Below are positions 1 to 64,000 of a stretch of DNA of 64,000 nucleotides, piece by piece (the first letter of the stretch is position 1; each line of letters starts with the position of its first letter). The notes under the pieces were generated by a model, which was given only the letters and a program-made list of their open reading frames with translations, did not search any database and was not told the origin of the DNA. The DNA lies in NCBI RefSeq assembly GCF_033441515.1, contig NZ_JAWQJT010000001.1, positions 4,092,001-4,156,000 of the forward strand, in the 5' to 3' direction. The translations under genes were made by a program, and so were the position numbers. The stretch is from Amycolatopsis solani (GTDB lineage Bacteria > Actinomycetota > Actinomycetes > Mycobacteriales > Pseudonocardiaceae).

Positions 1-748
1 TGTTGCCCGGCACCGCGCGGTCGTCGACGTAGCCGGGCCCGACCGAAGGCGCCCACACGAGCCCGTTCGCCTCGCAGTACGCGCCCGCCTCGCGCCAGCC
101 CGGCGCGGTGGCCCCGGCGATCGCGTCGTAGGTGTACATCCCGCCGAAGTGCGCGACCTTGCTCGTGTCGGTCGTCTGCGCAAGCACGATCGCCGACGAG
201 CGCACCTGGTCCAGCGCCGTCCAGTCGGTGATCCGCAGGCTCTCGAAGACGTAGAACGCGCCCCGCCCGCCTTCGCGGTAGAACGCGGGGCTCGAGCCGT
301 AGCGCCCCAGAAGGTAGTTCACGTCGGCCACGGTGGACTCCGCCGTTCGCCCGCTGTAGGGCTCGAGGTGCCACGCGACACGGATCCCGTGCCGGGCAGC
401 GGCTTCCAGTACGCCCGCCGCCAGGCCGTCCTCATAGGACCCCTGGCCCCACCAGCTGTAGACGATCACCCCGGCGCCGGACTGCTCGATCCAGCGCATG
501 TGCTGCTCGACGGCGCCGGAGAAATCACCGGAGTCGTACGCGCCCAGCACCGGGTAGAAGTTCGCGCCGATGTCCGACGGCGGCGTGTGCCCACCCTGCT
601 GCCAATGCCGGTAGCCGGTGGAACTGCCGCCGTACCAAGGGTAGTAGAACAGGTGGGTCCGGGAAGAGAGCGCGGCCGCGTGCGCGACACCCGGCAAAGT
701 GGCCGCCAGCAAGAGAAGCGCGGCGAAGAACATCGAAATCCGGCGCAT
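1..748 (-). CDS. Secreted GH99-like (endo-mannosidase-type) protein, 3' end cut by window
   Basis: The reading frame runs from an ATG at 748 off the left edge, so at least 249 codons are present and the C-terminus is missing. Residues 1-24 look like a Sec signal peptide (MRRIS, a leucine-rich core, then AHA before Ala). The mature part has YYPWYG (about 35-40), HW (49-50), FYPVLGAYDSGD, a YSWWGQGS stretch (97-104) and HLEPYSGR (127-134). These match the layout of glycoside hydrolase family 99 and related GH99-like domains, whose catalytic glutamates lie in an H-x-E-P-Y segment. GH99 enzymes are endo-acting on mannose-containing glycans. The sequence supports the fold, but the exact substrate is inference. 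No strong Shine-Dalgarno precedes the ATG. A palindrome at 802-815 lies about 54 bases upstream. With the GH92 gene at 9.1 kb it may form a mannan/N-glycan-degrading set, but the two are not in one operon. Confidence 0.72.
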   Translation of the reverse strand, partial: MRRISMFFAALLLLAATLPGVAHAAALSSRTHLFYYPWYGGSSTGYRHWQQGGHTPPSDIGANFYPVLGAYDSGDFSGAVEQHMRWIEQSGAGVIVYSWWGQGSYEDGLAAGVLEAAARHGIRVAWHLEPYSGRTAESTVADVNYLLGRYGSSPAFYREGGRGAFYVFESLRITDWTALDQVRSSAIVLAQTTDTSKVAHFGGMYTYDAIAGATAPGWREAGAYCEANGLVWAPSVGPGYVDDRAVPGN

Positions 749-801
749 GTTCGGAGACCATACGGACACGCACTGAACCAGGGCAACACCTCACCGGACA
801 T

Positions 802-815
802 ACGCAATCTTGCGT
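802..815. promoter_or_regulatory. Small palindrome upstream of the GH99-like gene
   Basis: ACGCAA-TC-TTGCGT is a perfect inverted repeat with 6-bp arms. It lies in the 130-bp gap between the GH99-like gene (start 748) and the subtilase terminator, so it is placed to be an operator for the GH99-like gene. The binding protein is unknown. Confidence 0.35.
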
Positions 816-838
816 CGGGAAGTCACCAGAAAAGCGAA

Positions 839-866
839 AACCGCCCCGGGCGAACCCGGGGCGGTT
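839..866 (-). terminator. Intrinsic terminator of the subtilase gene
   Basis: AACCGCCCCGGG (839-850) and CCCGGGGCGGTT (855-866) form a perfect 12-bp stem with a 4-base loop. Read on the minus strand the stem is followed by TTTTCGCTTTTC, a T-rich tail. It begins 15 bp past the subtilase stop codon. Confidence 0.85.
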
Positions 867-880
867 TCCGTTGAGCGGGA

Positions 881-3800
881 CTAGCTGACGGCGTTGATCA
901 GCACCAGCGAGGAGCCGACCGTGACACCGGTGTCGGTCTGCACGGTCAGCTGACCGCGCAGGGTCCGGCCGGCCGCCGGGGCCGCCGTGGCGGTCACCGT
1001 CGCCGGCACCGTCCACGAGCTGCCCGACGCGTGCGCCGCGTTGGCGTCGGTCACCGCGACCGACCCGAAGGCCGGGTTGGTGAACACGTCGAGGTAGTCG
1101 AACTCGGTCGTGCCCGCGGGCACCGCGTACCCGTCGACCAGCGCGACCCAGACACCCGCCGCCGGGTTGGCGATGGTCACCGACTCCTCGGAGTCACCGT
1201 CCGCGCTCTGGCCGGCGAGCACGCACGAGCCGGTCGTGCAGTTGTACAGCACCAGGTCCAGGTCGGCGCCGACGTCGGACGTCTTGCCGATCGTGGCGGT
1301 CAGCGACGTCGAGCCCGGCGTCACCGCGATCTGGTACTGCTGCTGCGCGCCTTCGCCGATCGACGGCCGCGCCACCTTCGCGCTGCCCAGCGTGGCGCCG
1401 TTCAGCTTGCCGGTGAACGCGCCGAGGGTGTTCGTCACGGTGTACGACCGCGCGATCGGCGTGTTCAGCGTGGCCGAAGCGATCGTGTCCGGGTTCGGCG
1501 CGATGGCCGTGCCCAGCACCGACGCCGACAGCTTGTACGCCGAGTCGGCCGCATCGGACGTCCGGCGCGCCTCGACGACGATCTCCCACACGCCCGGGAG
1601 CGGGTTGGCGATCGTGCGGCTGGTCGGCGTGCCACCGGGGCAGCCGGCACCCGCGTCGGGGAGGTAGCAGTACGTCGTGGACGTGCTCGCCTCGGCCGGG
1701 ACACCGGTCGGGTCGTAGCGCAGGAACCGCACCTGGCCCTTGCCCGGCGCGCCGGCGCCGGCGTCCAGGTCGACCTTCAGCGCGCTGGCGCCCTGCGGCA
1801 CCCGCACGAAGTAGCTGGTCGCCTGGTTGCGGGCGATCTTGCCGGACACGTCGATCTGGTAACCCTTGTCCGCCGTGAACTCCTGCGGCGCGAAGACCGT
1901 GTTGAGGGTCTGCACGTCGACGCCGATGGTCAGCGGGTTGTCCAGGTTCAGCACCGCCGAGTGGGCGCCCGCCTTCTTCGGGTCGACCTTGACGTCGAAC
2001 TTCACCGGCGTGTTCAGCGGCAGGACCACCGTGGACTTCGACGAGAACGTGCCGTCGTTGCCCGTCCACCGCGCGAAGTACGGCACCGGCTGCGCCGAAC
2101 CCGTGGTGCGGGTGATCGTGTACGTGCGGGTGTAGGACTTGCCCGTGGTCACGCCTTCGCGGTCGTGGATGCCCACGCCCGTGTTCGGGGTGGCCAGCAG
2201 GCCCGACAGCGCCGTGTGCACCTCGACCGACGTCGAAACGGTGTCCGGCTTCGGGTTCAGCGACAGCGCGACGAACGCGGCCGGGACGTTGAACAGGCCC
2301 GCGCCCTGTGCGTAGGCGTCGATGCCCGGCACGAACCGCGCGGTCGACTTGATGGCCGAGCGCAGCTGCGCGACCGGCGGCCGCTGGCCCTTGTGCGTCG
2401 CCTTGTACGCGCTCACCAGCAGTGCCGCCGCGCCGGTCGCCTGCGGCGACGCCATCGACGTGCCCTGCAGCATCGCGTAGCCCGCGGGCAGGCCGTACGT
2501 GCCGGCCACCGGGCCTCCCGCTTCCCAGCGCGGGATGGTCGCGATCGCCGCGCCGGGCGCGATGATGTCCGGCTTGAAGCCGCCGTCTTCACGCGGGCCG
2601 CGCGAGGAGAACGGGTGCAGCGACTCGGCGTTCTTGGTGACCGAGCCGTAGTTCGACAGCCAGGTCTCCTTGGTGATGTACGAGCCGACCGAGATCGCGT
2701 CCGTGGCCACCGACGGGTCGCCGACGGTGTTCGCCCCGGCGCCGCTGTTGCCGGCCGAGATGAAGATCTGGACGTTGTACTCGGCGATCGTGCGGTTGTA
2801 GAGCTCCGCGCGGGCGTTGTTGCCGTCGTTGAGGGCCGGCAGGCCGCCGATCGAGATGTTGATGACGTCGGCGCCGTGGCTGGCCGCGTAGACGACGCCG
2901 TCGATCAGGCCCGACGACGTGCAGGCGGTGCCGGTGAGGCAGACCTTGACGGCCAGGAGCTTCGCGCCCGGGGCCGCGCCGTCCATCTTGCCGCCGAAGA
3001 GGTCGTTGCCGGCGGCGATGCCCGCGACGTGCGAGCCGTGCTCGGCGCCGGAGATGCCGATGCCGACGTAGCCCGGCTTGTCGGTCTGGACCACGAAGGC
3101 CATCCGCTCGGCGACGTCGGTCGCCGGGTTGTCCGTGCCGAAGAAGCCGTAGTCGTACTTCTTGGCGTAGTCGGTCATCGGCTTCTCGTCGGTGAAGTCG
3201 CCGTTGCCGTTGAGGTCGACCCGGACCTCCTTGGTCGCGCTGTCGAGCAGCACGCCCCACGAGTCGGCGCGGTCGCCGTCGCGGTTGACGTCACCGCCGG
3301 TCTCGCTGTCCGCGCCGCCCAGGTCGCCCGCGGTCTCGCTGAAGACGCCGAAGGTGTACGGGCCGCCGGTGGCCGGGGCCGTCCAGTTCTTGCCGTTCGC
3401 GGTGAAGGCGCCGGTGTAGGTCGCGGTGGACTGCTTGACCCAGGTGCCGTCGCCGGAGTTGGTGGCGTTGGCGTTGTACCAGTCGACGATCTTGCGTTCG
3501 CCGTGGCTGGTGGTGGCCAGCGCGGGGGAGTCGAGGTCGACGCCGGAGTCGAGCACCGCGACCGTGGTGTCCTTGCCGTCCCAGTTGGGCAGGACCTGGC
3601 CGAACTGCGCCGCGTAGGTGTCCCCGGTCGGCAGGTACGGGTTGACGCGCGGGGTGTTCTTGCCCGGGGCCGGCTGCGGCAGCGGGGTGGTCGCGCCGTC
3701 GGGCTTCGGGTCGTCGCGCACGATGAGGCCGTCGACGTCGACGGCGTTCACGGACTTGAGCTTCGCGGCCTTCTCGGCCTTGTCCGTGGGGATGCTGACC

Positions 3801-4114
3801 TTGACGTAGTCGAGCTTGGTGTCGGTGGATTCGACGACGCCGCCGAGCGCCTTGAGCTCGTTCACGGCGGTGCCGGTCTGGCCCTTTTCCGCCGCGATCA
3901 GCAGCGTGACGTCCGGCTTCCCGGCCTTTTCGGCTTCGGCGACGAGCGCGCGGTCGTGCTCGTCGAGGGTCTTGCCGTCGGCCACGCCGGTCGAGGGCGG
4001 AGCCTGCTGGGCGGACGCCACGGGAACGGCGACGCCGAGGACGGAGGCGCCGAGAGCGGTGGCGAGGACGGTGATCCCGGCCCGCCGTCTCCAGCGCGGT
4101 CTGTGCTGTGTCAC
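881..4114 (-). CDS. Secreted S8 (subtilisin-like) serine peptidase, 1077 aa
   Basis: Start chosen at GTG 4114, preceded 8 bases upstream by AAGGG. The frame is open further upstream, but the GTG is followed directly by a classic signal peptide (RRR, hydrophobic core, ASA-QQ near residue 35). A prodomain-like segment covers about 45-135. The catalytic triad is visible: Asp189 in AVLDSGVDLD, His359 in EHGSHVAG and Ser553 in QGTSMASP, with the oxyanion Asn456 in ISAGNSG. About 170 residues separate Asp and His, far more than in subtilisin. This insert carries acidic DxNxDGD and DLNGNGDF segments that look like calcium sites. The C-terminal half (about 590-1077) contains two beta-rich segments resembling prepeptidase-type or P-domain modules. 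Expected role: extracellular protein degradation. The gene is monocistronic with a strong terminator. Confidence 0.93.
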   Translation of the reverse strand: MTQHRPRWRRRAGITVLATALGASVLGVAVPVASAQQAPPSTGVADGKTLDEHDRALVAEAEKAGKPDVTLLIAAEKGQTGTAVNELKALGGVVESTDTKLDYVKVSIPTDKAEKAAKLKSVNAVDVDGLIVRDDPKPDGATTPLPQPAPGKNTPRVNPYLPTGDTYAAQFGQVLPNWDGKDTTVAVLDSGVDLDSPALATTSHGERKIVDWYNANATNSGDGTWVKQSTATYTGAFTANGKNWTAPATGGPYTFGVFSETAGDLGGADSETGGDVNRDGDRADSWGVLLDSATKEVRVDLNGNGDFTDEKPMTDYAKKYDYGFFGTDNPATDVAERMAFVVQTDKPGYVGIGISGAEHGSHVAGIAAGNDLFGGKMDGAAPGAKLLAVKVCLTGTACTSSGLIDGVVYAASHGADVINISIGGLPALNDGNNARAELYNRTIAEYNVQIFISAGNSGAGANTVGDPSVATDAISVGSYITKETWLSNYGSVTKNAESLHPFSSRGPREDGGFKPDIIAPGAAIATIPRWEAGGPVAGTYGLPAGYAMLQGTSMASPQATGAAALLVSAYKATHKGQRPPVAQLRSAIKSTARFVPGIDAYAQGAGLFNVPAAFVALSLNPKPDTVSTSVEVHTALSGLLATPNTGVGIHDREGVTTGKSYTRTYTITRTTGSAQPVPYFARWTGNDGTFSSKSTVVLPLNTPVKFDVKVDPKKAGAHSAVLNLDNPLTIGVDVQTLNTVFAPQEFTADKGYQIDVSGKIARNQATSYFVRVPQGASALKVDLDAGAGAPGKGQVRFLRYDPTGVPAEASTSTTYCYLPDAGAGCPGGTPTSRTIANPLPGVWEIVVEARRTSDAADSAYKLSASVLGTAIAPNPDTIASATLNTPIARSYTVTNTLGAFTGKLNGATLGSAKVARPSIGEGAQQQYQIAVTPGSTSLTATIGKTSDVGADLDLVLYNCTTGSCVLAGQSADGDSEESVTIANPAAGVWVALVDGYAVPAGTTEFDYLDVFTNPAFGSVAVTDANAAHASGSSWTVPATVTATAAPAAGRTLRGQLTVQTDTGVTVGSSLVLINAVS

Positions 4115-4256
4115 TGAAACGACCCTTCGTGAAGATGTGCGTCCGAGCAGTACACAGTGTGGGATCTTCGTCAGCAATAAGACAGTTAGCCCAAAGACCG
4201 CAATTGGTTGCGAGCCGAATGGCCTAATCCACTGCCCGGTTGAGCGGTAACGCAAA

Positions 4257-4282
4257 GCCGCACTTTCACGTGAAAGTGCGGC
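4257..4282. repeat. Perfect 26-bp palindrome centred on CACGTG
   Basis: Arms GCCGCACTTTCAC / GTGAAAGTGCGGC are perfectly complementary with no loop. It lies between the divergent subtilase and tetR genes, where a terminator is not needed. Flanking A and T bases extend the symmetry with one mismatch. The CACTTTC/GAAAGTG core recurs in the hairpin at 50262-50300. Confidence 0.7.
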
Positions 4283-4286
4283 CTTG

Positions 4287-4342
4287 CTATACGTGCGTAT
4301 AGGGGGCTACATTCATGTGTAGTCGACTACACGCACGTATAG
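4287..4342. promoter_or_regulatory. Nested palindromes, probable TetR operator region
   Basis: CTATACGTGCGTATAG (4287-4302) is a near palindrome. Its reverse complement recurs with one change at 4327-4342 (CTACACGCACGTATAG). Between and overlapping them is a perfect 16-bp palindrome, GTGTAGTCGACTACAC (4317-4332). The block ends 8 bp before the tetR start codon, the usual place for an autoregulatory TetR operator controlling tetR and the efflux genes. Confidence 0.7.
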
Positions 4343-4349
4343 GACGGGC

Positions 4350-4964
4350 ATGAGCACCGAAGACCTCACCGCGCGGGCCCGGATCCGTGACGCCGCCATC
4401 CGGCTGTTCACCGAACGCGGCATGGAAAAGACGTCCATCCTGGACATCGCCGAGGAAGCCGGGGTGTCGGGCGGGCTCATCCGCCACCACTTCGGCTCGA
4501 AGGACGGCCTGCGCGAGGCCTGCGACACCTACGTCTTCGACGAACTCCTCAAGTTCAAAGAGGAGGTGCTGGCGAAAGGCGTCGCGGACCCGGGGTTCCT
4601 CCCGACGTTCGACGCCCGCCAGCTGCTGTTCCGCCGGTACCTGGGCCGGGCGATGATCGACGGCTCCGAAGCCGCGGCCGCCCAGTTCGTCGAGATCGTC
4701 GACGGCACCGAGCGCTACTTCCGCGGGTCGGGCATGGAAATGCCCGACCCGCGAGGTGTCGCCGCCGCGCTCGCCGCGATGACCGGCGGGCTGATGATCC
4801 TGCAGGACCACGTCGCCCGCGCGCTCGGCGAGGAGCCGGGCACGAACGAGGCGATGCTGCGCATGTCGCTGGCCGCCGGGCACCTGTTCCTGAACCCGCT
4901 CGGCGACGCCGAAGTCCTCGAAAAGGCCCGCGAAGCGCTGGCCGCGTACGAACGGAAGGAATGA
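4350..4964 (+). CDS. TetR-family repressor of the adjacent ABC exporter
   Basis: This 204-residue protein has an N-terminal TetR DNA-binding domain: helix-turn-helix around 29-52 ([20 protein letters not shown] followed by [10 protein letters not shown]). The C-terminal ligand domain (about 60-200) is divergent, as is usual, so the inducer cannot be read. ATG 4350 follows AGGA by about 6 bases. The stop codon overlaps the ATG of the next gene (ATGA at 4961-4964), so tetR, the ATPase and the permease should be co-transcribed and translationally coupled. The palindromes at 4287-4342 suggest autorepression. Regulator-first efflux operons of this layout are common in actinomycetes. Confidence 0.92.
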
Positions 4965-5866
4965 CGATGGCCGAAGCGATCACCGCCGACGGCCTCACCA
5001 AGGCGTTCGGTCCGGCGAAGGCCCTCGACGGGCTCAACCTGACCGTTCACACCGGCGAGGTGCACGGGTTCCTCGGGCCCAACGGCGCCGGCAAGACCAC
5101 GACGATCCGCGTCCTGCTGGGGCTGGTGCGGGCCGACGGCGGCCGCGTCACCCTGCTCGGCGGCGACCCGTGGACCGACGCGACGAAGCTGCACCGGCGG
5201 CTCGCGTACGTGCCGGGCGACGTCACCCTCTGGCCCAACCTCACCGGTGGCGAGGTCATCGACCTGCTCGGCCGGCTGCGCGGCGGCCTCGACGTCCGGC
5301 GGCGCGCAGAGCTGATCGAGCGGTTCGACCTCGACCCGCGGAAGAAGGGCCGGACCTACTCCAAGGGTAACCGGCAGAAGGTCGCGCTCGTGGCGGCGCT
5401 GGCGTCCGATGTGGAGCTGCTGGTCTTCGACGAGCCGACGTCCGGGCTCGACCCGCTGATGGAAGAGGTGTTCCGGCAGGTCGTCGCGGAGGAGCGCGAA
5501 CGCGGCGACCGGACGGTGCTGCTCTCTTCGCACATCCTTTCCGAGGTCGAGGCGCTGTGCGACCGCGTGACGATCATCCGGGCCGGGCGCACCGTCGAGT
5601 CGGGCACCCTGGACGAGCTGCGGCACCTCGGGCGGATCACGATCGACGCGTCGCTCGCGCACGTGCCGGCGGACCTGGGGTCGCTGCCGGGCGTCCACGA
5701 CCTCAGCTCGTACGGCTCTCACGTCCACCTGTCCGTCGACCAGTCGTCGCTGGACGACGTGATGCGGCACCTGGCCGGGGCCGGGCTGCGGAACCTGGTG
5801 AGCCGCCCGCCGACGCTCGAGGAGCTGTTCCTCCGCCACTACGAGCCGGTCGGAGCGGCGCGATGA
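4961..5866 (+). CDS. ABC transporter ATP-binding protein (drug-efflux type)
   Basis: This 301-residue single nucleotide-binding domain has Walker A GPNGAGKT (39-46), a signature variant YSKGNRQK (133-140) in place of LSGGQ, Walker [13 protein letters not shown] (from about 153) and switch His191 in SSHIL. The variant signature is frequent in ABC-2/DrrA-type exporters. About 90 C-terminal residues follow the ABC fold, as in DrrA-like proteins. It should energise the membrane protein encoded next. The start at 4961 overlaps the tetR stop; a second ATG at 4967 is an alternative. Its stop overlaps the next ATG at 5863. Confidence 0.93.
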
Positions 5867-7422
5867 CCGGGACCTTCGCCCTTCTGCGGCTGGTGCTGCG
5901 CCGCGACCGGCTGCTGATGCCGCTGTGGATCGTATGCCTCGCGGCCGCGCCGATGGGCTACCTGTCGTCGATCGAGGCGGCGTACCCGGACGCGTTGTCG
6001 CGGCAGCGCTTCTACGACCTCAACGCGTCCAGCGCGACGTTCGTGGTCCGCAACGGCCCGCTCTACGGCCCGTCGGCAGGAAACCTGCTGGCGTGGCAGT
6101 GCGGGTTCGTCCCGGTCGTCGCCGGGCTGATCGCGCTGCTCACCGTCGTCCGGCACACCCGGGCCGAGGAGGAGGCGGGCCGTCGGGAGCTGACCGGCGC
6201 GACCGTCGTCGGGCGGCACGCCGGACTGGCGGCCGCGGTCATCGCGGCCTGCGGGGCGTGCCTGGTCCACGGCCTGGTGACCGGGGCCGGGCTGGCCGCG
6301 CAGGGCGTCCCCGCCGCCGGCGCGCTGGCGCTGGGGCTCGGGTTTTCGTTGTGCGGCTGGGTGTTCGCCGGCGTCGGTGCGGTCGCGGCGCAGCTCACGT
6401 GGGGTACGGGCGGTGCGCGGGGCATCGGGATCGGCGTGCTGGTGCTGGCGTTCCTGCTGCGCGCGGCGGGCGACAGCAGCGGCTCGGCGGGCTGGCTCTC
6501 GTGGCTGTCGCCGATCGGCTGGGCGCACCGGCTGCGGCCGTTCGCGGGGGAACAGTGGTGGGTCCTCGCGCTGGGCGTCTCGGCTTCGGGGCTGCTGGTG
6601 GCCGTGGCGGTCGCGGTGTCCGCACGGCGTGACCTCGGTGCGGCCCTGCTGCCCGCGCGGCCGGGGCGGGCGACGGCGAAGGCGTCCCTGCGCTCGCCGT
6701 GGGCGCTGGCCTGGCGGCTGCAGCGGGGGACGCTGGTGGTCTGGACCGGCTGCCTCGCGCTGATCGGGCTGCTGATGGGCGGGGTCGCGCGGAACGTCGC
6801 GGAGATGATGCGGGACAACCCGGCCGTCGGGGCGGTGTTCTCCCGCGTCGGCGGTGGTGGCGCGGTGACGGACGCCTACCTCGCGGGCACGATGACGTTG
6901 TTCGGCCTCGTGGCGGCGGGGTACGCGGTGCAGGCGATGCTGAAGCTGCGAGCCGAGGAGGCGGCGGGCCGCGCGGAACCGGTACTGGCGACGGCGGTCG
7001 GGCGGACCGGCTGGGCGTCGGCGCACGGGCTGATCGCGCTCGCGGGTTCGGCGTTCCTGCTGGCGGTCACCGGGCTGGCGACCGGCTTGGCGTACGGGAC
7101 CGGCGCGTCACTGGTCCCGGCGGCGCTGGCGCAGCTGCCTGCGGTGTGGGTGATGGCGGGGCTGGTGGCGGCGCTGATCGGCTTCGTCCCGCGCTTCGCC
7201 GCGGCGGCGTGGGGGCTGCTGGGCGCGTTCCTGCTGGTGTCGCTGGTGGGATCGGCCTTGCGGTGGAGCCCGGCGGTGCTGGGCGTTTCGCCGTTCCAGC
7301 ACCTGGCGCGCTTGCCGGGAGGGACGTTCTCGGTGGCCCCGGTGCTGTGGCTGGTCCTGATCGCTTCGGCGGCCGGCTTGGGCGGCCTCGTCGCCTTGCG
7401 ACGACGAGACATCCCGGCCTGA
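5863..7422 (+). CDS. ABC-2-type multidrug/polyketide exporter permease
   Basis: This 519-residue, strongly hydrophobic protein has about 12 predicted membrane segments in two halves. Each half carries a matching cytoplasmic motif: [17 protein letters not shown] near residue 105 and [17 protein letters not shown] near 365, which is evidence of internal duplication. This is the architecture of the putative polyketide-antibiotic exporter family (COG3559-like), whose members pair with a DrrA-type ATPase. The ATG at 5863 overlaps the ATPase stop. Substrate unknown; export of a toxic hydrophobic compound is inferred from the family and the TetR partner. Confidence 0.88.
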
Positions 7423-7596
7423 GCGGCAACCGAGGGAGTCGAACCCTGCGCGGCTTGTGAAGGCGGCGCCCATGGACCGGCCCTGACCCTTCGGCGGGCG
7501 ACGGCTGCCATCTCTTACAACGCTTCTGGTACCCGGAAATTCCCCGTACCAAGCCGTGCTTCACCCGGACGGGGGCAGGCTGGCAAGGTAAGCGGC

Positions 7597-9045
7597 ATGG
7601 ACGATCTCCTGCTGCGCCGCGTGCGCCCCGGGCTCGGCGGCGAGCTCGCGGACGTCCGCGTGAACGACGGCCGCGTCACGGCCATCACCGAGCCCGGGTC
7701 CGCCGGGTTCGCCGCTCGGGTGGTCGACGGGCACGGCGGCACGCTGCTGCCGGGCTTGGTGGACGCGCACGTCCACGTCGTGCAGTGGGCGACGTCCCGC
7801 CGTCGCATCCCCCTGGACGCGGCCCGGTCGGCGGCGGAGGCGATCGAGCTGCTGCTGGCGCATCTGCTGGCGACGCCCGCGCCGCAGTCGGAGCTGGTGG
7901 TGGGCGCGGGCTTCCGCGACGGGCTGTGGCCGGACCTGCCGCACAAGGACATGCTGCAGCGCGCGCTGCCCGGCCGCGCGGTCGCGTTGTTCGGCGCCGA
8001 CCTCCACACCCTCTGGCTGAGCCCGGCGGCCCTGAAGCTGATCGGCCGCGACCACCCGACCGGCGTCCTGCTGGAAGCCGACTGCATGAGCGCGACGGCC
8101 CAGCTCCCCACGGCGTCGATCGAAACGCAGGACGCGTGGGTGGCCGAGGCACTGGCGGCGGCGGCCGCGCGCGGCGTGACCCGGATCGTCGACTACGAGT
8201 ACGCGGACACGGTGGCGGACTGGACCCGCCGCGGTACGCCGTCGACCCGGGTGTCGTGCGTGATCGCGAAGCACCTCCTGGACCAGACCATCGAGCGCGG
8301 ACACCGCACGGGCGACGTCCTCCCGGATTCCGGCGGGCTCGTCACGGTCGGCCCGTTCAAGCTCTTCGTGGACGGCTCCCTCAACACCCGCACGGCCTAC
8401 TGCCACGACCCCTACCCGGGAAGCGGTTCCCCGGGACTGCTGGAACTGCCGCCGGCCGCGCTGGTTCCGTTGCTGAGGCGGGCTTTCGACCACGGCTTGC
8501 TCCCGGCGGTCCACGCGATCGGGGACCACGCCAACAGCATCGCCCTGGACGCGTTCGAGGAGGTCGGCTGCCCGGGCCGCATCGAGCACGCGCAGCTGCT
8601 CGCCCCGGCCGACGTCCCGCGGTTCGCGGCTCTGGGCCTGGTGGCGTCGGTCCAGCCGGCCCACCAGCCCGACGACCGGGACGTGGCGGACCGCCACTGG
8701 CACGGCCGGACTTCGCGCGCGTTCCCGTACCGGTCGCTGCTGGAATCGGGCGCCCGCCTGGAGTTCGGCTCGGACGCCCCGGTGGCACCGCTGGACCCCT
8801 GGGACGGGATCGCCTCGGCGGTCGCCCGCACCGACGACGACCGGCCGCCGTGGCACCCGGAGCAGTCGATCCCGTTCCCCGACGCACTGGCCGCGTCCTC
8901 GGACGGCCGCCGCGGCGTGGCGGTGGGCGACGTGGCGGACCTCATGGTGACGGCGACCGACCCGTCGGCGCTGTCGCCGTCGGACCTGCGAAACCTCCCG
9001 GTGACGGCGACCATCCTCGGTGGGCACGTGACGCACCAGGTCTGA
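7597..9045 (+). CDS. YtcJ-like amidohydrolase (amidohydrolase 3 family)
   Basis: This 482-residue metal-dependent hydrolase has PGLVDAHVH (52-60), whose two histidines are the first metal ligands, then HAIGDHANSIALDAFE, RIEHAQLL and FGSDAPVAPLDPW. This motif order is typical of the YtcJ/amidohydrolase-3 group, which act on amides or cyclic imides; the substrate cannot be read. A small N-terminal beta segment (1-50) and the C-terminal strands form the usual composite beta-sandwich. ATG 7597 is preceded by AAGG. It stands alone between the exporter operon and the GH92 gene. Confidence 0.85.
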   Translation: MDDLLLRRVRPGLGGELADVRVNDGRVTAITEPGSAGFAARVVDGHGGTLLPGLVDAHVHVVQWATSRRRIPLDAARSAAEAIELLLAHLLATPAPQSELVVGAGFRDGLWPDLPHKDMLQRALPGRAVALFGADLHTLWLSPAALKLIGRDHPTGVLLEADCMSATAQLPTASIETQDAWVAEALAAAAARGVTRIVDYEYADTVADWTRRGTPSTRVSCVIAKHLLDQTIERGHRTGDVLPDSGGLVTVGPFKLFVDGSLNTRTAYCHDPYPGSGSPGLLELPPAALVPLLRRAFDHGLLPAVHAIGDHANSIALDAFEEVGCPGRIEHAQLLAPADVPRFAALGLVASVQPAHQPDDRDVADRHWHGRTSRAFPYRSLLESGARLEFGSDAPVAPLDPWDGIASAVARTDDDRPPWHPEQSIPFPDALAASSDGRRGVAVGDVADLMVTATDPSALSPSDLRNLPVTATILGGHVTHQV

Positions 9046-9103
9046 TCCGGCGTGCGGGGCTTGCAATGTCCACCGGACAACGGAAAAGATCACACGACCG
9101 ATG

Positions 9104-9117
9104 TGACAACGTTGTCA
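9104..9117. promoter_or_regulatory. LacI-type operator before the GH92 gene
   Basis: TGACAACGTTGTCA is a perfect 14-bp palindrome with the central CG step typical of LacI-family operators. It ends next to the AGGAGG ribosome site and 13 bp before the start codon. A repressor bound here would block transcription through the leader. No LacI-family gene is in the window. Confidence 0.6.
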
Positions 9118-9129
9118 GGAGGACACGGG

Positions 9130-11472
9130 ATGAGAGCGCGGACACGCGTCCTTGCCACCTTGCTCGCCGGAGCCACCACGATGGCCCTCGCGACCCCCGC
9201 GCAGGCCGCCGGACCGAGGTTCGCCGACGACCCCACCACGCTCGTCGACACCTCGATCGGCAACAACGGGGACGGCACCACCTTCCCGGGCGCCACCACC
9301 CCGTTCGGGATGGTGCAGCTCAGCCCGGACACCCAGCTCAAGAAGTACGCGTCCTACGACTACGCCCAGGACACGACCCTCGGCTTCAGCCACACCCACC
9401 TCTCCGGGGTCGGCTGCCAGACGATGGGCAACTTCCGCTTCATGCCCACCACCGGCGCCGTGACCAGCAGCGATCCCGCGCAGTACGGCGCCAAGTTCAG
9501 CCACGCCGACGAGACGCGCCGGCCCGGGTACTACGGCGTCAAGCTCGGCAACGGCGTCGAAGCCGAGCTGACCGCCACCCAGCGCACGGGCCAGCACCGC
9601 TACACCTTCCCGGCCGGTGCGAGCCAGAACGTCCTGATCGAGGTCGGCGAGAGCAACGGCTACACCTACGCCGGGGACGTGCACGTCGTCGGCGACGACA
9701 CCGTCGAGGGCTGGCTGCAGGGCGGCAACTTCTGCTGGGAGACCCAGAAAGAGCGCTACAAGGTCTTCTTCAGCGCCAAGTTCGACCGGAAGTTCACCGG
9801 CTTCGGCACCTGGACCGACGACAAGCTGACCGCGAACCAGCGTGACGCGAAGCTCGGCAGCCGGCGCACCGGCGCCTGGCTCAGCTTCGGGACCGAGAAG
9901 AACCAGGTCGGCGCCTCGGTCGGCCTGTCGTACACGTCGGTCGACGGCGCCCGGCTGAACCGCGGCACCGAGCAGCCCAAGTCGTTCGGCAAGGCCGAAA
10001 AGCAAGCGCACGACACCTGGGAAGACGAGCTGAACCGGCTGCGCGTCGCCGGTGGGACGACCGCGGACCAGCGCACCTACTACAGCGCGCTGTACCGGTC
10101 GCTGCTGCACCCGTCCGTCGGGTCCGATGTGGACGGTTCCTACCGCGGCTTCGACGACGCGGTGCACCGCAGCCGTGACACGTACTACCAGATGTTCTCG
10201 CTCTGGGACACCTACCGCTCGCAGAACCAGCTGGTCGCGCTCCTGCACCCGGACAAGGCCGCGGACATGACCAAGTCCGTCCTCAAGATCTACCAGGACG
10301 GCGGCTGGGTCCCGCGCTGGGCGCTCGGCGGCGGCGAGACGAACGTGATGAGCGGCGACCCCGTCACGCCGTGGGTGGTCGACAACTACCGCCGCGGCAT
10401 CCTGGACGACAAGACCGCGCGCCAGCTCTTCGACGCCTTGTGGCGCAACGCCAACGAGGTGCCGGCGGACCAGTCCGTCTTCCGCGGCCGCGACGGCAAC
10501 CCGACGTACGTGAAGAACGGCTGGATCGGCTACCAGGACCTCCCCGGCTACACCTACGGCGACACCCGCCAGGCCGGTTCGGCGACCCTCGAATACGCGC
10601 TCGCCGACTGCGCACTGTCCACAATGGCGGCCGGGCTGGGCTACCGCGACAAGGCCGCGACGCTCTCCGCCCGCTGCGGCAACTTCGCGAACCTGTGGGA
10701 CACCGGCGTCGAATCCCACGGGTTCACGGGTTTCCCGCGCACCAAGGCCGCGGACGGCACCGGCGTCGGCAACCCCGACCCGGCGCAGTCGACCGGCTTC
10801 CACGAGGGCACGCCGTGGCAGTACCAGTGGCTCGCCCAGCAGGACACGGCCAAGCTGTTCGGCCTGATGGGCGGCCCGACGCAGGCCGAGAAGCGGCTCG
10901 ACACGTTCTTCGACCTGCCGCTGCTGCTCACCGACCCGGCGAAGGCCGCCAAAGACTCCTGGGTCCACGGCGCGTACGATTACCACAACAACTTCGCCTT
11001 CAACCCGAACAACGAGCCCGACCTGCACGCACCCTGGATGTACAGCTGGACGGGGGCGCCGTGGAAGACGTCGGCCGTGCTGCGCGCGGCGCGGACGCTC
11101 TTCACCGACACGCCGTACGGCATGCCCGGCAACGACGACCTCGGCACCATCTCGTCGTGGCTCGTCTTCGGCATGACCGGCGTCTTCGAAGCCCAGCCCG
11201 GCTCCGGGACGTACCTGCTCAGCACCCCGATGTTCGAGAAGGTCGAGATCCGCCCGGCCGGCGGCCGCAAGATCGAGATCGAGGCACCCGGCGCGAGCGC
11301 GGCGAAGCTGCAGTACACCAAGGACGTCCGGGTCGGGTCGCGCGGCTACGACCGCGGCTGGATCTCCCACGCGGACCTGCTCCGCGCGGGCAAGATCCGA
11401 TTCTCGCTGAGCGACACGCCGACGACGTGGGGCACGAAGTCCGTTCCGCCCGCTCTGTCCCAGGTGCGCTGA
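9130..11472 (+). CDS. Secreted GH92 family alpha-mannosidase
   Basis: Start at ATG 9130 follows AGGAGG and begins a clear signal peptide (MRARTR, hydrophobic core, AQA-AG at about 26). An upstream in-frame start exists but would bury the signal peptide. The 780-residue product shows family hallmarks in order: SHTHLSGVG, LWDTYRSQNQL, GGWVPRWALGGGETNVMSGD, HEGTPWQYQW with the likely general acid Glu559, and GNDD (667-670) followed by an SSW segment, where GH92 enzymes place the general-base aspartates. GH92 enzymes are calcium-dependent exo-acting alpha-mannosidases acting on N-glycans or fungal mannan. Linkage specificity cannot be read. LacI-like control (9104-9117) suggests induction by a sugar. 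Confidence 0.92.
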   Translation: MRARTRVLATLLAGATTMALATPAQAAGPRFADDPTTLVDTSIGNNGDGTTFPGATTPFGMVQLSPDTQLKKYASYDYAQDTTLGFSHTHLSGVGCQTMGNFRFMPTTGAVTSSDPAQYGAKFSHADETRRPGYYGVKLGNGVEAELTATQRTGQHRYTFPAGASQNVLIEVGESNGYTYAGDVHVVGDDTVEGWLQGGNFCWETQKERYKVFFSAKFDRKFTGFGTWTDDKLTANQRDAKLGSRRTGAWLSFGTEKNQVGASVGLSYTSVDGARLNRGTEQPKSFGKAEKQAHDTWEDELNRLRVAGGTTADQRTYYSALYRSLLHPSVGSDVDGSYRGFDDAVHRSRDTYYQMFSLWDTYRSQNQLVALLHPDKAADMTKSVLKIYQDGGWVPRWALGGGETNVMSGDPVTPWVVDNYRRGILDDKTARQLFDALWRNANEVPADQSVFRGRDGNPTYVKNGWIGYQDLPGYTYGDTRQAGSATLEYALADCALSTMAAGLGYRDKAATLSARCGNFANLWDTGVESHGFTGFPRTKAADGTGVGNPDPAQSTGFHEGTPWQYQWLAQQDTAKLFGLMGGPTQAEKRLDTFFDLPLLLTDPAKAAKDSWVHGAYDYHNNFAFNPNNEPDLHAPWMYSWTGAPWKTSAVLRAARTLFTDTPYGMPGNDDLGTISSWLVFGMTGVFEAQPGSGTYLLSTPMFEKVEIRPAGGRKIEIEAPGASAAKLQYTKDVRVGSRGYDRGWISHADLLRAGKIRFSLSDTPTTWGTKSVPPALSQVR

Positions 11473-11499
11473 CCTGCGGTTTGTGCTGAGCTGGGGTGC

Positions 11500-11976
11500 A
11501 TGACGGAAGCGAAGACCACGGCGACCGAGAAGTTCTTCCGGGTCGCCATCGCGATCAAGGGCCTCGACGGCGCTCTGCAGGTCGTCGGGGCCCTGATCCT
11601 CGCCTTCATCCCGGCGTCCGCCGTCAGCGGGTTCACCCACGCGGTGATCACACGCGACCTGCTCGGCGACCCCTCGGGCACCCTCGCGCGGCACCTGGAG
11701 TCGGCGACGGAGAACTTCATCGACGGTGACACCAAGACGTTCGCCGTCGCCTACCTGCTGGCCCACGGGCTCATCAAGCTCGGCCTCGTGTGGGCGCTGG
11801 CCCGCAAGATCGTCCGCGCCTACCCGGTGGCCGCCGTCATCCTCGCCGCCTTCGTGGTCTACGAGATCTTCCGGGCCGTGCACACCCACTCGATCGCGCT
11901 GCCGTTCTTCGCCGCGCTCGACGTCGTGATCATCGTCCTCGTGCTGCGGGAGTACCGGCAGCTGAAACGGGGTTAA
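11500..11976 (+). CDS. DUF2127 integral membrane protein
   Basis: This 158-residue protein has four hydrophobic segments and the DUF2127 pattern: an opening FFRVAIAIKGLDGALQ, a middle AYLLAHGLIKLGLVWAL and a closing segment ending LREYRQLKR. The function of DUF2127 is unknown. It starts 27 bp after the GH92 stop on the same strand, and a GGGG just before the ATG may serve as ribosome site. It ends 6 bp from the convergent phosphatase gene. Confidence 0.8.
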   Translation: MTEAKTTATEKFFRVAIAIKGLDGALQVVGALILAFIPASAVSGFTHAVITRDLLGDPSGTLARHLESATENFIDGDTKTFAVAYLLAHGLIKLGLVWALARKIVRAYPVAAVILAAFVVYEIFRAVHTHSIALPFFAALDVVIIVLVLREYRQLKRG

Positions 11977-11982
11977 CCGGGT

Positions 11983-12693
11983 TCACGCGGCGACGGGAAA
12001 TCGCACCGTCGTGCTGTCGGCCTCCAGGGGTTCGACGTAGATGGCGGTCGCGTTGTCGGAGCCGCCGCGGGCCAGCGCCGCCTCGACGAGTTCGGCGGCG
12101 CCCGTGCCCGGCTGGGCCAGCACGGCGCGGATGCCGGCGCCGGCGAGCGGCTTGTGGATGCCGTCGCTGGTCAGCAGCAGGCCCGCGCTCGTGGTCTCGG
12201 CCGTGCCGATCTCGTGCGGTTCGGTGGTGCGGACGCTGGTCGTGACGACGTGCTCCATCCGCGGCGTCACCGGCTGGTGGCGGGCGCGGAAGTACTCGGC
12301 GAGCGTGTGGTCGGTGGTCAGCCGGGAGAGCGTGGTGCCGTCCCAGGAGTACGCGCGGGCGTCGCCGACCCAGGCGATGCGGTAGCCGCCGTGTTCGGCC
12401 GGCATCGCGACGACGAGCACGGCGTCCCCGCCGGTCTGCTGGCGCACGGCGCGCTGCGCGGCGAGCACCGCCTCGACCGGTCCTTTGTGGACGGGAGTGC
12501 GCGCGGCGGCCGCGGCGGCGGCACGGGCGGCCTTGGCGGCGGCGGGATCGTCGCCGACCCCGTCGGCGAGCGCGAAGACGACGCCGGGCCCACCGGCGGC
12601 GGCGTACGCCCCGACGGCGTCGGCGTTGAGCGAGCGGGGGCCCTGCGCGCTCGCGGTGTGCCAGCGCGGGTACCCCGGACGGGTGGTGATCAT
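11983..12693 (-). CDS. PP2C-like serine/threonine phosphatase
   Basis: Start set at ATG 12693 because AGGAGG lies 6 bases upstream; an ATG at 12723 is in frame but has no comparable site. The 236-residue protein has reduced PP2C motifs: RSLNADAV near the N-terminus, VFALADGVGDD (metal-binding Asp-Gly), WVGDARAY, LLTSDGIHK and RGGSDNATAI. The metal-binding aspartates are present, so activity is plausible. It lacks the typical C-terminal extension or membrane anchor and is probably cytosolic. PP2C proteins counter Hanks-type Ser/Thr kinases. No kinase gene is in the window, so the partner is unknown. Confidence 0.85.
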   Translation of the reverse strand: MITTRPGYPRWHTASAQGPRSLNADAVGAYAAAGGPGVVFALADGVGDDPAAAKAARAAAAAAARTPVHKGPVEAVLAAQRAVRQQTGGDAVLVVAMPAEHGGYRIAWVGDARAYSWDGTTLSRLTTDHTLAEYFRARHQPVTPRMEHVVTTSVRTTEPHEIGTAETTSAGLLLTSDGIHKPLAGAGIRAVLAQPGTGAAELVEAALARGGSDNATAIYVEPLEADSTTVRFPVAA

Positions 12694-12795
12694 CGCGGCC
12701 TCCTCATCCCCTCTGAAGCCCATGATCCGCGCCGAACCTGTGGACCGTCTGAGACTTTGCCGTGCGTTTCCGCCGCTGGCGGCGTGGCGCGCACT

Positions 12796-12819
12796 AGGGA
12801 AAGTACTTGTACTTTCCCT
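12796..12819. promoter_or_regulatory. Perfect inverted repeat, possible HxlR/MarR-type operator
   Basis: AGGGAAAGTAC and GTACTTTCCCT are perfectly complementary 11-bp arms around a TT spacer. It lies 14 bp before the NTF2-fold gene. The inner GTAC-N2-GTAC resembles HxlR (DUF24)-type sites. No such regulator gene is nearby, so the binding protein is inferred only by type. Confidence 0.55.
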
Positions 12820-12833
12820 GTAAGATCGTTTCG

Positions 12834-13262
12834 GTGGACGACTACCGGGCGCTGGCGAACTTGATCTTTTCCTACGCCGCCCTGGTCGACGCGGGAGATT
12901 TCGCCGGGGTGGGCGAGCTGTTCGCGCACGGATCGTTCGTGGGCAGCGGCGGTTCGTCGTTCGGAGCGGCGGCGGTCGAGCGAATGCTGCGCGAGACGGT
13001 GATCGTGTACGAGGACGGAACCCCGCGCACTAAGCACGTGACGACGAACGTGGCGGTGGAGGTGACGGGATCGACCGCCACTTCGAGCGCGTACTTCACG
13101 GTGCTGCAGGCGGTTCCGGGCCTGCCGCTGCAGACGATCGCGGCGGGCCGGTACGCGGACCGGTTCGCCGCCCGGGGCGGCCAGTGGCACTTCACGGAAC
13201 GCCGGGTGACGGTGGACCTCGTCGGCGACATCAGCCACCACCTGCGCCCGAAAGGGGCGTGA
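12834..13262 (+). CDS. NTF2-like (SnoaL-like) fold protein
   Basis: GTG 12834 is preferred; an in-frame TTG at 12807 lies inside the palindrome. The 142-residue protein begins VDDYRALANLIFSYAALVDAGDFAGVGELF and ends with strands around HFTERRVTVDLVGDISHHL, the typical cone-shaped alpha+beta pattern of SnoaL-like/NTF2 proteins. That superfamily contains small enzymes and ligand-binding proteins, so no reaction can be assigned. It is single, divergent from the phosphatase, and probably controlled by the 12796-12819 inverted repeat. Confidence 0.75.
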   Translation: MDDYRALANLIFSYAALVDAGDFAGVGELFAHGSFVGSGGSSFGAAAVERMLRETVIVYEDGTPRTKHVTTNVAVEVTGSTATSSAYFTVLQAVPGLPLQTIAAGRYADRFAARGGQWHFTERRVTVDLVGDISHHLRPKGA

Positions 13263-13285
13263 GCGCCGGATCGCGCTCACGCCCC
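13254..13285. terminator. Bidirectional terminator between convergent genes
   Basis: GGGGCGTGAGCGC (13254-13266) pairs perfectly with GCGCTCACGCCCC (13273-13285), a 13-bp stem with a 6-base loop. It overlaps the NTF2-fold stop codon and lies 14 bp from the end of the GT39 gene. Confidence 0.75.
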
Positions 13286-13298
13286 TGGGTGCGTGCCG

Positions 13299-15137
13299 TC
13301 AGCTCTGCAGGTCGTACACCGTCTGGCCGTCGACCGTGGTGGCGGTGAAGTTCGCCGTCACCCAGTCCGTGATCTCCGACGAACCGCCCCCCGGCCCGCC
13401 TCCCCGGCCACCCTCGATGTAGTACTTGATCTCGCCCGCCGCCACGTACGCCTTGAACTCGGCCAGCGTCGGGGCCGGGTCCGAGCCGCTCCAGCCGCCG
13501 ATTCCGATCACCGCCTTGCCGCTGGCCAGTTCCAGCGATGCCGCGCTCTGCGAGCCGGTTGTCGCCGCGGCCCACGTCGTCGTGGTCTTCGCCAAAAGCG
13601 AACCGACCGCGCTCGACGAAGAATCCTCACCACCGAAACCACCATCGCCGAAGCCGCTCGACGTCGGGCCGGACGTCGGGATCGAACCGCTGTGGGCCAC
13701 CGAAGCCGTCTCGACGCCGTACGCCGCGGACGACACCCCGATGGTCAGGACCAGGGCCGCCGCCACGACGGCGACCAGCCGGCGCGACGCGGGCGCGCCC
13801 ATCACCAGCACCGTGCCGACCAGCACGCCCAGCACCGCGACGAACCACTTCAGCGCCGGGAACCAGTCGGGCGTCCGGTCGAGCAGGATGAACGACCACA
13901 CCGCCGTCGCCACGACCATCCCCGCCAGCACCGCCCGCGGCGCGAGGTTCGTGCGGCCCTGCCACAGCGCGCGGCCCGAAATCGCGACCAGCCCGGCGAT
14001 CGCCGGCGCGAGCGCCACCGAGTAGTACGGGTGGACCGTGCCGCTCATGAAGCTGAACACCGCCGCCGTCACGACCAGCCAGCCGCCCCACAGGACCAGC
14101 GCCAGCCGGGTGCGGTCGGTGCGCGGCGCGCGGCGGGTGAACCACAACCCGGCGACCAGCCCGATCAGCGCGGCGGGCAGCAGCCACGAGATCTCCGTGC
14201 CGAAGCTCGAACCGAACATCCGGAACAGGCCGGTCGACCCGCCGAACCCGGTGTTGCCGCCCATGCCGCCACCCATGCCGCCGCCGTTGCCCTCGCCGCC
14301 GAAGATGCGGCCCAAACCGTTGTAGCCCAACGCGAGTTCGAGCAGGCTGTCCCCTTCGGACCCGCCGATGTACGGCCGCGACGCCGCCGGCCACAGCTCG
14401 ACCAGCGCGATGAACCAGCCCGCCGAGACGACCAGCGCGACGACCGCGCCGCCGAGGTGCAGCAGCCGCCTGCCCAGCGACGTCGGCGCGGCGAGCAGGT
14501 ACACCAGCCCGAACGCGGGCAGCACCAGGAACGCCTGCATCATCTTCGTCAGGAAGCCGAATCCGATCGCGACGCCGGCCAGCGCGAGCCACCGCGGGCT
14601 CGCCTTTTCCGTGGCCCGCACGACGAAGTAGGCGCCCGCGACCATGAGCAGCACGAGCAGCGCGTCCGGGTTGTTGAACCGGAACATCAGCGCCGCTACC
14701 GGCGTCACCGCCAGAATCGCCCCTGCCAGCAGCCCGGCGACCGGGCCCGAGGTCCGCTTCACCGTGAGGTACAGGATCCCGACGGACGCGACGCCCATCA
14801 GCGCCTGCGGTGCCAGCACGGTGAAGCTCGAGAAACCGAAGATCCGCGCGAACAACGTGCCGGCCCACAACGCGGCCGGCGGCTTGTCGACGGTCAGCAC
14901 GTTGCCCGAGTCGAGCGAGCCGAACAGCCACGCCTTCCAGCTCTGCGTCCCGGACTGCACGGCCGCCGCGTAGAAGGAGTTGCCGTAGCCGGACGCGGTC
15001 AGGTTCCAGAAGTAGAGCACCGCGGTCGCGGCCAGCAGCCCGAACGCGGCCGGGCGCACCCAGCGCGGCGGTGCGTGCGGCGCGGACTCCTTCCGGTGCC
15101 TCGGTTCGGAAACCGGGGCGGGCAGGACGGCGGTCAT
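13299..15137 (-). CDS. GT39/ArnT-like membrane glycosyltransferase (YkcB-like), first paralogue
   Basis: This 612-residue polytopic protein has about 11-12 hydrophobic segments. It starts MTAVLPAPVSEP at ATG 15137, overlapping the TGA of the upstream GT2 gene. An early loop has VDKPPAALW, the place where GT39/ArnT proteins carry their catalytic acidic residues, followed by FRFNNPDALLVLLMVAGAY. The C-terminal 130 residues form a Gly/Ser-rich soluble tail ending in a compact domain (IGIGGWSGSDPAPTLAEF to VDGQTVYDL). GT39 enzymes move a sugar from a polyprenyl-phosphate carrier to an acceptor outside the membrane. The adjacent GT2-GtrA protein probably makes and flips the carrier-linked sugar, as in ykcC-ykcB pairs. 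A paralogue lies at 21187-23019. Confidence 0.9.
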   Translation of the reverse strand: MTAVLPAPVSEPRHRKESAPHAPPRWVRPAAFGLLAATAVLYFWNLTASGYGNSFYAAAVQSGTQSWKAWLFGSLDSGNVLTVDKPPAALWAGTLFARIFGFSSFTVLAPQALMGVASVGILYLTVKRTSGPVAGLLAGAILAVTPVAALMFRFNNPDALLVLLMVAGAYFVVRATEKASPRWLALAGVAIGFGFLTKMMQAFLVLPAFGLVYLLAAPTSLGRRLLHLGGAVVALVVSAGWFIALVELWPAASRPYIGGSEGDSLLELALGYNGLGRIFGGEGNGGGMGGGMGGNTGFGGSTGLFRMFGSSFGTEISWLLPAALIGLVAGLWFTRRAPRTDRTRLALVLWGGWLVVTAAVFSFMSGTVHPYYSVALAPAIAGLVAISGRALWQGRTNLAPRAVLAGMVVATAVWSFILLDRTPDWFPALKWFVAVLGVLVGTVLVMGAPASRRLVAVVAAALVLTIGVSSAAYGVETASVAHSGSIPTSGPTSSGFGDGGFGGEDSSSSAVGSLLAKTTTTWAAATTGSQSAASLELASGKAVIGIGGWSGSDPAPTLAEFKAYVAAGEIKYYIEGGRGGGPGGGSSEITDWVTANFTATTVDGQTVYDLQS

Positions 15138-16393
15138 CAGGACTCCTTCTGGGTGGCGGCCTGGCGGCGCGGGTTGAACACCCAGCCGCGCAGGAGCAGG
15201 AAACGGAGCACCGTGGCGGCGAGGTTCGCCAGCACGAGCACGGTGATCTCCAGGACGAGGCCGGGTGTGGTGGATCCGTTGAGCAGCGCCAGCGATCCGC
15301 TCGTCAGCGCCAAGCCGAGGCCGAACACGATCAGCCCTTCGAACTGGTGCCGCCCGGCGCCGGCGCGGCCGCGGATGCCGAACGTGAGCCGCCGGTTCAG
15401 CGCGGTGTTGCCGATCGCGGTCACCAGCAGCGAGGTGAAGTTCGCGGCCTGCGCGCCGACGACCGTCCGCAGCAGCAGGAACAGCACGAGGTAGGCGAGC
15501 GTGCTGCTGACGCCGATCGCGGCGAACCGCACCAGCTGCGTCACCAGCCGCGGCGGCACGCCTGGCGCGTCGATCCCGATCGGCTGACGGCCGAGCTGCT
15601 CGCGCAGCTTGCTGACCGGGATTTCGCCGGTGAAGGTGGCCTTCGTGACGCGGGCGATGCCCTTGAGGTCCTCGGTGGCGGTCTTGACGATGTTGACCGA
15701 CGAGTCCGGGTCGTCGACCCAGTCGACCGGCACCTCGTGGATCCGCAGCCCGGCGCGCTGCGCCAGGACGAGCAGCTCGGTGTCGAAGAACCAGCCGGTG
15801 TCGACGACGTGCGGCAGCAGCTCGCGGGCGACGTCCGCGCGGATCGCCTTGAAGCCGCACTGCGCGTCGCTGAACTTCGCGGCCAGCGTCGAGCGGAGGA
15901 TCAGGTTGTAGCAGCGGGAAATGAACTCGCGCTTCGGCCCCCGCACCACTCGCGCCCCCCGGGCGAGCCTGCTGCCGATGGCGAGATCCGAGTGCCCGGA
16001 GAGCAGGGGCGCGACGAGCGGCCCGAGCGCGGCGAGATCGGTGGAGAGGTCGACGTCCATGTAGGCGAGGACAGCCGCGTCGGAGGCCCGCCAGACGGCG
16101 TTGAGCGCGCGGCCGCGGCCCTTTTCGTCGAGGTGGTGGACGGCCACCTCGGGGAACTCGCGGGCCAGTCTTTCCGCCACCTGCAGCGTCGCGTCGGTGC
16201 TCGCGTTGTCCGCGACGGTGATCCGGTACGGGTAGGAGACGTGTTCGGCCAGGTGCGCGTGCAGCCGTCGGATGCACGGTTCGAGGTCGGCCTCTTCGTT
16301 GTAGACCGGGATGACGACGTCGAGAACGGGCTGCGGGCCGGCCAGGTCGACCGGGACGGTCCCGGGCCGCGGTGCGGGGGCGGTGGCTGTCAT
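15137..16393 (-). CDS. GT2 polyprenyl-phosphate glycosyltransferase fused to GtrA domain
   Basis: This is a 418-residue protein. Residues about 20-250 form a DPM1-like GT-A domain: LDVVIPVYNEE, VADNASTDAT, then the metal-binding AYMDVDLSTDL and the later DAQCGFKAIR and VDWVDDPDSSV. Residues about 280-410 contain four hydrophobic helices of the GtrA family (LVRFAAIGVSSTLAYLVLF; GNTALNRRLTFG), which are thought to help move lipid-linked sugars across the membrane. Start at ATG 16393, chosen because the sequence before it is a low-complexity frame extension. The stop overlaps the GT39 start, so the pair is translationally coupled. Probable role: making a polyprenyl-phosphate sugar donor for envelope glycan modification. 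Confidence 0.92.
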   Translation of the reverse strand: MTATAPAPRPGTVPVDLAGPQPVLDVVIPVYNEEADLEPCIRRLHAHLAEHVSYPYRITVADNASTDATLQVAERLAREFPEVAVHHLDEKGRGRALNAVWRASDAAVLAYMDVDLSTDLAALGPLVAPLLSGHSDLAIGSRLARGARVVRGPKREFISRCYNLILRSTLAAKFSDAQCGFKAIRADVARELLPHVVDTGWFFDTELLVLAQRAGLRIHEVPVDWVDDPDSSVNIVKTATEDLKGIARVTKATFTGEIPVSKLREQLGRQPIGIDAPGVPPRLVTQLVRFAAIGVSSTLAYLVLFLLLRTVVGAQAANFTSLLVTAIGNTALNRRLTFGIRGRAGAGRHQFEGLIVFGLGLALTSGSLALLNGSTTPGLVLEITVLVLANLAATVLRFLLLRGWVFNPRRQAATQKES

Positions 16394-16460
16394 GCCCCCA
16401 CGGTCGCGGCCGCCGCTTTGGTGATCGTGTGATCTCTCTGTGCGGTTGCTGTGCGCCGCG

Positions 16461-16487
16461 CCCGGTGTCCGAGCGGTGGACACCGGG
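16461..16487. terminator. Hairpin between the GT2 gene and the orphan membrane gene
   Basis: CCCGGTGTCC (16461-16470) pairs with GGACACCGGG (16478-16487), with a 7-base loop. On the minus strand it follows the stop of the gene at 16497 by 10 bp, so it fits a terminator for the 17.4-16.5 kb unit. Confidence 0.65.
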
Positions 16488-16496
16488 CAGCGGCGC

Positions 16497-17003
16497 TCAG
16501 CTGTGGGCGCGCAGCGGCACCACGTTGCTCGGCAAGGACGCCCGGCCCGGCTCGCGCTTCGGCGCGTCCGCGCTGATCGTGAGCGTCACCAGGCTCGCGT
16601 ACCGCGGGTGCCGGTCGACGTACACCTCCGGCACCGAGCACGCCTCCGCCAGGACCGAGCGGTGGCGGTGCAGGTGGTCGAAGGCCTCGCGCCCGTACAG
16701 CGACACGACGACGTCACCGCCGCGCGGACGGCTCCAGAGGATGGTGGGCCGGCCGCCGGGGAGGCGCAGGTGCGGGAACACCGCCCGCAGCCGGTGCTGC
16801 AGCGCCACCGCGCGGAACCGGGCGCGGACCTGGCGGCGGCGCAGCACCGCCCAGCCGAGCGTGAGGGCCAGGAGCGCCGACGCCCACAGCGGACCCGCCC
16901 ACAGCGCGAAGGTCACGACGCAGTAGGGGAGCAGGGTGACGGCCAGGATCTCCCACCGCCAGTGGTAGACGCGCAGCGGGAAGGACGGCTGCTTGCTGGT
17001 CAT
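16497..17003 (-). CDS. Orphan membrane protein resembling the N-terminus of AICE FtsK-like transfer proteins
   Basis: ATG 17003 is preceded by AAAGGAG at good spacing. The same frame is open to an ATG at 17117 that overlaps the previous stop, so a 206-residue version is possible. The 168-residue product has two adjacent hydrophobic segments (about 18-55), then a soluble part: RHRLRAVFPHLRLP-type basic helix, PTILWSRPRGGDVVVSLYG and PRYASLVTLTISADAP. From memory of the family this layout resembles the module that precedes the ATPase in FtsK/SpoIIIE-like transfer proteins of actinomycete integrative conjugative elements. No Walker motifs or downstream ATPase are present, so it is either a remnant or a stand-alone protein. 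The family resemblance is not checked by search. Confidence 0.55.
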   Translation of the reverse strand: MTSKQPSFPLRVYHWRWEILAVTLLPYCVVTFALWAGPLWASALLALTLGWAVLRRRQVRARFRAVALQHRLRAVFPHLRLPGGRPTILWSRPRGGDVVVSLYGREAFDHLHRHRSVLAEACSVPEVYVDRHPRYASLVTLTISADAPKREPGRASLPSNVVPLRAHS

Positions 17004-17113
17004 GTCCGTGCTCCTTTCGGTCGGGCGTCGGCGGAGGACACCGCCGAGGTGGTGCAGGAGACGTCCGGCGCCGGTCGCGGCCACGATGGCCGCGACGATC
17101 GCCGGCCCGGACG

Positions 17114-17383
17114 TCATGTCGGGATCCGGGTCTTGGGGGCGGGCCGCAGGTCCTTGTCCTTGCCGAGCCGCCAGGTCCACCGCCACCCCGCCCAGACCGC
17201 GGCGACGGATCCCATCAGGACGAGCACGACGGCCTGGCCGACGAGGCCGTCGAGCGGCGCGAGGCGCAGCAGCACCAGCAGCGCCCAGACTTGGGACGCG
17301 GTGAACGGGATGACGAGCCCGGCGGCGTAGACGCCGCGGCGCCAGCGGCTGCCGCGCGGCGCGGCGGTGGTGTAGGGGTCCAT
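17114..17383 (-). CDS. Small two-helix membrane protein, function unknown
   Basis: This 89-residue protein starts at ATG 17383 with GAGGAGG just upstream. It has two hydrophobic helices (about 17-40 and 48-68) and a basic tail ending KDKDLRPAPKTRIPT. Its TGA overlaps an ATG at 17117 that is in frame with the next gene. I do not recognise a family. Small membrane proteins of this kind often accompany transfer genes of actinomycete mobile elements, which fits the orphan gene downstream and the pseudogene upstream. Confidence 0.55.
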   Translation of the reverse strand: MDPYTTAAPRGSRWRRGVYAAGLVIPFTASQVWALLVLLRLAPLDGLVGQAVVLVLMGSVAAVWAGWRWTWRLGKDKDLRPAPKTRIPT

Positions 17384-17449
17384 TGAGTGCCCTCCTCCTC
17401 GGTGGATCCAGAAAACCTCCGGAACGCCGCGCCTTGTGTGTCAGGTGAC

Positions 17450-18012
17450 TCAGAAGGCGGGATTCAGCTCGCGATTCGTCGAAATTCGGCCAAGCGGGTA
17501 GACCGTCAGTCGTCTCCGGCCGGTGCTGATCACCCCTTGCCGCCGCAGATCGCGCGTCGCCCGCCGGTCGGCCGGAGCCGGACCGGCTGGGAATGCCGTC
17601 GGTTCCACTGCCCCACCTCCGTTGCGGTCCGAGGCGATCAGGTCCTCTTCCGGTTCGGCCGCCTCGACGTCGGGGAAGCCGTGCCGGACGACCGAGCGGT
17701 GCATCTCCTGCGAGACGCGGAGCGCGACGCGTCCGGCGTTGATACGCAGCTGTCGCTCGAGTTCGGGTGCGTCGACGAGACGGCAGGTGATGTCGATGTC
17801 GTCCGGGCGGACCAGACGCGGCGCGTTCTCACCTCGGTCGGCGAGCCGGCCGCGGTAGCCGGGGCCGGTCCAGGCGGCCGCCAGGCTTCATCGAGCGGCG
17901 AGAAGAGGACGTTGCGGGGCTGGGAACGCACCGAGTCCATCCGTCCGGTCGCATTCTCGATGTCGACCGGAACGACGGCCCAGTGCCGGGGTAAGTCGGC
18001 TGAGGTGTCCAT
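17450..18012 (-). pseudogene. Frameshifted, internally deleted remnant of a cyclase-like regulatory protein
   Basis: The start at ATG 18012 (GGAG upstream) encodes WAVVPVDIENATGRMD and a segment ending LDEAW. At about 17870-17885 the reading frame is lost. The coding potential continues in another frame as GYRGRLADRGENAPRLVRPDD, then DITCRLVDAPELERQL and VSQEMHRSVVRHGFPDVE, to a TGA at 17450. The junction is GCCTGG-CGGCC-GCCTGG: removing one 11-bp unit restores the frame, so a small tandem duplication probably caused it. The order matches an actinomycete family with an N-terminal VVDIE motif and a C-terminal FRLLD / VVRHG motif. The middle region usual for the family (about 70 residues) is absent at the LVRPDD/IDIT junction. 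No product is expected. Confidence 0.6.
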
Positions 18013-18034
18013 GGCCCGCTCCTGCCTTCAGGTG

Positions 18035-18048
18035 TGAACTGAAGTTCA
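18035..18048. promoter_or_regulatory. Inverted repeat in the pseudogene/XRE-gene gap
   Basis: TGAACT-GA-AGTTCA has perfect 6-bp arms, and another AGTTCAC follows at 18053. It lies just upstream of the pseudogene start and about 200 bp upstream of the XRE gene. It may be a site for an XRE-type regulator, but the assignment is weak. Confidence 0.3.
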
Positions 18049-18246
18049 GTCAAGTTCACTGTATGGGATGGAGTACCTTGGAACAACCGAGATGGATCGA
18101 CGTTATCGGTTTGGTGCGGCGGAATTAGGCCAGACGTAACACTTCAGTCTTCAGACTTGGAGGTTGCCGCGATGGGGTTGCTCCGTGAGGAGTATGATCA
18201 GCGCACCTGCTGGCAGTGCTGAAATTTGCTGAAGGGTGGCGAGGTC

Positions 18247-19317
18247 GTGTCCCCGAGCATGCCGCGGCCTGAGCTGCCTCGCCGCCTCCGGCACCTGCGC
18301 GAGCGGCATTGGCCCGAAGCCGGCATCACGCAGGCTCAACTGGCCGAAGCGCTCGGCGGGGACAAGCCGCTCAGCGTCTCGCTCATCTCGTCGTGGGAGA
18401 ACACCGACAAGGTGGTCCGCCCGCCGGTGAAGCGGTTGGAGGCCTACGCGACGCTGTTCGCGACCCGCCGGTCGATGAGCGCCGAAAGCTTGCGCGTTCT
18501 CCCGGTGGAAGAACTGACGGACGAGGAGCGTGCCGAGCGCAAAGGCCTCCTGGAAGAGCTACTGGTGCTCCGCGAAGGCAAGAGGGGCAACCCGGTGCCG
18601 CGGGCGAAGGTCTGGAAGTTCCAAGAAGGCGAAGACATCACTATCGTCTGCGCTCAGCTCCCCGCGAAGCTCAGGGAACACTTCTCCTACGCCGACCCGG
18701 AGAGCGCCGACTTCGCCTCCCTGTACACCTACGCCGACCCGGATGCTTTGATCGAGTTGTTCGGGCACATCAGGGCGACGAACCCGGAAAACGCGGTCAC
18801 TTTTCACACGAATGACGAGTTGACTCCTGACCTCTACACGACCCACCTGGTGTTGCTCGGCGGAGTCGACTGGAACACGGTGACTCGCGACGTCATCGAA
18901 CGCGTCGACTTGCCGGTGCTGCAGGTCGTTCGCGACGGCAACGAGCCGACCAGCGGGCACGGTGGCTTCGAAGTCGAACGTCACGGCAAGAAGACGCTCT
19001 TCCCGCCGGAGTTGGATAGTCGAGGCCGGCTTTTGGAGGACGTGGCCCATTTCTACCGCGGCGTCAGTCCGTTCAACCAAAAGCGCACGGTGACCGTGTG
19101 CAACGGCATGTACGGTCGAGGCACGCTCGGAGCGGTCCGCGCGCTGACGGACAGCCGGTTCCGCGACCGGAACCAGGAGTACTTGAGCCAGCGGTTCGGC
19201 GACGCCGAATCCTTCAGCATAATCAGCCGGGTGCCCGTGGTGGCGGGCATGGGGCTCACCCCGGACTGGACCCTCGAGGAGAACCGGTTGCACGAATGGC
19301 CGGAGGCTGCCGCGTGA
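18247..19317 (+). CDS. XRE-type HTH protein with a large uncharacterised C-terminal sensor domain
   Basis: GTG 18247 is used; TTG 18226 and ATG 18259 are alternatives. The product is 356 residues. Residues 12-72 form an XRE-like HTH (TQAQLAEALGG, then SVSLISSWEN and RLEAYATLFATRR). A linker (85-115) leads to a domain at about 122-352 with distinctive blocks: DITIVCAQLP, LYTYADPDALIELFGHIRA, THLVLLGGVDWN, EDVAHFYRGVSPFNQKRT, CNGMYGRGTLGAVRALTD and ISRVPVVAG. The domain is rich in potential ligand-binding Asp/Asn/Gly motifs. I do not recognise a named function. The stop overlaps the GTG of the glycosyltransferase gene, so the two are made together and are probably functional partners. Confidence 0.78.
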   Translation: MSPSMPRPELPRRLRHLRERHWPEAGITQAQLAEALGGDKPLSVSLISSWENTDKVVRPPVKRLEAYATLFATRRSMSAESLRVLPVEELTDEERAERKGLLEELLVLREGKRGNPVPRAKVWKFQEGEDITIVCAQLPAKLREHFSYADPESADFASLYTYADPDALIELFGHIRATNPENAVTFHTNDELTPDLYTTHLVLLGGVDWNTVTRDVIERVDLPVLQVVRDGNEPTSGHGGFEVERHGKKTLFPPELDSRGRLLEDVAHFYRGVSPFNQKRTVTVCNGMYGRGTLGAVRALTDSRFRDRNQEYLSQRFGDAESFSIISRVPVVAGMGLTPDWTLEENRLHEWPEAAA

Positions 19318-20501
19318 ACGCAAGGCAGCACGAGTCCCACCGAGAACTGCTGACCCCCGTCGAAGCCGCCGGGGCACCGCACGCGCCGCTGGACGCGATC
19401 ATCGTGCCCAATGGGCGACCGTCCGCCTACCTCGAGCACGCCATCAGTGCGGCGAAGCAGCTCAACACGCACTTGCTGTTGTTGTGCAGCCTGCGGGCGA
19501 ACGCGTCCACCGCGGCCTTGGTGGCCAAGCGGGCGGGCGTCCGGGTGACCGCCATCGACGTGGACCTGCTGCCTCCCGGTGTCGTGCCCGAGTTCGCCAC
19601 CGACAAGCTGCTCCGGAAGACGCGGTTCCACCGCCACGCCGACACCAGCCTGAAGCGCAATCTGGGGTTGCTCGTGGCGAGCCTCGCCGGGTGGAAGCGG
19701 ATCGTCTTCCTCGACGACGACATCGTGCTGCCGAAGCCGGGTGACCTCCTCGCTGCGGCCGGGTTGCTCCAAGAGCACCCAGTCGTCGGTCTCGCGAACA
19801 CCGGCATGCCGGACAACTCGGTCGTCTGCCACGCACTCCGCGACGTTGGCGTCTGCCAGGACACGTTCATCGGCGGTGGAGCGATGGTGGTCGGGGAATC
19901 CGCCCTCGGCTCGTTCTTCCCCAATATCTACAACGAAGACTGGTTCTTCTTGCTGGACGGGCTGCGGCTGCGCTCGTCGGCTGTCACGGGGTCCGCGTTC
20001 CAATACGACTACGACCCGTACAGCGATCCGCGGCGGGCACGAGGTGAGGAACTGGGCGACACCCTCGCCGAAGGTGTGTTCGGTCTGTTGGACAACGGCA
20101 GGGGTCTTGCGGACGCCAACGCCACCTACTGGGCTGCGTTCATCGCCGCGAGACGAGAGGTCATCCGGACGACGATCTCGCGGGTAGAGGCGTCAGTGAT
20201 CGAGCCGGCGCAGCGAGGGAGGATGGTCAATGCGCTGAAGGCCGCGATCGGTCGCAGTCACCTGATCAGCCCGGAACTGTGCGTCGACTACTTGCGCGCT
20301 TGGCAGAGCGACTGCGTGCGCTGGCGCAGGCACGTTCGTGAACTCCGGCGTGACCACCGCGGCGGATGGGGGATCGAGGAGGCGCTCACGACGCTGCGCA
20401 TCGGCAACATCGCTCAGCCTGGTGTCGACGGGCGTATCAGCGCCGGACTCAGGCGAAAGCAGCTACCGCCGGCTCGGCCGATGGCGCGGGTGTGGGCATG
20501 A
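19314..20501 (+). CDS. GT-A-fold glycosyltransferase-like enzyme coupled to the XRE sensor
   Basis: This 395-residue protein starts at GTG 19314, overlapping the XRE stop (GTGA). Nucleotide-sugar-type features in order: APLDAIIVPNGRP (25-35), a LKRNLGLLVA segment (113-122), the metal-binding FLDDDIVLP (133-140 with DDD at 134-136), GGGAMVVG (187-194) and NEDWFF (207-212), which is where GT2 enzymes carry the catalytic base. There is no signal peptide or membrane helix, so it should act in the cytosol on a soluble substrate. The C-terminal 150 residues are helical. The last 53 bp overlap the convergent GNAT gene. The acceptor and donor are unknown. Confidence 0.72.
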   Translation: MNARQHESHRELLTPVEAAGAPHAPLDAIIVPNGRPSAYLEHAISAAKQLNTHLLLLCSLRANASTAALVAKRAGVRVTAIDVDLLPPGVVPEFATDKLLRKTRFHRHADTSLKRNLGLLVASLAGWKRIVFLDDDIVLPKPGDLLAAAGLLQEHPVVGLANTGMPDNSVVCHALRDVGVCQDTFIGGGAMVVGESALGSFFPNIYNEDWFFLLDGLRLRSSAVTGSAFQYDYDPYSDPRRARGEELGDTLAEGVFGLLDNGRGLADANATYWAAFIAARREVIRTTISRVEASVIEPAQRGRMVNALKAAIGRSHLISPELCVDYLRAWQSDCVRWRRHVRELRRDHRGGWGIEEALTTLRIGNIAQPGVDGRISAGLRRKQLPPARPMARVWA

Positions 20502-21030
20502 CGCTCGTGATGTTCTTGACGAGCACGTGGCAGATTTCCCGCTCGCGCTTCGGGAACCATCCCTTGGCTGGGATCGGATAGGCGCGGCAAGTCACCTTTT
20601 GGTGTCCCCAGTCTTCGTACCCGAGCCGCTCGTAGAGTCGGGCGGCCCGGTCGTTGTCGGTCCGCACCGCGAGCGTGATCCGCTCGTTGCCGAGACTTGC
20701 GGCGTGCTTCTCGACGGCCTTGATCAGAGCGCGGCCGACCCCCTTGCTGCGGTACTTCTCCAGAACCTCGAGATGGGTGAGTTGGGGGACGCCCTTGAGG
20801 TACCTGTCGATCTTCTTCTCTTCGGCCTTCTCGAGGCGCAGGTAAACCACGCCGGCAGCCTTGCCCTTGATCCACGCCGCGAACAGAACGCCTCGACCGG
20901 CCTGCTGGCGGTGGAAGTGATCGGTGAGGAATGCCTCCTCGCCGAAGGCGTTGATCAGCTTGTCGAGCTGGCCCAGCCTTCTGACCTGCCCAACCACAGC
21001 GTCGGCCACCGATGGACTCCCGTTCGTCAT
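20449..21030 (-). CDS. GNAT-family N-acetyltransferase
   Basis: This 193-residue protein starts at ATG 21030 (an ATG at 21081 is in frame upstream). It has the GNAT acetyl-CoA site RSKGVG at 94-99, preceded by the strand LTHLEVLEKY and followed by TLAVRTDNDRAARLYERLGYED. The C-terminal extension (145-193) ends in an alanine/proline-rich tail. It is convergent with the glycosyltransferase gene and its 3' end overlaps that gene by 53 bp. The compact layout suggests the three genes moved as a unit. The substrate, an amine on a small molecule or protein, is unknown. Confidence 0.8.
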   Translation of the reverse strand: MTNGSPSVADAVVGQVRRLGQLDKLINAFGEEAFLTDHFHRQQAGRGVLFAAWIKGKAAGVVYLRLEKAEEKKIDRYLKGVPQLTHLEVLEKYRSKGVGRALIKAVEKHAASLGNERITLAVRTDNDRAARLYERLGYEDWGHQKVTCRAYPIPAKGWFPKREREICHVLVKNITSVMPTPAPSAEPAVAAFA

Positions 21031-21186
21031 AGGCCCTATTCGTGCGAGCCTGAGGGAACGAGTTGCCACGCTTAAGTCCATTTGGCACGCTCCCCATGCA
21101 TGCCGCAGGGTGCGGCGATGATTTCATGCTTACTGAATGTGAGATAGCCCCCTGTCAATCTTCAACGGAGAGTAGTCGTCCGGTTG

Positions 21187-23019
21187 CTAGTTGGCGGTAG
21201 TCAGGTCGTAGACCGTTACACCGTCCACAGTGGACGACTGATAGTGCTCGGCCACCCACTCGGCGATCTGCTGGGCCGCGTCGGAACCGCTGCTGCCCTG
21301 CATCGTCATGCCCTCACCGAGGAAGTAGTGGATCCGGCCGCTCGCCACGTACTGCTGGAACTGCGCCAGCGTCGGGTATGGGTCCGTCCCATTGAACCCG
21401 CCGACCGCCATCACCGGGGCGCCGCTCGCCAACTGGTAGCCCGCCGCCGCGTTGGACAGGACCGTGGCCGCCGTCCACGTGTAGTGGGAGGCGTCCTGCT
21501 GCAGCAACGACGTGAGCGAAGCGCCGGGCGTCGTCGTGCTCAGCAGCGAACCCGGGCCACCTCCGCGTCCGCCGCCGAAGCCGGAGGACGGGCCTGCTGA
21601 TGGGATTGCGCCGCTGTGGGGCGCCGATGCCGTGGCCAGGGTGTACGCGCCCGTGCCCGACAACGTCACGACGAGGGCGAGGACGGCGACCGCGGTGGCG
21701 GCCCAGCGAGTCAATTGGGCCGCGAAGAACAGCGCCACCGTGGCCAGCAGGCCGCCCACCAGGATCGTCGGGGCCAGCCACGTCGAGCCCGCCAGCACCA
21801 GGTACGCCGTGAGGGCCGTCAGGGCCACGCCGCCGCTCAGGAGGCCGGAGGCGGCCGGGCGGGAACGCAGGCGCCACAGCTGGACCGCCGCCGTGCCGAC
21901 CAGTGCCGCGATCGGTGGGGCCAGTGCCACCGTGTAGTACGGGTGGATGATGCCGCCCATGTAGCTGAACACCAGCGCCGTCACGACCAGCCAGCCGCCC
22001 CACAGGAGCAGCGCCGTGCGGGAGCGGTCGGTGCGCGGGGCGCTGCGGGTGAACCACAGGCCGGCGCCCAGTGCCAGCAGGGCCGCCGGCAGCAGCCACG
22101 CGATGCCGCCCGCCATCTCGGTGCCGAAGAGCCTGGTCAGGCCGGTCGAGCCCCAGCCGCGGCCGGCGCCGCCGCCGACGCTGCCGACCTCGTCGCCGGT
22201 GATGCGGCCGAAGCCGTTGTAGCCGAAGACCAGTTCCCACAACGAGTTCGTCTGGGAGCCGCCGATGAACGGGCGGTCGGCCGCCGGCCACAGCGCGACC
22301 ACCACGAGGTACCAGCCGGCCGCCGCTACCGTGGAAAGCAGCGCGCCCAGCAGGTGCAGCAGCCGCTTGCCGAGCGGCACCGGCGCCGCGACGAGGTAGG
22401 CGAGCGCGAACGCCGGGAGCACCAGGAACGCCTGCAGCATCTTCGCCAGGAACCCGAAACCGACCGCGACGCCGGCCAGCGCGAGCCAGCGCGGGCTCGC
22501 CTTCTCGGCCGCGCGGACCACGCAGTACGCGGCCGCGACCAGGAGCAGCACCAGCAGCGCGTCGGGGTTGTTGAAGCGGAACATCAGCGCGGCGGCCGGG
22601 GTCAGGGCCAGCACGAGCCCGGCGACCAGGCCCGCGGCCGGGCCGGACGTCCGCCGGACGGTCGCGTGCAGCAGCCAGACCGAGCCGACGCCCATCAGCG
22701 CCTGCGGCACCAGGACGCTCCACGCGTTGACGCCGAACAGGCGCGCCGAGAGGCTCATCACCCACAGCGCCGCCGGGGTCTTGTCGACCGTGATCGCGTT
22801 CGCCGCGTCGCTGGAGCCGAAGAACAGTGCTTTCCAGCTCTGCGAACCCGCCTGCGCGGCCGCCGAGTAGAAGGCGTTGGCCCAGCCGGACGCCCCGAGG
22901 CCCCAGAGGTAGAGCACGGCCGTGCCGAGCAGCAGGACGGCCAGGGCGGGGCGGTGCCAGGTGGCGCGGACGGGCGCGGAAGGAGTCACGACGGTTTCGC
23001 GTGACGCTAAGGCGGTCAT
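21187..23019 (-). CDS. GT39/ArnT-like membrane glycosyltransferase, second paralogue
   Basis: This 610-residue polytopic protein closely parallels the one at 13299-15137: VDKTPAALWVMSLSARLFG, FRFNNPDALLVLLLVAAAY, PLGKRLLHLLGALL, a Gly-rich stretch and a compact C-terminal domain (MAVGGFNGTDPYPTLAQFQQYVASG to VDGVTVYDL). ATG 23019 lies 4 bp after the stop of the histidine kinase gene, so kinase and transferase are probably one operon. A longer in-frame start reaching 23229 would overlap the kinase and is rejected. Expected role: transfer of a polyprenyl-phosphate-linked sugar at the outer face of the membrane. It has no adjacent GT2-GtrA partner and may share the one at 15.1-16.4 kb. Confidence 0.9.
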   Translation of the reverse strand: MTALASRETVVTPSAPVRATWHRPALAVLLLGTAVLYLWGLGASGWANAFYSAAAQAGSQSWKALFFGSSDAANAITVDKTPAALWVMSLSARLFGVNAWSVLVPQALMGVGSVWLLHATVRRTSGPAAGLVAGLVLALTPAAALMFRFNNPDALLVLLLVAAAYCVVRAAEKASPRWLALAGVAVGFGFLAKMLQAFLVLPAFALAYLVAAPVPLGKRLLHLLGALLSTVAAAGWYLVVVALWPAADRPFIGGSQTNSLWELVFGYNGFGRITGDEVGSVGGGAGRGWGSTGLTRLFGTEMAGGIAWLLPAALLALGAGLWFTRSAPRTDRSRTALLLWGGWLVVTALVFSYMGGIIHPYYTVALAPPIAALVGTAAVQLWRLRSRPAASGLLSGGVALTALTAYLVLAGSTWLAPTILVGGLLATVALFFAAQLTRWAATAVAVLALVVTLSGTGAYTLATASAPHSGAIPSAGPSSGFGGGRGGGPGSLLSTTTPGASLTSLLQQDASHYTWTAATVLSNAAAGYQLASGAPVMAVGGFNGTDPYPTLAQFQQYVASGRIHYFLGEGMTMQGSSGSDAAQQIAEWVAEHYQSSTVDGVTVYDLTTAN

Positions 23020-23023
23020 GGGA

Positions 23024-24562
23024 TCAGCTTCCGGTGCCCAGCTGGGGCCGGGTTGTGCCGATGCTGTGCACCCGCTGTGCGGGCACGGCCACGGGGAGGC
23101 GCACCGCGAACTCGGTCCGTCCCGGCCGGCTGTGCACCTCGATGGTGCCGTGGTGGGCGAGCACGACGGCGGACGCGATCGCCATGCCCAGCCCGGTGCT
23201 GCCGGCCGTGCGAGAACGCGACGAATCACCGCGCGCGAACCGCTCGAAGACCTCCGGGAGGAGGCTCGGGTCGATGCCCGGGCCGTTGTCGGTCACCGTG
23301 AGCACGGCGCTGCCGTCAGCCGAGCGGGCGAGCGCGGTCACGACCGTGGTGCCGGGCGGGGTGTGCGCGCGGGCGTTGGCCAGCAGGTTCGCCAGCACCT
23401 GGTGCAGGCGCTGGACGTCGCCGTGCACGAGGACCGGGTCCGGCGGCAGCTCGAGGAGCCAGCGGTGGCCGCGGCCGGCGACCTGGGCGTCGCCGATCGC
23501 GTCGGCGACCAGGCGGGTGAGGTCGACGTCGCGGACGTCGAGCGGGCGCCCCGCGTCGAGGCGCGCGAGCAGGAGCAGGTCCTCGACGAGCGCCGACATC
23601 CGGACGGCCTCGGACTGGATCCGGTCCATCGAGTGCGCCACGTCGGGCGGCACCAGCGCGCTGCCGCGGGCGGCCAGTTCGGCGTACCCGCGGATGGCGG
23701 CGAGCGGCGTCCGCAGCTCGTGGCTGGCGTCCGCGACGAACTGGCGGACGCGGATCTCGCTGTCGTGGCGGGCTTCGAGGGCCTGCGCGACGTGGCCGAG
23801 CATGAGGTTGAGCGCCGAGCCGACCTGCCCGACCTCGGTGCGCGGGTCGGTGTCGGACGCCGGGACGCGGATCGACAGCGCCACCTGGCCGCGGTCGAGC
23901 GGCAGCTCGGTGACCTGCCCGGCGGTGGCCGCGACGCGGTCGAGCGGGCGCAGCGTGCGGCGGACCGCGAACGCGCCGAGGAAGGCCGCGCCGAGCACGC
24001 CCGCGGCGGCGACGCCGAACAGGATCAGCCCGACGGTGACCAGCGTGGCGGTGACCGGCGCCAGCGGCAGGCCGGTGACGACGACTTCGCCGGTCCCCGC
24101 GACCGGCAGCGCCATCAGCCGGTACTCGCCGAGGTCGTCGAAGGTCACCGTGTGCGGCTCGCCGTCGGCGGGCACCGAGCGCATGACGGCCTGCTGGGCC
24201 GCCGTCAGCTGCAGGCGCTCGCCGTGTTCGGAGATGCTGTCGTCGTGGACGAGGTTGGTCCCGTCGAAGGTGCCGCTCACCGTGCCGACGTTCTGCCCGA
24301 GCGGGTGCTGGCCCTGGTCGCCGGGCAGCGGGCCGGTGGCCGGCTTCGGACCGGCGTTGCTCGCGAAGACGAGGGAGCGGGTCGCGGCGGCGGCCAGCTG
24401 CTGGTCGATCTGGCGGGTGAGGAAGAGGTCGAGCGCGAGTTCGCTGACGACGCCGACGATCAGGCACACCACGGTGAGCAGCACGACCATCGACCCGGTC
24501 AGCTTCGCGCGCAGCGAAAGCCGCCCCCGGCGGGGGCGTGACGAAGGGGTTCGCGCGGCCAT
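23024..24562 (-). CDS. Two-component sensor histidine kinase without adjacent response regulator
   Basis: This 512-residue protein starts MAARTPSS at ATG 24562. TM1 is about 22-45, followed by an extracellular loop to about 160, TM2 about 170-197 and HAMP about 200-260. The phosphoacceptor is His281 in DASHELRTPL. The ATPase domain shows the N-box (VLANLLANARAHT), G1 DNGPGID and a G2 near GSTGLGMAIASAV. All catalytic motifs look intact. No response-regulator gene lies on either side: upstream is a divergent small gene and downstream is GT39. The 4-bp gap to GT39 suggests the kinase is co-expressed with the transferase it may help regulate. Confidence 0.92.
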   Translation of the reverse strand: MAARTPSSRPRRGRLSLRAKLTGSMVVLLTVVCLIVGVVSELALDLFLTRQIDQQLAAAATRSLVFASNAGPKPATGPLPGDQGQHPLGQNVGTVSGTFDGTNLVHDDSISEHGERLQLTAAQQAVMRSVPADGEPHTVTFDDLGEYRLMALPVAGTGEVVVTGLPLAPVTATLVTVGLILFGVAAAGVLGAAFLGAFAVRRTLRPLDRVAATAGQVTELPLDRGQVALSIRVPASDTDPRTEVGQVGSALNLMLGHVAQALEARHDSEIRVRQFVADASHELRTPLAAIRGYAELAARGSALVPPDVAHSMDRIQSEAVRMSALVEDLLLLARLDAGRPLDVRDVDLTRLVADAIGDAQVAGRGHRWLLELPPDPVLVHGDVQRLHQVLANLLANARAHTPPGTTVVTALARSADGSAVLTVTDNGPGIDPSLLPEVFERFARGDSSRSRTAGSTGLGMAIASAVVLAHHGTIEVHSRPGRTEFAVRLPVAVPAQRVHSIGTTRPQLGTGS

Positions 24563-24739
24563 GGGTCCAGCGTCCGGCCGGGCCGTGTGTGCGGGTTGTG
24601 TGCTGCCTGTGAGGCGGCTGTGCGGTGCCGGGTGCCCGATTCCTCCGGTCACAGGAACGGCTGACGGCGGGCACAGTCCGCGCACAGCGAGGGGCCGCAC
24701 CGTGGATCCCACCGCAGGATCTCGTTAAGGAGCACCACG

Positions 24740-25306
24740 ATGACCACACCGCAGGCACCGTCCACACCGGACCAGACGTGGGGCGCCGCGCCCGCACCGG
24801 GCACGCCGCAGAGGGCGAGCTGGTCCCCGCGCAAGAAGATCGCGGCGGGCGCCGTCGCGGCGGTGATCGTGGCCGGCGGGGGAGCGGCGGTCTGGGCGGC
24901 TTCGTCGTCCTCGGCGTCGACCGGCACGGCCATGGGCCCGGGCGGCATGAACGGCGGCGGAATGAACGGCGGCCCGGGCGGCGGCTTGGGCTCCGCGTTG
25001 CACGGGGAGTACGTGTCCTCGGACGGGAACGGCGGCTACGTCACGAAGATCATGCAGACGGGCGACGTGACGGAGCTGAGCGCGACGTCCCTGACGGCGA
25101 AGAGCGACGACGGCTTCACGAAGACGTACACGATCACGTCGGCGCAGGCGACGGGCCTGGCGACGGGCGACACGATCACGGTGGTGGCCACGGAGTCGGG
25201 CGACACGGCCACGGCGACGTCGGTGACGGAGGGCCAGACGGGCGCCCAGCCCGGCGGCGGTGGCCAGGGAACCCCGCCGTCGGGCGCCCCCACCCGGACC
25301 GGCTGA
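24740..25306 (+). CDS. Membrane-anchored small protein with a DUF5666-like beta domain
   Basis: This 188-residue protein has AAGGAG 6 bases before ATG 24740. A Pro/Ala-rich cytosolic head (1-30) precedes one hydrophobic segment (about 34-54), a Gly/Met-rich linker (MGPGGMNGGGMNGG), and a small beta domain (about 85-165) with LTAKSDDGFTKTYTITSAQ and TGDTITVVAT, the DUF5666-like pattern. The tail is Gly/Thr/Pro-rich. It is probably anchored with the domain outside. It is divergent from the histidine kinase and shares its 177-bp promoter region, where CACAG-type repeats near 24650-24690 are a possible response-regulator site. Function unknown. Confidence 0.72.
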   Translation: MTTPQAPSTPDQTWGAAPAPGTPQRASWSPRKKIAAGAVAAVIVAGGGAAVWAASSSSASTGTAMGPGGMNGGGMNGGPGGGLGSALHGEYVSSDGNGGYVTKIMQTGDVTELSATSLTAKSDDGFTKTYTITSAQATGLATGDTITVVATESGDTATATSVTEGQTGAQPGGGGQGTPPSGAPTRTG

Positions 25307-25324
25307 GCGCGGGCGCCCCGGGGG

Positions 25325-27406
25325 TCAGCGGCGGTCGTAGTCGACCGCGACCTCCGGGGTCGTCGCCCGGGCCCGGCACGTCAGGATCCGGGACGCCGCC
25401 ACGTCGTCCTCCGTCAGCGCGTAGCGGACGTCCATGTCCACCTGCCCGTGCCGCAGTGTCGCCTGGCACGTGCCGCACGCGCCGCCCTGGCACGAGTACG
25501 GGACCTCGAAGCCCGCGCGCAGGGCCGCGTCCAGCACCGTTTCGCCGGCCGCGGCCGGGATCGGAGTCGTCGTGCCGCCCAGGGTCACCGACACCGTGGC
25601 CGGGGTGCCCGCCGGGTCGCGCAGGGGCGCCGCGCCGCGGAACAGTTCGAAGTGGACGTTCTCCTCCGGGACGTCGGCGTCCGCCAGGGTGCGGCGGGCC
25701 AGGTCCGTGAGACCCCGCGGCCCGCACAGGAACCACTCGTCGACCTTCGCCGGGTGCAGGCGGTTCTGCAGGAGGGCGCGCAGCCGCGTGGCGTCGAGGC
25801 GGCCGCGCTGGTAGCGCTCGTGCGAAATCGCCAGCGCCTCGCCGATCACGTCGAACTGGCGTGGCCGGTGCGCGTGCAGGTCCGGGTCGCGCTCGTCGGT
25901 GCGGTAGTGGACGACGTGCAGCCGCCCGCCGAAGCCCTCGGCGAGGGCACTGAGCTCCCGCGAAAACAGCGTCGTCGCGCCTGAGGTGTTCACGTACAGC
26001 AGCGTCGCCTTGCTGTGCGGCTCCGCCGAAAGCGTGCTGACCAGGATGGACAGCACCGGCGTGATGCCGCTGCCCGCCGCCAGCGCGACGTAGTGCGCGG
26101 TCCGCGCGGGATCCGGCGTGTGCGTGAACCCGCCGGACGGCGGCAGCACGTCGAGGAAGTCGCCGACGGCCAGCGCCGTGGTCGCGTGGCTCGAGAACGC
26201 GCCGCCCGGGCGCCGCTTCACCGCGATCCGCAGCTCGCCGGACTCCGCCGGCGCGCAGATCGAGTACGTCCGCCGCACCGGCCGCCCGTCGAGCACCGCG
26301 CGGACCGCCACGTGCTGGCCGGGCGTGAAGCGGAACTCCTCGGTGAGCTGCGGCGGGACGTAGAAGGTGATCGCGACGGCGTCCGCGGTCAGCGGCCGGA
26401 CCTCGCGCACGCGCAGCCGGTGGAAGCGGCTCGGCCCGAGCGGGGGCGGCTCCGGGTCGGGTTCGCGGCCGAGGTCGCACGTCAGCCGCCGCCACGCGCG
26501 GTACTCCGCCGCGGTCAGCTCGCGGCCCCACGCCGTGATGATCGGGACGTCACGGGCCAGGTAGGCCTCGCGGTTGTCCTTCCACGCCCGCAGGTAGCGG
26601 TAGAACGGCACGGCGGGGTGGAGGTGGTGCACCAGGTGGTAGTTCTGGTAGAGCATCATCGGCGTCATCAGCCACTCCAGCCCCACCCGCACCCGCGTGG
26701 TGCCGAACTTGTCGCGGGGCTTCGCCGCGGGCAGCCCGTGGTGCGGCAGCCAGTCGAACCACCACGCCAGCACGGCCAGCCCGAGCCGCTGCGGCAGCAC
26801 GTACCCCAGCAGCAGCTCCACCCCGTGGCCGGAGGCGATCAGCGCCGCGGCCGCCGCGAACGCCAGCGACAACGCGACGATCGTCTCCGCGCGTTCCTGC
26901 GGCGGACGGGTGCGGACGCGGGCCGTGTAGAACCGCGCGTACCAGAAGTCGATGGTCAGCCACCGGAACGGCAGCGACCACCAGGCACCCTGCGACGTCC
27001 ACGCGTCCGGGTCGGTGTGCGAGTCCGCGTTGGTGTTGCGGTGGTGTTCGCTGTGGACGAACCGCAGCAGCGGGAACGACGCGTACGCGGCGACGAACGG
27101 CATCGCCAGCCTGCCGAGCACCTCGTTGACCCACGTCAGCTTGCCCGCCGCGTGGTGCGCCGACTCGTGCACCACGGTGAACATCGTGAAGGTGACGATC
27201 GCGTGCAGCGGCACGGTGAACACCGGCGGCGCGATCCCGGTCAGCAGCAGCCAGGTCGCGGTGGTCCACAGCGTGACGCCGCCGGCGAACAGCAGGAGCG
27301 TCGGCACCGACGCGGCCGGCAGGGGAATGCGGGGCGAAGGCACCGAGCGGGCCGGCACCGGCGACGACGTCCCGGTGCCGCGCGGCGGGGTGTCGACGAC
27401 GGGCAT
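25325..27406 (-). CDS. Membrane desaturase/hydroxylase fused to FAD-2Fe-2S reductase
   Basis: This 693-residue single chain starts at ATG 27406 with GAGGAG upstream. Residues about 30-310 are a fatty-acid-desaturase-type domain with hydrophobic segments and histidine boxes HESAHH (80-85), HSEHH (118-122) and HLVHH (257-261); HH at 222-223 may contribute. These ligate a di-iron centre. Residues about 328-560 are a ferredoxin-reductase module: RRTYSICAP (FAD site, from 378), AAGSGITPVLS and FLCGPRGL (NAD(P)H side). Residues about 605-693 are a plant-type ferredoxin with Cys639, 644, 647 and 677. The fusion would carry electrons from NAD(P)H to the di-iron site without separate partners. The substrate (acyl lipid or carotenoid-like) is not decided. 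It is divergent from a TetR gene. Confidence 0.9.
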   Translation of the reverse strand: MPVVDTPPRGTGTSSPVPARSVPSPRIPLPAASVPTLLLFAGGVTLWTTATWLLLTGIAPPVFTVPLHAIVTFTMFTVVHESAHHAAGKLTWVNEVLGRLAMPFVAAYASFPLLRFVHSEHHRNTNADSHTDPDAWTSQGAWWSLPFRWLTIDFWYARFYTARVRTRPPQERAETIVALSLAFAAAAALIASGHGVELLLGYVLPQRLGLAVLAWWFDWLPHHGLPAAKPRDKFGTTRVRVGLEWLMTPMMLYQNYHLVHHLHPAVPFYRYLRAWKDNREAYLARDVPIITAWGRELTAAEYRAWRRLTCDLGREPDPEPPPLGPSRFHRLRVREVRPLTADAVAITFYVPPQLTEEFRFTPGQHVAVRAVLDGRPVRRTYSICAPAESGELRIAVKRRPGGAFSSHATTALAVGDFLDVLPPSGGFTHTPDPARTAHYVALAAGSGITPVLSILVSTLSAEPHSKATLLYVNTSGATTLFSRELSALAEGFGGRLHVVHYRTDERDPDLHAHRPRQFDVIGEALAISHERYQRGRLDATRLRALLQNRLHPAKVDEWFLCGPRGLTDLARRTLADADVPEENVHFELFRGAAPLRDPAGTPATVSVTLGGTTTPIPAAAGETVLDAALRAGFEVPYSCQGGACGTCQATLRHGQVDMDVRYALTEDDVAASRILTCRARATTPEVAVDYDRR

Positions 27407-27477
27407 CGAGCGGTCTCCTCGGTCGAGAAGCTCTGGGCGAGGCGGGAGTCACCGTAGACAACTCGACGGGGTTTGTA

Positions 27478-27523
27478 AACGTTCTGGCAGGCTTCGAAAA
27501 AAGGTGCCCGCCAGCGGAACGTT
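27478..27523. promoter_or_regulatory. Interrupted inverted repeat in the desaturase/tetR intergenic region
   Basis: AACGTTC-TGGCAGGC on the left matches the reverse complement of GCCCGCCA-GCG-GAACGTT on the right, with one mismatch and a 3-base insertion. It lies between the divergent start codons (27406 and 27545), a fitting place for a TetR operator controlling both genes. Confidence 0.5.
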
Positions 27524-27544
27524 AGCGGTGGGTAAGCTCGCGCT

Positions 27545-28135
27545 GTGAAGGCCGTCACCCACCCCGCCCCGGCGCGCACCCGGGAACGGCTGCTGGCCGC
27601 GGCCGAGGACGTCATCGCCGCGGACGGCTGGGCCGCCGTGACGATGGGAAAACTGGCCGCGCACGTCGGGGTCAGCAGGCAGACCGTCTACAACGAACTC
27701 GGCTCCAAGGCCGAGCTCGCCCAGGCGCTGATGCTCGCCGAGACCGACCGGTTCGTCGCGCGGGTCAGCGCCGACGTCGACGCCCACCCGGACGACCCGG
27801 TCGAAGGCGTCACCGCGGCCTTCCGGCACACGATCGAAGCCGCCCGCGCCAACCCGCTGGTCGGGATCGCCCTCGGCGGCGCGCAGGGCGGCCGCGACGA
27901 CTTCCTCCCGCTGCTCACCTCCCAGCCGGAGGCGGTGCTCGGCCGGGCCGTCGAGGCCGTCGCGGCGGTGTTCGCCGGCGCGTACCCGCAGGTCCGGCTG
28001 ACGCCGTCGGAGTGGGCGGTCGCCGTCGAAGCGTTCGTCCGGCTGCTGCTCTCGCACCTGGTGCAGCCCAGCGGCTCGGCGGAGCACGCGAGCGGCCAGA
28101 TGCGCTGGGTGATCGGCCGGATGCTCGGGTCGTGA
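27545..28135 (+). CDS. TetR-family regulator, divergent from the desaturase fusion
   Basis: This 196-residue protein starts at GTG 27545. Its N-terminal TetR domain has RTRERLLAAAEDVIAADGW followed by a helix-turn-helix (MGKLAAHVGVSRQTVYNELGSK). The C-terminal half has a TetR_C-like end (PSEWAVAVEAFVRLLLSHLV). Head-to-head placement with the desaturase gene and the shared inverted repeat (27478-27523) suggest it represses that gene in response to a lipid ligand, as DesT- or FabR-like regulators do. The ligand is inference only. Confidence 0.9.
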   Translation: MKAVTHPAPARTRERLLAAAEDVIAADGWAAVTMGKLAAHVGVSRQTVYNELGSKAELAQALMLAETDRFVARVSADVDAHPDDPVEGVTAAFRHTIEAARANPLVGIALGGAQGGRDDFLPLLTSQPEAVLGRAVEAVAAVFAGAYPQVRLTPSEWAVAVEAFVRLLLSHLVQPSGSAEHASGQMRWVIGRMLGS

Positions 28136-28263
28136 CGCCGCAGGTGGCCCCGGCCCCGGCGGCGCGGGCCACTGGCCTAGACTCGGACGTCCCGGACTGC
28201 AGGTGACCGGGGCCATTTCCGCAGGATTGTCCTACACAATCGTTACCGCTCGAGGAGAAGACC

Positions 28264-29655
28264 TTGAAGAGCACCGTCGAGCAGCTGAGCCCGACGCGAG
28301 TCAAGATCAATGTCGAGGTGCCGTTCGACGAGTTGAAGCCGAACTTCGACCGCGCCTACCGCAAGATCGCCCAGCAGGTGCGCATCCCGGGCTTCCGGCC
28401 CGGCAAGGCGCCCGCTCGCGTCCTGGAAAGCCGGATCGGCCGCGGCCCGGTGCTCGACGAGGTCGTCAACGAGGCCATCCCGGCCAAGTACATCGAGGCC
28501 GTTCGCGAGAACGAGGTCCGCACGCTCGGCAACCCCGAGTTCGACGTGACCAAGCTCGAGGACCGCGACGTCCTGGAGTTCACCGCCGAGGTCGACGTGC
28601 GCCCGGAGATCGAGCTGCCCGACCTCGAAGGCTTCGCGGTCACCGTCGACGACGTCGAGCTGACCGACGCCGAGGTCGACGAGCAGCTCGACGAGCTGCG
28701 AGCCCGCTTCGGCACGCTGACCGGCGTCGAGCGCCCGGCCGAGACCGGCGACTTCGTCTCGATCGACCTGTCCGCGACCGTCGACGGCGAGACCGTCGAG
28801 GAGGCGAGCACCACCGGGCTGTCCTACGAGATCGGCTCCGGCCAGCTCGTCGACGGCATCGACGAGGCCATCGTGGGTGCCAACGCCGGCGAGACCAAAA
28901 CGTTCACCACCCAGCTCGTCGCCGGCGACCACGCCGGCAAGGACGCCGAGGTGACCGTGACCGTCCAGTCGGTCAAGCAGCGCGAGCTGCCCGAGGCCGA
29001 CGACGAGTTCGCCCAGATGGCGAGCGAGTTCGACACGATCGAGGAGCTCAAGGGCGACCTCCGCGAGCGCCTCGGCCGCGTCAAGAAGATGCAGCAGGGC
29101 GTCCAGGCCCGCGACAAGGTGCTCGACGAGCTCCTGGAGCGCACCGAGGTGCCGATCCCGGAGAAGGTCCTTGACGCCGAGATCGAGAACCGCAAGCACG
29201 ACGCGATCCACCCGTTCGACCACGACGAGGCCCAGTTCGCGCAGGCCCTCGAGGCCGACGGCCGCACCCTCGAAGAGTTCGACACCGAGACCCGCACCGA
29301 GTCGGAGAAGGCCGTCCGCACGCAGCTGCTGCTGGACACCATCGCCGACAAGGAAGAGGTCTCGGTCAACGACGGCGAGCTCACCGAGCGGATCATTTAC
29401 CAGGCCCAGCGCTTCGGGATCAGCCCGGACGAGTACGTCCAGCGTGCCCAGCAGTCCGGCCAGCTGACCGCGATCTACGCCGACGTCCGGCGCGGCAAGG
29501 CACTGGCCTCGGTGGTCCGCAAGGCCACCGTGACCGACGGCTCCGGTGCCGAGGTCGACCTCTCGGAGCTGTTCGGCTCGGACGAGCCGGCCGCCGACGA
29601 GGCAACCCAGGAGACGCAGGTCACCGACGAGACGGCGAAGACTCCGGCGGAGTGA
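28264..29655 (+). CDS. tig: Trigger factor, ribosome-associated chaperone
   Basis: This 463-residue protein starts at TTG 28264 with GAGGAG upstream. It begins [20 protein letters not shown], with the ribosome-docking signature (PGFRPGKAP, about 44-52) in the N-terminal domain. A PPIase/FKBP-type domain (about 150-245; [34 protein letters not shown]) and a long helical C-terminal chaperone domain follow. The acidic C-terminal tail ([13 protein letters not shown]) is longer than in E. coli. It folds nascent chains at the ribosome exit. Followed by a strong hairpin and then clpP1, the usual actinobacterial order tig-clpP1-clpP2-clpX. Confidence 0.98.
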
Positions 29656-29664
29656 AGCTGTGAG

Positions 29665-29706
29665 CGAACTTGGGCGGTGTCAGGCATTCTGCACCGCCCA
29701 AGTTCG
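29665..29706 (+). terminator. Strong hairpin between tig and clpP1
   Basis: CGAACTTGGGCGGTG (29665-29679) pairs perfectly with CACCGCCCAAGTTCG (29692-29706), a 15-bp stem with a 12-base loop, starting 9 bp past the tig stop. There is no long T-run. It separates tig from the clp genes, at least partly. Confidence 0.75.
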
Positions 29707-29793
29707 TTAGGGTCGGATACAAGATCTCAAGCATCTGAAACGACAGCGGTGGCCGTCAGCACCGGGCCACCGCCGGCGAAAAGGCAGGCAGAC

Positions 29794-30399
29794 GTGACGC
29801 AGCACACGCCCGAGGCGCGGTCCGGCACCGCAGGGCTCACCCTCACCGACTCGGTGTTCGAGCGGTTGCTCCAGGAGCGCATCGTCGTCCTCGGTTCCGA
29901 GGTGAACGACGAAGTCGCCAACCGGATCACCGCGCAGCTGTTGCTGCTCGACGCCGACGACGCCGAGTCCGACATCCGCTTCTACATCAACTCGCCGGGT
30001 GGCTCGGTCACGGCCGGGTTCGCCATCTACGACACCATGCAGCTGATCCGCCCGGACGTCGCGACGTACGCGATGGGCATGGCGGCCTCGATGGGGCAGT
30101 TCCTGCTCTCCTCGGGCACGCCCGGCAAGCGCTACTCGCTGCCGCACGCGCGGATCCTGATGCACCAGCCCTCGGCCGGGGTCGGCGGTACCGCGTCGGA
30201 CATCGCGATCCAGGCGGACCTGTTCAACAAGTGGAAGCGCGAGCTGGCCCAGATCACCGCGGACCAGACCGGGCAGACGGTCGAGCAGATCATCGCGGAC
30301 GGCGACCGCGACCGCTGGTTCACCGCGCAGGAGGCGAAGGACTACGGGTTCGTCGATCACGTCCTCACCCGCGACATCGCCCGTCCGGCCTCGAACTGA
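29794..30399 (+). CDS. clpP1: ATP-dependent Clp protease proteolytic subunit 1
   Basis: Start chosen at GTG 29794 with AGGCAGG upstream, giving a 201-residue protein of normal length. An ATG at 29677 would overlap the terminator and tig end and add a non-conserved stretch. The catalytic triad is visible: Ser99 in GMAASMG, His124 in LMHQP and Asp173 in DRDRWF. The YINSPGGSV oxyanion region is at 64-72. In actinobacteria ClpP1 and ClpP2 form a mixed double ring gated by ClpX or ClpC1. It lies 28 bp before clpP2. Confidence 0.97.
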
Positions 30400-30427
30400 G
30401 CGCGAAGTACACACAGGAGAGTCGATC

Positions 30428-31081
30428 ATGAGCAACTTCAGGCTCCCGGGTGACTTCCGGGCACCGGCCGTCCCCCAGTCGCGGTACATCCTCCCGTCGT
30501 ACGTCGAGCGCACCAGCTACGGCGTCAAGGAGTCGAACCCGTACAACAAGCTGTACGAAGAGCGGGTCATCTTCCTCGGCGTCCAGGTGGACGACGCGTC
30601 GGCCAACGACGTGATGGCCCAGCTGCTGCACCTCGAGCACGAGGACCCGGACCGCGACATCCTGATCTACATCAACTCGCCGGGTGGCTCGTTCACCTCG
30701 CTGATGGCGATCTACGACACCATGCAGTTCGTCCGCCCGGACATCCAGACGTACTGCCTCGGCCAGGCCGCCTCGGCCGCCGCGGTGCTGCTGTCGGCCG
30801 GCACGCCGGGCAAGCGCTACGCGCTGCCGAACTCGCGCGTGCTGATTCACCAGCCGGCCACCGAGGGCACCTACGGCCAGGTCTCCGACCTGGAGATCCA
30901 GGCGAACGAGATCCAGCGGGTGCGGCGCCAGATGGAGGTCATCCTGGCCAAGCACACCGGCAAGGACGCGGACCAGATCCGCAAGGACATCGAGCGGGAC
31001 AAGATCCTGACGGCCGACGAGGCCAAGTCGTACGGCATCATCGACGAGGTCTTGCCGTACCGGAAGGCGTCGGCTCTGTAG
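30428..31081 (+). CDS. clpP2: ATP-dependent Clp protease proteolytic subunit 2
   Basis: This 217-residue protein starts at ATG 30428, with CAGGAG upstream. Catalytic Ser116 is in GQAASAAAV, His141 in IHQP and Asp191 in ERDKIL. The N-terminal extension ([19 protein letters not shown]) and the SAAAV active-site variant are typical of actinobacterial ClpP2, the partner that contacts the AAA+ unfoldase. Co-transcribed with clpP1; followed by a perfect hairpin. Confidence 0.97.
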
Positions 31082-31090
31082 ATCCGCCAG

Positions 31091-31124
31091 GCCGGTGTGT
31101 GTCGAGAAGACGACACACACCGGC
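31091..31124 (+). terminator. Terminator after clpP2
   Basis: GCCGGTGTGTGTCG (31091-31104) pairs perfectly with CGACACACACCGGC (31111-31124), a 14-bp stem with loop AGAAGA, 9 bp past the clpP2 stop. No T-run follows. It suggests that clpX has its own promoter in the 31125-31308 gap. Confidence 0.8.
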
Positions 31125-31308
31125 ATCCTGGTTTAGGGTCGTCCTCTGACGTGCTCCCGGAGCTCGTGGGTGTTCCCGCTCGCGGCATCGGACGGGTACC
31201 GTCAGTGGCAATGCGTGCGGCTCCGCTCGGTCACGGGTGACCGGGGCCGCACCGTGGCAACACAGTCAGGCGCGGAAACCCGCGCCGGAGGGGACGAGGT
31301 CACAGGCC

Positions 31309-32604
31309 ATGGCACGGATCGGTGACGGCGGAGACCTGCTGAAGTGTTCTTTCTGCGGGAAGAGCCAGAAGCAGGTGAAGAAGCTCATTGCCGGCCCCGG
31401 GGTCTACATCTGCGATGAGTGCATCGACCTCTGCAATGAGATCATCGAGGAGGAGCTGGCCGAGGCCGGCGACGTCAAGCTCGACGAGCTGCCCAAGCCC
31501 GCCGACATCCACGAGTTCCTCGAGCAGTACATCATCGGTCAGGAAGACGCCAAGCGGACGCTCGCGGTAGCGGTCTACAACCACTACAAGCGGATCCAGG
31601 CGGACGACAAGGCCGGGCCGAAGGACTCCAAGGAGGAGTCGGTCGAGCTCGCGAAGTCGAACATCCTGATGCTCGGCCCCACCGGGTGCGGCAAGACCTA
31701 CCTCGCGCAGACCCTGGCGAAGCTGCTGAACGTGCCGTTCGCGATCGCGGACGCCACGGCGCTCACCGAGGCCGGGTACGTCGGCGAGGACGTCGAGAAC
31801 ATCCTGCTCAAGCTCATCCAGGCGGCGGACTACGACGTCAAGCGGGCCGAGACCGGGATCATCTACATCGACGAGGTCGACAAGATCGCCCGCAAGAGCG
31901 AAAACCCGTCGATCACCCGTGACGTGTCCGGCGAGGGTGTCCAGCAGGCGCTGCTGAAGATCCTCGAGGGCACCACCGCTTCGGTCCCGCCGCAGGGCGG
32001 CCGCAAGCACCCGCACCAGGAGTTCATCCAGATCGACACGACGAACGTGCTGTTCATCGTGGCCGGCGCGTTCGCCGGGCTGGAGAAGATCATCAACGAG
32101 CGGGTCGGCAAGCGTGGCCTCGGCTTCGGCGCGGAGATCCGCACGAAGTCCGAGATCGAGGAGAGCGACGTCTTCTCCGACACCATGCCCGAGGACCTGA
32201 TCAAGTTCGGGCTGATCCCGGAGTTCATCGGCCGCCTGCCGGTCGTGGCGACGGTGAACCACCTGGACAAGGACTCGCTGGTCAACATCCTGACCCAGCC
32301 GCGCAACGCCCTGGTGAAGCAGTACAAGAAGCTCTTCGAGATGGACAACGTCGAGCTCGAGTTCACCAAGACCGCGCTCGAGGCCATCGCCGACCAGGCG
32401 GTCCTCCGGGGTACGGGTGCCCGCGGGCTGCGCGCCATCATGGAAGAGGTGCTGCAGCCGGTCATGTACGACATCCCGAGCCGCGACGACGTGGCGAAGG
32501 TCGTCATCACCGAGCAGACCGTCCGGGAGAACGTGAACCCGACGATCGTCGCCCGGCAGCCGACTCGGCGCACGCGCAGCGAGCGCGGCGAAAAGTCGGC
32601 CTGA
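31309..32604 (+). CDS. clpX: ATP-dependent Clp protease ATP-binding subunit ClpX
   Basis: This 431-residue protein starts at ATG 31309, giving the conserved [21 protein letters not shown]-terminus. The zinc-binding domain uses Cys13, Cys16, Cys35 and Cys38. The AAA+ module has Walker A GPTGCGKT (123-130), Walker [10 protein letters not shown], a GYVGEDVE pore loop, the [13 protein letters not shown] stretch and the sensor-2 [10 protein letters not shown]. It unfolds tagged substrates and feeds them to ClpP1P2. The frame is open further upstream, but that extension is non-conserved. Confidence 0.98.
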
Positions 32605-32612
32605 GGCCGGCC

Positions 32613-32640
32613 GTCTCCGGGCCACTCCGGGCCCGGAGAC
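32613..32640 (+). terminator. Terminator-like hairpin after clpX
   Basis: GTCTCCGGGCC (32613-32623) pairs perfectly with GGCCCGGAGAC (32630-32640), an 11-bp stem with a 6-base loop, 8 bp past the clpX stop and 17 bp before the next gene. Confidence 0.7.
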
Positions 32641-32656
32641 CGACAGGAAAAGCTGA

Positions 32657-33061
32657 ATGACTGCTGACTCTTTCCCGGGTACCGGGGGCACCGCCCCCGG
32701 TGGCGGCGTGCAAGCGCCACCGGCCCCGGCCACCGTCGCGGTGGCCGTCGGGCCGGTCCTCGGGTTCCGTGAGCTGAGCGAGCGCGTGATCGCGTCCGTC
32801 TTCGACCGGTACCCGTGGCTGAACCGCGTGCTGATGGGCGTGCTGGCGGTGTTCACCGGCACGTGCGTGGTGGCGGTGGTGGCGCGGCTGTCGCCGTTGC
32901 CGCTGATCCCGGTGCCGCTGTTCCTCGTCGCGGGCTACGGGCTGTGGCAGGCCCGCGGCGTGACCGAGCGGCGTCAGCTGGTCAACTGGGTGCTGCTGTT
33001 CGCGCTCGCGACCATGGTCGGCTTCTGGCTGATCTCGGTCGTCGGCCGCTGGGTGGAGTGA
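32657..33061 (+). CDS. Small integral membrane protein downstream of clpX, function unknown
   Basis: This 134-residue protein has a Pro/Gly/Ala-rich head (1-33), a short amphipathic helix (LSERVIASVFDRYPWLN) and three hydrophobic segments (about 56-75, 80-95 and 108-128). No catalytic motif or known family is recognised. ATG 32657 is preceded by CAGGAAAAG. It lies after the clpX hairpin and may be transcribed by read-through. Confidence 0.75.
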   Translation: MTADSFPGTGGTAPGGGVQAPPAPATVAVAVGPVLGFRELSERVIASVFDRYPWLNRVLMGVLAVFTGTCVVAVVARLSPLPLIPVPLFLVAGYGLWQARGVTERRQLVNWVLLFALATMVGFWLISVVGRWVE

Positions 33062-33114
33062 AAATCCGGCGTTCGGCGCGTTTGACGTCGTGACCGGCTG
33101 GGTATGCCCCCCGC

Positions 33115-34035
33115 GTGGTAGATGCCCCCGAACCCTTCCGGCATCCCGCACTTTTCTACTCTGGTGACGCAGAGTACCTCGACGGTGTCGTTCCGTTCCT
33201 GCTCGAGGGACTCGAGCGCGGTGAGCCCGTGGTCGTCGCCGTCCCCGGGCGCAACCTCCTGCTCATCGAGAAGGCACTGGAACACCGGGCGGACGACGTC
33301 CGGCTGATCGACCTGAGCCGCGCGGGCCGCAATCCCGGCGCCATCCTGCCTTCGATGCACGCCCTCACCGCCGGGTACGCGGGCCCGGTGCGGATCGTCG
33401 GCGAGCCGGTCTGGGCCGGCCGCACCGACGCCGAATACCCGGCGTGCGTGGAGCACGAAGCCCTGCTCAACCGCGCCTTCGCGGGCCGCGACCTGGCGGT
33501 GCTGTGCCCGTACGACGTGGCGGCGCTGACCCCGTCGATGCTGGCCGACGCCGAGCGCACGCACTCCGAGCTGTGGGGGCTGGCGGGCCCGTTCGTGAGC
33601 CCGCGCTTCGACCCCGACGGCGTCCGCGCGGAGCTGAGCCGCCCGCTGGAGCCCCCGCCGGGCGCGCTGGAGCGGATGTTCGACATCGCCCAGCTGGCGT
33701 CGCTGCGCGGCTACGCGGAGATCTGGGCGGCCCGCCATGGTCTCCGCCGCCCACGCCGGGACGACTTCGCACTGGCGATCGCCGAGCTGACGACGAACAG
33801 CGTCCTCTACGGCGGCGGCACCGGCACCCTGCGACTGTGGTCGGCGCCGGACGAGGTGGTCGGCGAGGTGACGGACGCGGGCACGATCACCGACCCGCTG
33901 GCCGGCCGTATCCCACCCCCGGCGTCGACGTTGGGCGGGCGCGGGTTGCTGCTGGTGAACCGGCTGGCCGACCTGGTCCGCACGTACTGGGTGCCGGGCC
34001 GCACGACGACCCGGGTCCACTTCAGCTGCCGCTGA
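33115..34035 (+). CDS. MEDS sensor domain fused to anti-sigma-factor-type HATPase
   Basis: This 306-residue protein starts at GTG 33115. Residues about 8-175 match the MEDS (DcmR-like sensory) layout: FRHPALFYSGDAEYLDGVVPFLLEGLERGEPVVVAV and later YPACVEHEALLNRAFAGRDLAVLCPYD. Residues about 190-305 form a GHKL ATPase of the RsbW-like class: FALAIAELTTNSVLYGGG (N-box), a short GEVTDAGTITDP and LGGRGLLLVNRLAD (G2). No histidine phosphoacceptor domain is present, so it probably acts as a switch kinase on an anti-sigma-antagonist. No sigma factor or antagonist gene is adjacent, so its partner must be elsewhere. Confidence 0.85.
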   Translation: MVDAPEPFRHPALFYSGDAEYLDGVVPFLLEGLERGEPVVVAVPGRNLLLIEKALEHRADDVRLIDLSRAGRNPGAILPSMHALTAGYAGPVRIVGEPVWAGRTDAEYPACVEHEALLNRAFAGRDLAVLCPYDVAALTPSMLADAERTHSELWGLAGPFVSPRFDPDGVRAELSRPLEPPPGALERMFDIAQLASLRGYAEIWAARHGLRRPRRDDFALAIAELTTNSVLYGGGTGTLRLWSAPDEVVGEVTDAGTITDPLAGRIPPPASTLGGRGLLLVNRLADLVRTYWVPGRTTTRVHFSCR

Positions 34036-34051
34036 GCCGGGCTCGGGGTCG

Positions 34052-34295
34052 CGAATGACTCATTCGGGACGTGTGGGGCCGCCAATGACTCATTCGCGGC
34101 ACTCGGGTGGGCGAGCTGCTGCGCCGAGGTCCGCCGCGTCCAGGTCTGCCGCGCCGCCGCTCGCCGTGCCCGCGCTGGGCCCGCCCGAGCCGGTTGATGC
34201 GCGCCGGCCGCCGGTCGCAGCCCCGCACCGGTCACCCGATGGTCGCGAATGACTCATTCGCGACCTCCGCGGTCCCCAATGACTCATTCGCGACC
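34052..34295. repeat. Cluster of four AATGACTCATT palindromes
   Basis: The core AATGACTCATT appears at 34054-34064, 34084-34094, 34248-34258 and 34278-34288. The third copy is a perfect palindrome with 12-bp arms, GGTCGCGAATGA-C-TCATTCGCGACC (34241-34265). The others keep 4- to 7-bp arms with decayed flanks. The cluster fills most of the 281-bp gap between the convergent HATPase and esterase genes, which holds no other gene that I can support. The same family recurs at 59611-59663 and 59907-59937. Confidence 0.85.
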
Positions 34296-34316
34296 CCCCG
34301 GCCAGCCGAGCAGGCC

Positions 34317-35300
34317 TCAGTCCGTGCGGGGGACGTGCTTGCCGAGGAAGCTGATCAAACTAGGCACCACGGTCCGGTTGAACGGGTCACCGTGCTTGCC
34401 GTGCGCCGTGTGGGCGACCGCCGGGCGGGCCGCGTCGATGTAACGCCGGACGCCCGTGATGAACGAGTCCTCCGTGCCGCACCAGATGCCGTTGGGGACG
34501 CCCTTGGTCTCGTCGATGTGGCGCAGCGGGTCCAGGGACGTCCAGTCCTGGATGTCCGGGAAGATGTGGCGCTTGGCCATCTCCGGCCACGACGTGATCA
34601 GCGCCGGGGCCAGTGTCGCCACCGCGGACGGCGGCTGGCGGCGTTCCACGCGGCGGCGGGTGTAGACCAGGGCGCCGAAGCCGCCCATCGAGACGCCCGT
34701 GCACGCGAACGGGAGGCCGGTCGGGCCGGCGAAGCCGCGGGCGCGCAGCCACTGCGGGACCTCCTCCAGCAGCATCGCCATCGGGTCGTCGCCGGGGTGG
34801 ACCTGGTGCCAGTAGTTGTCGCCGCCGTCGACGGCCACGAAGCCGAAGGACGGGACCGCCTTGCGGGCGACGTCGCTGGCGAGCTGCTTGAGCGTGCCGG
34901 TCGGGGCCGCGCTGCGGGCGTTGCCGTGCAGGCCGTGCAGCACGAGGGACATCGGCAGCCCCTTGGGCGGGGTCTTCGACGGCAGGATGAACACCAGGTC
35001 GACCATCCGGCCGCGGGCCGCGGAGTAGACGCGCTCGACGCGGGTGCTGCCCAGCTGGGTCGTCGGGTTCGACGACGTCACGCCCAGCGTGCGCTGCAGG
35101 GCCTGGCTGAACGGCAGCTTGCCGGTCGCCGTGCCCACGGCCAGGCCGGTCACGGCCAGCCCCGACGCGCCCGCGATCAGCACCGAGCGGCGGCTCAGCC
35201 AGCGCCGCGCGCCCTGGACCGCCGCCTCCGCGACCGCCTTCGCGGGCTGCGGCTGGTCCCCACCGCCCGCGTGCTCCGCGTCCCCGTTTTCCTCGTTCAC
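34317..35300 (-). CDS. Tat-type secreted esterase (alpha/beta hydrolase)
   Basis: GTG 35300 has GGAG about 9 bases upstream; longer frames add only low-complexity sequence. The 327-residue product carries a twin-arginine-like signal, WLSRRSVLIAGASGLAVTGL, about 35 residues in. The hydrolase shows SLVLHGLHGNARS (oxyanion side), the nucleophile elbow GVSMGG, and a late HGKHGDPFNRTV containing a plausible catalytic His, with the acid likely in GTEDSF. Fold resembles the esterase D/antigen-85 class. Substrate unknown. It ends in the palindrome cluster at 34.05-34.3 kb. Confidence 0.82.
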   Translation of the reverse strand: MNEENGDAEHAGGGDQPQPAKAVAEAAVQGARRWLSRRSVLIAGASGLAVTGLAVGTATGKLPFSQALQRTLGVTSSNPTTQLGSTRVERVYSAARGRMVDLVFILPSKTPPKGLPMSLVLHGLHGNARSAAPTGTLKQLASDVARKAVPSFGFVAVDGGDNYWHQVHPGDDPMAMLLEEVPQWLRARGFAGPTGLPFACTGVSMGGFGALVYTRRRVERRQPPSAVATLAPALITSWPEMAKRHIFPDIQDWTSLDPLRHIDETKGVPNGIWCGTEDSFITGVRRYIDAARPAVAHTAHGKHGDPFNRTVVPSLISFLGKHVPRTD

Positions 35301-35376
35301 CTGTCTCCGTCCCCCGCCTGCTCCCATAGGACGCCGCGCACCCGCTCCGCGTTCCCCTCGCGTCCCGCTCGCCGGG

Positions 35377-36084
35377 TTAGTCGTTCCCACCCTGCCCGGC
35401 GTTTCGGGTCCTCGCGCGCCAAGCCGCCTTCGCGACCTCCGTGGAGCGCTCGGCCCGGTCCACAGTGTCCCCGAGACCCACGGCGAGCGTGATGCCGAGG
35501 GGTATCAAAATGTGGTCTATGCCCTGTTCGCCGGGCCCGAAGTGGCCGGACGCCTCCAGGGTGACGAAGCCGTGCAGCGCGCTCCACAGCTGGGCGGCGG
35601 CCTGGTACTTGTCCGCGGGCCGGAAGCGGCCGGCCTCGATGGCCCGTTCGGTCGCGCGGACGATGTGCTCGAACGCCTCCAAGCCCTCCGGAGCGGCTTC
35701 GCGGCCCTCCTCGGTGGTGAGGTCGGACAGCGTCGCCCGCTTGCCGCCCGGTGCGGACTGGCCGAACGTGACCGCGAACAGCTGGGGCTGCTCGGCGACC
35801 GCCTGCCGGTAGGTGCGGGCGAGGCTGAAGATGTCCGCGACCGGGTCCCCGGTCTCGCCGACCTCGGCCAGCCACTCCGAAAGCCGCAGGAAGCCCGCGC
35901 GCGCCACCTCGTCGACCAGCGCGGCCATGCCGCCGAAGTGCGTGTACACCGCCATCGTCGAGACGCCGACCTCCGCCGCCAGCTTGCGGGCCTGCAGGGT
36001 CTCCGGGCCGCCGTCGTCGAGCAGCCGGATGGCGGCCTCGACGAGCCGGGCCTTGACGTCGGTCGCGCGCGGTTTGGGGCTCAT
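35377..36084 (-). CDS. TetR-family regulator beside the carotenoid oxygenase
   Basis: This 235-residue protein starts at ATG 36084. The N-terminal HTH reads ARKLAAEVGVSTMAVYTHFGG (about 31-51). The C-terminal domain includes LWSALHGFVTLEASGHFG, the WHG-type TetR_C signature. It is divergent from the carotenoid oxygenase gene, and the 74-bp spacer carries two ATAAC-N3-GTTAT sites (36100-36138), so it very likely controls itself and the oxygenase. The ligand, possibly an apocarotenoid or related product, is inference. Confidence 0.92.
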   Translation of the reverse strand: MSPKPRATDVKARLVEAAIRLLDDGGPETLQARKLAAEVGVSTMAVYTHFGGMAALVDEVARAGFLRLSEWLAEVGETGDPVADIFSLARTYRQAVAEQPQLFAVTFGQSAPGGKRATLSDLTTEEGREAAPEGLEAFEHIVRATERAIEAGRFRPADKYQAAAQLWSALHGFVTLEASGHFGPGEQGIDHILIPLGITLAVGLGDTVDRAERSTEVAKAAWRARTRNAGQGGND

Positions 36085-36099
36085 GCTTGCCAGTATCCC

Positions 36100-36138
36100 A
36101 TAACCCTGTTATACCTGTATCCATAACCGAGTTATGGA
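36100..36138. promoter_or_regulatory. Twin TetR operators, ATAAC-N3-GTTAT
   Basis: Site 1, ATAAC-CCT-GTTAT, is at 36100-36112. Site 2, TCCATAAC-CGA-GTTATGGA, is at 36120-36138 with perfect 8-bp arms. They lie 16 bp from the tetR start and 21 bp from the oxygenase start, so one regulator could repress both directions. Confidence 0.8.
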
Positions 36139-36158
36139 CGGCGCGGAGGGGTCACGCA

Positions 36159-37595
36159 ATGGGCAACAAGTTCCTCGAAGGAAACTTCGCCCCGGTCAGC
36201 CGGGAGCACACGATCACCGAGCTCGCCGTCACCGGGCGGATCCCCGAGTTCCTCGACGGCCGCTACCTGCGCAACGGCCCCAACCCGCTGTCCGAAGTGG
36301 ACCCGGCGGCCTACCACTGGTTCATGGGCGACGGCATGGTCCACGGCGTGCGCCTGCGCGACGGCAAGGCCGAGTGGTACCGCAACCGCTGGGTGCGCAA
36401 CGCGTCGGTGACCGCGACGCTGAACGGCGAAGACGCGAGCCGGTTCTGCGGCCTGGACGCCCTCGGCGCGAACACCAACGTCATCGGCCACGCCGGCAAG
36501 ACGCTCGCGCTGGTCGAGGCGGGCGCGCCGATCTACGAACTGACCGAAGAGCTCGACACCGTCGGCCGCTGCGACTTCGACGGCACGCTCCCGGGCGGCT
36601 ACACCGCTCACCCCAAGCGCGACCCGCGCACCGGCGAGCTGCACGCCGTCTCGTACTTCTTCGGCATGGGCAACAAGGTCCAGTACTCGGTGATCGACGC
36701 GGCCGGCCGCGCCCGCCGCACGGTCGACGTCGAGGTCACCGGGTCACCGATGATGCACGACTTCTCGCTGACCGAGAAGTACGTCGTGTTCTACGACTTG
36801 CCGGTGACGTTCAACGCCGGGATGGCGGTCTCCGCCAACGTGCCCACGGCGCTGCGCACCCCCGCGAAGCTGGTGCTCTCCGCGATGGTCGGCAAGGTGC
36901 GCGTGCCGGATCCGGTGTCGGCGATGATGGCGAACAAGATCGGCGCGAACGGCGGCCTGCCCTACCGCTGGAACGAGAAGTACCCCGCGCGGATCGGCGT
37001 GATGCCGCGGGACGGCCAGAGCCGGGACGTCCGCTGGTTCGACGTCGAGCCCTGCTACGTCTTCCACCCGCTCAACGCCTACGACGACGGCGACGGCATC
37101 GTGCTGGACGTCGTGCGCCACCCGAAGATGTTCGACCGCGAGCTGCACGGCCCAGGCGAGGGCGGCCCGACGCTGGACCGCTGGACCGTCGACCTCAACG
37201 CGGGCAAGGTCATCGAGGAGCGGCTCGACGACCGGGGCCAGGAGTTCCCGCGCGTCGACGAGCGGCTCGTCGGCCGGCCCCACCGCTACGGCTACGCGAT
37301 CTCGACCGACGGCGAGGCGAACCCGGGCGATTCCCTGTTCAAGCACGACTTCCGCACCGGCTCGCGCCAGGAGCGCGCGTTCGGCGGCGGACGGCAGCCG
37401 GGTGAGTTCGTGTTCGTGCCGAGTCACGACGACGCGGCCGAGGACGACGGCGTCCTCATGGGCTTCGTCTACGACCCGGCTTCGCGGCGCAGCGACCTCA
37501 CGGTGCTGGACGCCGAAACGCTGGAGACGGTGGCGGCGATCCACCTGCCCGACCGCGTGCCCAACGGCTTCCACGGCAACTGGGTCGGCGCCTAG
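36159..37595 (+). CDS. Carotenoid oxygenase family protein
   Basis: This 478-residue protein starts at ATG 36159 (GGAGGGG upstream). The four iron-ligand histidines of the RPE65/carotenoid-cleavage family can be placed: [28 protein letters not shown] and FHGNW near the end. The opening [13 protein letters not shown] and [12 protein letters not shown] are also family hallmarks. Members split carotenoids or stilbenes oxidatively with a non-haem iron. The substrate here is unknown. Its stop overlaps the convergent fdhD stop (CTAG at 37592-37595), and twin TetR operators sit before it. Confidence 0.95.
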
Positions 37596-38416
37596 ACCAA
37601 GACCCGGTGGTCGCCGGTGTAGAGGTTCATGGAGTCGCCACGCAGGAAGCCGATCAGGGTCATGCCGTTCTCCTCGGCCAGCTCCACCGCCAGCGACGAC
37701 GGGGCCGACACCGCCGCCAGCAGGCCGATGCCCGCCATCGCGGCCTTCTGCACCAGTTCGAACGACGCGCGCCCGGACACCAGGAGGCCGTGGCCGGGCG
37801 CGGGGACGCGACCCTCGAGGACGGCCCAGCCCAGTACCTTGTCCACCGCGTTGTGCCGCCCGACGTCTTCGCGGACCACCGCCAGCTCGCCGTCCGGGGT
37901 GAACAGCGCCGCCGCGTGCAGGCCGCCCGTGGTGGCGAACACCTTCTGGCGGGCGCGCAGCGCGTCCGGCAGGCCCGCCAGAGTCTCCGTCTTCACCGCG
38001 AAGGGTGCGTCGGCGGGGGAGAAGCGGGTTTTGAGCTTGACCGCGTCGAGCGCGGCCTTGCCGCAGACACCACACGATGAGGTGGTGTAGAAGTTGCGCT
38101 CGACGCCGGTGTCCGGCGGGGCCACGCCCGGGGCCAGCGCGATGTCGAGGACGTTGTAGGTGTTGCGGCCCTGGTCGTCGACGCCGTCGCAGTAGCGGGC
38201 GACCGCGATGTCCTCGCGGCCGCCGATCACGCCTTCGGACAGCAGGAAGCCGTGGGCCAGCTCGACGTCGTTGCCCGGGGTGCGCATGGTGACGGCGAGC
38301 GCCTTGCCGCCGACGCGCAGCTCGAGGGGCTCTTCGGCGGCGAGCGAGTCGGGGCGGCGCCGGTCGCCGGTCGCCGAAATCCGCCGGACCGGCCTGCGCA
38401 CGGTCACCCTGCCCAT
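37592..38416 (-). CDS. fdhD: Formate dehydrogenase accessory sulfurtransferase FdhD
   Basis: This 274-residue protein starts at ATG 38416 after AAGGGTG. Diagnostic features: [27 protein letters not shown], the sulfur-carrying pair in [23 protein letters not shown] and [13 protein letters not shown]. FdhD passes sulfur from a cysteine desulfurase to the molybdenum cofactor of formate dehydrogenase. The likely client is the FdhF/YdeP-type enzyme at 43049-45358. It is divergent from an oxalate/formate-type transporter, which fits a formate theme. Confidence 0.96.
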
Positions 38417-38483
38417 CCGTTCACCCTTCTCCGCCCGGAAGTTTGACACTCCACTGGTGCAACGCCGGGTATTTAGTAATACA

Positions 38484-38515
38484 TTCCCTCCATCATCCCC
38501 ACTCTACGGAGGGAA
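38484..38515 (+). promoter_or_regulatory. Hairpin that can mask the transporter ribosome site
   Basis: TTCCCTCC (38484-38491) is perfectly complementary to GGAGGGAA (38508-38515), with a 16-base loop. The right arm is the Shine-Dalgarno of the OFA transporter, 4 bp before its ATG. A folded leader would block translation start. Confidence 0.5.
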
Positions 38516-38518
38516 CCG

Positions 38519-39871
38519 ATGGCTCTCGGCTTCCTGGACCGATCCCGGATCGTGGCACCGCCTGGCTGGACGCGCTGGCTGGTGCCGCCGGCGGCCCTTT
38601 CGGCACACCTGTCGATCGGGCAGGCCTACGCGTGGAGCGTGTTCAAAACCCCGCTCGAGAAGACGCTGCACCTCAACGGTACGCAGAGCTCGCTGCCGTT
38701 CCAGCTCGGCATCGTCATGCTCGGCCTGTCGGCGGCCTTCGGCGGCACGCTCGTGGAGAAGAACGGCCCGCGCTGGGCGATGTTCGTCTCGATGTGCTGC
38801 TTCGCCAGCGGCTTCCTCGTCTCCGCGCTGGGGGTGGCGACCGGGCAGTTCTGGCTGGTCGTCCTCGGCTACGGCGGGATCGGCGGCGTCGGGCTCGGCA
38901 TCGGCTACATCTCGCCGGTGTCGACGCTGATCAAGTGGTTCCCGGACCGGCCGGGCATGGCCACCGGCATCGCGATCATGGGCTTCGGCGGCGGCGCGCT
39001 GATCGCCTCGCCGTGGTCGTCGTCGATGCTCGGCACCACGCCGACCACCGGCACCATCGCGACGGCCTTCCTGGTCCACGGCCTCGTCTACGCGGTGTTC
39101 ATGTCGATGGGGTGGCTCCTCGTGCGCGTGCCCGCCGACGACTGGAAGCCGGCCGGCTGGGAGCCGAAGACCGACCACGGCAAGGCGATGATCAGCACGG
39201 CGAACGTCTCGGCCGCCAACGCGATCAAGACGCCGCAGTTCTGGTGCCTGTGGGTCGTGCTCTGCTTCAACGTCACCGCGGGCATCGGGATCCTGGAGAA
39301 GGCGTCCCCGATGATCGTCGACTTCTTCAAGAACACCTCGACCCCGGTCGGCACGGCCGCGGCGGCGGGCTTCGTCGCGCTGCTGTCGCTGTGCAACATG
39401 CTCGGCCGGTTCGTCTGGTCGTCCACTTCGGACCTGGTCGGGCGCAAGAACATCTACCGCACCTACCTCGGCGTCGGCGCGGTGCTGTACCTGGTGATCG
39501 CGCTCACGGAGAACTCGTCGAAGCTCGTGTTCATCCTGTGCGCGATGGTGATCCTGTCCTTCTACGGCGGCGGGTTCGCGACGATCCCGGCCTACCTGAA
39601 GGACCTCTTCGGCACCTACCAGGTCGGCGCGATCCACGGCAGGCTGCTCACCGCGTGGTCGGTGGCCGGCGTGCTCGGCCCGCTGATCGTCAACCGGATC
39701 GCCGACAGCGAGAAGGCGGCGGGCAAGTCCGGGCCGGCGCTCTACGAGCTGTCGTTCTACATCATGATCGGCCTGCTGGTGGTCGGCTTCGTGGCCAACG
39801 AGCTGGTGCGCCCGGTCAAGGAGAAGTACCACGAGCCGGTCCCGGCGGCCGCGAGGAGTGAAGCCCGATGA
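38519..39871 (+). CDS. OFA-type MFS transporter (oxalate/formate antiporter family)
   Basis: This 450-residue protein has 12 predicted helices. It opens with PPGWTRWLVPPAALSAHLSIGQAYAWSVFKTPLEKTL, typical of the OxlT group, and keeps GIGYISPVSTLIKWFPDRPGMATGIAIMGFG and FVWSSTSDLVGRKNIY. Family members exchange small carboxylates such as oxalate and formate; the actual substrate is inference, supported by the neighbouring fdhD and molybdoenzyme. Its stop overlaps the start of a 42-residue membrane protein. A hairpin over the ribosome site (38484-38515) suggests regulated translation. Confidence 0.9.
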   Translation: MALGFLDRSRIVAPPGWTRWLVPPAALSAHLSIGQAYAWSVFKTPLEKTLHLNGTQSSLPFQLGIVMLGLSAAFGGTLVEKNGPRWAMFVSMCCFASGFLVSALGVATGQFWLVVLGYGGIGGVGLGIGYISPVSTLIKWFPDRPGMATGIAIMGFGGGALIASPWSSSMLGTTPTTGTIATAFLVHGLVYAVFMSMGWLLVRVPADDWKPAGWEPKTDHGKAMISTANVSAANAIKTPQFWCLWVVLCFNVTAGIGILEKASPMIVDFFKNTSTPVGTAAAAGFVALLSLCNMLGRFVWSSTSDLVGRKNIYRTYLGVGAVLYLVIALTENSSKLVFILCAMVILSFYGGGFATIPAYLKDLFGTYQVGAIHGRLLTAWSVAGVLGPLIVNRIADSEKAAGKSGPALYELSFYIMIGLLVVGFVANELVRPVKEKYHEPVPAAARSEAR

Positions 39872-39996
39872 GCGAGCCTTCGACGTCGAAGCCCAACCGG
39901 GTGCCGCTGATCGTGCTGGCCTGGGCGTGGGTGGTCATCCCGTTCGGGTACGGCGTGTACCAGCTGTTCCTGAAGCTGGTACAGCTTTTCGGATGA
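39868..39996 (+). CDS. MFS transporter small subunit, 42 aa
   Basis: ATG 39868 overlaps the transporter stop and the TGA at 39994-39996 overlaps the next gene's ATG, so it is locked into a three-gene ATGA chain. It has a basic head (SEPSTSKPNRVP) then one membrane helix with IVLAWAWVVIPFGYGVYQL and a short tail. Its size, position and WAWVVIPFGYGVY motif match the small single-helix proteins that accompany OFA-type transporters. It is short and easy to miss. Role in transport or stability is not shown. Confidence 0.8.
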   Translation: MSEPSTSKPNRVPLIVLAWAWVVIPFGYGVYQLFLKLVQLFG

Positions 39997-40745
39997 GCAG
40001 GGGAGTTCTCGTCACCGGCGCGTCCCGCGGCATCGGGCGTGCGGTGGCCACGGCGTTCGCGGCGCGGGGTGACCGGGTGGCCGTCCACTACGGACACCGC
40101 GCCGCGGACGCCGGGGAAACGCTTTCGCGGCTGGACGGCGACGGGCACCTGCTGATCAGCGGCGACCTCGCCGACCCGGAGGCGGCGCGGCGCATCGCCG
40201 ACGCCGCCGAATCCGGGCTCGGCGGGGTCGACGTGCTGGTCAACAATGCCGCCGTCGCGACGTCGGCGGAGACCGCGCACCCGGTCGACGCCGTGTCCTA
40301 CGCGGACTGGCAGCGGGTCTGGCGGCGCACCCTCGACGTCAACCTCGTGGGCGCGGCGAACCTGAGCTACTGCGTCGCCCGGCACCTCATCGGGCGCGGC
40401 GCACCCGGCCGGATCGTCAACATCGGGTCGCGCGGGGCGTTCAAGGGCGAGCCCGACCACCCGGCGTACGGCGCGAGCAAGGCCGCGCTGCACTCACTCG
40501 GCCAGTCGCTCGCCGTTTCCCTCGCGCCGCACGGCATCTCCGTGACGTCCGTCGCGCCCGGTTTCACGGCCACCGAGCGCGTGGCGGACCGGATCGACGA
40601 CGCCCTGCGCGCGCAGAGCCCGTTCGGCCGGGTCGGCACGCCCGAGGAGGTCGCCGCGGCCGTCGTCTACCTGGCTTCGGCCGAGGCGACCTGGGCGTCC
40701 GGCACGATCCTCGACCTCAACGGCGCCTCCCACCTGCGCATGTGA
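39993..40745 (+). CDS. Short-chain dehydrogenase/reductase
   Basis: This 250-residue classical SDR has the nucleotide-binding TGASRGIG (8-15), NNAAV, an NIGSRG serine region, the YGASK catalytic tyrosine-lysine, and a PGFTATER loop. The end (GTILDLNGASHLRM) fits the FabG-like subgroup. ATG 39993 overlaps the TGA of the small-subunit gene. The frame is open to 39858, but that would cover the small subunit. The substrate is unknown; co-translation with the carboxylate transporter suggests a linked metabolic step. Confidence 0.9.
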   Translation: MSRGVLVTGASRGIGRAVATAFAARGDRVAVHYGHRAADAGETLSRLDGDGHLLISGDLADPEAARRIADAAESGLGGVDVLVNNAAVATSAETAHPVDAVSYADWQRVWRRTLDVNLVGAANLSYCVARHLIGRGAPGRIVNIGSRGAFKGEPDHPAYGASKAALHSLGQSLAVSLAPHGISVTSVAPGFTATERVADRIDDALRAQSPFGRVGTPEEVAAAVVYLASAEATWASGTILDLNGASHLRM

Positions 40746-40793
40746 CCTGGCTCACCCGTGCAGCAGCCGTCGCGCGGGACGCGTCGGTAGGGC

Positions 40794-42206
40794 GTGCACC
40801 CACTGGGCAAGATCGTCGTCTCCGGGCTGGCGCTGGTCGTCTTCTGCGGCACGGCGTACGGCTACGCGAACCTCCGCGCCCTCGACGAAGTCACGCGCGA
40901 CAGCGTGATCGACGCCGACGGCGAGACCAGCCCGGGGGAGCAGCCCGCGGACGGCTCGCTCGACGTCCTGCTCGTCGGCCGGGACGCCCGCACCGATCCC
41001 CAGGGGAACCCGCTATCGCCGGACATGCTGCGGGAACTGCGGGTCGGTGCCAACGGCGACGACCTCACCGACACCCTGATCGTGCTGCGCATCCCGAACG
41101 GGACGAAGCAGGTGAAAGCGTTTTCCATCCCGCGCGACAGCTACGTGTCGATGCCCGGCGGCAAGGGCAAGATCAACGCCGCCTTCGGGCGCGCGAAGGC
41201 CGCCGAGGCGCGGCGGCTGCGCACCGCGGGCGAGACCGACAAGGCGAAGGTCGACCAGGGCGCCCTCACCGCCGGGCGGCGCGCGACCCGGCAGGCCGTC
41301 GAGGACCTCACCGGCGTCAAGATCGACCACTTCGCCGAGGTCAACCTGCTCAGCTTCGCCGAGATCAGCAAGGCGATCGGCGGCGTCGACGTCTGCCTCA
41401 AGGCGGCCACCCAGGACCGGAACTCGGGCGCCGACTTCCCGGCCGGGCCGCAGCGGATCTCGGGCCCGGACGCGCTCGCGTTCGTCCGGCAGCGCGACAA
41501 CCTCCGGGGCGGCGACTTCGACCGCGTCCGGCGCCAGCAGGTCTTCCTCGCCGGGCTGGCGCGGCAGGTGCTGTCGGCGGGGACGCTGGGGGACCCCGGG
41601 AAGCTCTCGGACCTCATCGACGCGGTGAAGCGCTCGGTGGTGCTCGACGCGTCGTGGAACCTGCTCGACTTCGTGGCCCAGATGCGCGGGGTCAGCGGCG
41701 GCGGCATCCAGTTCGAGACGATCCCCATCGTCAACCCCGATTACCGGTACGACCCGGCGGACCGTCGCGCGACCGCGGTGCAGGTCGACCCGGATGCGGT
41801 CAAGGCGTTCGCGGCGAGCCTGATCGGCCCGGTCGCGCCGCCGGCGTCGTCGGGGCAGGCGCAGGGGCCCACCGTCGACGTCTCCAACGCGGGGCCGCGG
41901 GAAGGGCTCGCGGCGCGCGTGTCCGGCCTACTGCGCGACAAGGGGTTCACCCCCGGCGCGACCGGCAACACGGCCACGCGGCGGACGTCGCTGGTGCGCT
42001 TCGGCGCCGAGCTGGCCGACCGCGGCGCCGAGGTGGCGAAGCTGCTGGGCGGGCTGACGACGCAGGTGTCGGCGGCGGTGCCGGCCGGGCACATCGAGGT
42101 CGTGCTCGGCTCGGTGTACGCGGGCCCCGGCGCGACCGGCGGCGGGGGTGCCCCGGCGGCCGGTGACGAGCCGATCACCTCGAGCGGGGTCGTCTGCGTG
42201 AATTGA
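40794..42206 (+). CDS. LytR-CpsA-Psr (LCP) family cell-wall glycopolymer ligase
   Basis: This 470-residue protein starts at GTG 40794. One N-terminal membrane helix (about 5-25) precedes the LCP domain (about 55-320): LDVLLVGRDAR, LTDTLIVLRIP, KAFSIPRDSYVSMP, GKINAAF, and FVRQRDNLRGGDFDRVRRQQ. These include the conserved arginines that hold the polyprenyl-pyrophosphate substrate. A LytR_C domain (about 365-455; VDVSNAGPREGLAARVSGLLRDKGF) follows. LCP enzymes attach teichoic-acid-like polymers or arabinogalactan to peptidoglycan. It lies 48 bp after the SDR gene and may be read with it. Confidence 0.93.
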   Translation: MHPLGKIVVSGLALVVFCGTAYGYANLRALDEVTRDSVIDADGETSPGEQPADGSLDVLLVGRDARTDPQGNPLSPDMLRELRVGANGDDLTDTLIVLRIPNGTKQVKAFSIPRDSYVSMPGGKGKINAAFGRAKAAEARRLRTAGETDKAKVDQGALTAGRRATRQAVEDLTGVKIDHFAEVNLLSFAEISKAIGGVDVCLKAATQDRNSGADFPAGPQRISGPDALAFVRQRDNLRGGDFDRVRRQQVFLAGLARQVLSAGTLGDPGKLSDLIDAVKRSVVLDASWNLLDFVAQMRGVSGGGIQFETIPIVNPDYRYDPADRRATAVQVDPDAVKAFAASLIGPVAPPASSGQAQGPTVDVSNAGPREGLAARVSGLLRDKGFTPGATGNTATRRTSLVRFGAELADRGAEVAKLLGGLTTQVSAAVPAGHIEVVLGSVYAGPGATGGGGAPAAGDEPITSSGVVCVN

Positions 42207-42446
42207 CGGCGCCCGGCGCCGGATTTCGTGAAATCGCGCGAAGATTTTCCGCAAAGCCCCGCAATGGTGTTTTCCTCCGACCGGACCACGGCGAACCACG
42301 CGGGTGAGTGGTCTTGACGCTGCCTGCCTGGTGAGGCAGGGTGCGATGACCGTCGGCGGGAGCACCGCGGAACGGACCGGAAAAGATCACCGGACCGGTG
42401 GCGAACCGGAAAGTCGATTTCAAAGAATAGCGAAAGTCCGAAACCT

Positions 42447-43048
42447 ATGCGCATCAGCGTTGCCCGCGGAGGGTGGCTCCTTCCGGTGCTCGCTTCCGCG
42501 GTTCTGTGCGCCGGGTGCCAGTCGGCGTCCGGGACCGCGCACTACCCCGAGTCGATCGACGCGTGCAAGCTGCCCGGCGCGGACACCCGCGACCGGCTGG
42601 CCCCGGGAACCGTCGAAGTCCCGCCCGACTCGATCAAGACGGCCGACGCCAAGGTGGTGCCGCAGGACCGCTCGACCGAGGGCAACGACCTCACCGGCTG
42701 CAAGCGCCTGTTCGCCCGAGACCTCGGCGGCGGGAAGCCGAACCCGCAGGACTACCGGGTCGTCACGATCGCCGTCGTGCGGTTCACCGACTCCGACACC
42801 GCCAACGCCGCCGCCCAGGCCACCCAGCTGATGACCGACGCGCTCGGCGACCACTCGGGCGTCCGGCTCGCCACCGGCGTCGGCGACGAGGCCGGGTTCT
42901 CCGAGCAGTGGGGAGCCGTGCGCTCCGGCAACGTCGTGCTGAGCCTGGCCATCGCCGACGGCGGCACGGAGGCCGCCCTCATCCCGCCGGCGACCCTCGA
43001 CAACGTCCAGGCCGTGGTCACCGGCATGACCGAGACACTGCAGCGCGA

Positions 43049-43061
<13 letters not shown>
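42447..43061 (+). CDS. Secreted lipoprotein, DUF3558-like, function unknown
   Basis: This 204-residue protein has a lipoprotein signal ending in the lipobox LCAGC (lipidated Cys at about 24), followed by QSASGTAHYPESIDACKLPG. The mature region alternates strands and helices with GVGDEAGFSEQWGAVRSGNVVLS. This resembles Pseudonocardiaceae DUF3558-type lipoproteins, though I cannot confirm the family. The 240-bp upstream gap (42207-42446) holds two short inverted repeats (GATTTC-GT-GAAATC at 42222-42235 and a TGCCT/AGGCA pair near 42325) and no gene. Its 3' end overlaps the convergent molybdoenzyme gene by 13 bp. Confidence 0.8.
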
Positions 43062-45358
<2,297 letters not shown>

Positions 45359-45390
45359 GCGTTCATCGTGCGCCTCGATCACCGCGCGCG

Positions 45391-46746
45391 CTAACAGGGG
45401 TCGCGCTTGAGTCCCTTGTCGGCGATCGTGACGGCGAGCAGCAGGCCGCTGATGACGACCAGCGCGATGGCCAGCCGGTGCAGTCCCGCCGAGTCCGCGT
45501 GGGGGCCGTAGCAGAGGGCGATGAGCGTCGAGGCCACGATCGCGCCGAGGTACTGGGCCGTCCGGAACAGGCCGCTCGCCGTGCCCATCTGGTCGGCGGG
45601 CGCTTCGCGGTACAGCGTCGTCTGGTTCGCGACGCTGGTCAGGCCCTGTGCGAGGCCGAACAACGCGGCCAGCGCGAGCAGCGCGCCCACCCCCGTGCCG
45701 TCGTGGACGAACAGCAGCAGCGCCGAGCCGCCGGCCAGCGCGACCGCGACGGTGATCAGCCGTGCCTTGATCCCGGACGCGCGCCCGGAGAAGGCCGCCG
45801 CGCAGACCGCCGTGGCCGACATCGGCAGCAGCATCAGCCCGGCCGCCTCCCCGGACAGCCGCCGCGTGGTTTCGAGCCATTGGACGTAGCCGAACATGAC
45901 CGCGTAGATCGCCATGAAGCTCAGCGCCTGCCGCAGGTAGGTGCGCAGGATCGCCTGGTTGGCCGCGAGCATCCGCAGGTCGAGGAACGGGTGGTCGCGC
46001 CGCAGTTCGACGAGCGCGAAGGCGGCCCCGAAAGCGGCGACGACAGCGAGCAGCCAGGCCTCGGCACCCGGGTTCATCAGGAAGAACAGCAGCGCCAGCA
46101 GCGTCGCGGAGAACAGCGTGATGCCGAGCACGTCGATGCGGGTGGCGGTGTGCGCGCCGCGGTCGTCTTTCGGCACCCACGCCCAGGCCAGCACCAGCGA
46201 CAGCCCGGCGAGCGGGATGTTGACGGCGAAGATCGCCGGCCAGCCGAAGAGCCCGATCAGCAGCCCGCCCAGCGTCGGGCCGATCACCATCACCGTCTGC
46301 GCGGACATCGACAGCACCGAAAGCACGCGGGCGGGTACGCCCTGGCCGCTCGCTTCGGCGTGGTGGCGCAACACGGCCATGGCGGCCGGGAAGCCGGCGC
46401 ACGTGCCGAGGCCGAGCACGACCCGTACACCCGTCAGCCATTCCACGGAGAGCGGGATCATGCCGGCGATCCCGGCGACGATCACCAGCGTCGCGCCGCC
46501 CAGCAGGACGCGGCGGGCGCCGTGGCGGTCCACCAGCAGCCCGACCACCGGCTGCCCGACCGCGGTGGCGAGGTACAGCGCCGAGATCAGCCAGGCGGTC
46601 CGGCCGGGCCCGGCGCCGAAGCTCTGCCCGATCGGCACCAGCGCGACGGCGATGAGGGTGGAGTTGATCGGGTTGAGCACCGCGCCGGCCACCAGCGGGG
46701 TGACCAGGCGGGCGCCGAACTTCGCGGGTGCGGTGAGGGTGGTCGT
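45391..46746 (-). CDS. MFS drug-efflux-type transporter with no canonical start codon visible
   Basis: The coding frame is clear (about 450 residues, 12 to 14 helices: LVTPLVAGAVLNPINSTL, GRTAWLISALYLATAVGQPV, LLVDRHGARRVLLGG). The good ribosome site AAGGAG (46758-46753 on the minus strand) overlaps the MarR stop. The frame there reads CTG AAG GAG CAC CTC ACG ACC, with no ATG, GTG or TTG. ACG at 46746 is 6 bases from the site and is used here. The first in-frame GTG (46692) would cut into helix 1. Sequence error, a rare start, or a lesion are all possible. It is coupled to the MarR gene, which probably controls it. Confidence 0.75.
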   Translation of the reverse strand, partial: TTTLTAPAKFGARLVTPLVAGAVLNPINSTLIAVALVPIGQSFGAGPGRTAWLISALYLATAVGQPVVGLLVDRHGARRVLLGGATLVIVAGIAGMIPLSVEWLTGVRVVLGLGTCAGFPAAMAVLRHHAEASGQGVPARVLSVLSMSAQTVMVIGPTLGGLLIGLFGWPAIFAVNIPLAGLSLVLAWAWVPKDDRGAHTATRIDVLGITLFSATLLALLFFLMNPGAEAWLLAVVAAFGAAFALVELRRDHPFLDLRMLAANQAILRTYLRQALSFMAIYAVMFGYVQWLETTRRLSGEAAGLMLLPMSATAVCAAAFSGRASGIKARLITVAVALAGGSALLLFVHDGTGVGALLALAALFGLAQGLTSVANQTTLYREAPADQMGTASGLFRTAQYLGAIVASTLIALCYGPHADSAGLHRLAIALVVISGLLLAVTIADKGLKRDPC

Positions 46747-46757
46747 GAGGTGCTCCT

Positions 46758-47195
46758 TCAGTGCTGGGCGACGCGCTGCAACAAGGGCAGAGCACGCGTG
46801 ACGGTGTCGATCTCGGCGGGGGACAGCTCGTCCAGCAGCGCCTGGGCCAGCCACTCTTCGCGGTGCTGCAGGATGCCGCGCACGGTGTCGCGCCCGGCGT
46901 CGGAGAGGCTGAGCACGACGCGCCGCCGGTCGGCCGGGTCGGGGGTGCGGGCGAGGTAGCCGAGTTCGTCGAGTGCGCCGAGGGTGGCGGCTATGGACTG
47001 CTGCCGCACGTGTTCGGCGGCGGCCAGCTCGCCTTGGGTGGCCGGCCCCTCGCGGTGCAGCCGGTTGAGCACGGCGGACTGCGACGGCGTGAGGATCCCG
47101 GCGTTGTCGACCTGGCGCAGCCGCCGGTGCAGCTGCCCGACGACCCCGCGGATCCAGCCGGCGCTCTCGGCCACGTGCGGAGGTACTTCGCCCAT
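46758..47195 (-). CDS. MarR-family transcriptional regulator
   Basis: This 145-residue protein starts at ATG 47195 (a GTG at 47201 is in frame two codons earlier). The winged-helix core reads ILTPSQSAVLNRLHREGPAT, GELAAAEHVRQQSIAATLGAL and GYLARTPDPADRRRVVLSLS, the latter being the MarR wing with the DxRR motif. The C-terminal helix provides dimer contacts. The stop codon overlaps the ribosome site of the MFS gene, so regulator and pump are one unit. A palindrome at 47200-47212 directly over the start suggests autorepression. Confidence 0.92.
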   Translation of the reverse strand: MGEVPPHVAESAGWIRGVVGQLHRRLRQVDNAGILTPSQSAVLNRLHREGPATQGELAAAEHVRQQSIAATLGALDELGYLARTPDPADRRRVVLSLSDAGRDTVRGILQHREEWLAQALLDELSPAEIDTVTRALPLLQRVAQH

Positions 47196-47199
47196 GCAC

Positions 47200-47212
47200 A
47201 CAGTTTAACTGT
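47200..47212. promoter_or_regulatory. Putative MarR operator
   Basis: ACAGTT-T-AACTGT is a perfect 6-bp-arm palindrome, 5 bp upstream of the MarR start codon. A wider pair ACACAGT / ACTGTGT (47198-47228) surrounds it. Binding here would block MarR-MFS transcription. Confidence 0.6.
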
Positions 47213-47242
47213 TCAGTCCAGACTGTGTATCTGGGTGTGATG

Positions 47243-47260
47243 CACCCCGCTCCGGGGGTG
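47243..47260 (-). terminator. Short hairpin after the 102-residue membrane-protein gene
   Basis: CACCCC (47243-47248) pairs with GGGGTG (47255-47260) with a 6-base loop, 11 bp past the stop of the minus-strand gene at 47271. The stem is short and there is no T-run. Confidence 0.35.
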
Positions 47261-47270
47261 ACTCACGGTG

Positions 47271-47579
47271 CTAGGCGCTGACGCCGAAGAAGACGAACGG
47301 GTCCTCGTTGACGCCGACGCCCTGGATCTGGTGCACGATGATCGCCGCGGCGACCAGGCCGGCCACGAGGAGCAGGGCCAGCACGCCCGGCCAGCGGCTC
47401 TGCCCCGGCCGCTGGTAGCCGCCCGCGCGCTGCTCGCGCTTGCGGCGCTTCTTGAGGTCCTTCTTGGCGCCCAGCCAGGCGTCCCGCTCGGCGTACTTCT
47501 GCCAATCGGGGTTCATCAGGTCCGGGTGCGTCTCGAGGCGCCGGTCGTCCGGATCCTGCGGCTGCTGAGGCTCTGCCAT
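47271..47579 (-). CDS. Small single-helix membrane protein, divergent from valS
   Basis: This 102-residue protein starts at ATG 47579 (AAGG upstream). The N-terminal half is charged: [43 protein letters not shown] single membrane helix (about 66-84: [18 protein letters not shown]) and a short outer tail ending FGVSA follow. I do not recognise a characterised family. Divergent placement 56 bp from valS is worth noting for promoter sharing. Confidence 0.75.
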
Positions 47580-47635
47580 CCCGAGTGCCTTCCCCCTGGG
47601 TGACCCGCCGTGACGGGTTCGTAGACTTGTCCATT

Positions 47636-50257
47636 GTGACCGAGAACGCTCCGCAGCAGACCACCGACCTTCCGGGTGCCTGGGACCCGGCCGCCGAGGA
47701 AGCACCGATGTACGACCGCTGGGTAGCGGCCGGGTACTTCACGGCCGACGCCTCGTCGGAGAAGCCGCCGTTCTCGATCGTACTGCCGCCGCCGAACGTG
47801 ACCGGTTCGCTGCACATGGGCCACGCCCTCAACCACACCCTGATGGACGCGATGAGCCGCCGCCGTCGCATGCAGGGCTACGAGGTGCTGTGGCTGCCGG
47901 GCATGGACCACGCCGGCATCGCGACGCAGAACGTCGTCGAGCGCCAGCTGGCCGGCGAGGGGCTTTCGCGCCACGACCTGGGCCGCGAGAAGTTCGTCGA
48001 GCGCGTCTGGGAGTGGAAGGCCGAGTACGGCGGCAAGATCCTGGGCCAGATGAAGCGCCTCGGCGACGGCGTCGATTGGTCGCGCGAGCGCTTCACCATG
48101 GACGAGAACCTGTCCAAGGCCGTCCAGACGGTGTTCAAGAACTTCTTCGACGAGGGCCTGATCTACCGCGCCGAGCGGATCATCAACTGGTGCCCGCGCT
48201 GCCAGACCGCGCTGTCGGACATCGAAGTCGACCACAACGACGACGACGGCGAACTCGTGTCGATCCGCTACGGCGACGGCGGCGACGCCATCGTGGTGGC
48301 GACCACCCGCGCCGAGACGATGCTGGGCGACACCGCGGTCGCCGTCCACCCGGACGACGAGCGGTACGCGCACCTGGTCGGCACCGAGGTCGAGCTCCCG
48401 CTGACCGGCCGCCGCATCCCGATCGTGGCCGACAAGCACGTCGACCCCGAGTTCGGCACCGGCGCGGTCAAGGTGACCCCGGCGCACGACCCGAACGACT
48501 TCGAGATCGGCCGCCGCCACGACCTGCCGATGCTCACGGTGATGAACGAGAAGGCCGAGATCACGGTGCCCGGTCCGTTCCAGGGCCTCGACCGGTTCGA
48601 GGCGCGGCCCGCGGTGGTCGCGGCGCTGCGCGAGCAGGGCCGGATCGTCGCCGAGAAGCGCCCGTACGTGCACGCGGTCGGGCACTGCTCGCGCTGCGAC
48701 ACGGTGGTCGAGCCGCGGCTGTCGCTGCAGTGGTGGGTCAAGGTCGAGGAGCTGGCCAAGCTGGCCGGCGACGCGGTGCGCGACGGCCGCACGCAGATCC
48801 ACCCGCCGGAGCTGGGCAAGCGGTACTTCGACTGGGTCGACAACATGCACGACTGGACGATTTCGCGCCAGCTGTGGTGGGGCCACCGCATCCCGGTGTA
48901 CTACGGCCCGGACGGCGAAGTGGTGTGCGTCGGCCCGGACGAGCAGCCGCCGTCGGGTGACGGCTGGACGCAGGACCCGGACGTGCTGGACACGTGGTTC
49001 TCCTCGGGCCTGTGGCCGATGTCGACGCTGGGCTGGCCGTCGTCTTCCGACGACCTGGCGAAGTTCTACCCGACGAGTGTTTTGTCGACGGGCTACGACA
49101 TCCTGTTCTTCTGGGTGGTCCGGATGATGATGTTCGGCGTGCACCAGATGGCCGGGAAGCAGCCGTTCGACCACGTGTACCTGCACGGCCTGATCCGCGA
49201 CGCGAACGGCAAGAAGATGTCGAAGTCGCGCGGCAACGTGATCGACCCGCTGGAGTGGATGGACGCGTACGGCGCGGACGCCACCCGCTTCACCCTGGCC
49301 CGCGGCGCGAACCCGGGCGCGGACATGGCACTGGCCGACGAATGGGCGGCGGGCTCCCGCAACTTCTGCACGAAGCTGTGGAACGCCACGAAGTTCGCAA
49401 TGATGAACGGGGCTTCGGTCTCTGCTCCGTTGCCTGACGCTGCTTCGCTCACTGAGTCCGACCGCTGGATCCTGGGCCGCCTGAGCGCGCTGGTGTCCGA
49501 AGTGGACGGCCTGTTCGAGGACTTCCAGTTCGCGAAGGTGGCGGGCGCGCTCTACCAGTTCACCTGGAACGAGCTGTGCGACTGGTACCTGGAGCTGGCG
49601 AAGGTCCAGCTGTACCAAGGCGATGACGCGCGGGTCGCGGCGACGCGGTCGGTCCTGGGGCACGTGCTGGACACGGTGCTGCGGCTGCTGCACCCGTTCA
49701 TCCCGTTCATCACGGAGAAGCTCTGGACGGCCCTGACCGGCGGTGAGTCCCTGGTGATCGCTTCGTGGCCCACTGCTTTCGAGGGTTACGCGGACCCGGT
49801 CGCCGACGCGCGGATCGCGGACGTCCAGAAGCTGGTGACGGAGATCCGCCGCTTCCGCGCCGACCAGGGCCTGAAGCCGGGCCAGAAGGTGGCGTCCCGC
49901 CTCGCGGGCTACACGGGCGGCCACGAGGAGGCGGTCCGGTCGCTGGTGCGCCTGACTCCGCCTTCGGAGGACTTCGCGGCGAGCGCGTCCCTGGAGGTGG
50001 CCCTGACCGACGGCGTCGTGACGGTGGAGCTGGACCTCTCCGGCACGGTCGACGTGGCGGCCGAGCGCAAGCGCCTGGAGAAGGACCTCGCGGCGGCCCG
50101 GAAGGAGCTGACGCAGACGGAGGCGAAGCTGGGCAACGAGGCGTTCATCGCGAAGGCCCCGGCCCCCGTGATCGACAAGATCAAGGTCCGCAAGGAGACC
50201 GCGGCCTCGGACATCGACCGCATCACCACGCGGCTCGCGGCCCTGCCGGCTTCCTGA
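47636..50257 (+). CDS. valS: Valyl-tRNA synthetase
   Basis: This 873-residue protein starts at GTG 47636; 17 more codons upstream are open but non-conserved. The class I signature HMGH (60-63, after PPPNVTGSL) and KMSKS (527-531) are present. The editing (CP1) domain carries [17 protein letters not shown] and the [10 protein letters not shown] segment follows. The C-terminal coiled-coil arm is present ([21 protein letters not shown]). It charges tRNA-Val. A perfect 17-bp hairpin ends the unit. The usual downstream neighbour folC is displaced by two inserted minus-strand genes. Confidence 0.98.
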
Positions 50258-50261
50258 GCTC

Positions 50262-50300
50262 GCCGAGGCGGCACTTTCATAGGGAAAGTGCCGCCTCGGC
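50262..50300. terminator. Perfect 17-bp bidirectional hairpin after valS
   Basis: GCCGAGGCGGCACTTTC (50262-50278) pairs perfectly with GAAAGTGCCGCCTCGGC (50284-50300), with loop ATAGG. It lies between the valS stop and the convergent SGNH hydrolase stop. The inner CACTTTC/GAAAGTG core matches the palindrome at 4257-4282. Confidence 0.85.
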
Positions 50301-50304
50301 CGAG

Positions 50305-51165
50305 CTAGCGCAGCGCCTTGAGCACGACCGCCGCGATGCCCGCCATCCCCGTCTTGAGCGGGTGGTAGGCGGCGGCCTCGAAGACGTTCTGGTCCTTGCC
50401 GTTGATCCACGCCGAACCGCCGCGCGCGCAGGCGTCGTGGCCGCGTGACGGGCCGAAGGTGTCGACGAACTCCGCTTTCCCGTCCGCGTCCGCGGCGTCG
50501 GCGAGCGTCCGGTTCAGCGCTTCCTCGACGCTGTTCAGCCACGCGTAGTCGCCGTCGGCGAACGGCAGCACGTCCGGGCAGTAGCCCTTGTCCGGCGCGA
50601 TCCGCGGGTAGCCGACCAGCAGGACCCGCGCCCGCGGCGCACGCTCGTGGATCGCGGCGAGCACCGCCTCCACCCGCGGCCCGATGTTGTCGATCGCCGA
50701 TGTCACGGAGCCGTCGAAGTGCCGCTCGCACGGGTTGCCGGTCGGGTCGCTCGCCCGCAGGCCGGGGCACGTCGAGGTCAGGCTGCTGAACACGCCGTAG
50801 TCGTTGCCGCCGATGCCGAGCGTGACCAGGTCGGTGTCGATCCGCAGCGCGCCGAGCTGCGGCGGGTTGGTGCCGTTGAACGGCACGCCCTGCGGCCGCG
50901 TCATGTTCGTGGTGTCCGCGCCGGCGCAGCTGACGTCGGTGAACCGGCCGGCCCGCAGTGCCGCGGCCAGCACCGACGGGTAGTTCGCGGTGGACCGCCC
51001 GCAGCCGAGCGGGTCGAGCCGCTGGACCGGGACGAACGGCCCGGAGGTGTAGGAGTCGCCGAGGGCGACGTAGCTGCCGATGGGTGCCGCGGACGCGGCG
51101 GTGGCCGGCACCGGCAGGAGGATGGCTGCCGAAAAGACGACGGCGAGCAGCCGGGTGATGCGCAT
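50305..51165 (-). CDS. Secreted SGNH/GDSL-family lipase or esterase
   Basis: This 286-residue protein has a signal peptide (MRITRLLAVVFSAAILLPVPATAASA). SGNH blocks are visible: block I GDSYTSG near residue 37, block II Gly/Asn region (TLGIGGNDYG) and the catalytic Asp/His pair replaced by the YHP segment (AAYHPLKTG). Paired cysteines support extracellular folding. Streptomyces and mycobacterial relatives are lipases or esterases. It is convergent with valS and lies inside the usually continuous valS-folC block. Confidence 0.9.
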   Translation of the reverse strand: MRITRLLAVVFSAAILLPVPATAASAAPIGSYVALGDSYTSGPFVPVQRLDPLGCGRSTANYPSVLAAALRAGRFTDVSCAGADTTNMTRPQGVPFNGTNPPQLGALRIDTDLVTLGIGGNDYGVFSSLTSTCPGLRASDPTGNPCERHFDGSVTSAIDNIGPRVEAVLAAIHERAPRARVLLVGYPRIAPDKGYCPDVLPFADGDYAWLNSVEEALNRTLADAADADGKAEFVDTFGPSRGHDACARGGSAWINGKDQNVFEAAAYHPLKTGMAGIAAVVLKALR

Positions 51166-51237
51166 GAAGACCCCGTTCTGTTCTGCGGAACGCTCCCTTC
51201 CACATCTAGCGAGCGCCGGTCCGCCGGGGTGGGGACT

Positions 51238-51873
51238 TCACCCGCCAGTCGGGTCACCCTCGCCGTGCTCACGGTAAGTGATCAGCGTGCGCCAGAAGAA
51301 CAGCACGCGGACGGTGCTCCCTGGCAGCAGCCGGGCCGCCTCGCGGCGCACCTCGGCCAGCGTCGGGTAGTCGTCGACCACCGGGGCCTTCGGGCCGTCT
51401 TCCGCGCCGCCGTTCAGCCGCTCGCCGGCGTAGACGACCAGCCGGGCGAGCGCGTTGACCGGCACCGCCGCGATCGCCCGCACCCAGTCCGGCAGCGTGC
51501 TCGGCCGCGCCAGGGCGAGCACCACGAGCACCCCGCCGGGCACGAGCGCGCGCCGCAGCTTGGCGAGCGTCTCGAACGGCAGGTGGTGCAGGGACGCCAG
51601 GCAGGAGATGTAGTCGTAGTGCGCCTCGGGCAGGGCGTCGGTGGTGACGTCGGCCTGCCGGTAGACGATCTCGCCGGGCCCGGGCGAACCGAGCCCCGCC
51701 GCCGCTTCGACCATCGCCGCCGAGACGTCGATCGCCTCCACCGCCATCCCGGTCGCGGCCAGCCGCCGCGCGAACCGGCCGGTGCCGCACCCGACGTCCA
51801 GCGCGAGGCCCGGTCCCGGTGGCAGTAGGTCCAGCAGGAGCGGGTGGTAGTGGTCGTTGTGGTTGAACGGCAT
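51238..51873 (-). CDS. Class I SAM-dependent methyltransferase
   Basis: This 211-residue protein starts at ATG 51873 (MPFNHNDHYHPLLLDLLPPG). Motif I is LDVGCGTGRFARRL (near 22-35), followed by VEAIDVSAAMVEAA, the acidic YDYISCLASLHHLP and the post-motif GGVLVVLALARP. The family covers many small-molecule methyltransferases; substrate unknown. The frame is open upstream to 52149, but that part is antisense to folC and not conserved. It lies between the SGNH gene and the divergent folC. Confidence 0.88.
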   Translation of the reverse strand: MPFNHNDHYHPLLLDLLPPGPGLALDVGCGTGRFARRLAATGMAVEAIDVSAAMVEAAAGLGSPGPGEIVYRQADVTTDALPEAHYDYISCLASLHHLPFETLAKLRRALVPGGVLVVLALARPSTLPDWVRAIAAVPVNALARLVVYAGERLNGGAEDGPKAPVVDDYPTLAEVRREAARLLPGSTVRVLFFWRTLITYREHGEGDPTGG

Positions 51874-51946
51874 GCGTCGAGAGTGCCATCCGCCACGCAC
51901 GTAGACTCGGAAGGCAAGTGCGAAACCCCAGGCCGGAGGAGAGTCA

Positions 51947-53602
51947 GTGCCGCAGGATGAGACAGGTCGGAAGCCGGACCTGTCGGATCTGGACAGCTTC
52001 GCGGGCGTCGACGAACTGGGGACGTCGGGGTACGAGGAGTCCGACGACCACGACCCCGAGCTGGACGTCCGCGACACCGCGTTCGAGGCCGGCGGCGGTG
52101 CGCGCGGTGGCATCGGCGGCGTCGGCCAGCTGGGCGACAACCTCGCCACCGGCCCGGTGCCCGACCTGACCGTGCCCGAGGACGCCGAGCTGCACGAGCT
52201 CGACGACCAGGGCGCACCCGAGGTCTACGGCAGCCCGGACGGCCCCGAAGCCCGCCGCGAGCTGATGGCCGTCGAGGCCGAGCTGAACCAGCGCTGGCCG
52301 GAGACGAAGATCGAGCCGTCGCTGACCCGGATCTCCGCGCTGACGCAGCTGCTGGGCGAGCCGAACAAGGGCTACCCGGTGCTGCACGTCGCCGGCACGA
52401 ACGGCAAGGGCTCCACGGCCCGGATGATCGACGCGCTGCTGACCCGGATGGGCCTGCGCGTCGGCCGCTACACGAGCCCCCACCTGCAGCTGGTCACCGA
52501 GCGGATCGCGCTCGACGGCCACCCGATCTCCGCGGCGCGCTACGCCGAGCTGTGGCACGACATCGCGCCGTACGTCGCCATGGTGGACGGTGCCGCCGCG
52601 GACGGCGTCGCGATGACCAAGTTCGAGATCCTCACCGGGATGGCGTTCGCCGCCTTCGCCGACGCGCCGGTCGAGGCCGCCGTGCTCGAAGCGGGCCTCG
52701 GCGGCGCCTGGGACGCCACGAACGTCGCCGACGCCGACGTCGCCGTCATCACCCCGATCGGGCTCGACCACGTCGAGTACCTGGGGCCCGACGCGGTCAG
52801 CGCAGCGCGCGAAAAGGCGGGCATCATCAAGCCCGGCTCGGTCGCCGTCATCGCCGAGCAGGACGCCGAGGTGCAGAAGGTGCTGCTGGAACGCGCCGTC
52901 GAGGTCGACGCGGCGGTCGCGCGGGCCGGCAGCGAGTTCGGCGTGCTGGAGCGCGAAGTCGCCGTGGGCGGGCAGCTGCTGAAGCTGCAGGGCCTCGGCG
53001 GCGTGTACGACGACATCTTCCTGCCGCTGCACGGCGCCCACCAGGCCGCGAACGCCGCGCTCGCGCTGGCCGCGGTCGAGGCGTTCTTCGGCGCGGGCAA
53101 GGACAAGCAGCTGGTAATCGAGGCCGTGCGCGAGGCGTTCGCCGAGGTCGAGACCCCGGGACGGCTGGAGCGGGTCCGCGCGGCCCCCGCGGTCATGATC
53201 GACGCGGCCCACAACCCGCACGGCGCCCGCGCGCTCGCGGCGACCGTCGCCGAGGAGTTCGCCTTCCGCCGCCTGGTCGCGGTGGTCGGCGTGATGGCCG
53301 AAAAGGACGCGCACGGCATCCTCGACGCGCTCGAGCCGGTGGTCTCGGACATCGTCGTCACGCGCAACTCCTCGCCCCGCTCGATGCCGCTGGACGAGCT
53401 CAACCAGCTGGCGATCTCGGTGTTCGGCGAGGACCGGGTGGTCGCCGAGACCGACCTGGAGACGGCGATCGAGACGGCGATCGCGCTGGTGGAGGCCGGC
53501 GACGACCCCGAGGAGCCGCTCGCGGGCGGTGGCGTGCTCGTCACCGGCTCGGTGGTCACCGCGGGCGAAACGCGGACGCTGTTCGGGAAGGAGCCGGCGT
53601 GA
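51947..53602 (+). CDS. folC: Folylpolyglutamate synthase/dihydrofolate synthase with acidic N-terminal extension
   Basis: This 551-residue protein starts at GTG 51947 with GGAGGAGAG upstream. The first ~100 residues are acidic and Gly-rich and not part of the enzyme fold. The catalytic domain opens near 104 (RRELMAVEAELNQRWPETKIEPSLTRI) and has the ATP loop HVAGTNGKGST (from about 147), RYTSPHL and DAAHNPHGARAL. FolC adds glutamate to folates. Its stop overlaps the DUF4233 start (GTGA). The core order folC-DUF4233 matches the conserved actinobacterial set. Confidence 0.96.
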   Translation: MPQDETGRKPDLSDLDSFAGVDELGTSGYEESDDHDPELDVRDTAFEAGGGARGGIGGVGQLGDNLATGPVPDLTVPEDAELHELDDQGAPEVYGSPDGPEARRELMAVEAELNQRWPETKIEPSLTRISALTQLLGEPNKGYPVLHVAGTNGKGSTARMIDALLTRMGLRVGRYTSPHLQLVTERIALDGHPISAARYAELWHDIAPYVAMVDGAAADGVAMTKFEILTGMAFAAFADAPVEAAVLEAGLGGAWDATNVADADVAVITPIGLDHVEYLGPDAVSAAREKAGIIKPGSVAVIAEQDAEVQKVLLERAVEVDAAVARAGSEFGVLEREVAVGGQLLKLQGLGGVYDDIFLPLHGAHQAANAALALAAVEAFFGAGKDKQLVIEAVREAFAEVETPGRLERVRAAPAVMIDAAHNPHGARALAATVAEEFAFRRLVAVVGVMAEKDAHGILDALEPVVSDIVVTRNSSPRSMPLDELNQLAISVFGEDRVVAETDLETAIETAIALVEAGDDPEEPLAGGGVLVTGSVVTAGETRTLFGKEPA

Positions 53603-53997
53603 GCGAGCCGACCGAAGCCCCCAAGCCGAAGGACCCGATGAAGGGCTTCCGCGGCGTGATGTCGGGCACCCTGATCATGGAGGGCATCACGGTCGCCCTC
53701 GCGCTCCCGGTGGTGAACAAGCTCGGCGGCGGGATCAGCACCGGCGTCGGCTGGACCGTCATCGCGGTGGCCGTCCTGCTGGTCGTGACCTGCGGGTTCG
53801 TCAAGCGCCCGTGGGCCGTGCCGCTGATCCTCGCGCTGCAGGTGGTGCTGATCGCGCTGGTGTTCTGGCTGCCCGCGATCACCGTGCTCGGCGTCATCTT
53901 CCTGGCGATCTGGCTGTGGCTGCTGTGGCTGCGCAAGGACGTCGCCCGCCGGATGGCGGCCGGCACCCTGGCGAGCCAGCAGCAGCCCCAGGCCTGA
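53599..53997 (+). CDS. DUF4233 membrane protein, coupled to folC
   Basis: This 132-residue protein starts at GTG 53599, overlapping the folC stop. It begins with a polar segment (EPTEAPKPKDPMKGFRGVMSGTLIMEGITV) and has four hydrophobic helices. This is the DUF4233 protein that sits between folC and ndk in many actinobacteria. Function unknown; tight coupling to folC is conserved. Here ndk is about 6 kb further on rather than adjacent. Confidence 0.9.
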   Translation: MSEPTEAPKPKDPMKGFRGVMSGTLIMEGITVALALPVVNKLGGGISTGVGWTVIAVAVLLVVTCGFVKRPWAVPLILALQVVLIALVFWLPAITVLGVIFLAIWLWLLWLRKDVARRMAAGTLASQQQPQA

Positions 53998-54001
53998 CGT
54001 C

Positions 54002-54895
54002 CTACAGGTAGTCGCCGTCCGCCACGTCGTCGAGCAGCGTCGGATGGCGGGGTGACCAGCCGAGCAGCTCCCGGGTGAACGCGCTGGAGACGGGCGCGTC
54101 GGTGCCGTAGGCCCGGGCGATGAACGGGCTGGCGAAGTGCCCGGCGGCTTCCTCCGGGGTCAGCGAAACCGCCGGCACGCCGAGGCCGCGCCCGATCGTC
54201 TCCGCGATGCGCCGGAACGGCACGTTCTCCGCGGTCGCGTGCAGCACGCTCCCGGCCGGCGCGCCCTCCAGGGTCAGGCGGAAGACGACGGCCGCGTCGA
54301 GCCGGTGCACCGCGGGCCAGCGGTTGGCGCCGTCGCCGACGTAGGCCGACTGCCCGGTCTTGCGCGCGGTGTCCACGAGCCAGGCGATGAAGCCGTGGTC
54401 ACCGGGACCGTGGACGGTCGGCGCGAGCCGGACGACGCTCGCCCGCACGCCACGCCCGGCGAAGTCCAGGCAGGCCCGCTCGCCCGCGATCCGGAAGGCG
54501 GCCAGCCCGGCCGCGTCGGGCTCGTCCCGCTCGGTGCTTTCCCGGCCGGCGGGCATGACCAGCGTGCCGGACGTGCTGACGAACGGCCGGCCCGAACCCA
54601 CCAGGACCGCGCCGAGCGCCTCGATCGCGGTCCGGTCGCGGCGGGTCATGTCCTCGAGGTCGGTGAAGTCGCCCCCGAAAGCCATGTGCAGCACCGCGTC
54701 GGCGGCTTCGGCGCCGGTCCGCAGGCTGTCGAGGTCCTCCAGTGAGCCCCGGTGCGGGGTGGCGCCCAGCGACTCCAGCCGGGCGGCGGAGGCGTCGGAG
54801 CGCGCGAGGCCGGTGACGGTGTGGCCGGCCGCGATCAGCTCGGTGACGACGGCGGGTCCGGTGAGGCCGGAACCACCGGTGACGAAGACGTGCAT
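54002..54895 (-). CDS. NAD(P)-dependent epimerase/dehydratase-like (atypical SDR)
   Basis: This 297-residue protein starts MHVFVTGGSGLTGPAVVTEL at ATG 54895, with the SDR nucleotide motif TGGSGLTG (6-13). LHMAFGG and a variant active site (FRIAGERACLDFAG in place of YxxxK) place it among atypical SDRs. Its C-terminal half binds the substrate. It lies between folC-DUF4233 and the divergent TetR gene; an 11-bp near-perfect inverted repeat before it (54925-54954) suggests TetR control. Substrate unknown. Confidence 0.88.
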   Translation of the reverse strand: MHVFVTGGSGLTGPAVVTELIAAGHTVTGLARSDASAARLESLGATPHRGSLEDLDSLRTGAEAADAVLHMAFGGDFTDLEDMTRRDRTAIEALGAVLVGSGRPFVSTSGTLVMPAGRESTERDEPDAAGLAAFRIAGERACLDFAGRGVRASVVRLAPTVHGPGDHGFIAWLVDTARKTGQSAYVGDGANRWPAVHRLDAAVVFRLTLEGAPAGSVLHATAENVPFRRIAETIGRGLGVPAVSLTPEEAAGHFASPFIARAYGTDAPVSSAFTRELLGWSPRHPTLLDDVADGDYL

Positions 54896-54924
54896 GAAGG
54901 CATCTCCCGGTTGGTGACAGTGAC

Positions 54925-54954
54925 TGACGCTACGAACTCTACCTCGTAGTGTCA
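54925..54954. promoter_or_regulatory. TetR operator candidate between epimerase and tetR
   Basis: TGACGCTACGA (54925-54935) and TCGTAGTGTCA (54944-54954) are inverted repeats with one mismatch and an 8-bp spacer. A second half-site, GACTGTCGCTAC, follows at 54957-54968. It lies between the divergent starts at 54895 and 54984. Confidence 0.65.
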
Positions 54955-54983
54955 GCGACTGTCGCTACAGGTAAGCTGACGAG

Positions 54984-55553
54984 GTGCCCCGGAGTGGAGA
55001 AGAAGCGCGTCGCCGCCTGCAGCAGGCCGCGCTCGAGCTGTACCGGGAACGCGGGTTCGACCAGACCACCACGGCCGAGATCGCCGCGCGGGCCGGCGTC
55101 ACCGAGCGCACGTTCTTCCGGCACTTCCCGGACAAGCGCGAAGTGCTCTTCGACGGCGAAGCCACCCTTCGGGCGGACCTGACGGCTTCGGTGACCGCGG
55201 CGCCCGACGGGCTGCCGCCGCTCGAAGTCCTGATCCGCGCGTTCCGGAAGGCCGGGCGGATCATCGAGGGCAACCGGCCGTTCGCCGAACCGCGGCTCGC
55301 GGTCATCGCGGCGACCCCGGCGTTGCGGGAGCGCGATCTGGCCAAGGCCGCGGCGATGAGCGACGCACTGGCGGCGGCGCTGCGCGCGCGGGGCGTCGCC
55401 GACCGGACGGCCGCGCTGGCCGCGCACGTCGGCTGGCTCACCTTCCACCACGCGGCCGGAGCGTGGATCGAGGAATCCGCGCGCGGCCTGGACGAGCACC
55501 TCGACGAGGCCTTCGCCGACCTGCGCGCGCTGGCGGCGGAGACGGGCGGCTGA
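54984..55553 (+). CDS. TetR-family regulator of the divergent epimerase gene
   Basis: This 189-residue protein starts at GTG 54984. The HTH reads TTTAEIAARAGVTERTFFRHFPDK (about 28-51). The C-terminal domain includes LAAHVGWLTFHHAAGAWIEE. Head-to-head placement and the shared operator indicate control of the epimerase gene. It is convergent with the acylase gene that follows (stops 21 bp apart). Confidence 0.92.
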   Translation: MPRSGEEARRRLQQAALELYRERGFDQTTTAEIAARAGVTERTFFRHFPDKREVLFDGEATLRADLTASVTAAPDGLPPLEVLIRAFRKAGRIIEGNRPFAEPRLAVIAATPALRERDLAKAAAMSDALAAALRARGVADRTAALAAHVGWLTFHHAAGAWIEESARGLDEHLDEAFADLRALAAETGG

Positions 55554-55574
55554 GCGCCCGCCTCCGCCGGGGAC

Positions 55575-57923
55575 TCAGCGCAGCACGACGATCCGCAGCG
55601 CGGGGGAGCGCAGGATGTCCGCCTCGCAGAAGCGGCCCTTGACCCACTCGCCGCGGCTGTAGAGCTTCGTCTGGTCGCTGAAGTACGGCGACTTCGGGTT
55701 CGACGACTGCGAGTACGTGAGCAACGTCGACGAGTCCGGGCACCCGTGCCCGCTGAACCCGACCACCTGGACGTAGCTCGACCCGTGCGCCACCTCGGCG
55801 TTGCCGCGCGCCGGGTCCCACACCGGCGTCATCACGTTCAGCACGCCGAGGAAGCCCTGCGCGCCGTGGATCGGGATGCGTTCGCCGTTGCGGGTGACGG
55901 CCTGGCCGTCCCGCAGCTTCGCGTCCGGCGGGAGCCCGGCCGTGCGCAGCTCGACGAGCGCGTCGCCGAACGCCTTCCGCACGGCGGCATCGGTGACGTT
56001 GAGCGTGTTCGGCGTCGTCAGCGGAGCCTTCGCGTCGAACGGCACCACGAACCGGTCCACGGTGCCGAGCCGGGCGGCGAACCGCTGGAACAGCAGCGAA
56101 CCGCGGGTGTCCAGGGTGTAGGTGTGGTCCCAGCTCGCCAGCGCGGCGCACGCCGCCCCGACGGGCACCGGGCCGGACGACGACGGCGCCTGCCCGTCCG
56201 GGAAGGACACGCACAGCTTCGCCAGGTCCGCTGCCGTGAGGTCGGCGAACAGGCTGTGGTCGGCGAAGAGCATCTTTTTCATCGACTCGGTCGTGAAGCC
56301 GCCCTTTTCCGCGGTCAGCAACGCCTCCCGGGTGCGCGGCGAGCGTTCGGTGCCGAGATCGCCGACGATGTGCGGGTAGCCCGTGATCGGTGCTTTCGCG
56401 TTGGCGAGCCAGGCGCTGTCGTTGGCGTTCAGCTCGTAGTCACGGCGTTGCTGCTGCGGCAGCCGCGACGGCGCGAAGATGCCCGGCTCGATCGCGCCGG
56501 GGTCCGAACCCCACTGGCACGCCGACTTCGAACCGTCCAAAATGGCCAGTCCGACCTGATCGAACGTCCCCTGCCCCAACGGGGTGCTGCACGCCTTCGC
56601 GTGTTCGTCGGTGACGTGCGGGACCACCTGGATGTCGGCGTAGAGCGCGTTGCCGGCCCGGTCGGTGGCGATGGTGTTGACCCACGGGACGCCCTGGGTG
56701 CGGCTCAGCGCGCGGACGACGTCGGCCGTGCTGCGGGACTGGTCGAGCTCGAACCACGTGTTCAGCCCGCGCAGGTTCGTCGCGTTCGCGTCGCGCACCG
56801 CGTACGCCGATTTCGCCGTCCACGGCAGCGGGATGCCCTGGAAGTCGCCCAGCACCGGCCCGTACCGCGTCGACCAGAACGTCCGGCTGACCGGCGTCAC
56901 CGAGCCGTCGGCTTGGCGCACCTGGACCGTGACGCCGGCCGACGTCATCTTCTCGGGCTTGCCGTCGACGAGGTACGTGGTCGGATCGCCCGTTTGCAGC
57001 GGGACTTCGAAGAGCCCGAACGTGACCGGTGTGGACACCGTGTGCGTCCAGGCCGCGTCGGCGGTGTGCCCGATCTGGACGAAGGGCATGCCGAGCAGGC
57101 TCGCGCCGGCAACGTCGAACCGGCCCGGGATGGTCAGCTGGCTCTGCCAGAACCGGCGCCCGGCCTGCCACGGGTAGTGCGGGTTGCCGAGCAGCACGCT
57201 GCCCCGCCCCGACGCGGTGGAGTCCGCGCCGATCGCGATGCCGTTGCTGCCCAGCCCACTCCCGCCGAGCGCCTGCCGGACCTGGGCCGACAGCTGCCCG
57301 GCCGTGCCCGGGGCCGGCGTCGGCCCGGACGGCGGTGCGGTGAACAGGCTTTCGGTGACCACGCCCTGGCCTCCGGTGATCGCGATGGCGTAGAAGTGCC
57401 GGTAGAAGTCCTGCTCGGTGATCGGCCGGACCCAGTCCGCGCCGCGGCAGGCCGGGTCGGAGATGCCGGACCGGCCGGTGCGCGCCAGGTAGGCGTTGAA
57501 GCCCTTCACGTAGCCGGAAACGATCTGCCGGACCTCGGGCTGCGGTCCCTGCGGCGCGGGCTGCGCGGCCAGCCGGTCGACGATCCCCGAATCGTTGATG
57601 CGCTGGAAGAACAGGTCGCTGTGCAGGTTGTTCCCGGCCTCGGACAGCGACGGGTAGCCGTCCCCGTCCGGGCCGAGGTACTTCGACCGCTGCGCGCTCA
57701 CCGTCAGGTAGATGTTCGCGAGCTCGCAGACGTTGTCGGTCGCCGCCGCGAAGCCGTACCCGTAGCCCAGCCCGGTGAAGTCCCGGGCGACGATGTGCGG
57801 GATCCCGTGTTCGGTGTAGCGGAGGACGGCTTTTTCCTGGCCCGCTTCCGCGATGCCGGTCCCCAGTGTGGTGACGGCGAGCGCGGTCGTCAGCATCGCC
57901 AGGGTTTTCCTGAATGGACTCAT
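55575..57923 (-). CDS. Secreted penicillin-acylase-family (Ntn) amidohydrolase
   Basis: This 782-residue precursor has a signal peptide (MSPFRKTLAMLTTALAVTT, cleaved near AEA). An alpha chain runs to Gly225, and the self-cleavage site is GLGSNGIAIG with Ser226 as the new N-terminal nucleophile. The beta chain contains GNPHYPW, a region QIGHTADAAWTHTVS, and the conserved LNANDSAW. Relatives in actinomycetes (aculeacin and AHL acylases) remove acyl chains from lipopeptides, penicillins or acyl-homoserine lactones. The preference here is not decided by the sequence. ATG 57923 is preceded by a GGGGG track. Confidence 0.93.
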   Translation of the reverse strand: MSPFRKTLAMLTTALAVTTLGTGIAEAGQEKAVLRYTEHGIPHIVARDFTGLGYGYGFAAATDNVCELANIYLTVSAQRSKYLGPDGDGYPSLSEAGNNLHSDLFFQRINDSGIVDRLAAQPAPQGPQPEVRQIVSGYVKGFNAYLARTGRSGISDPACRGADWVRPITEQDFYRHFYAIAITGGQGVVTESLFTAPPSGPTPAPGTAGQLSAQVRQALGGSGLGSNGIAIGADSTASGRGSVLLGNPHYPWQAGRRFWQSQLTIPGRFDVAGASLLGMPFVQIGHTADAAWTHTVSTPVTFGLFEVPLQTGDPTTYLVDGKPEKMTSAGVTVQVRQADGSVTPVSRTFWSTRYGPVLGDFQGIPLPWTAKSAYAVRDANATNLRGLNTWFELDQSRSTADVVRALSRTQGVPWVNTIATDRAGNALYADIQVVPHVTDEHAKACSTPLGQGTFDQVGLAILDGSKSACQWGSDPGAIEPGIFAPSRLPQQQRRDYELNANDSAWLANAKAPITGYPHIVGDLGTERSPRTREALLTAEKGGFTTESMKKMLFADHSLFADLTAADLAKLCVSFPDGQAPSSSGPVPVGAACAALASWDHTYTLDTRGSLLFQRFAARLGTVDRFVVPFDAKAPLTTPNTLNVTDAAVRKAFGDALVELRTAGLPPDAKLRDGQAVTRNGERIPIHGAQGFLGVLNVMTPVWDPARGNAEVAHGSSYVQVVGFSGHGCPDSSTLLTYSQSSNPKSPYFSDQTKLYSRGEWVKGRFCEADILRSPALRIVVLR

Positions 57924-58046
57924 CTGACCCCCTTGTCGTGATCGCCACGCTACCGACGGCGAGCACCTCCGGGGATGGGGGAAACCCCCGATATCCGTTC
58001 ACCCGCACGCCATCCCGCGTTGGCCGGGGCGGGATAGAAACCGCGC

Positions 58047-59585
58047 ATGACCCACCACTCCCGCCGTACGTTGCTCAAGGCCGGCCTGACCGGCGCCGCC
58101 GCCACGCTCGTGCTGCCTTCGACGGCTTTCGCCGCGGTCCCGCTCGTCCGCCGCGACCGCCCCGTGCTCACCCACGGCGTCCAGTCCGGCGACGTCACCC
58201 CCGGCTCGGCGATCGTCTGGTCGCGCGCGGACCGCCCGTCGCGGCTCGCCGTCGAGATCGCGCGCGACCCGTCGTTCCGGCACGCCCGCCGCGTGCCGGG
58301 CCCCCTCGCCGGGCCGGCCACCGGCGGCACCGGGCAGGTCCGCGTCGCCGCCCTGCAGCCGGGCACGGAGTACCACTACCGCGTGACGGCGGAGTCCCTG
58401 GACGGGCGCGCCACGAGCGAGCCGCTGACCGGCCGCTTCGCCACGGCCCCGCTCGGCCGCCGCGACACCCGGATCGTCTGGTCCGGCGACGTCGTCGGCC
58501 AGAACTGGGGCATCAACCCCGAACTGGGCGGGATGACGATCTTCTCGGCAATGGCCGCCCGGCACCCCGACCTGTTCCTGCACAGCGGCGACACGGTGTA
58601 CGCCGACGGCCCGCTTACCGAAACCGTGGCCCTGCCCGGCGGCCGGACCTGGCGCAACGTCGTCACGGCGGAGAAGTCGAAGGTCGCGGAGACGCTGGAC
58701 GAGTTCCGCGGCCAGCACGCGTACAACCGGCTCGACGAGAACTTCCGCCGGTTCGCCGCGCAGGTTCCCAGTTATGTCCAATGGGACGACCACGAGGTCT
58801 CGAACAACTGGTACCCGGGCGAGATCCTCGACAACCCGGCCTACACCGAGAAGCGCACCGACGTCCTCGCACCGCGGGCGTACCAGGCGTTCCACGAATG
58901 GCATCCGATCGACTCCCGCCGGGCCGTCGACGGCCGCGTCTACCGCAGCTTCACCTACGGCTCGCGCGTCGAGGTCTTCGTGCTGGACATGCGGACCTAC
59001 CGCAACGCGAACACCGCGGACCAGACCAAGCCCGGCTACATCCTGGGCGACCGGCAGGCCCGCTGGCTGGCCGACGCGCTCGGCCGCAGCACGGCGACGT
59101 GGAAGATCGTCCAGGCGGACATGCCGCTCGGCCTGGTCGTCCCGGACGGGAAGGACATCGAAGCGGTGGCGAACAACCTGCCGGGCGCGCCGGGCGGGCG
59201 CGAGACCGAGCTGGCGTGGGTGCTGCGCGAGATCCAGCGCCGCCGTGTCCGCAACGTCGTCTGGCTGACCGCGGACGTCCACTACACCGCGGCGCACCAC
59301 TATTCACCCGACCGCGCGGCCTTCCAGGACTTCGACCCGTTCTGGGAGTTCGTGTCCGGACCGCTCAACGCGGGCGCGTTCGGCCCCAACCAGCTGGACC
59401 CGACGTTCGGCCCGCAGGCGGTGTTCGTGCACGCCCCACCGACCGCGAACACGGCCCCGATCGACGGCTTCCAGCACTTCGGCGAGCTGAACGTCGACGG
59501 CGTGAGTGGTGATCTGACGGTGGACCTGCGCGATGCCACGGGAGCTTCGCTGTGGTCCAAGAAGCTGCACCCGCAGGGCCGCTGA
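58047..59585 (+). CDS. Tat-secreted PhoD-type alkaline phosphatase/phosphodiesterase
   Basis: This 512-residue protein has a twin-arginine signal SRRTLLKAGLTGAAATL. A small fibronectin-like domain follows (about 40-135: VLTHGVQSGDVTPGSAIVWSR, YHYRVTAESLDGR). The metallophosphatase core has WSGDVVGQNWG, HSGDTVYADGP, WDDHEVSNNWYPGE and LTADVHYTAAHHY. These provide the Fe/Ca ligands of PhoD enzymes, which release phosphate from mono- and diesters. It is divergent from the acylase gene. Expected control by phosphate is not seen directly. Confidence 0.93.
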   Translation: MTHHSRRTLLKAGLTGAAATLVLPSTAFAAVPLVRRDRPVLTHGVQSGDVTPGSAIVWSRADRPSRLAVEIARDPSFRHARRVPGPLAGPATGGTGQVRVAALQPGTEYHYRVTAESLDGRATSEPLTGRFATAPLGRRDTRIVWSGDVVGQNWGINPELGGMTIFSAMAARHPDLFLHSGDTVYADGPLTETVALPGGRTWRNVVTAEKSKVAETLDEFRGQHAYNRLDENFRRFAAQVPSYVQWDDHEVSNNWYPGEILDNPAYTEKRTDVLAPRAYQAFHEWHPIDSRRAVDGRVYRSFTYGSRVEVFVLDMRTYRNANTADQTKPGYILGDRQARWLADALGRSTATWKIVQADMPLGLVVPDGKDIEAVANNLPGAPGGRETELAWVLREIQRRRVRNVVWLTADVHYTAAHHYSPDRAAFQDFDPFWEFVSGPLNAGAFGPNQLDPTFGPQAVFVHAPPTANTAPIDGFQHFGELNVDGVSGDLTVDLRDATGASLWSKKLHPQGR

Positions 59586-59610
59586 TCGGCTCGGTTCGAC
59601 TCCCGCGGAT

Positions 59611-59663
59611 GTCTTGAATGAGTCATTCAGGACCTCCGGCGTCCTGAATGACTCATTCAAGAC
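59611..59663. repeat. Two AATGA(C/G)TCATT palindromes after phoD-like gene
   Basis: Copies at 59611-59633 (GTCTTGAATGAGTCATTCAG) and 59641-59663 (GTCCTGAATGACTCATTCAA). Both have TGAATGA/TCATTCA arms of 7 bp and further partial symmetry (GTC...GAC). They lie in the 424-bp gap 59586-60009, which holds no gene that I can support, only this set of palindromes and the ndk leader. Confidence 0.85.
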
Positions 59664-59726
59664 AGCGGACCCGGCCGGTCGGGGTGTGGTCCGGTACCCC
59701 GGGCCGGTCCCGCCGCTCGCGGTGTC

Positions 59727-59773
59727 CTGAAGGGGACTTTGCTGTCATCACATGACAGGAAAGTCCCCTTCAG
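59727..59773. repeat. 47-bp long palindrome with paired AAGTCCCCTTCAG arms
   Basis: CTGAAGGGGACTTT (59727-59740) pairs with AAAGTCCCCTTCAG (59760-59773). Inside, CTGTCAT (59742-59748) pairs with ATGACAG (59752-59758) around a CAC loop; one G-G mismatch separates the two stems. A half copy, CGTCCCCTTCAGCAC, follows at 59792-59806, and TGAAAG-GGT-CTTTCA at 59849-59863. Confidence 0.8.
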
Positions 59774-59906
59774 CACGCCACATGCCGGCAACGTCCCCTT
59801 CAGCACAGCGGGACCTACGACTTGGCGGATGCCCGTCGCCGGACACGATGAAAGGGTCTTTCACGACTTTCGGACCCGTGATCTCGGCCCGGCCCACCAG
59901 CTCGCC

Positions 59907-59937
59907 GGAGGTCGCGAATGACTCATTCGCGACCTCC
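59907..59937. repeat. Perfect 31-bp AATGACTCATT palindrome before ndk
   Basis: GGAGGTCGCGAATGA (59907-59921) and TCATTCGCGACCTCC (59923-59937) are perfectly complementary 15-bp arms around a single C. It is the most complete copy of the family and lies 73 bp upstream of ndk. Confidence 0.85.
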
Positions 59938-60009
59938 GCCCCGGCCGTTCACCGGGTCCGGCTACGCTCACGCGCACCGACCCAAACCGCAACAAGGAGA
60001 AACACCGTC

Positions 60010-60420
60010 GTGACTGAACGCACGCTGGTCCTGGTCAAGCCCGATGGCGTCGCGCGCGGCCTCGTCGGCGAGGTCATCTCGCGGATCGAGCGCAAGGGCC
60101 TCAAGCTCGCCGCCGTCGAACTTCGGACCGTGCCGCAGGCGCTGGCCGAGGAGCACTACGCCGAGCACAAGGAGCGTTCGTTCTTCGGCGAGCTGCTGGA
60201 GTTCATCACCTCGGGCCCGGTCGTCGCGCTCGCCGTCGAAGGCCCGCGCGCGATCCCCGCGTTCCGGCAGCTGGCCGGCGGCACCGACCCGGTCGAGAAG
60301 GCCACCCCGGGCACCATCCGCGGCGACTTCGCGCTGGAGACCCAGTACAACCTGGTGCACGGCTCGGACTCGCCGGAGTCGGCCGAGCGCGAGCTGAAGC
60401 TCTGGTTCCCCGACCTGTGA
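60010..60420 (+). CDS. ndk: Nucleoside diphosphate kinase
   Basis: This 136-residue protein starts at GTG 60010 with AAGGAG upstream; longer frames extend into the palindrome region and are rejected. The sequence opens [20 protein letters not shown], and the active-site His117 is in NLVHGSDS. It passes phosphate from ATP to other NDPs. In many actinobacteria ndk directly follows DUF4233; here several genes lie between, with the order kept. Confidence 0.98.
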
Positions 60421-60472
60421 TCGACCCCGGGGCCACGCGCGAGCGTGGCCCCGGCACCCGCCCGGAGCGCCG

Positions 60473-61177
60473 ATGACCACGATGCCGTTGCCCGCCCGCG
60501 ACTACCTGCCCGTGCTGCGGGAGCTGACGGGCGCGTTCGCCGACGCCCTGCGCACCGGCGACCCGGCCGCGAAGGTGCCCGACTGCGGTGACTGGACGCT
60601 CGCCGACCTCGGCGCGCACCTCGGGAGCATCCACCGCTGGGTCGCCGCCGTCGTCCGGACGGGCGAACCCCAGCCCGACGACTTCGAAGCCGGCGCCGAT
60701 CTGCCGTCCTGGTACGCCGAAAGCGCGCGGCTCCTGCTCGACACGCTCGAAGCGGCCGAACCGGGGGACCGCTGCTGGCACTTCGGCGGCACGGAAAAGA
60801 CGAAGGCGTTCTGGTTCCGCCGCCAGGTGCACGAGACCGCCGTCCACCTCTTCGACGCCGGGAGTGCGCACGTCCTCGACCCGGCGATCGCCGCGGACGG
60901 CGTCGACGAGGTCCTCGGCGCGATGCTGCCCCGTGTCACGCGCTGGCACCCCGTGCCCGTGCTCCCGGGCCCGGTCTCTCTGCGCGCCACCGACACCGGC
61001 GACGTCTGGACCGTGCACCCCGGCGAACCGCCCGCGCTCGGCCCGGCCGCCGACGGCGCGACCGTCGAAGCGCCGGCCCGCGATCTCCTGCTGCGGCTGT
61101 GGAAGCGCACCGGACCTGCGCCGCGGACGACCGGCGACGCCGCGGCCGCGCTGCTCGCCGCGCCCCTCACGCCGTGA
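60473..61177 (+). CDS. Mycothiol-dependent maleylpyruvate-isomerase-family enzyme
   Basis: This 234-residue protein has the MDMPI N-terminal domain: CGDWTLADLGAHLGSIHRWVAAVVRTG, with the DinB-like metal-site His in HLGSIHRW, and RRQVHETAVHLFDAG (two further histidines). The C-terminal third (about 155-234) is the usual MDMPI_C-like region. Family members use mycothiol as cofactor, in line with an actinobacterial host. The true reaction and substrate are unknown. It lies 52 bp after ndk on the same strand. Confidence 0.85.
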   Translation: MTTMPLPARDYLPVLRELTGAFADALRTGDPAAKVPDCGDWTLADLGAHLGSIHRWVAAVVRTGEPQPDDFEAGADLPSWYAESARLLLDTLEAAEPGDRCWHFGGTEKTKAFWFRRQVHETAVHLFDAGSAHVLDPAIAADGVDEVLGAMLPRVTRWHPVPVLPGPVSLRATDTGDVWTVHPGEPPALGPAADGATVEAPARDLLLRLWKRTGPAPRTTGDAAAALLAAPLTP

Positions 61178-61282
61178 TGGTGTTCTAGACCATTCAGGCG
61201 GCGTTCACCGGGAAGTCTTCCGTCGGCCGTGCCACTGCGCTGTGCTGATCCGGCCCACGCTCACTCGATACTGGGGTACCTG

Positions 61283-64000
61283 GTGAAGAAGTCACGCACG
61301 GTGCTGCCGTTCGTCGCCTTGGCCGCGACGGTGTTCGCCGCTCCCGCCCACGCCGACCCGCTCAGAGCGCCGCTCGGCACGCCGCCGGTCGAGGCCGCGC
61401 CCGCCGCGTCCTCGGCCCACGAAGGCCCGGCCGCCTTCGCCGCCGCGGACCCCGACGACGGGCTCGTCACCGGCAGCGCGACCACCGAGGTCGCGCCCGG
61501 GCTGAGCCTCACCCAGTTCGACCGGTTCGACCCGGCGGGCTGGATCCGCGGCGACACCCTCGCCGTCGACCTGGGCAGCAAGGTCCTGAAGCCCACGTAC
61601 CTCAGCCCCGGCACGGTTTCCGCGCGCACACCGCTCTCGCAGCAGGTCGCGCGCGCGGGCGCGGTCGCCGGCGTCAACGGCGACTTCTTCGACATCAACG
61701 CCACCGGCGCCCCGATCGGCGTCGGCATCGACGGCGGGCAGCTGCAGACCGCGCCCGCCGCCGGCCACAACCTCACCGCGTCGATCACCGACGAGGGCAA
61801 GGCGCGGCTGGCTTCGGTCTTCCTCGAGGCCACCGTGACGCTGCCGGGCGGCACGGCGAAGGCCACGAACTTCAACAGCCCGGTCCTCGGCACGGACGCG
61901 ATCGGCGTCTACACGCCGTTGTGGGGTGCTTCCGGGCGCGCGACTTCGGTGGCCGGGGCCACGCGGGTGCGCGAGGTCGAGCTCCGCGACGGGGTCGTCA
62001 CCGCCGTGCGCGAGCAACCCGCGAGTGGCCCGATCGCGGCGGGCACCACGCTGCTGCTGGCCCGCGAAGCCGGCGCGGACGCGCTCGCCGCGCTCGAACC
62101 GGGTGACCAGGTCGGCGTCACCTACGCGCCCCGCTCGGACGCCGGGAAGATCGCGGTCGCGGTGGGCGGCAACGAAGTCCTGGTCCGCGACGGCGTCGTG
62201 CAGCCCGTCGACAACGTGGCCATGCACCCGCGGACCGCGGTCGGCTTCTCCGCCGACGGCAAGCGGCTCTGGCTGGCCACTGTGGACGGACGGCAGGCCG
62301 ACAGCCGCGGCCTGACCGAGCTGGAACTGGCCCGGCACATGAAGAACCTCGGCGCCGACGACGCGATCAACCTCGACGGCGGCGGGTCCTCGACGCTCTT
62401 GGCGCGCACCGAGGGCGAGGCCGCGCCGAGTGTGCGGAACTCGCCGTCCGACGGCGGGGAACGCCTGGTGCCCAACGGCATCGGCTTCGCGACCGTGCCG
62501 GGCAGCGGCAAGCTGACGGCGTTCTCCCCGGCGACCGCCGTGGCGACAGCGGACGCGAACCGCGTGCTGGCCGGCCTGACCCGGCGCCTGGTCGCCGACG
62601 GCCACGACGAAACCGGCGCCGCGGTGGCGGCCGAGCCGCACTGGGCGACGTCCGACCTCCGGCGGGCCACCGTGACCCGCGGGGTCGTGACCGGTCACAG
62701 CGCGGGGTCCGTCGACGTCTTCGCGAAGTCCGGCCGCGCGTCCGGGAAGACGACGCTTTCCGTGCTGGGCATGCCGGTCCGGCTGGGCACCAGCACCGAG
62801 CAGGTCGCGCTGTCGGCCGCCGGGGCGAAGAGCACGTTCAAGGTCTACGGCTACGACGCCGACGGCTACGGCACCTGGCTGGAGCCCGACGACGTCAAGC
62901 TCGACTACGACCACTCCGTCGTGCGCGTCGAGCCGTCGGGCGACGGGTACGCGGTGACCGCGCTGACCGCGTCCGGGGCGACCGCGATCACCGCGTCGGC
63001 CGCGGGCTTCACCACGCACCTGGCCGCTTCGGTGGGCACCGTGCCGCAGGTCGCCGCCCCGCTGGACGGCCCGGCGGGCTGGACGGCGACGGTGTTCCCG
63101 GCGGTCGTCGGCGCGGCGCTGTCGGCGGCACCCGGGCGCGACGGCGGGGCCGGTCTGGCGCTCGACTACCGGCTGACCGGCACGAACGCCACCCGCGCGG
63201 CCTACGTGACGCCGTCCGCGCCGCTCGCCGTCCCGGCCGGCACCCAGAAGATCGGGCTGTGGGTGAACGGCGACGGCAAGGGCGCGTGGCTGCGGGCCGA
63301 ACTGCGCGACGCCGCGAACGTGGCGTCCGTCGTGGACCTTTCGCTGAGCGTGGACTGGACGGGCTGGCGGTACGTCACGGCCGCGGTCCCGGCCGGGCTG
63401 CCCGACGGTCAGCGCCTCGCGCGGTTCTACGCCGTCGAAAACGTGCCGGACCAGCAGTACGAAGGCCGGCTGGTGTTCGACGACCTGACGTTCGAGGTGG
63501 CGCCGACCACTTCGGTGCCCGCCGACCCGGCCCCGCGCGACCCCGCGCTGGTCACCGACGGCGTGCTGACCGGCGGCCTGCGCGTCGCGGTGGTCAGCGA
63601 CGCCCAGTTCACCGCGGACGACCCGGCCGGCCCGCTGGTCGCCCAGGCCCGGCGGGCGCTGCGCGAAGCCGTCGCCGCGAAGCCGGACCTGGTGCTGATC
63701 AACGGCGACTTCGTCGACCGGGGGACGGCGCCCGACTTCGCGCTGGCCCGTCAGGTGATCGCCGACGAGCTCGACGGCAAGGTGCCCTGGTACTACGTGC
63801 CGGGCAACCACGAGGCCGAGGCGGGCAACGGGCTCGCCAACTTCCAGGCGGTCTTCGGGGAGACCCACCGCGTCGTCGACGTGCACGGCATCCGGCTGGT
63901 GCTCATGGATTCCTCGCGGGGCTCGCTGCGGGCGGGCGGGTTCGACCAGGTCCGGATGCTGCGCTCGGCGCTCGACTCGGCGGCGGCGGACCGGTCCGTG
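61283..64000 (+). CDS. Secreted phosphodiester-glycosidase plus metallophosphoesterase protein, cut by window end
   Basis: GTG 61283 begins VKKSRTVLPFVALAATVFAAPAHA, a signal peptide. At least 906 codons are present and the frame runs off the right edge. Domain 1 (about 60-420) is of the NAGPA/DUF2233 phosphodiester-glycosidase type: GVNGDFFDINATGAPIG, NLDGGGSSTLLART and LVPNGIGFATV. A middle beta-rich part (about 420-750) includes a carbohydrate-binding-like stretch. Domain 2 from about 765 is a calcineurin-like phosphoesterase: VAVVSDAQF, LVLINGDFVDRG and VPGNHEAEAG. The fusion pairs cleavage of sugar-1-phosphodiesters with phosphate release, which would suit degradation of phosphoglycans or wall polymers; substrate is inference. 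Confidence 0.85.
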   Translation, partial: MKKSRTVLPFVALAATVFAAPAHADPLRAPLGTPPVEAAPAASSAHEGPAAFAAADPDDGLVTGSATTEVAPGLSLTQFDRFDPAGWIRGDTLAVDLGSKVLKPTYLSPGTVSARTPLSQQVARAGAVAGVNGDFFDINATGAPIGVGIDGGQLQTAPAAGHNLTASITDEGKARLASVFLEATVTLPGGTAKATNFNSPVLGTDAIGVYTPLWGASGRATSVAGATRVREVELRDGVVTAVREQPASGPIAAGTTLLLAREAGADALAALEPGDQVGVTYAPRSDAGKIAVAVGGNEVLVRDGVVQPVDNVAMHPRTAVGFSADGKRLWLATVDGRQADSRGLTELELARHMKNLGADDAINLDGGGSSTLLARTEGEAAPSVRNSPSDGGERLVPNGIGFATVPGSGKLTAFSPATAVATADANRVLAGLTRRLVADGHDETGAAVAAEPHWATSDLRRATVTRGVVTGHSAGSVDVFAKSGRASGKTTLSVLGMPVRLGTSTEQVALSAAGAKSTFKVYGYDADGYGTWLEPDDVKLDYDHSVVRVEPSGDGYAVTALTASGATAITASAAGFTTHLAASVGTVPQVAAPLDGPAGWTATVFPAVVGAALSAAPGRDGGAGLALDYRLTGTNATRAAYVTPSAPLAVPAGTQKIGLWVNGDGKGAWLRAELRDAANVASVVDLSLSVDWTGWRYVTAAVPAGLPDGQRLARFYAVENVPDQQYEGRLVFDDLTFEVAPTTSVPADPAPRDPALVTDGVLTGGLRVAVVSDAQFTADDPAGPLVAQARRALREAVAAKPDLVLINGDFVDRGTAPDFALARQVIADELDGKVPWYYVPGNHEAEAGNGLANFQAVFGETHRVVDVHGIRLVLMDSSRGSLRAGGFDQVRMLRSALDSAAADRSV

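Follow-up and report, generated by a model that had tools for sequence, protein, structure and literature searches.

XRE-type autoregulators with a ligand-binding C-terminal domain form a general type, and the locus described here resembles them in three ways: a helix-turn-helix (HTH) domain is followed by a large C-terminal domain, the promoter of the regulator gene contains operator-like sites, and a downstream gene is coupled to the regulator gene; the locus differs in its BcsB-like sensor fold and its glycosyltransferase (GT) partner, neither of which is described for such regulators in the literature searched. The fold relatives of this sensor domain are the flavodoxin-like domain of BcsB, the N-domains of GH67, GH84 and GH115 and an archaeal S-layer anchor; unlike in these proteins, the domain is attached here to the HTH of an XRE regulator that probably has no membrane segment, and sequence searches against solved chains gave it no significant match. 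For the enzyme, the best structural match is to the GT75 NDP-pyranose mutases (MtdL, plant UAM/RGP), which likewise combine a GT-A fold with C-terminal helices and a DDD motif, whereas the enzyme of this locus has no arginine at the nucleophile position and no match to the Pfam RGP family, and its profile similarity to the mutases is weak. The soluble GT-A synthases (mannosyl-3-phosphoglycerate synthase, GpgS) differ from it in that it has no sequence match to them and is paired with an XRE regulator and a GNAT acetyltransferase. Finally, a cyclase-like gene and a gene for a cNMP-binding protein in relatives of the cassette are reminiscent of Pycsar and VMAP-type conflict systems, but here cNMP binding resides in a Crp-type HTH regulator, and among the conserved genes no vWA/MoxR or TIR component was seen.

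The window, that is, the whole stretch of 64,000 nucleotides of Amycolatopsis solani that was analyzed, corresponds to 4.09-4.16 Mb of its contig, and the 10.28-Mb genome contains a single match to each of the cassette proteins. The features discussed below are as follows (window coordinates).

16484..21186, no strand: segment that eight Amycolatopsis loci without the cassette lack at the corresponding site, from the empty-site comparison
16497..17186, minus strand: protein without a Pfam family, inside the inserted segment; similar genes in 15/67 loci
17114..17383, minus strand: small protein of 89 aa, inside the inserted segment; similar genes in 24/67 loci
17483..17563, minus strand: last remnant of a Crp-type gene, 27 matched residues at 63% identity
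17663..18012, minus strand: decayed cyclase-like gene, in tblastn pieces with a shifted frame, an internal loss and a stop
18039..18049, no strand: palindromic, operator-like site CTGAAGTTCAG that lies upstream of the decayed cyclase-like gene, from the footprint
18219..18234, plus strand: tandem CTGAA operator-like site before XRE, overlapping the likely ribosome-binding site, from the footprint
18247..19317, plus strand: XRE-type regulator, 356 aa from GTG, an ORF with HTH_31 above cut-off, kept with GT
18610..19248, plus strand: C-terminal sensor-like domain of XRE, residues 118-330 counted from ATG 18259, BcsB-like fold in an AlphaFold2 model, profile A6
19314..20501, plus strand: GT-A-fold enzyme (GT), 395 aa from GTG 19314, GTGA overlap with XRE
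19713..19721, plus strand: DDD motif of GT (residues 134-136), invariant in a 45-sequence alignment
19935..19940, plus strand: ED of GT (residues 208-209) in the YNEDW stretch, invariant in the same alignment
20449..21081 (alternative start 21030), minus strand: GNAT acetyltransferase, Acetyltransf_1, found with the pair in 48/67 loci

The arrangement given in the preliminary description, an XRE gene coupled through GTGA to a soluble GT-A enzyme and overlapped from the opposite strand by a GNAT gene, was confirmed, all three ORFs being intact in the window. The XRE protein contains a Cro/C1-type HTH (HTH_31, 31.6 bits against the Pfam cut-off of 27), and its GTG start at 18247 is visible at the same place in the nearest relatives; the GNAT assignment is supported by Acetyltransf_1 (63.2 bits against a cut-off of 20.7, E 3.4e-17), and the 3' ends of the GNAT and GT genes overlap by 53 bp. 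Given maximum 19-residue hydropathy values of 1.06, 1.32 and 1.22 for XRE, GT and GNAT, respectively, a membrane segment is unlikely in any of the three. The GC content at third codon positions is 0.85 for XRE, 0.80 for GT (measured on an ORF extended at its 5' end by 72 codons) and 0.80 for GNAT, compared with 0.89-0.97 for other ORFs picked at 9-33 kb. The cassette lies near core genes, with ORFs resembling tig, clpP, clpP and clpX (named by eye) at 28264-32604.

The XRE-GT pair, often extended by GNAT, is a real, conserved regulator-enzyme module for which a literature search covering open-licence papers found no description; the ovmZ/ovmW genes (PMC11264864) were considered and are unrelated to it. 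Among 249 genomes of the family, XRE was matched in 71 and GT in 47. Linkage depends on the closeness of the XRE homologue: of 85 XRE hits, GT immediately follows on the same strand in 43/43 at 52% identity or more, 3/20 at 39-46%, 0/7 at 31-38% and 0/15 at 30% or less. Thus, the neighborhood survey bears out the proposed conservation of the pair, and the possibility raised beforehand that homologues in other genomes are not linked to GT-A genes does not apply to the close ones. In a sample of 396 genomes from the phylum, XRE was matched only in the window's own genome and GT in four genomes, three of the matches being weak, and a profile search of 197 genomes of the class gave 9 genomes with the sensor domain and 6 with GT, the own genome and weak hits counted. 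Each of the four strong GT matches outside the family adjoins a sensor-domain XRE gene and a GNAT-type gene. Within a set of 67 non-duplicate loci, all picked for XRE and most already known to contain GT, we found GT in 67, GNAT in 48, the cyclase-like gene in 41 and Crp in 23 (E 1e-4), the last two counts including the remnants in the window and displaced remnants in locus L126. Because it recurs across genomes, the arrangement is more than chance. Variations on the pair occur as well: three loci (L184, L185 and L106) contain one GT gene flanked by two sensor-domain XRE genes, one locus (L107, 4933-10948) encodes three GT homologues (46, 30 and 54% identity), and five (L103, L104, L105, L114 and L115) represent an XRE sensor subfamily without GT, the neighbors in L103 matching pseudouridine synthase, 2OG-Fe(II) oxygenase and AMP-binding families.

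The C-terminal domain of XRE comprises approximately 210 residues. In the AlphaFold2 model, its predicted fold resembles, by Foldseek comparison, the flavodoxin-like domain of BcsB (not the carbohydrate-binding one) and the N-domains of glycan-degrading enzymes, a likeness at the level of the fold only, with a TM-score of 0.28 and no Foldseek match at E 0.001. A PDB sequence search with XRE gave no match at E 0.01 or better, and matches of the domain to HalOD1 and DdfA were below cut-off; the searches made gave no match to a known metabolic regulator, whereas such a match would, according to the preliminary description, have refuted its proposal.

The catalytic residues noticed in GT, DDD and ED, are intact and invariant among the 45 aligned sequences; in 18 more diverse sequences, D134 and D136 remain invariant and D135 varies. 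The predicted fold is closest to that of the GT75 mutase MtdL and next to those of soluble sugar-conjugate synthases. At the sequence level, a Pfam search with GT gave no hit at E values up to 1, RGP (PF03214) included, a family that has no match anywhere in the window's genome; a PDB sequence search yielded nothing at E 0.01 or better, and hhalign comparison of GT with GT75 gave probabilities of 1% with a narrow profile and 29% with a wider one.

The suggestion that GNAT is a member of the cassette holds in 48/67 of the pair loci, and other acyltransferases accompany the pair or its sensor domain. Further GNAT-type genes are present in L106 and in the four loci outside the family, and in two loci (L109 and L110) GT is fused to a hexapeptide (LbH) acyltransferase. 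Downstream of distant relatives of the sensor domain (24-30% identity) lies a Glyco_transf_25 gene, with LbH and hydrolase genes facing, in 12/15 loci, or 13/16 once L188 is added; these loci (L087-L096, L098, L099 and L188) encode a sensor-domain protein with this complement of partners, and a lanthipeptide dehydratase is encoded in 6/16 of the distant loci. Of all the evidence, this acyltransferase theme hints most strongly at GNAT being part of the unit and at a metabolic role for it.

The genes to the left of XRE, previously described as decayed and mobile-element-like, turned out to be the remnants of a cyclase-like/Crp pair: the region 17483-18012 on the minus strand consists of a broken cyclase-like gene and the tail of a Crp gene, both intact in relatives, where Crp carries cNMP_binding and HTH_Crp_2 domains. 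The name of the cyclase-like family is provisional, given that no relevant Pfam match was found in 14 members and that its three best PDB profile hits, all class III cyclases, have E values of 0.014-0.14; a PDB sequence search with the cyclase-like query returned nothing at E 0.01 or better. Since this arm is decayed in the window and neither gene was detected in L004, L011 and L022, the XRE-GT-GNAT trio persists without it. The two ORFs further to the left (16497-17186 and 17114-17383) have no Pfam match at E 0.01 and no match among plasmid records.

Among the 17 genomes of the same genus, the own genome included, 9 are without XRE, and all nine match the flanking histidine kinase; eight of these loci were compared, G578 (best match 57%) being left out. 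In 8/8, the kinase, a mannosyltransferase, GT2/GtrA and a second mannosyltransferase are contiguous. The gap between the flanking matches is -1 to 13 bp in seven of these loci, in the eighth it is 119 bp, and in the window it amounts to 4,703 bp. Chromosomal addresses also differ: among the 67 loci, 16 are at the window's site, 10 by priA and 13 before methionine-salvage genes. These empty sites and differing addresses imply that the cassette has been gained or lost as a unit. Accordingly, portability, as originally proposed, finds support on an evolutionary time scale, and the supposed mobile-element surroundings do not: no integrase or transposase was seen among the neighbors scanned in the window (part of the ORFs), a search of 50,697 phage records with XRE was without a match, and the single XRE match in 72,556 plasmid records covers 18% of the query and falls in a Nonomuraea record of 11.8 Mb. 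A further gene cassette occupies the window's insertion site in ten loci (10/67 by a thiL-like gene, named by eye); in some of them it includes an XRE gene and a dCTP-deaminase-like gene.

Alignment of the regions upstream of XRE revealed a common palindrome. The form TGAANTTCA occurs within 350 bp upstream of XRE in 49/59 loci (shuffles: mean 0.15, maximum 1 in 40 runs) and its tandem form in 47/59 (shuffles: mean 0.05); with relatedness among the 59 loci and at least two duplicates in the set, these numbers describe a footprint rather than a tally of independent events. Within the window, TGAANTTCA taken alone is not significant, 12/100 shuffles containing one, and matches with two mismatches number 15 against 8.2 expected. 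Exact CTGAANTTCAG sites are not enriched in the genome (4, including that at 18039, against 7 for the reversed control). The other three exact sites are scattered, one inside an ORF, one at an ORF end and one between ORFs, so that control looks local. This footprint suggests that XRE may bind the operator-like sites.

With about even confidence, we interpret the cassette as an autoregulated, ligand-gated sensor-glycosyltransferase-acyltransferase module that would make an acylated glycoside. The individual steps, from operator binding and the sign of regulation to the ligand, the sugar donor and acceptor and the reaction order, are inferred: XRE would bind TGAANTTCA-type operators both in the promoter of its own gene and in the divergently oriented promoter of the cyclase-like/Crp pair, which is decayed in the window; its C-terminal domain would bind a carbohydrate-related ligand, thereby relieving repression; the soluble GT-A enzyme would move a sugar from an NDP-sugar onto a cytosolic acceptor; and GNAT would acetylate the donor, the acceptor or the product. 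This scenario is supported by the GT link (43/43, and 4/4 beside a sensor-domain XRE outside the family), by GNAT in 48/67 loci, by the other acyltransferase partners, by the footprint in 49/59 and by the fold relatives of the sensor domain and of GT; points against it are the purely fold-level likeness of the sensor domain to a part of BcsB other than the carbohydrate-binding one, the 13/67 loci in which GNAT and the cyclase-like gene were both looked for without success, the presence of GT at only 3/20 XRE hits at 39-46% identity, the lack of genome-wide enrichment of the operator sites and the relatedness of the footprint loci.

Another reading is that GT is a GT75-type NDP-sugar pyranose-furanose mutase; furanose donors made by it would then be available to other enzymes, such as those of the flanking mannosyltransferase genes. 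This is unlikely: the position aligned, albeit weakly, with the nucleophile arginine of MtdL (R159) is occupied by T163 and varies in the family, the Pfam RGP family is unmatched, and those mannosyltransferase genes adjoin the cassette in 16/67 loci only. Somewhat less unlikely is that the module works without a ligand, as an enzyme operon under simple autorepression in which the C-terminal domain only dimerizes XRE; nevertheless, the size of this domain, the retention of its glycine- and asparagine-rich motifs across 25-54% identity and its recurrence without a recognized HTH in L088, the one distant sensor-domain relative scanned against Pfam, argue against dimerization alone. A role in methylthio-sugar or methionine-salvage chemistry would account for the 13/67 loci in which XRE-GT precedes, on the same strand, genes for an acyl-CoA-dehydrogenase-like protein and mtnA, with ARD in 12, but the association is confined to those 13 loci, where searches for GNAT and for the cyclase-like gene both came up empty, is not seen around the window's cassette and could reflect a chance insertion site, making this role highly improbable.

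The preliminary description also allowed for a defence cassette, and an anti-phage or stress module, whose sensor would detect infection, whose GT and GNAT would modify a host or invader molecule and whose cyclase-like/Crp genes would form a second-messenger arm, is compatible with the presence of these genes in 41/67 and 23/67 loci, with the patchy distribution and the empty sites. Furthermore, actinobacterial conflict systems are reported to include cyclase, glycosyltransferase and GCN5-like domains (PMC7159879), and a Crp relative hits the PADLOC Pycsar models (PycTIR, E 1.7e-13), through its cNMP-binding domain only. However, PADLOC gave no hit to XRE, best E values of 0.032 for GT and 0.023 for GNAT and no convincing hit to the cyclase-like protein; Pycsar systems are recognized by an effector, of TIR or membrane type, that carries a cNMP-binding domain, and none was seen in the conserved set, the cNMP partner carrying HTH_Crp_2 instead. 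Hits to mad2 (E 8.4e-17 and 7e-22) fall on neighboring genes that are methyltransferases by Pfam and were rejected. Considering also that the insertion site is common to 16/67 loci and that the named neighbors elsewhere are mostly metabolic or core genes, we regard a defence function as improbable; this part of the original proposal finds no support.

Strong genomic coupling ties a GT-A family without a Pfam match to an unusual XRE sensor fold, and the short operator-like site provides a testable handle. More tentatively, the cassette might represent a new class of cytoplasmic sugar-responsive switch in which a BcsB-like sensor, on an XRE HTH or another N-terminus, is repeatedly paired with unrelated glycosyltransferases (GT75-like, Glyco_transf_25) and acyltransferases (GNAT, LbH) and senses either the product or the precursor of the enzyme under its control; the combination of sensor, glycosyltransferase and acyltransferase, in some loci near lanthipeptide genes, offers a handle for finding more such modules. 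The Amycolatopsis group is known for its antibiotics. The present findings point to a probably acylated glycoside in Amycolatopsis and relatives. These soil bacteria co-inherit a DNA-binding switch with a sugar transferase and, usually, an acetyl-adding enzyme, probably for the production of a modified sugar compound under its own control.
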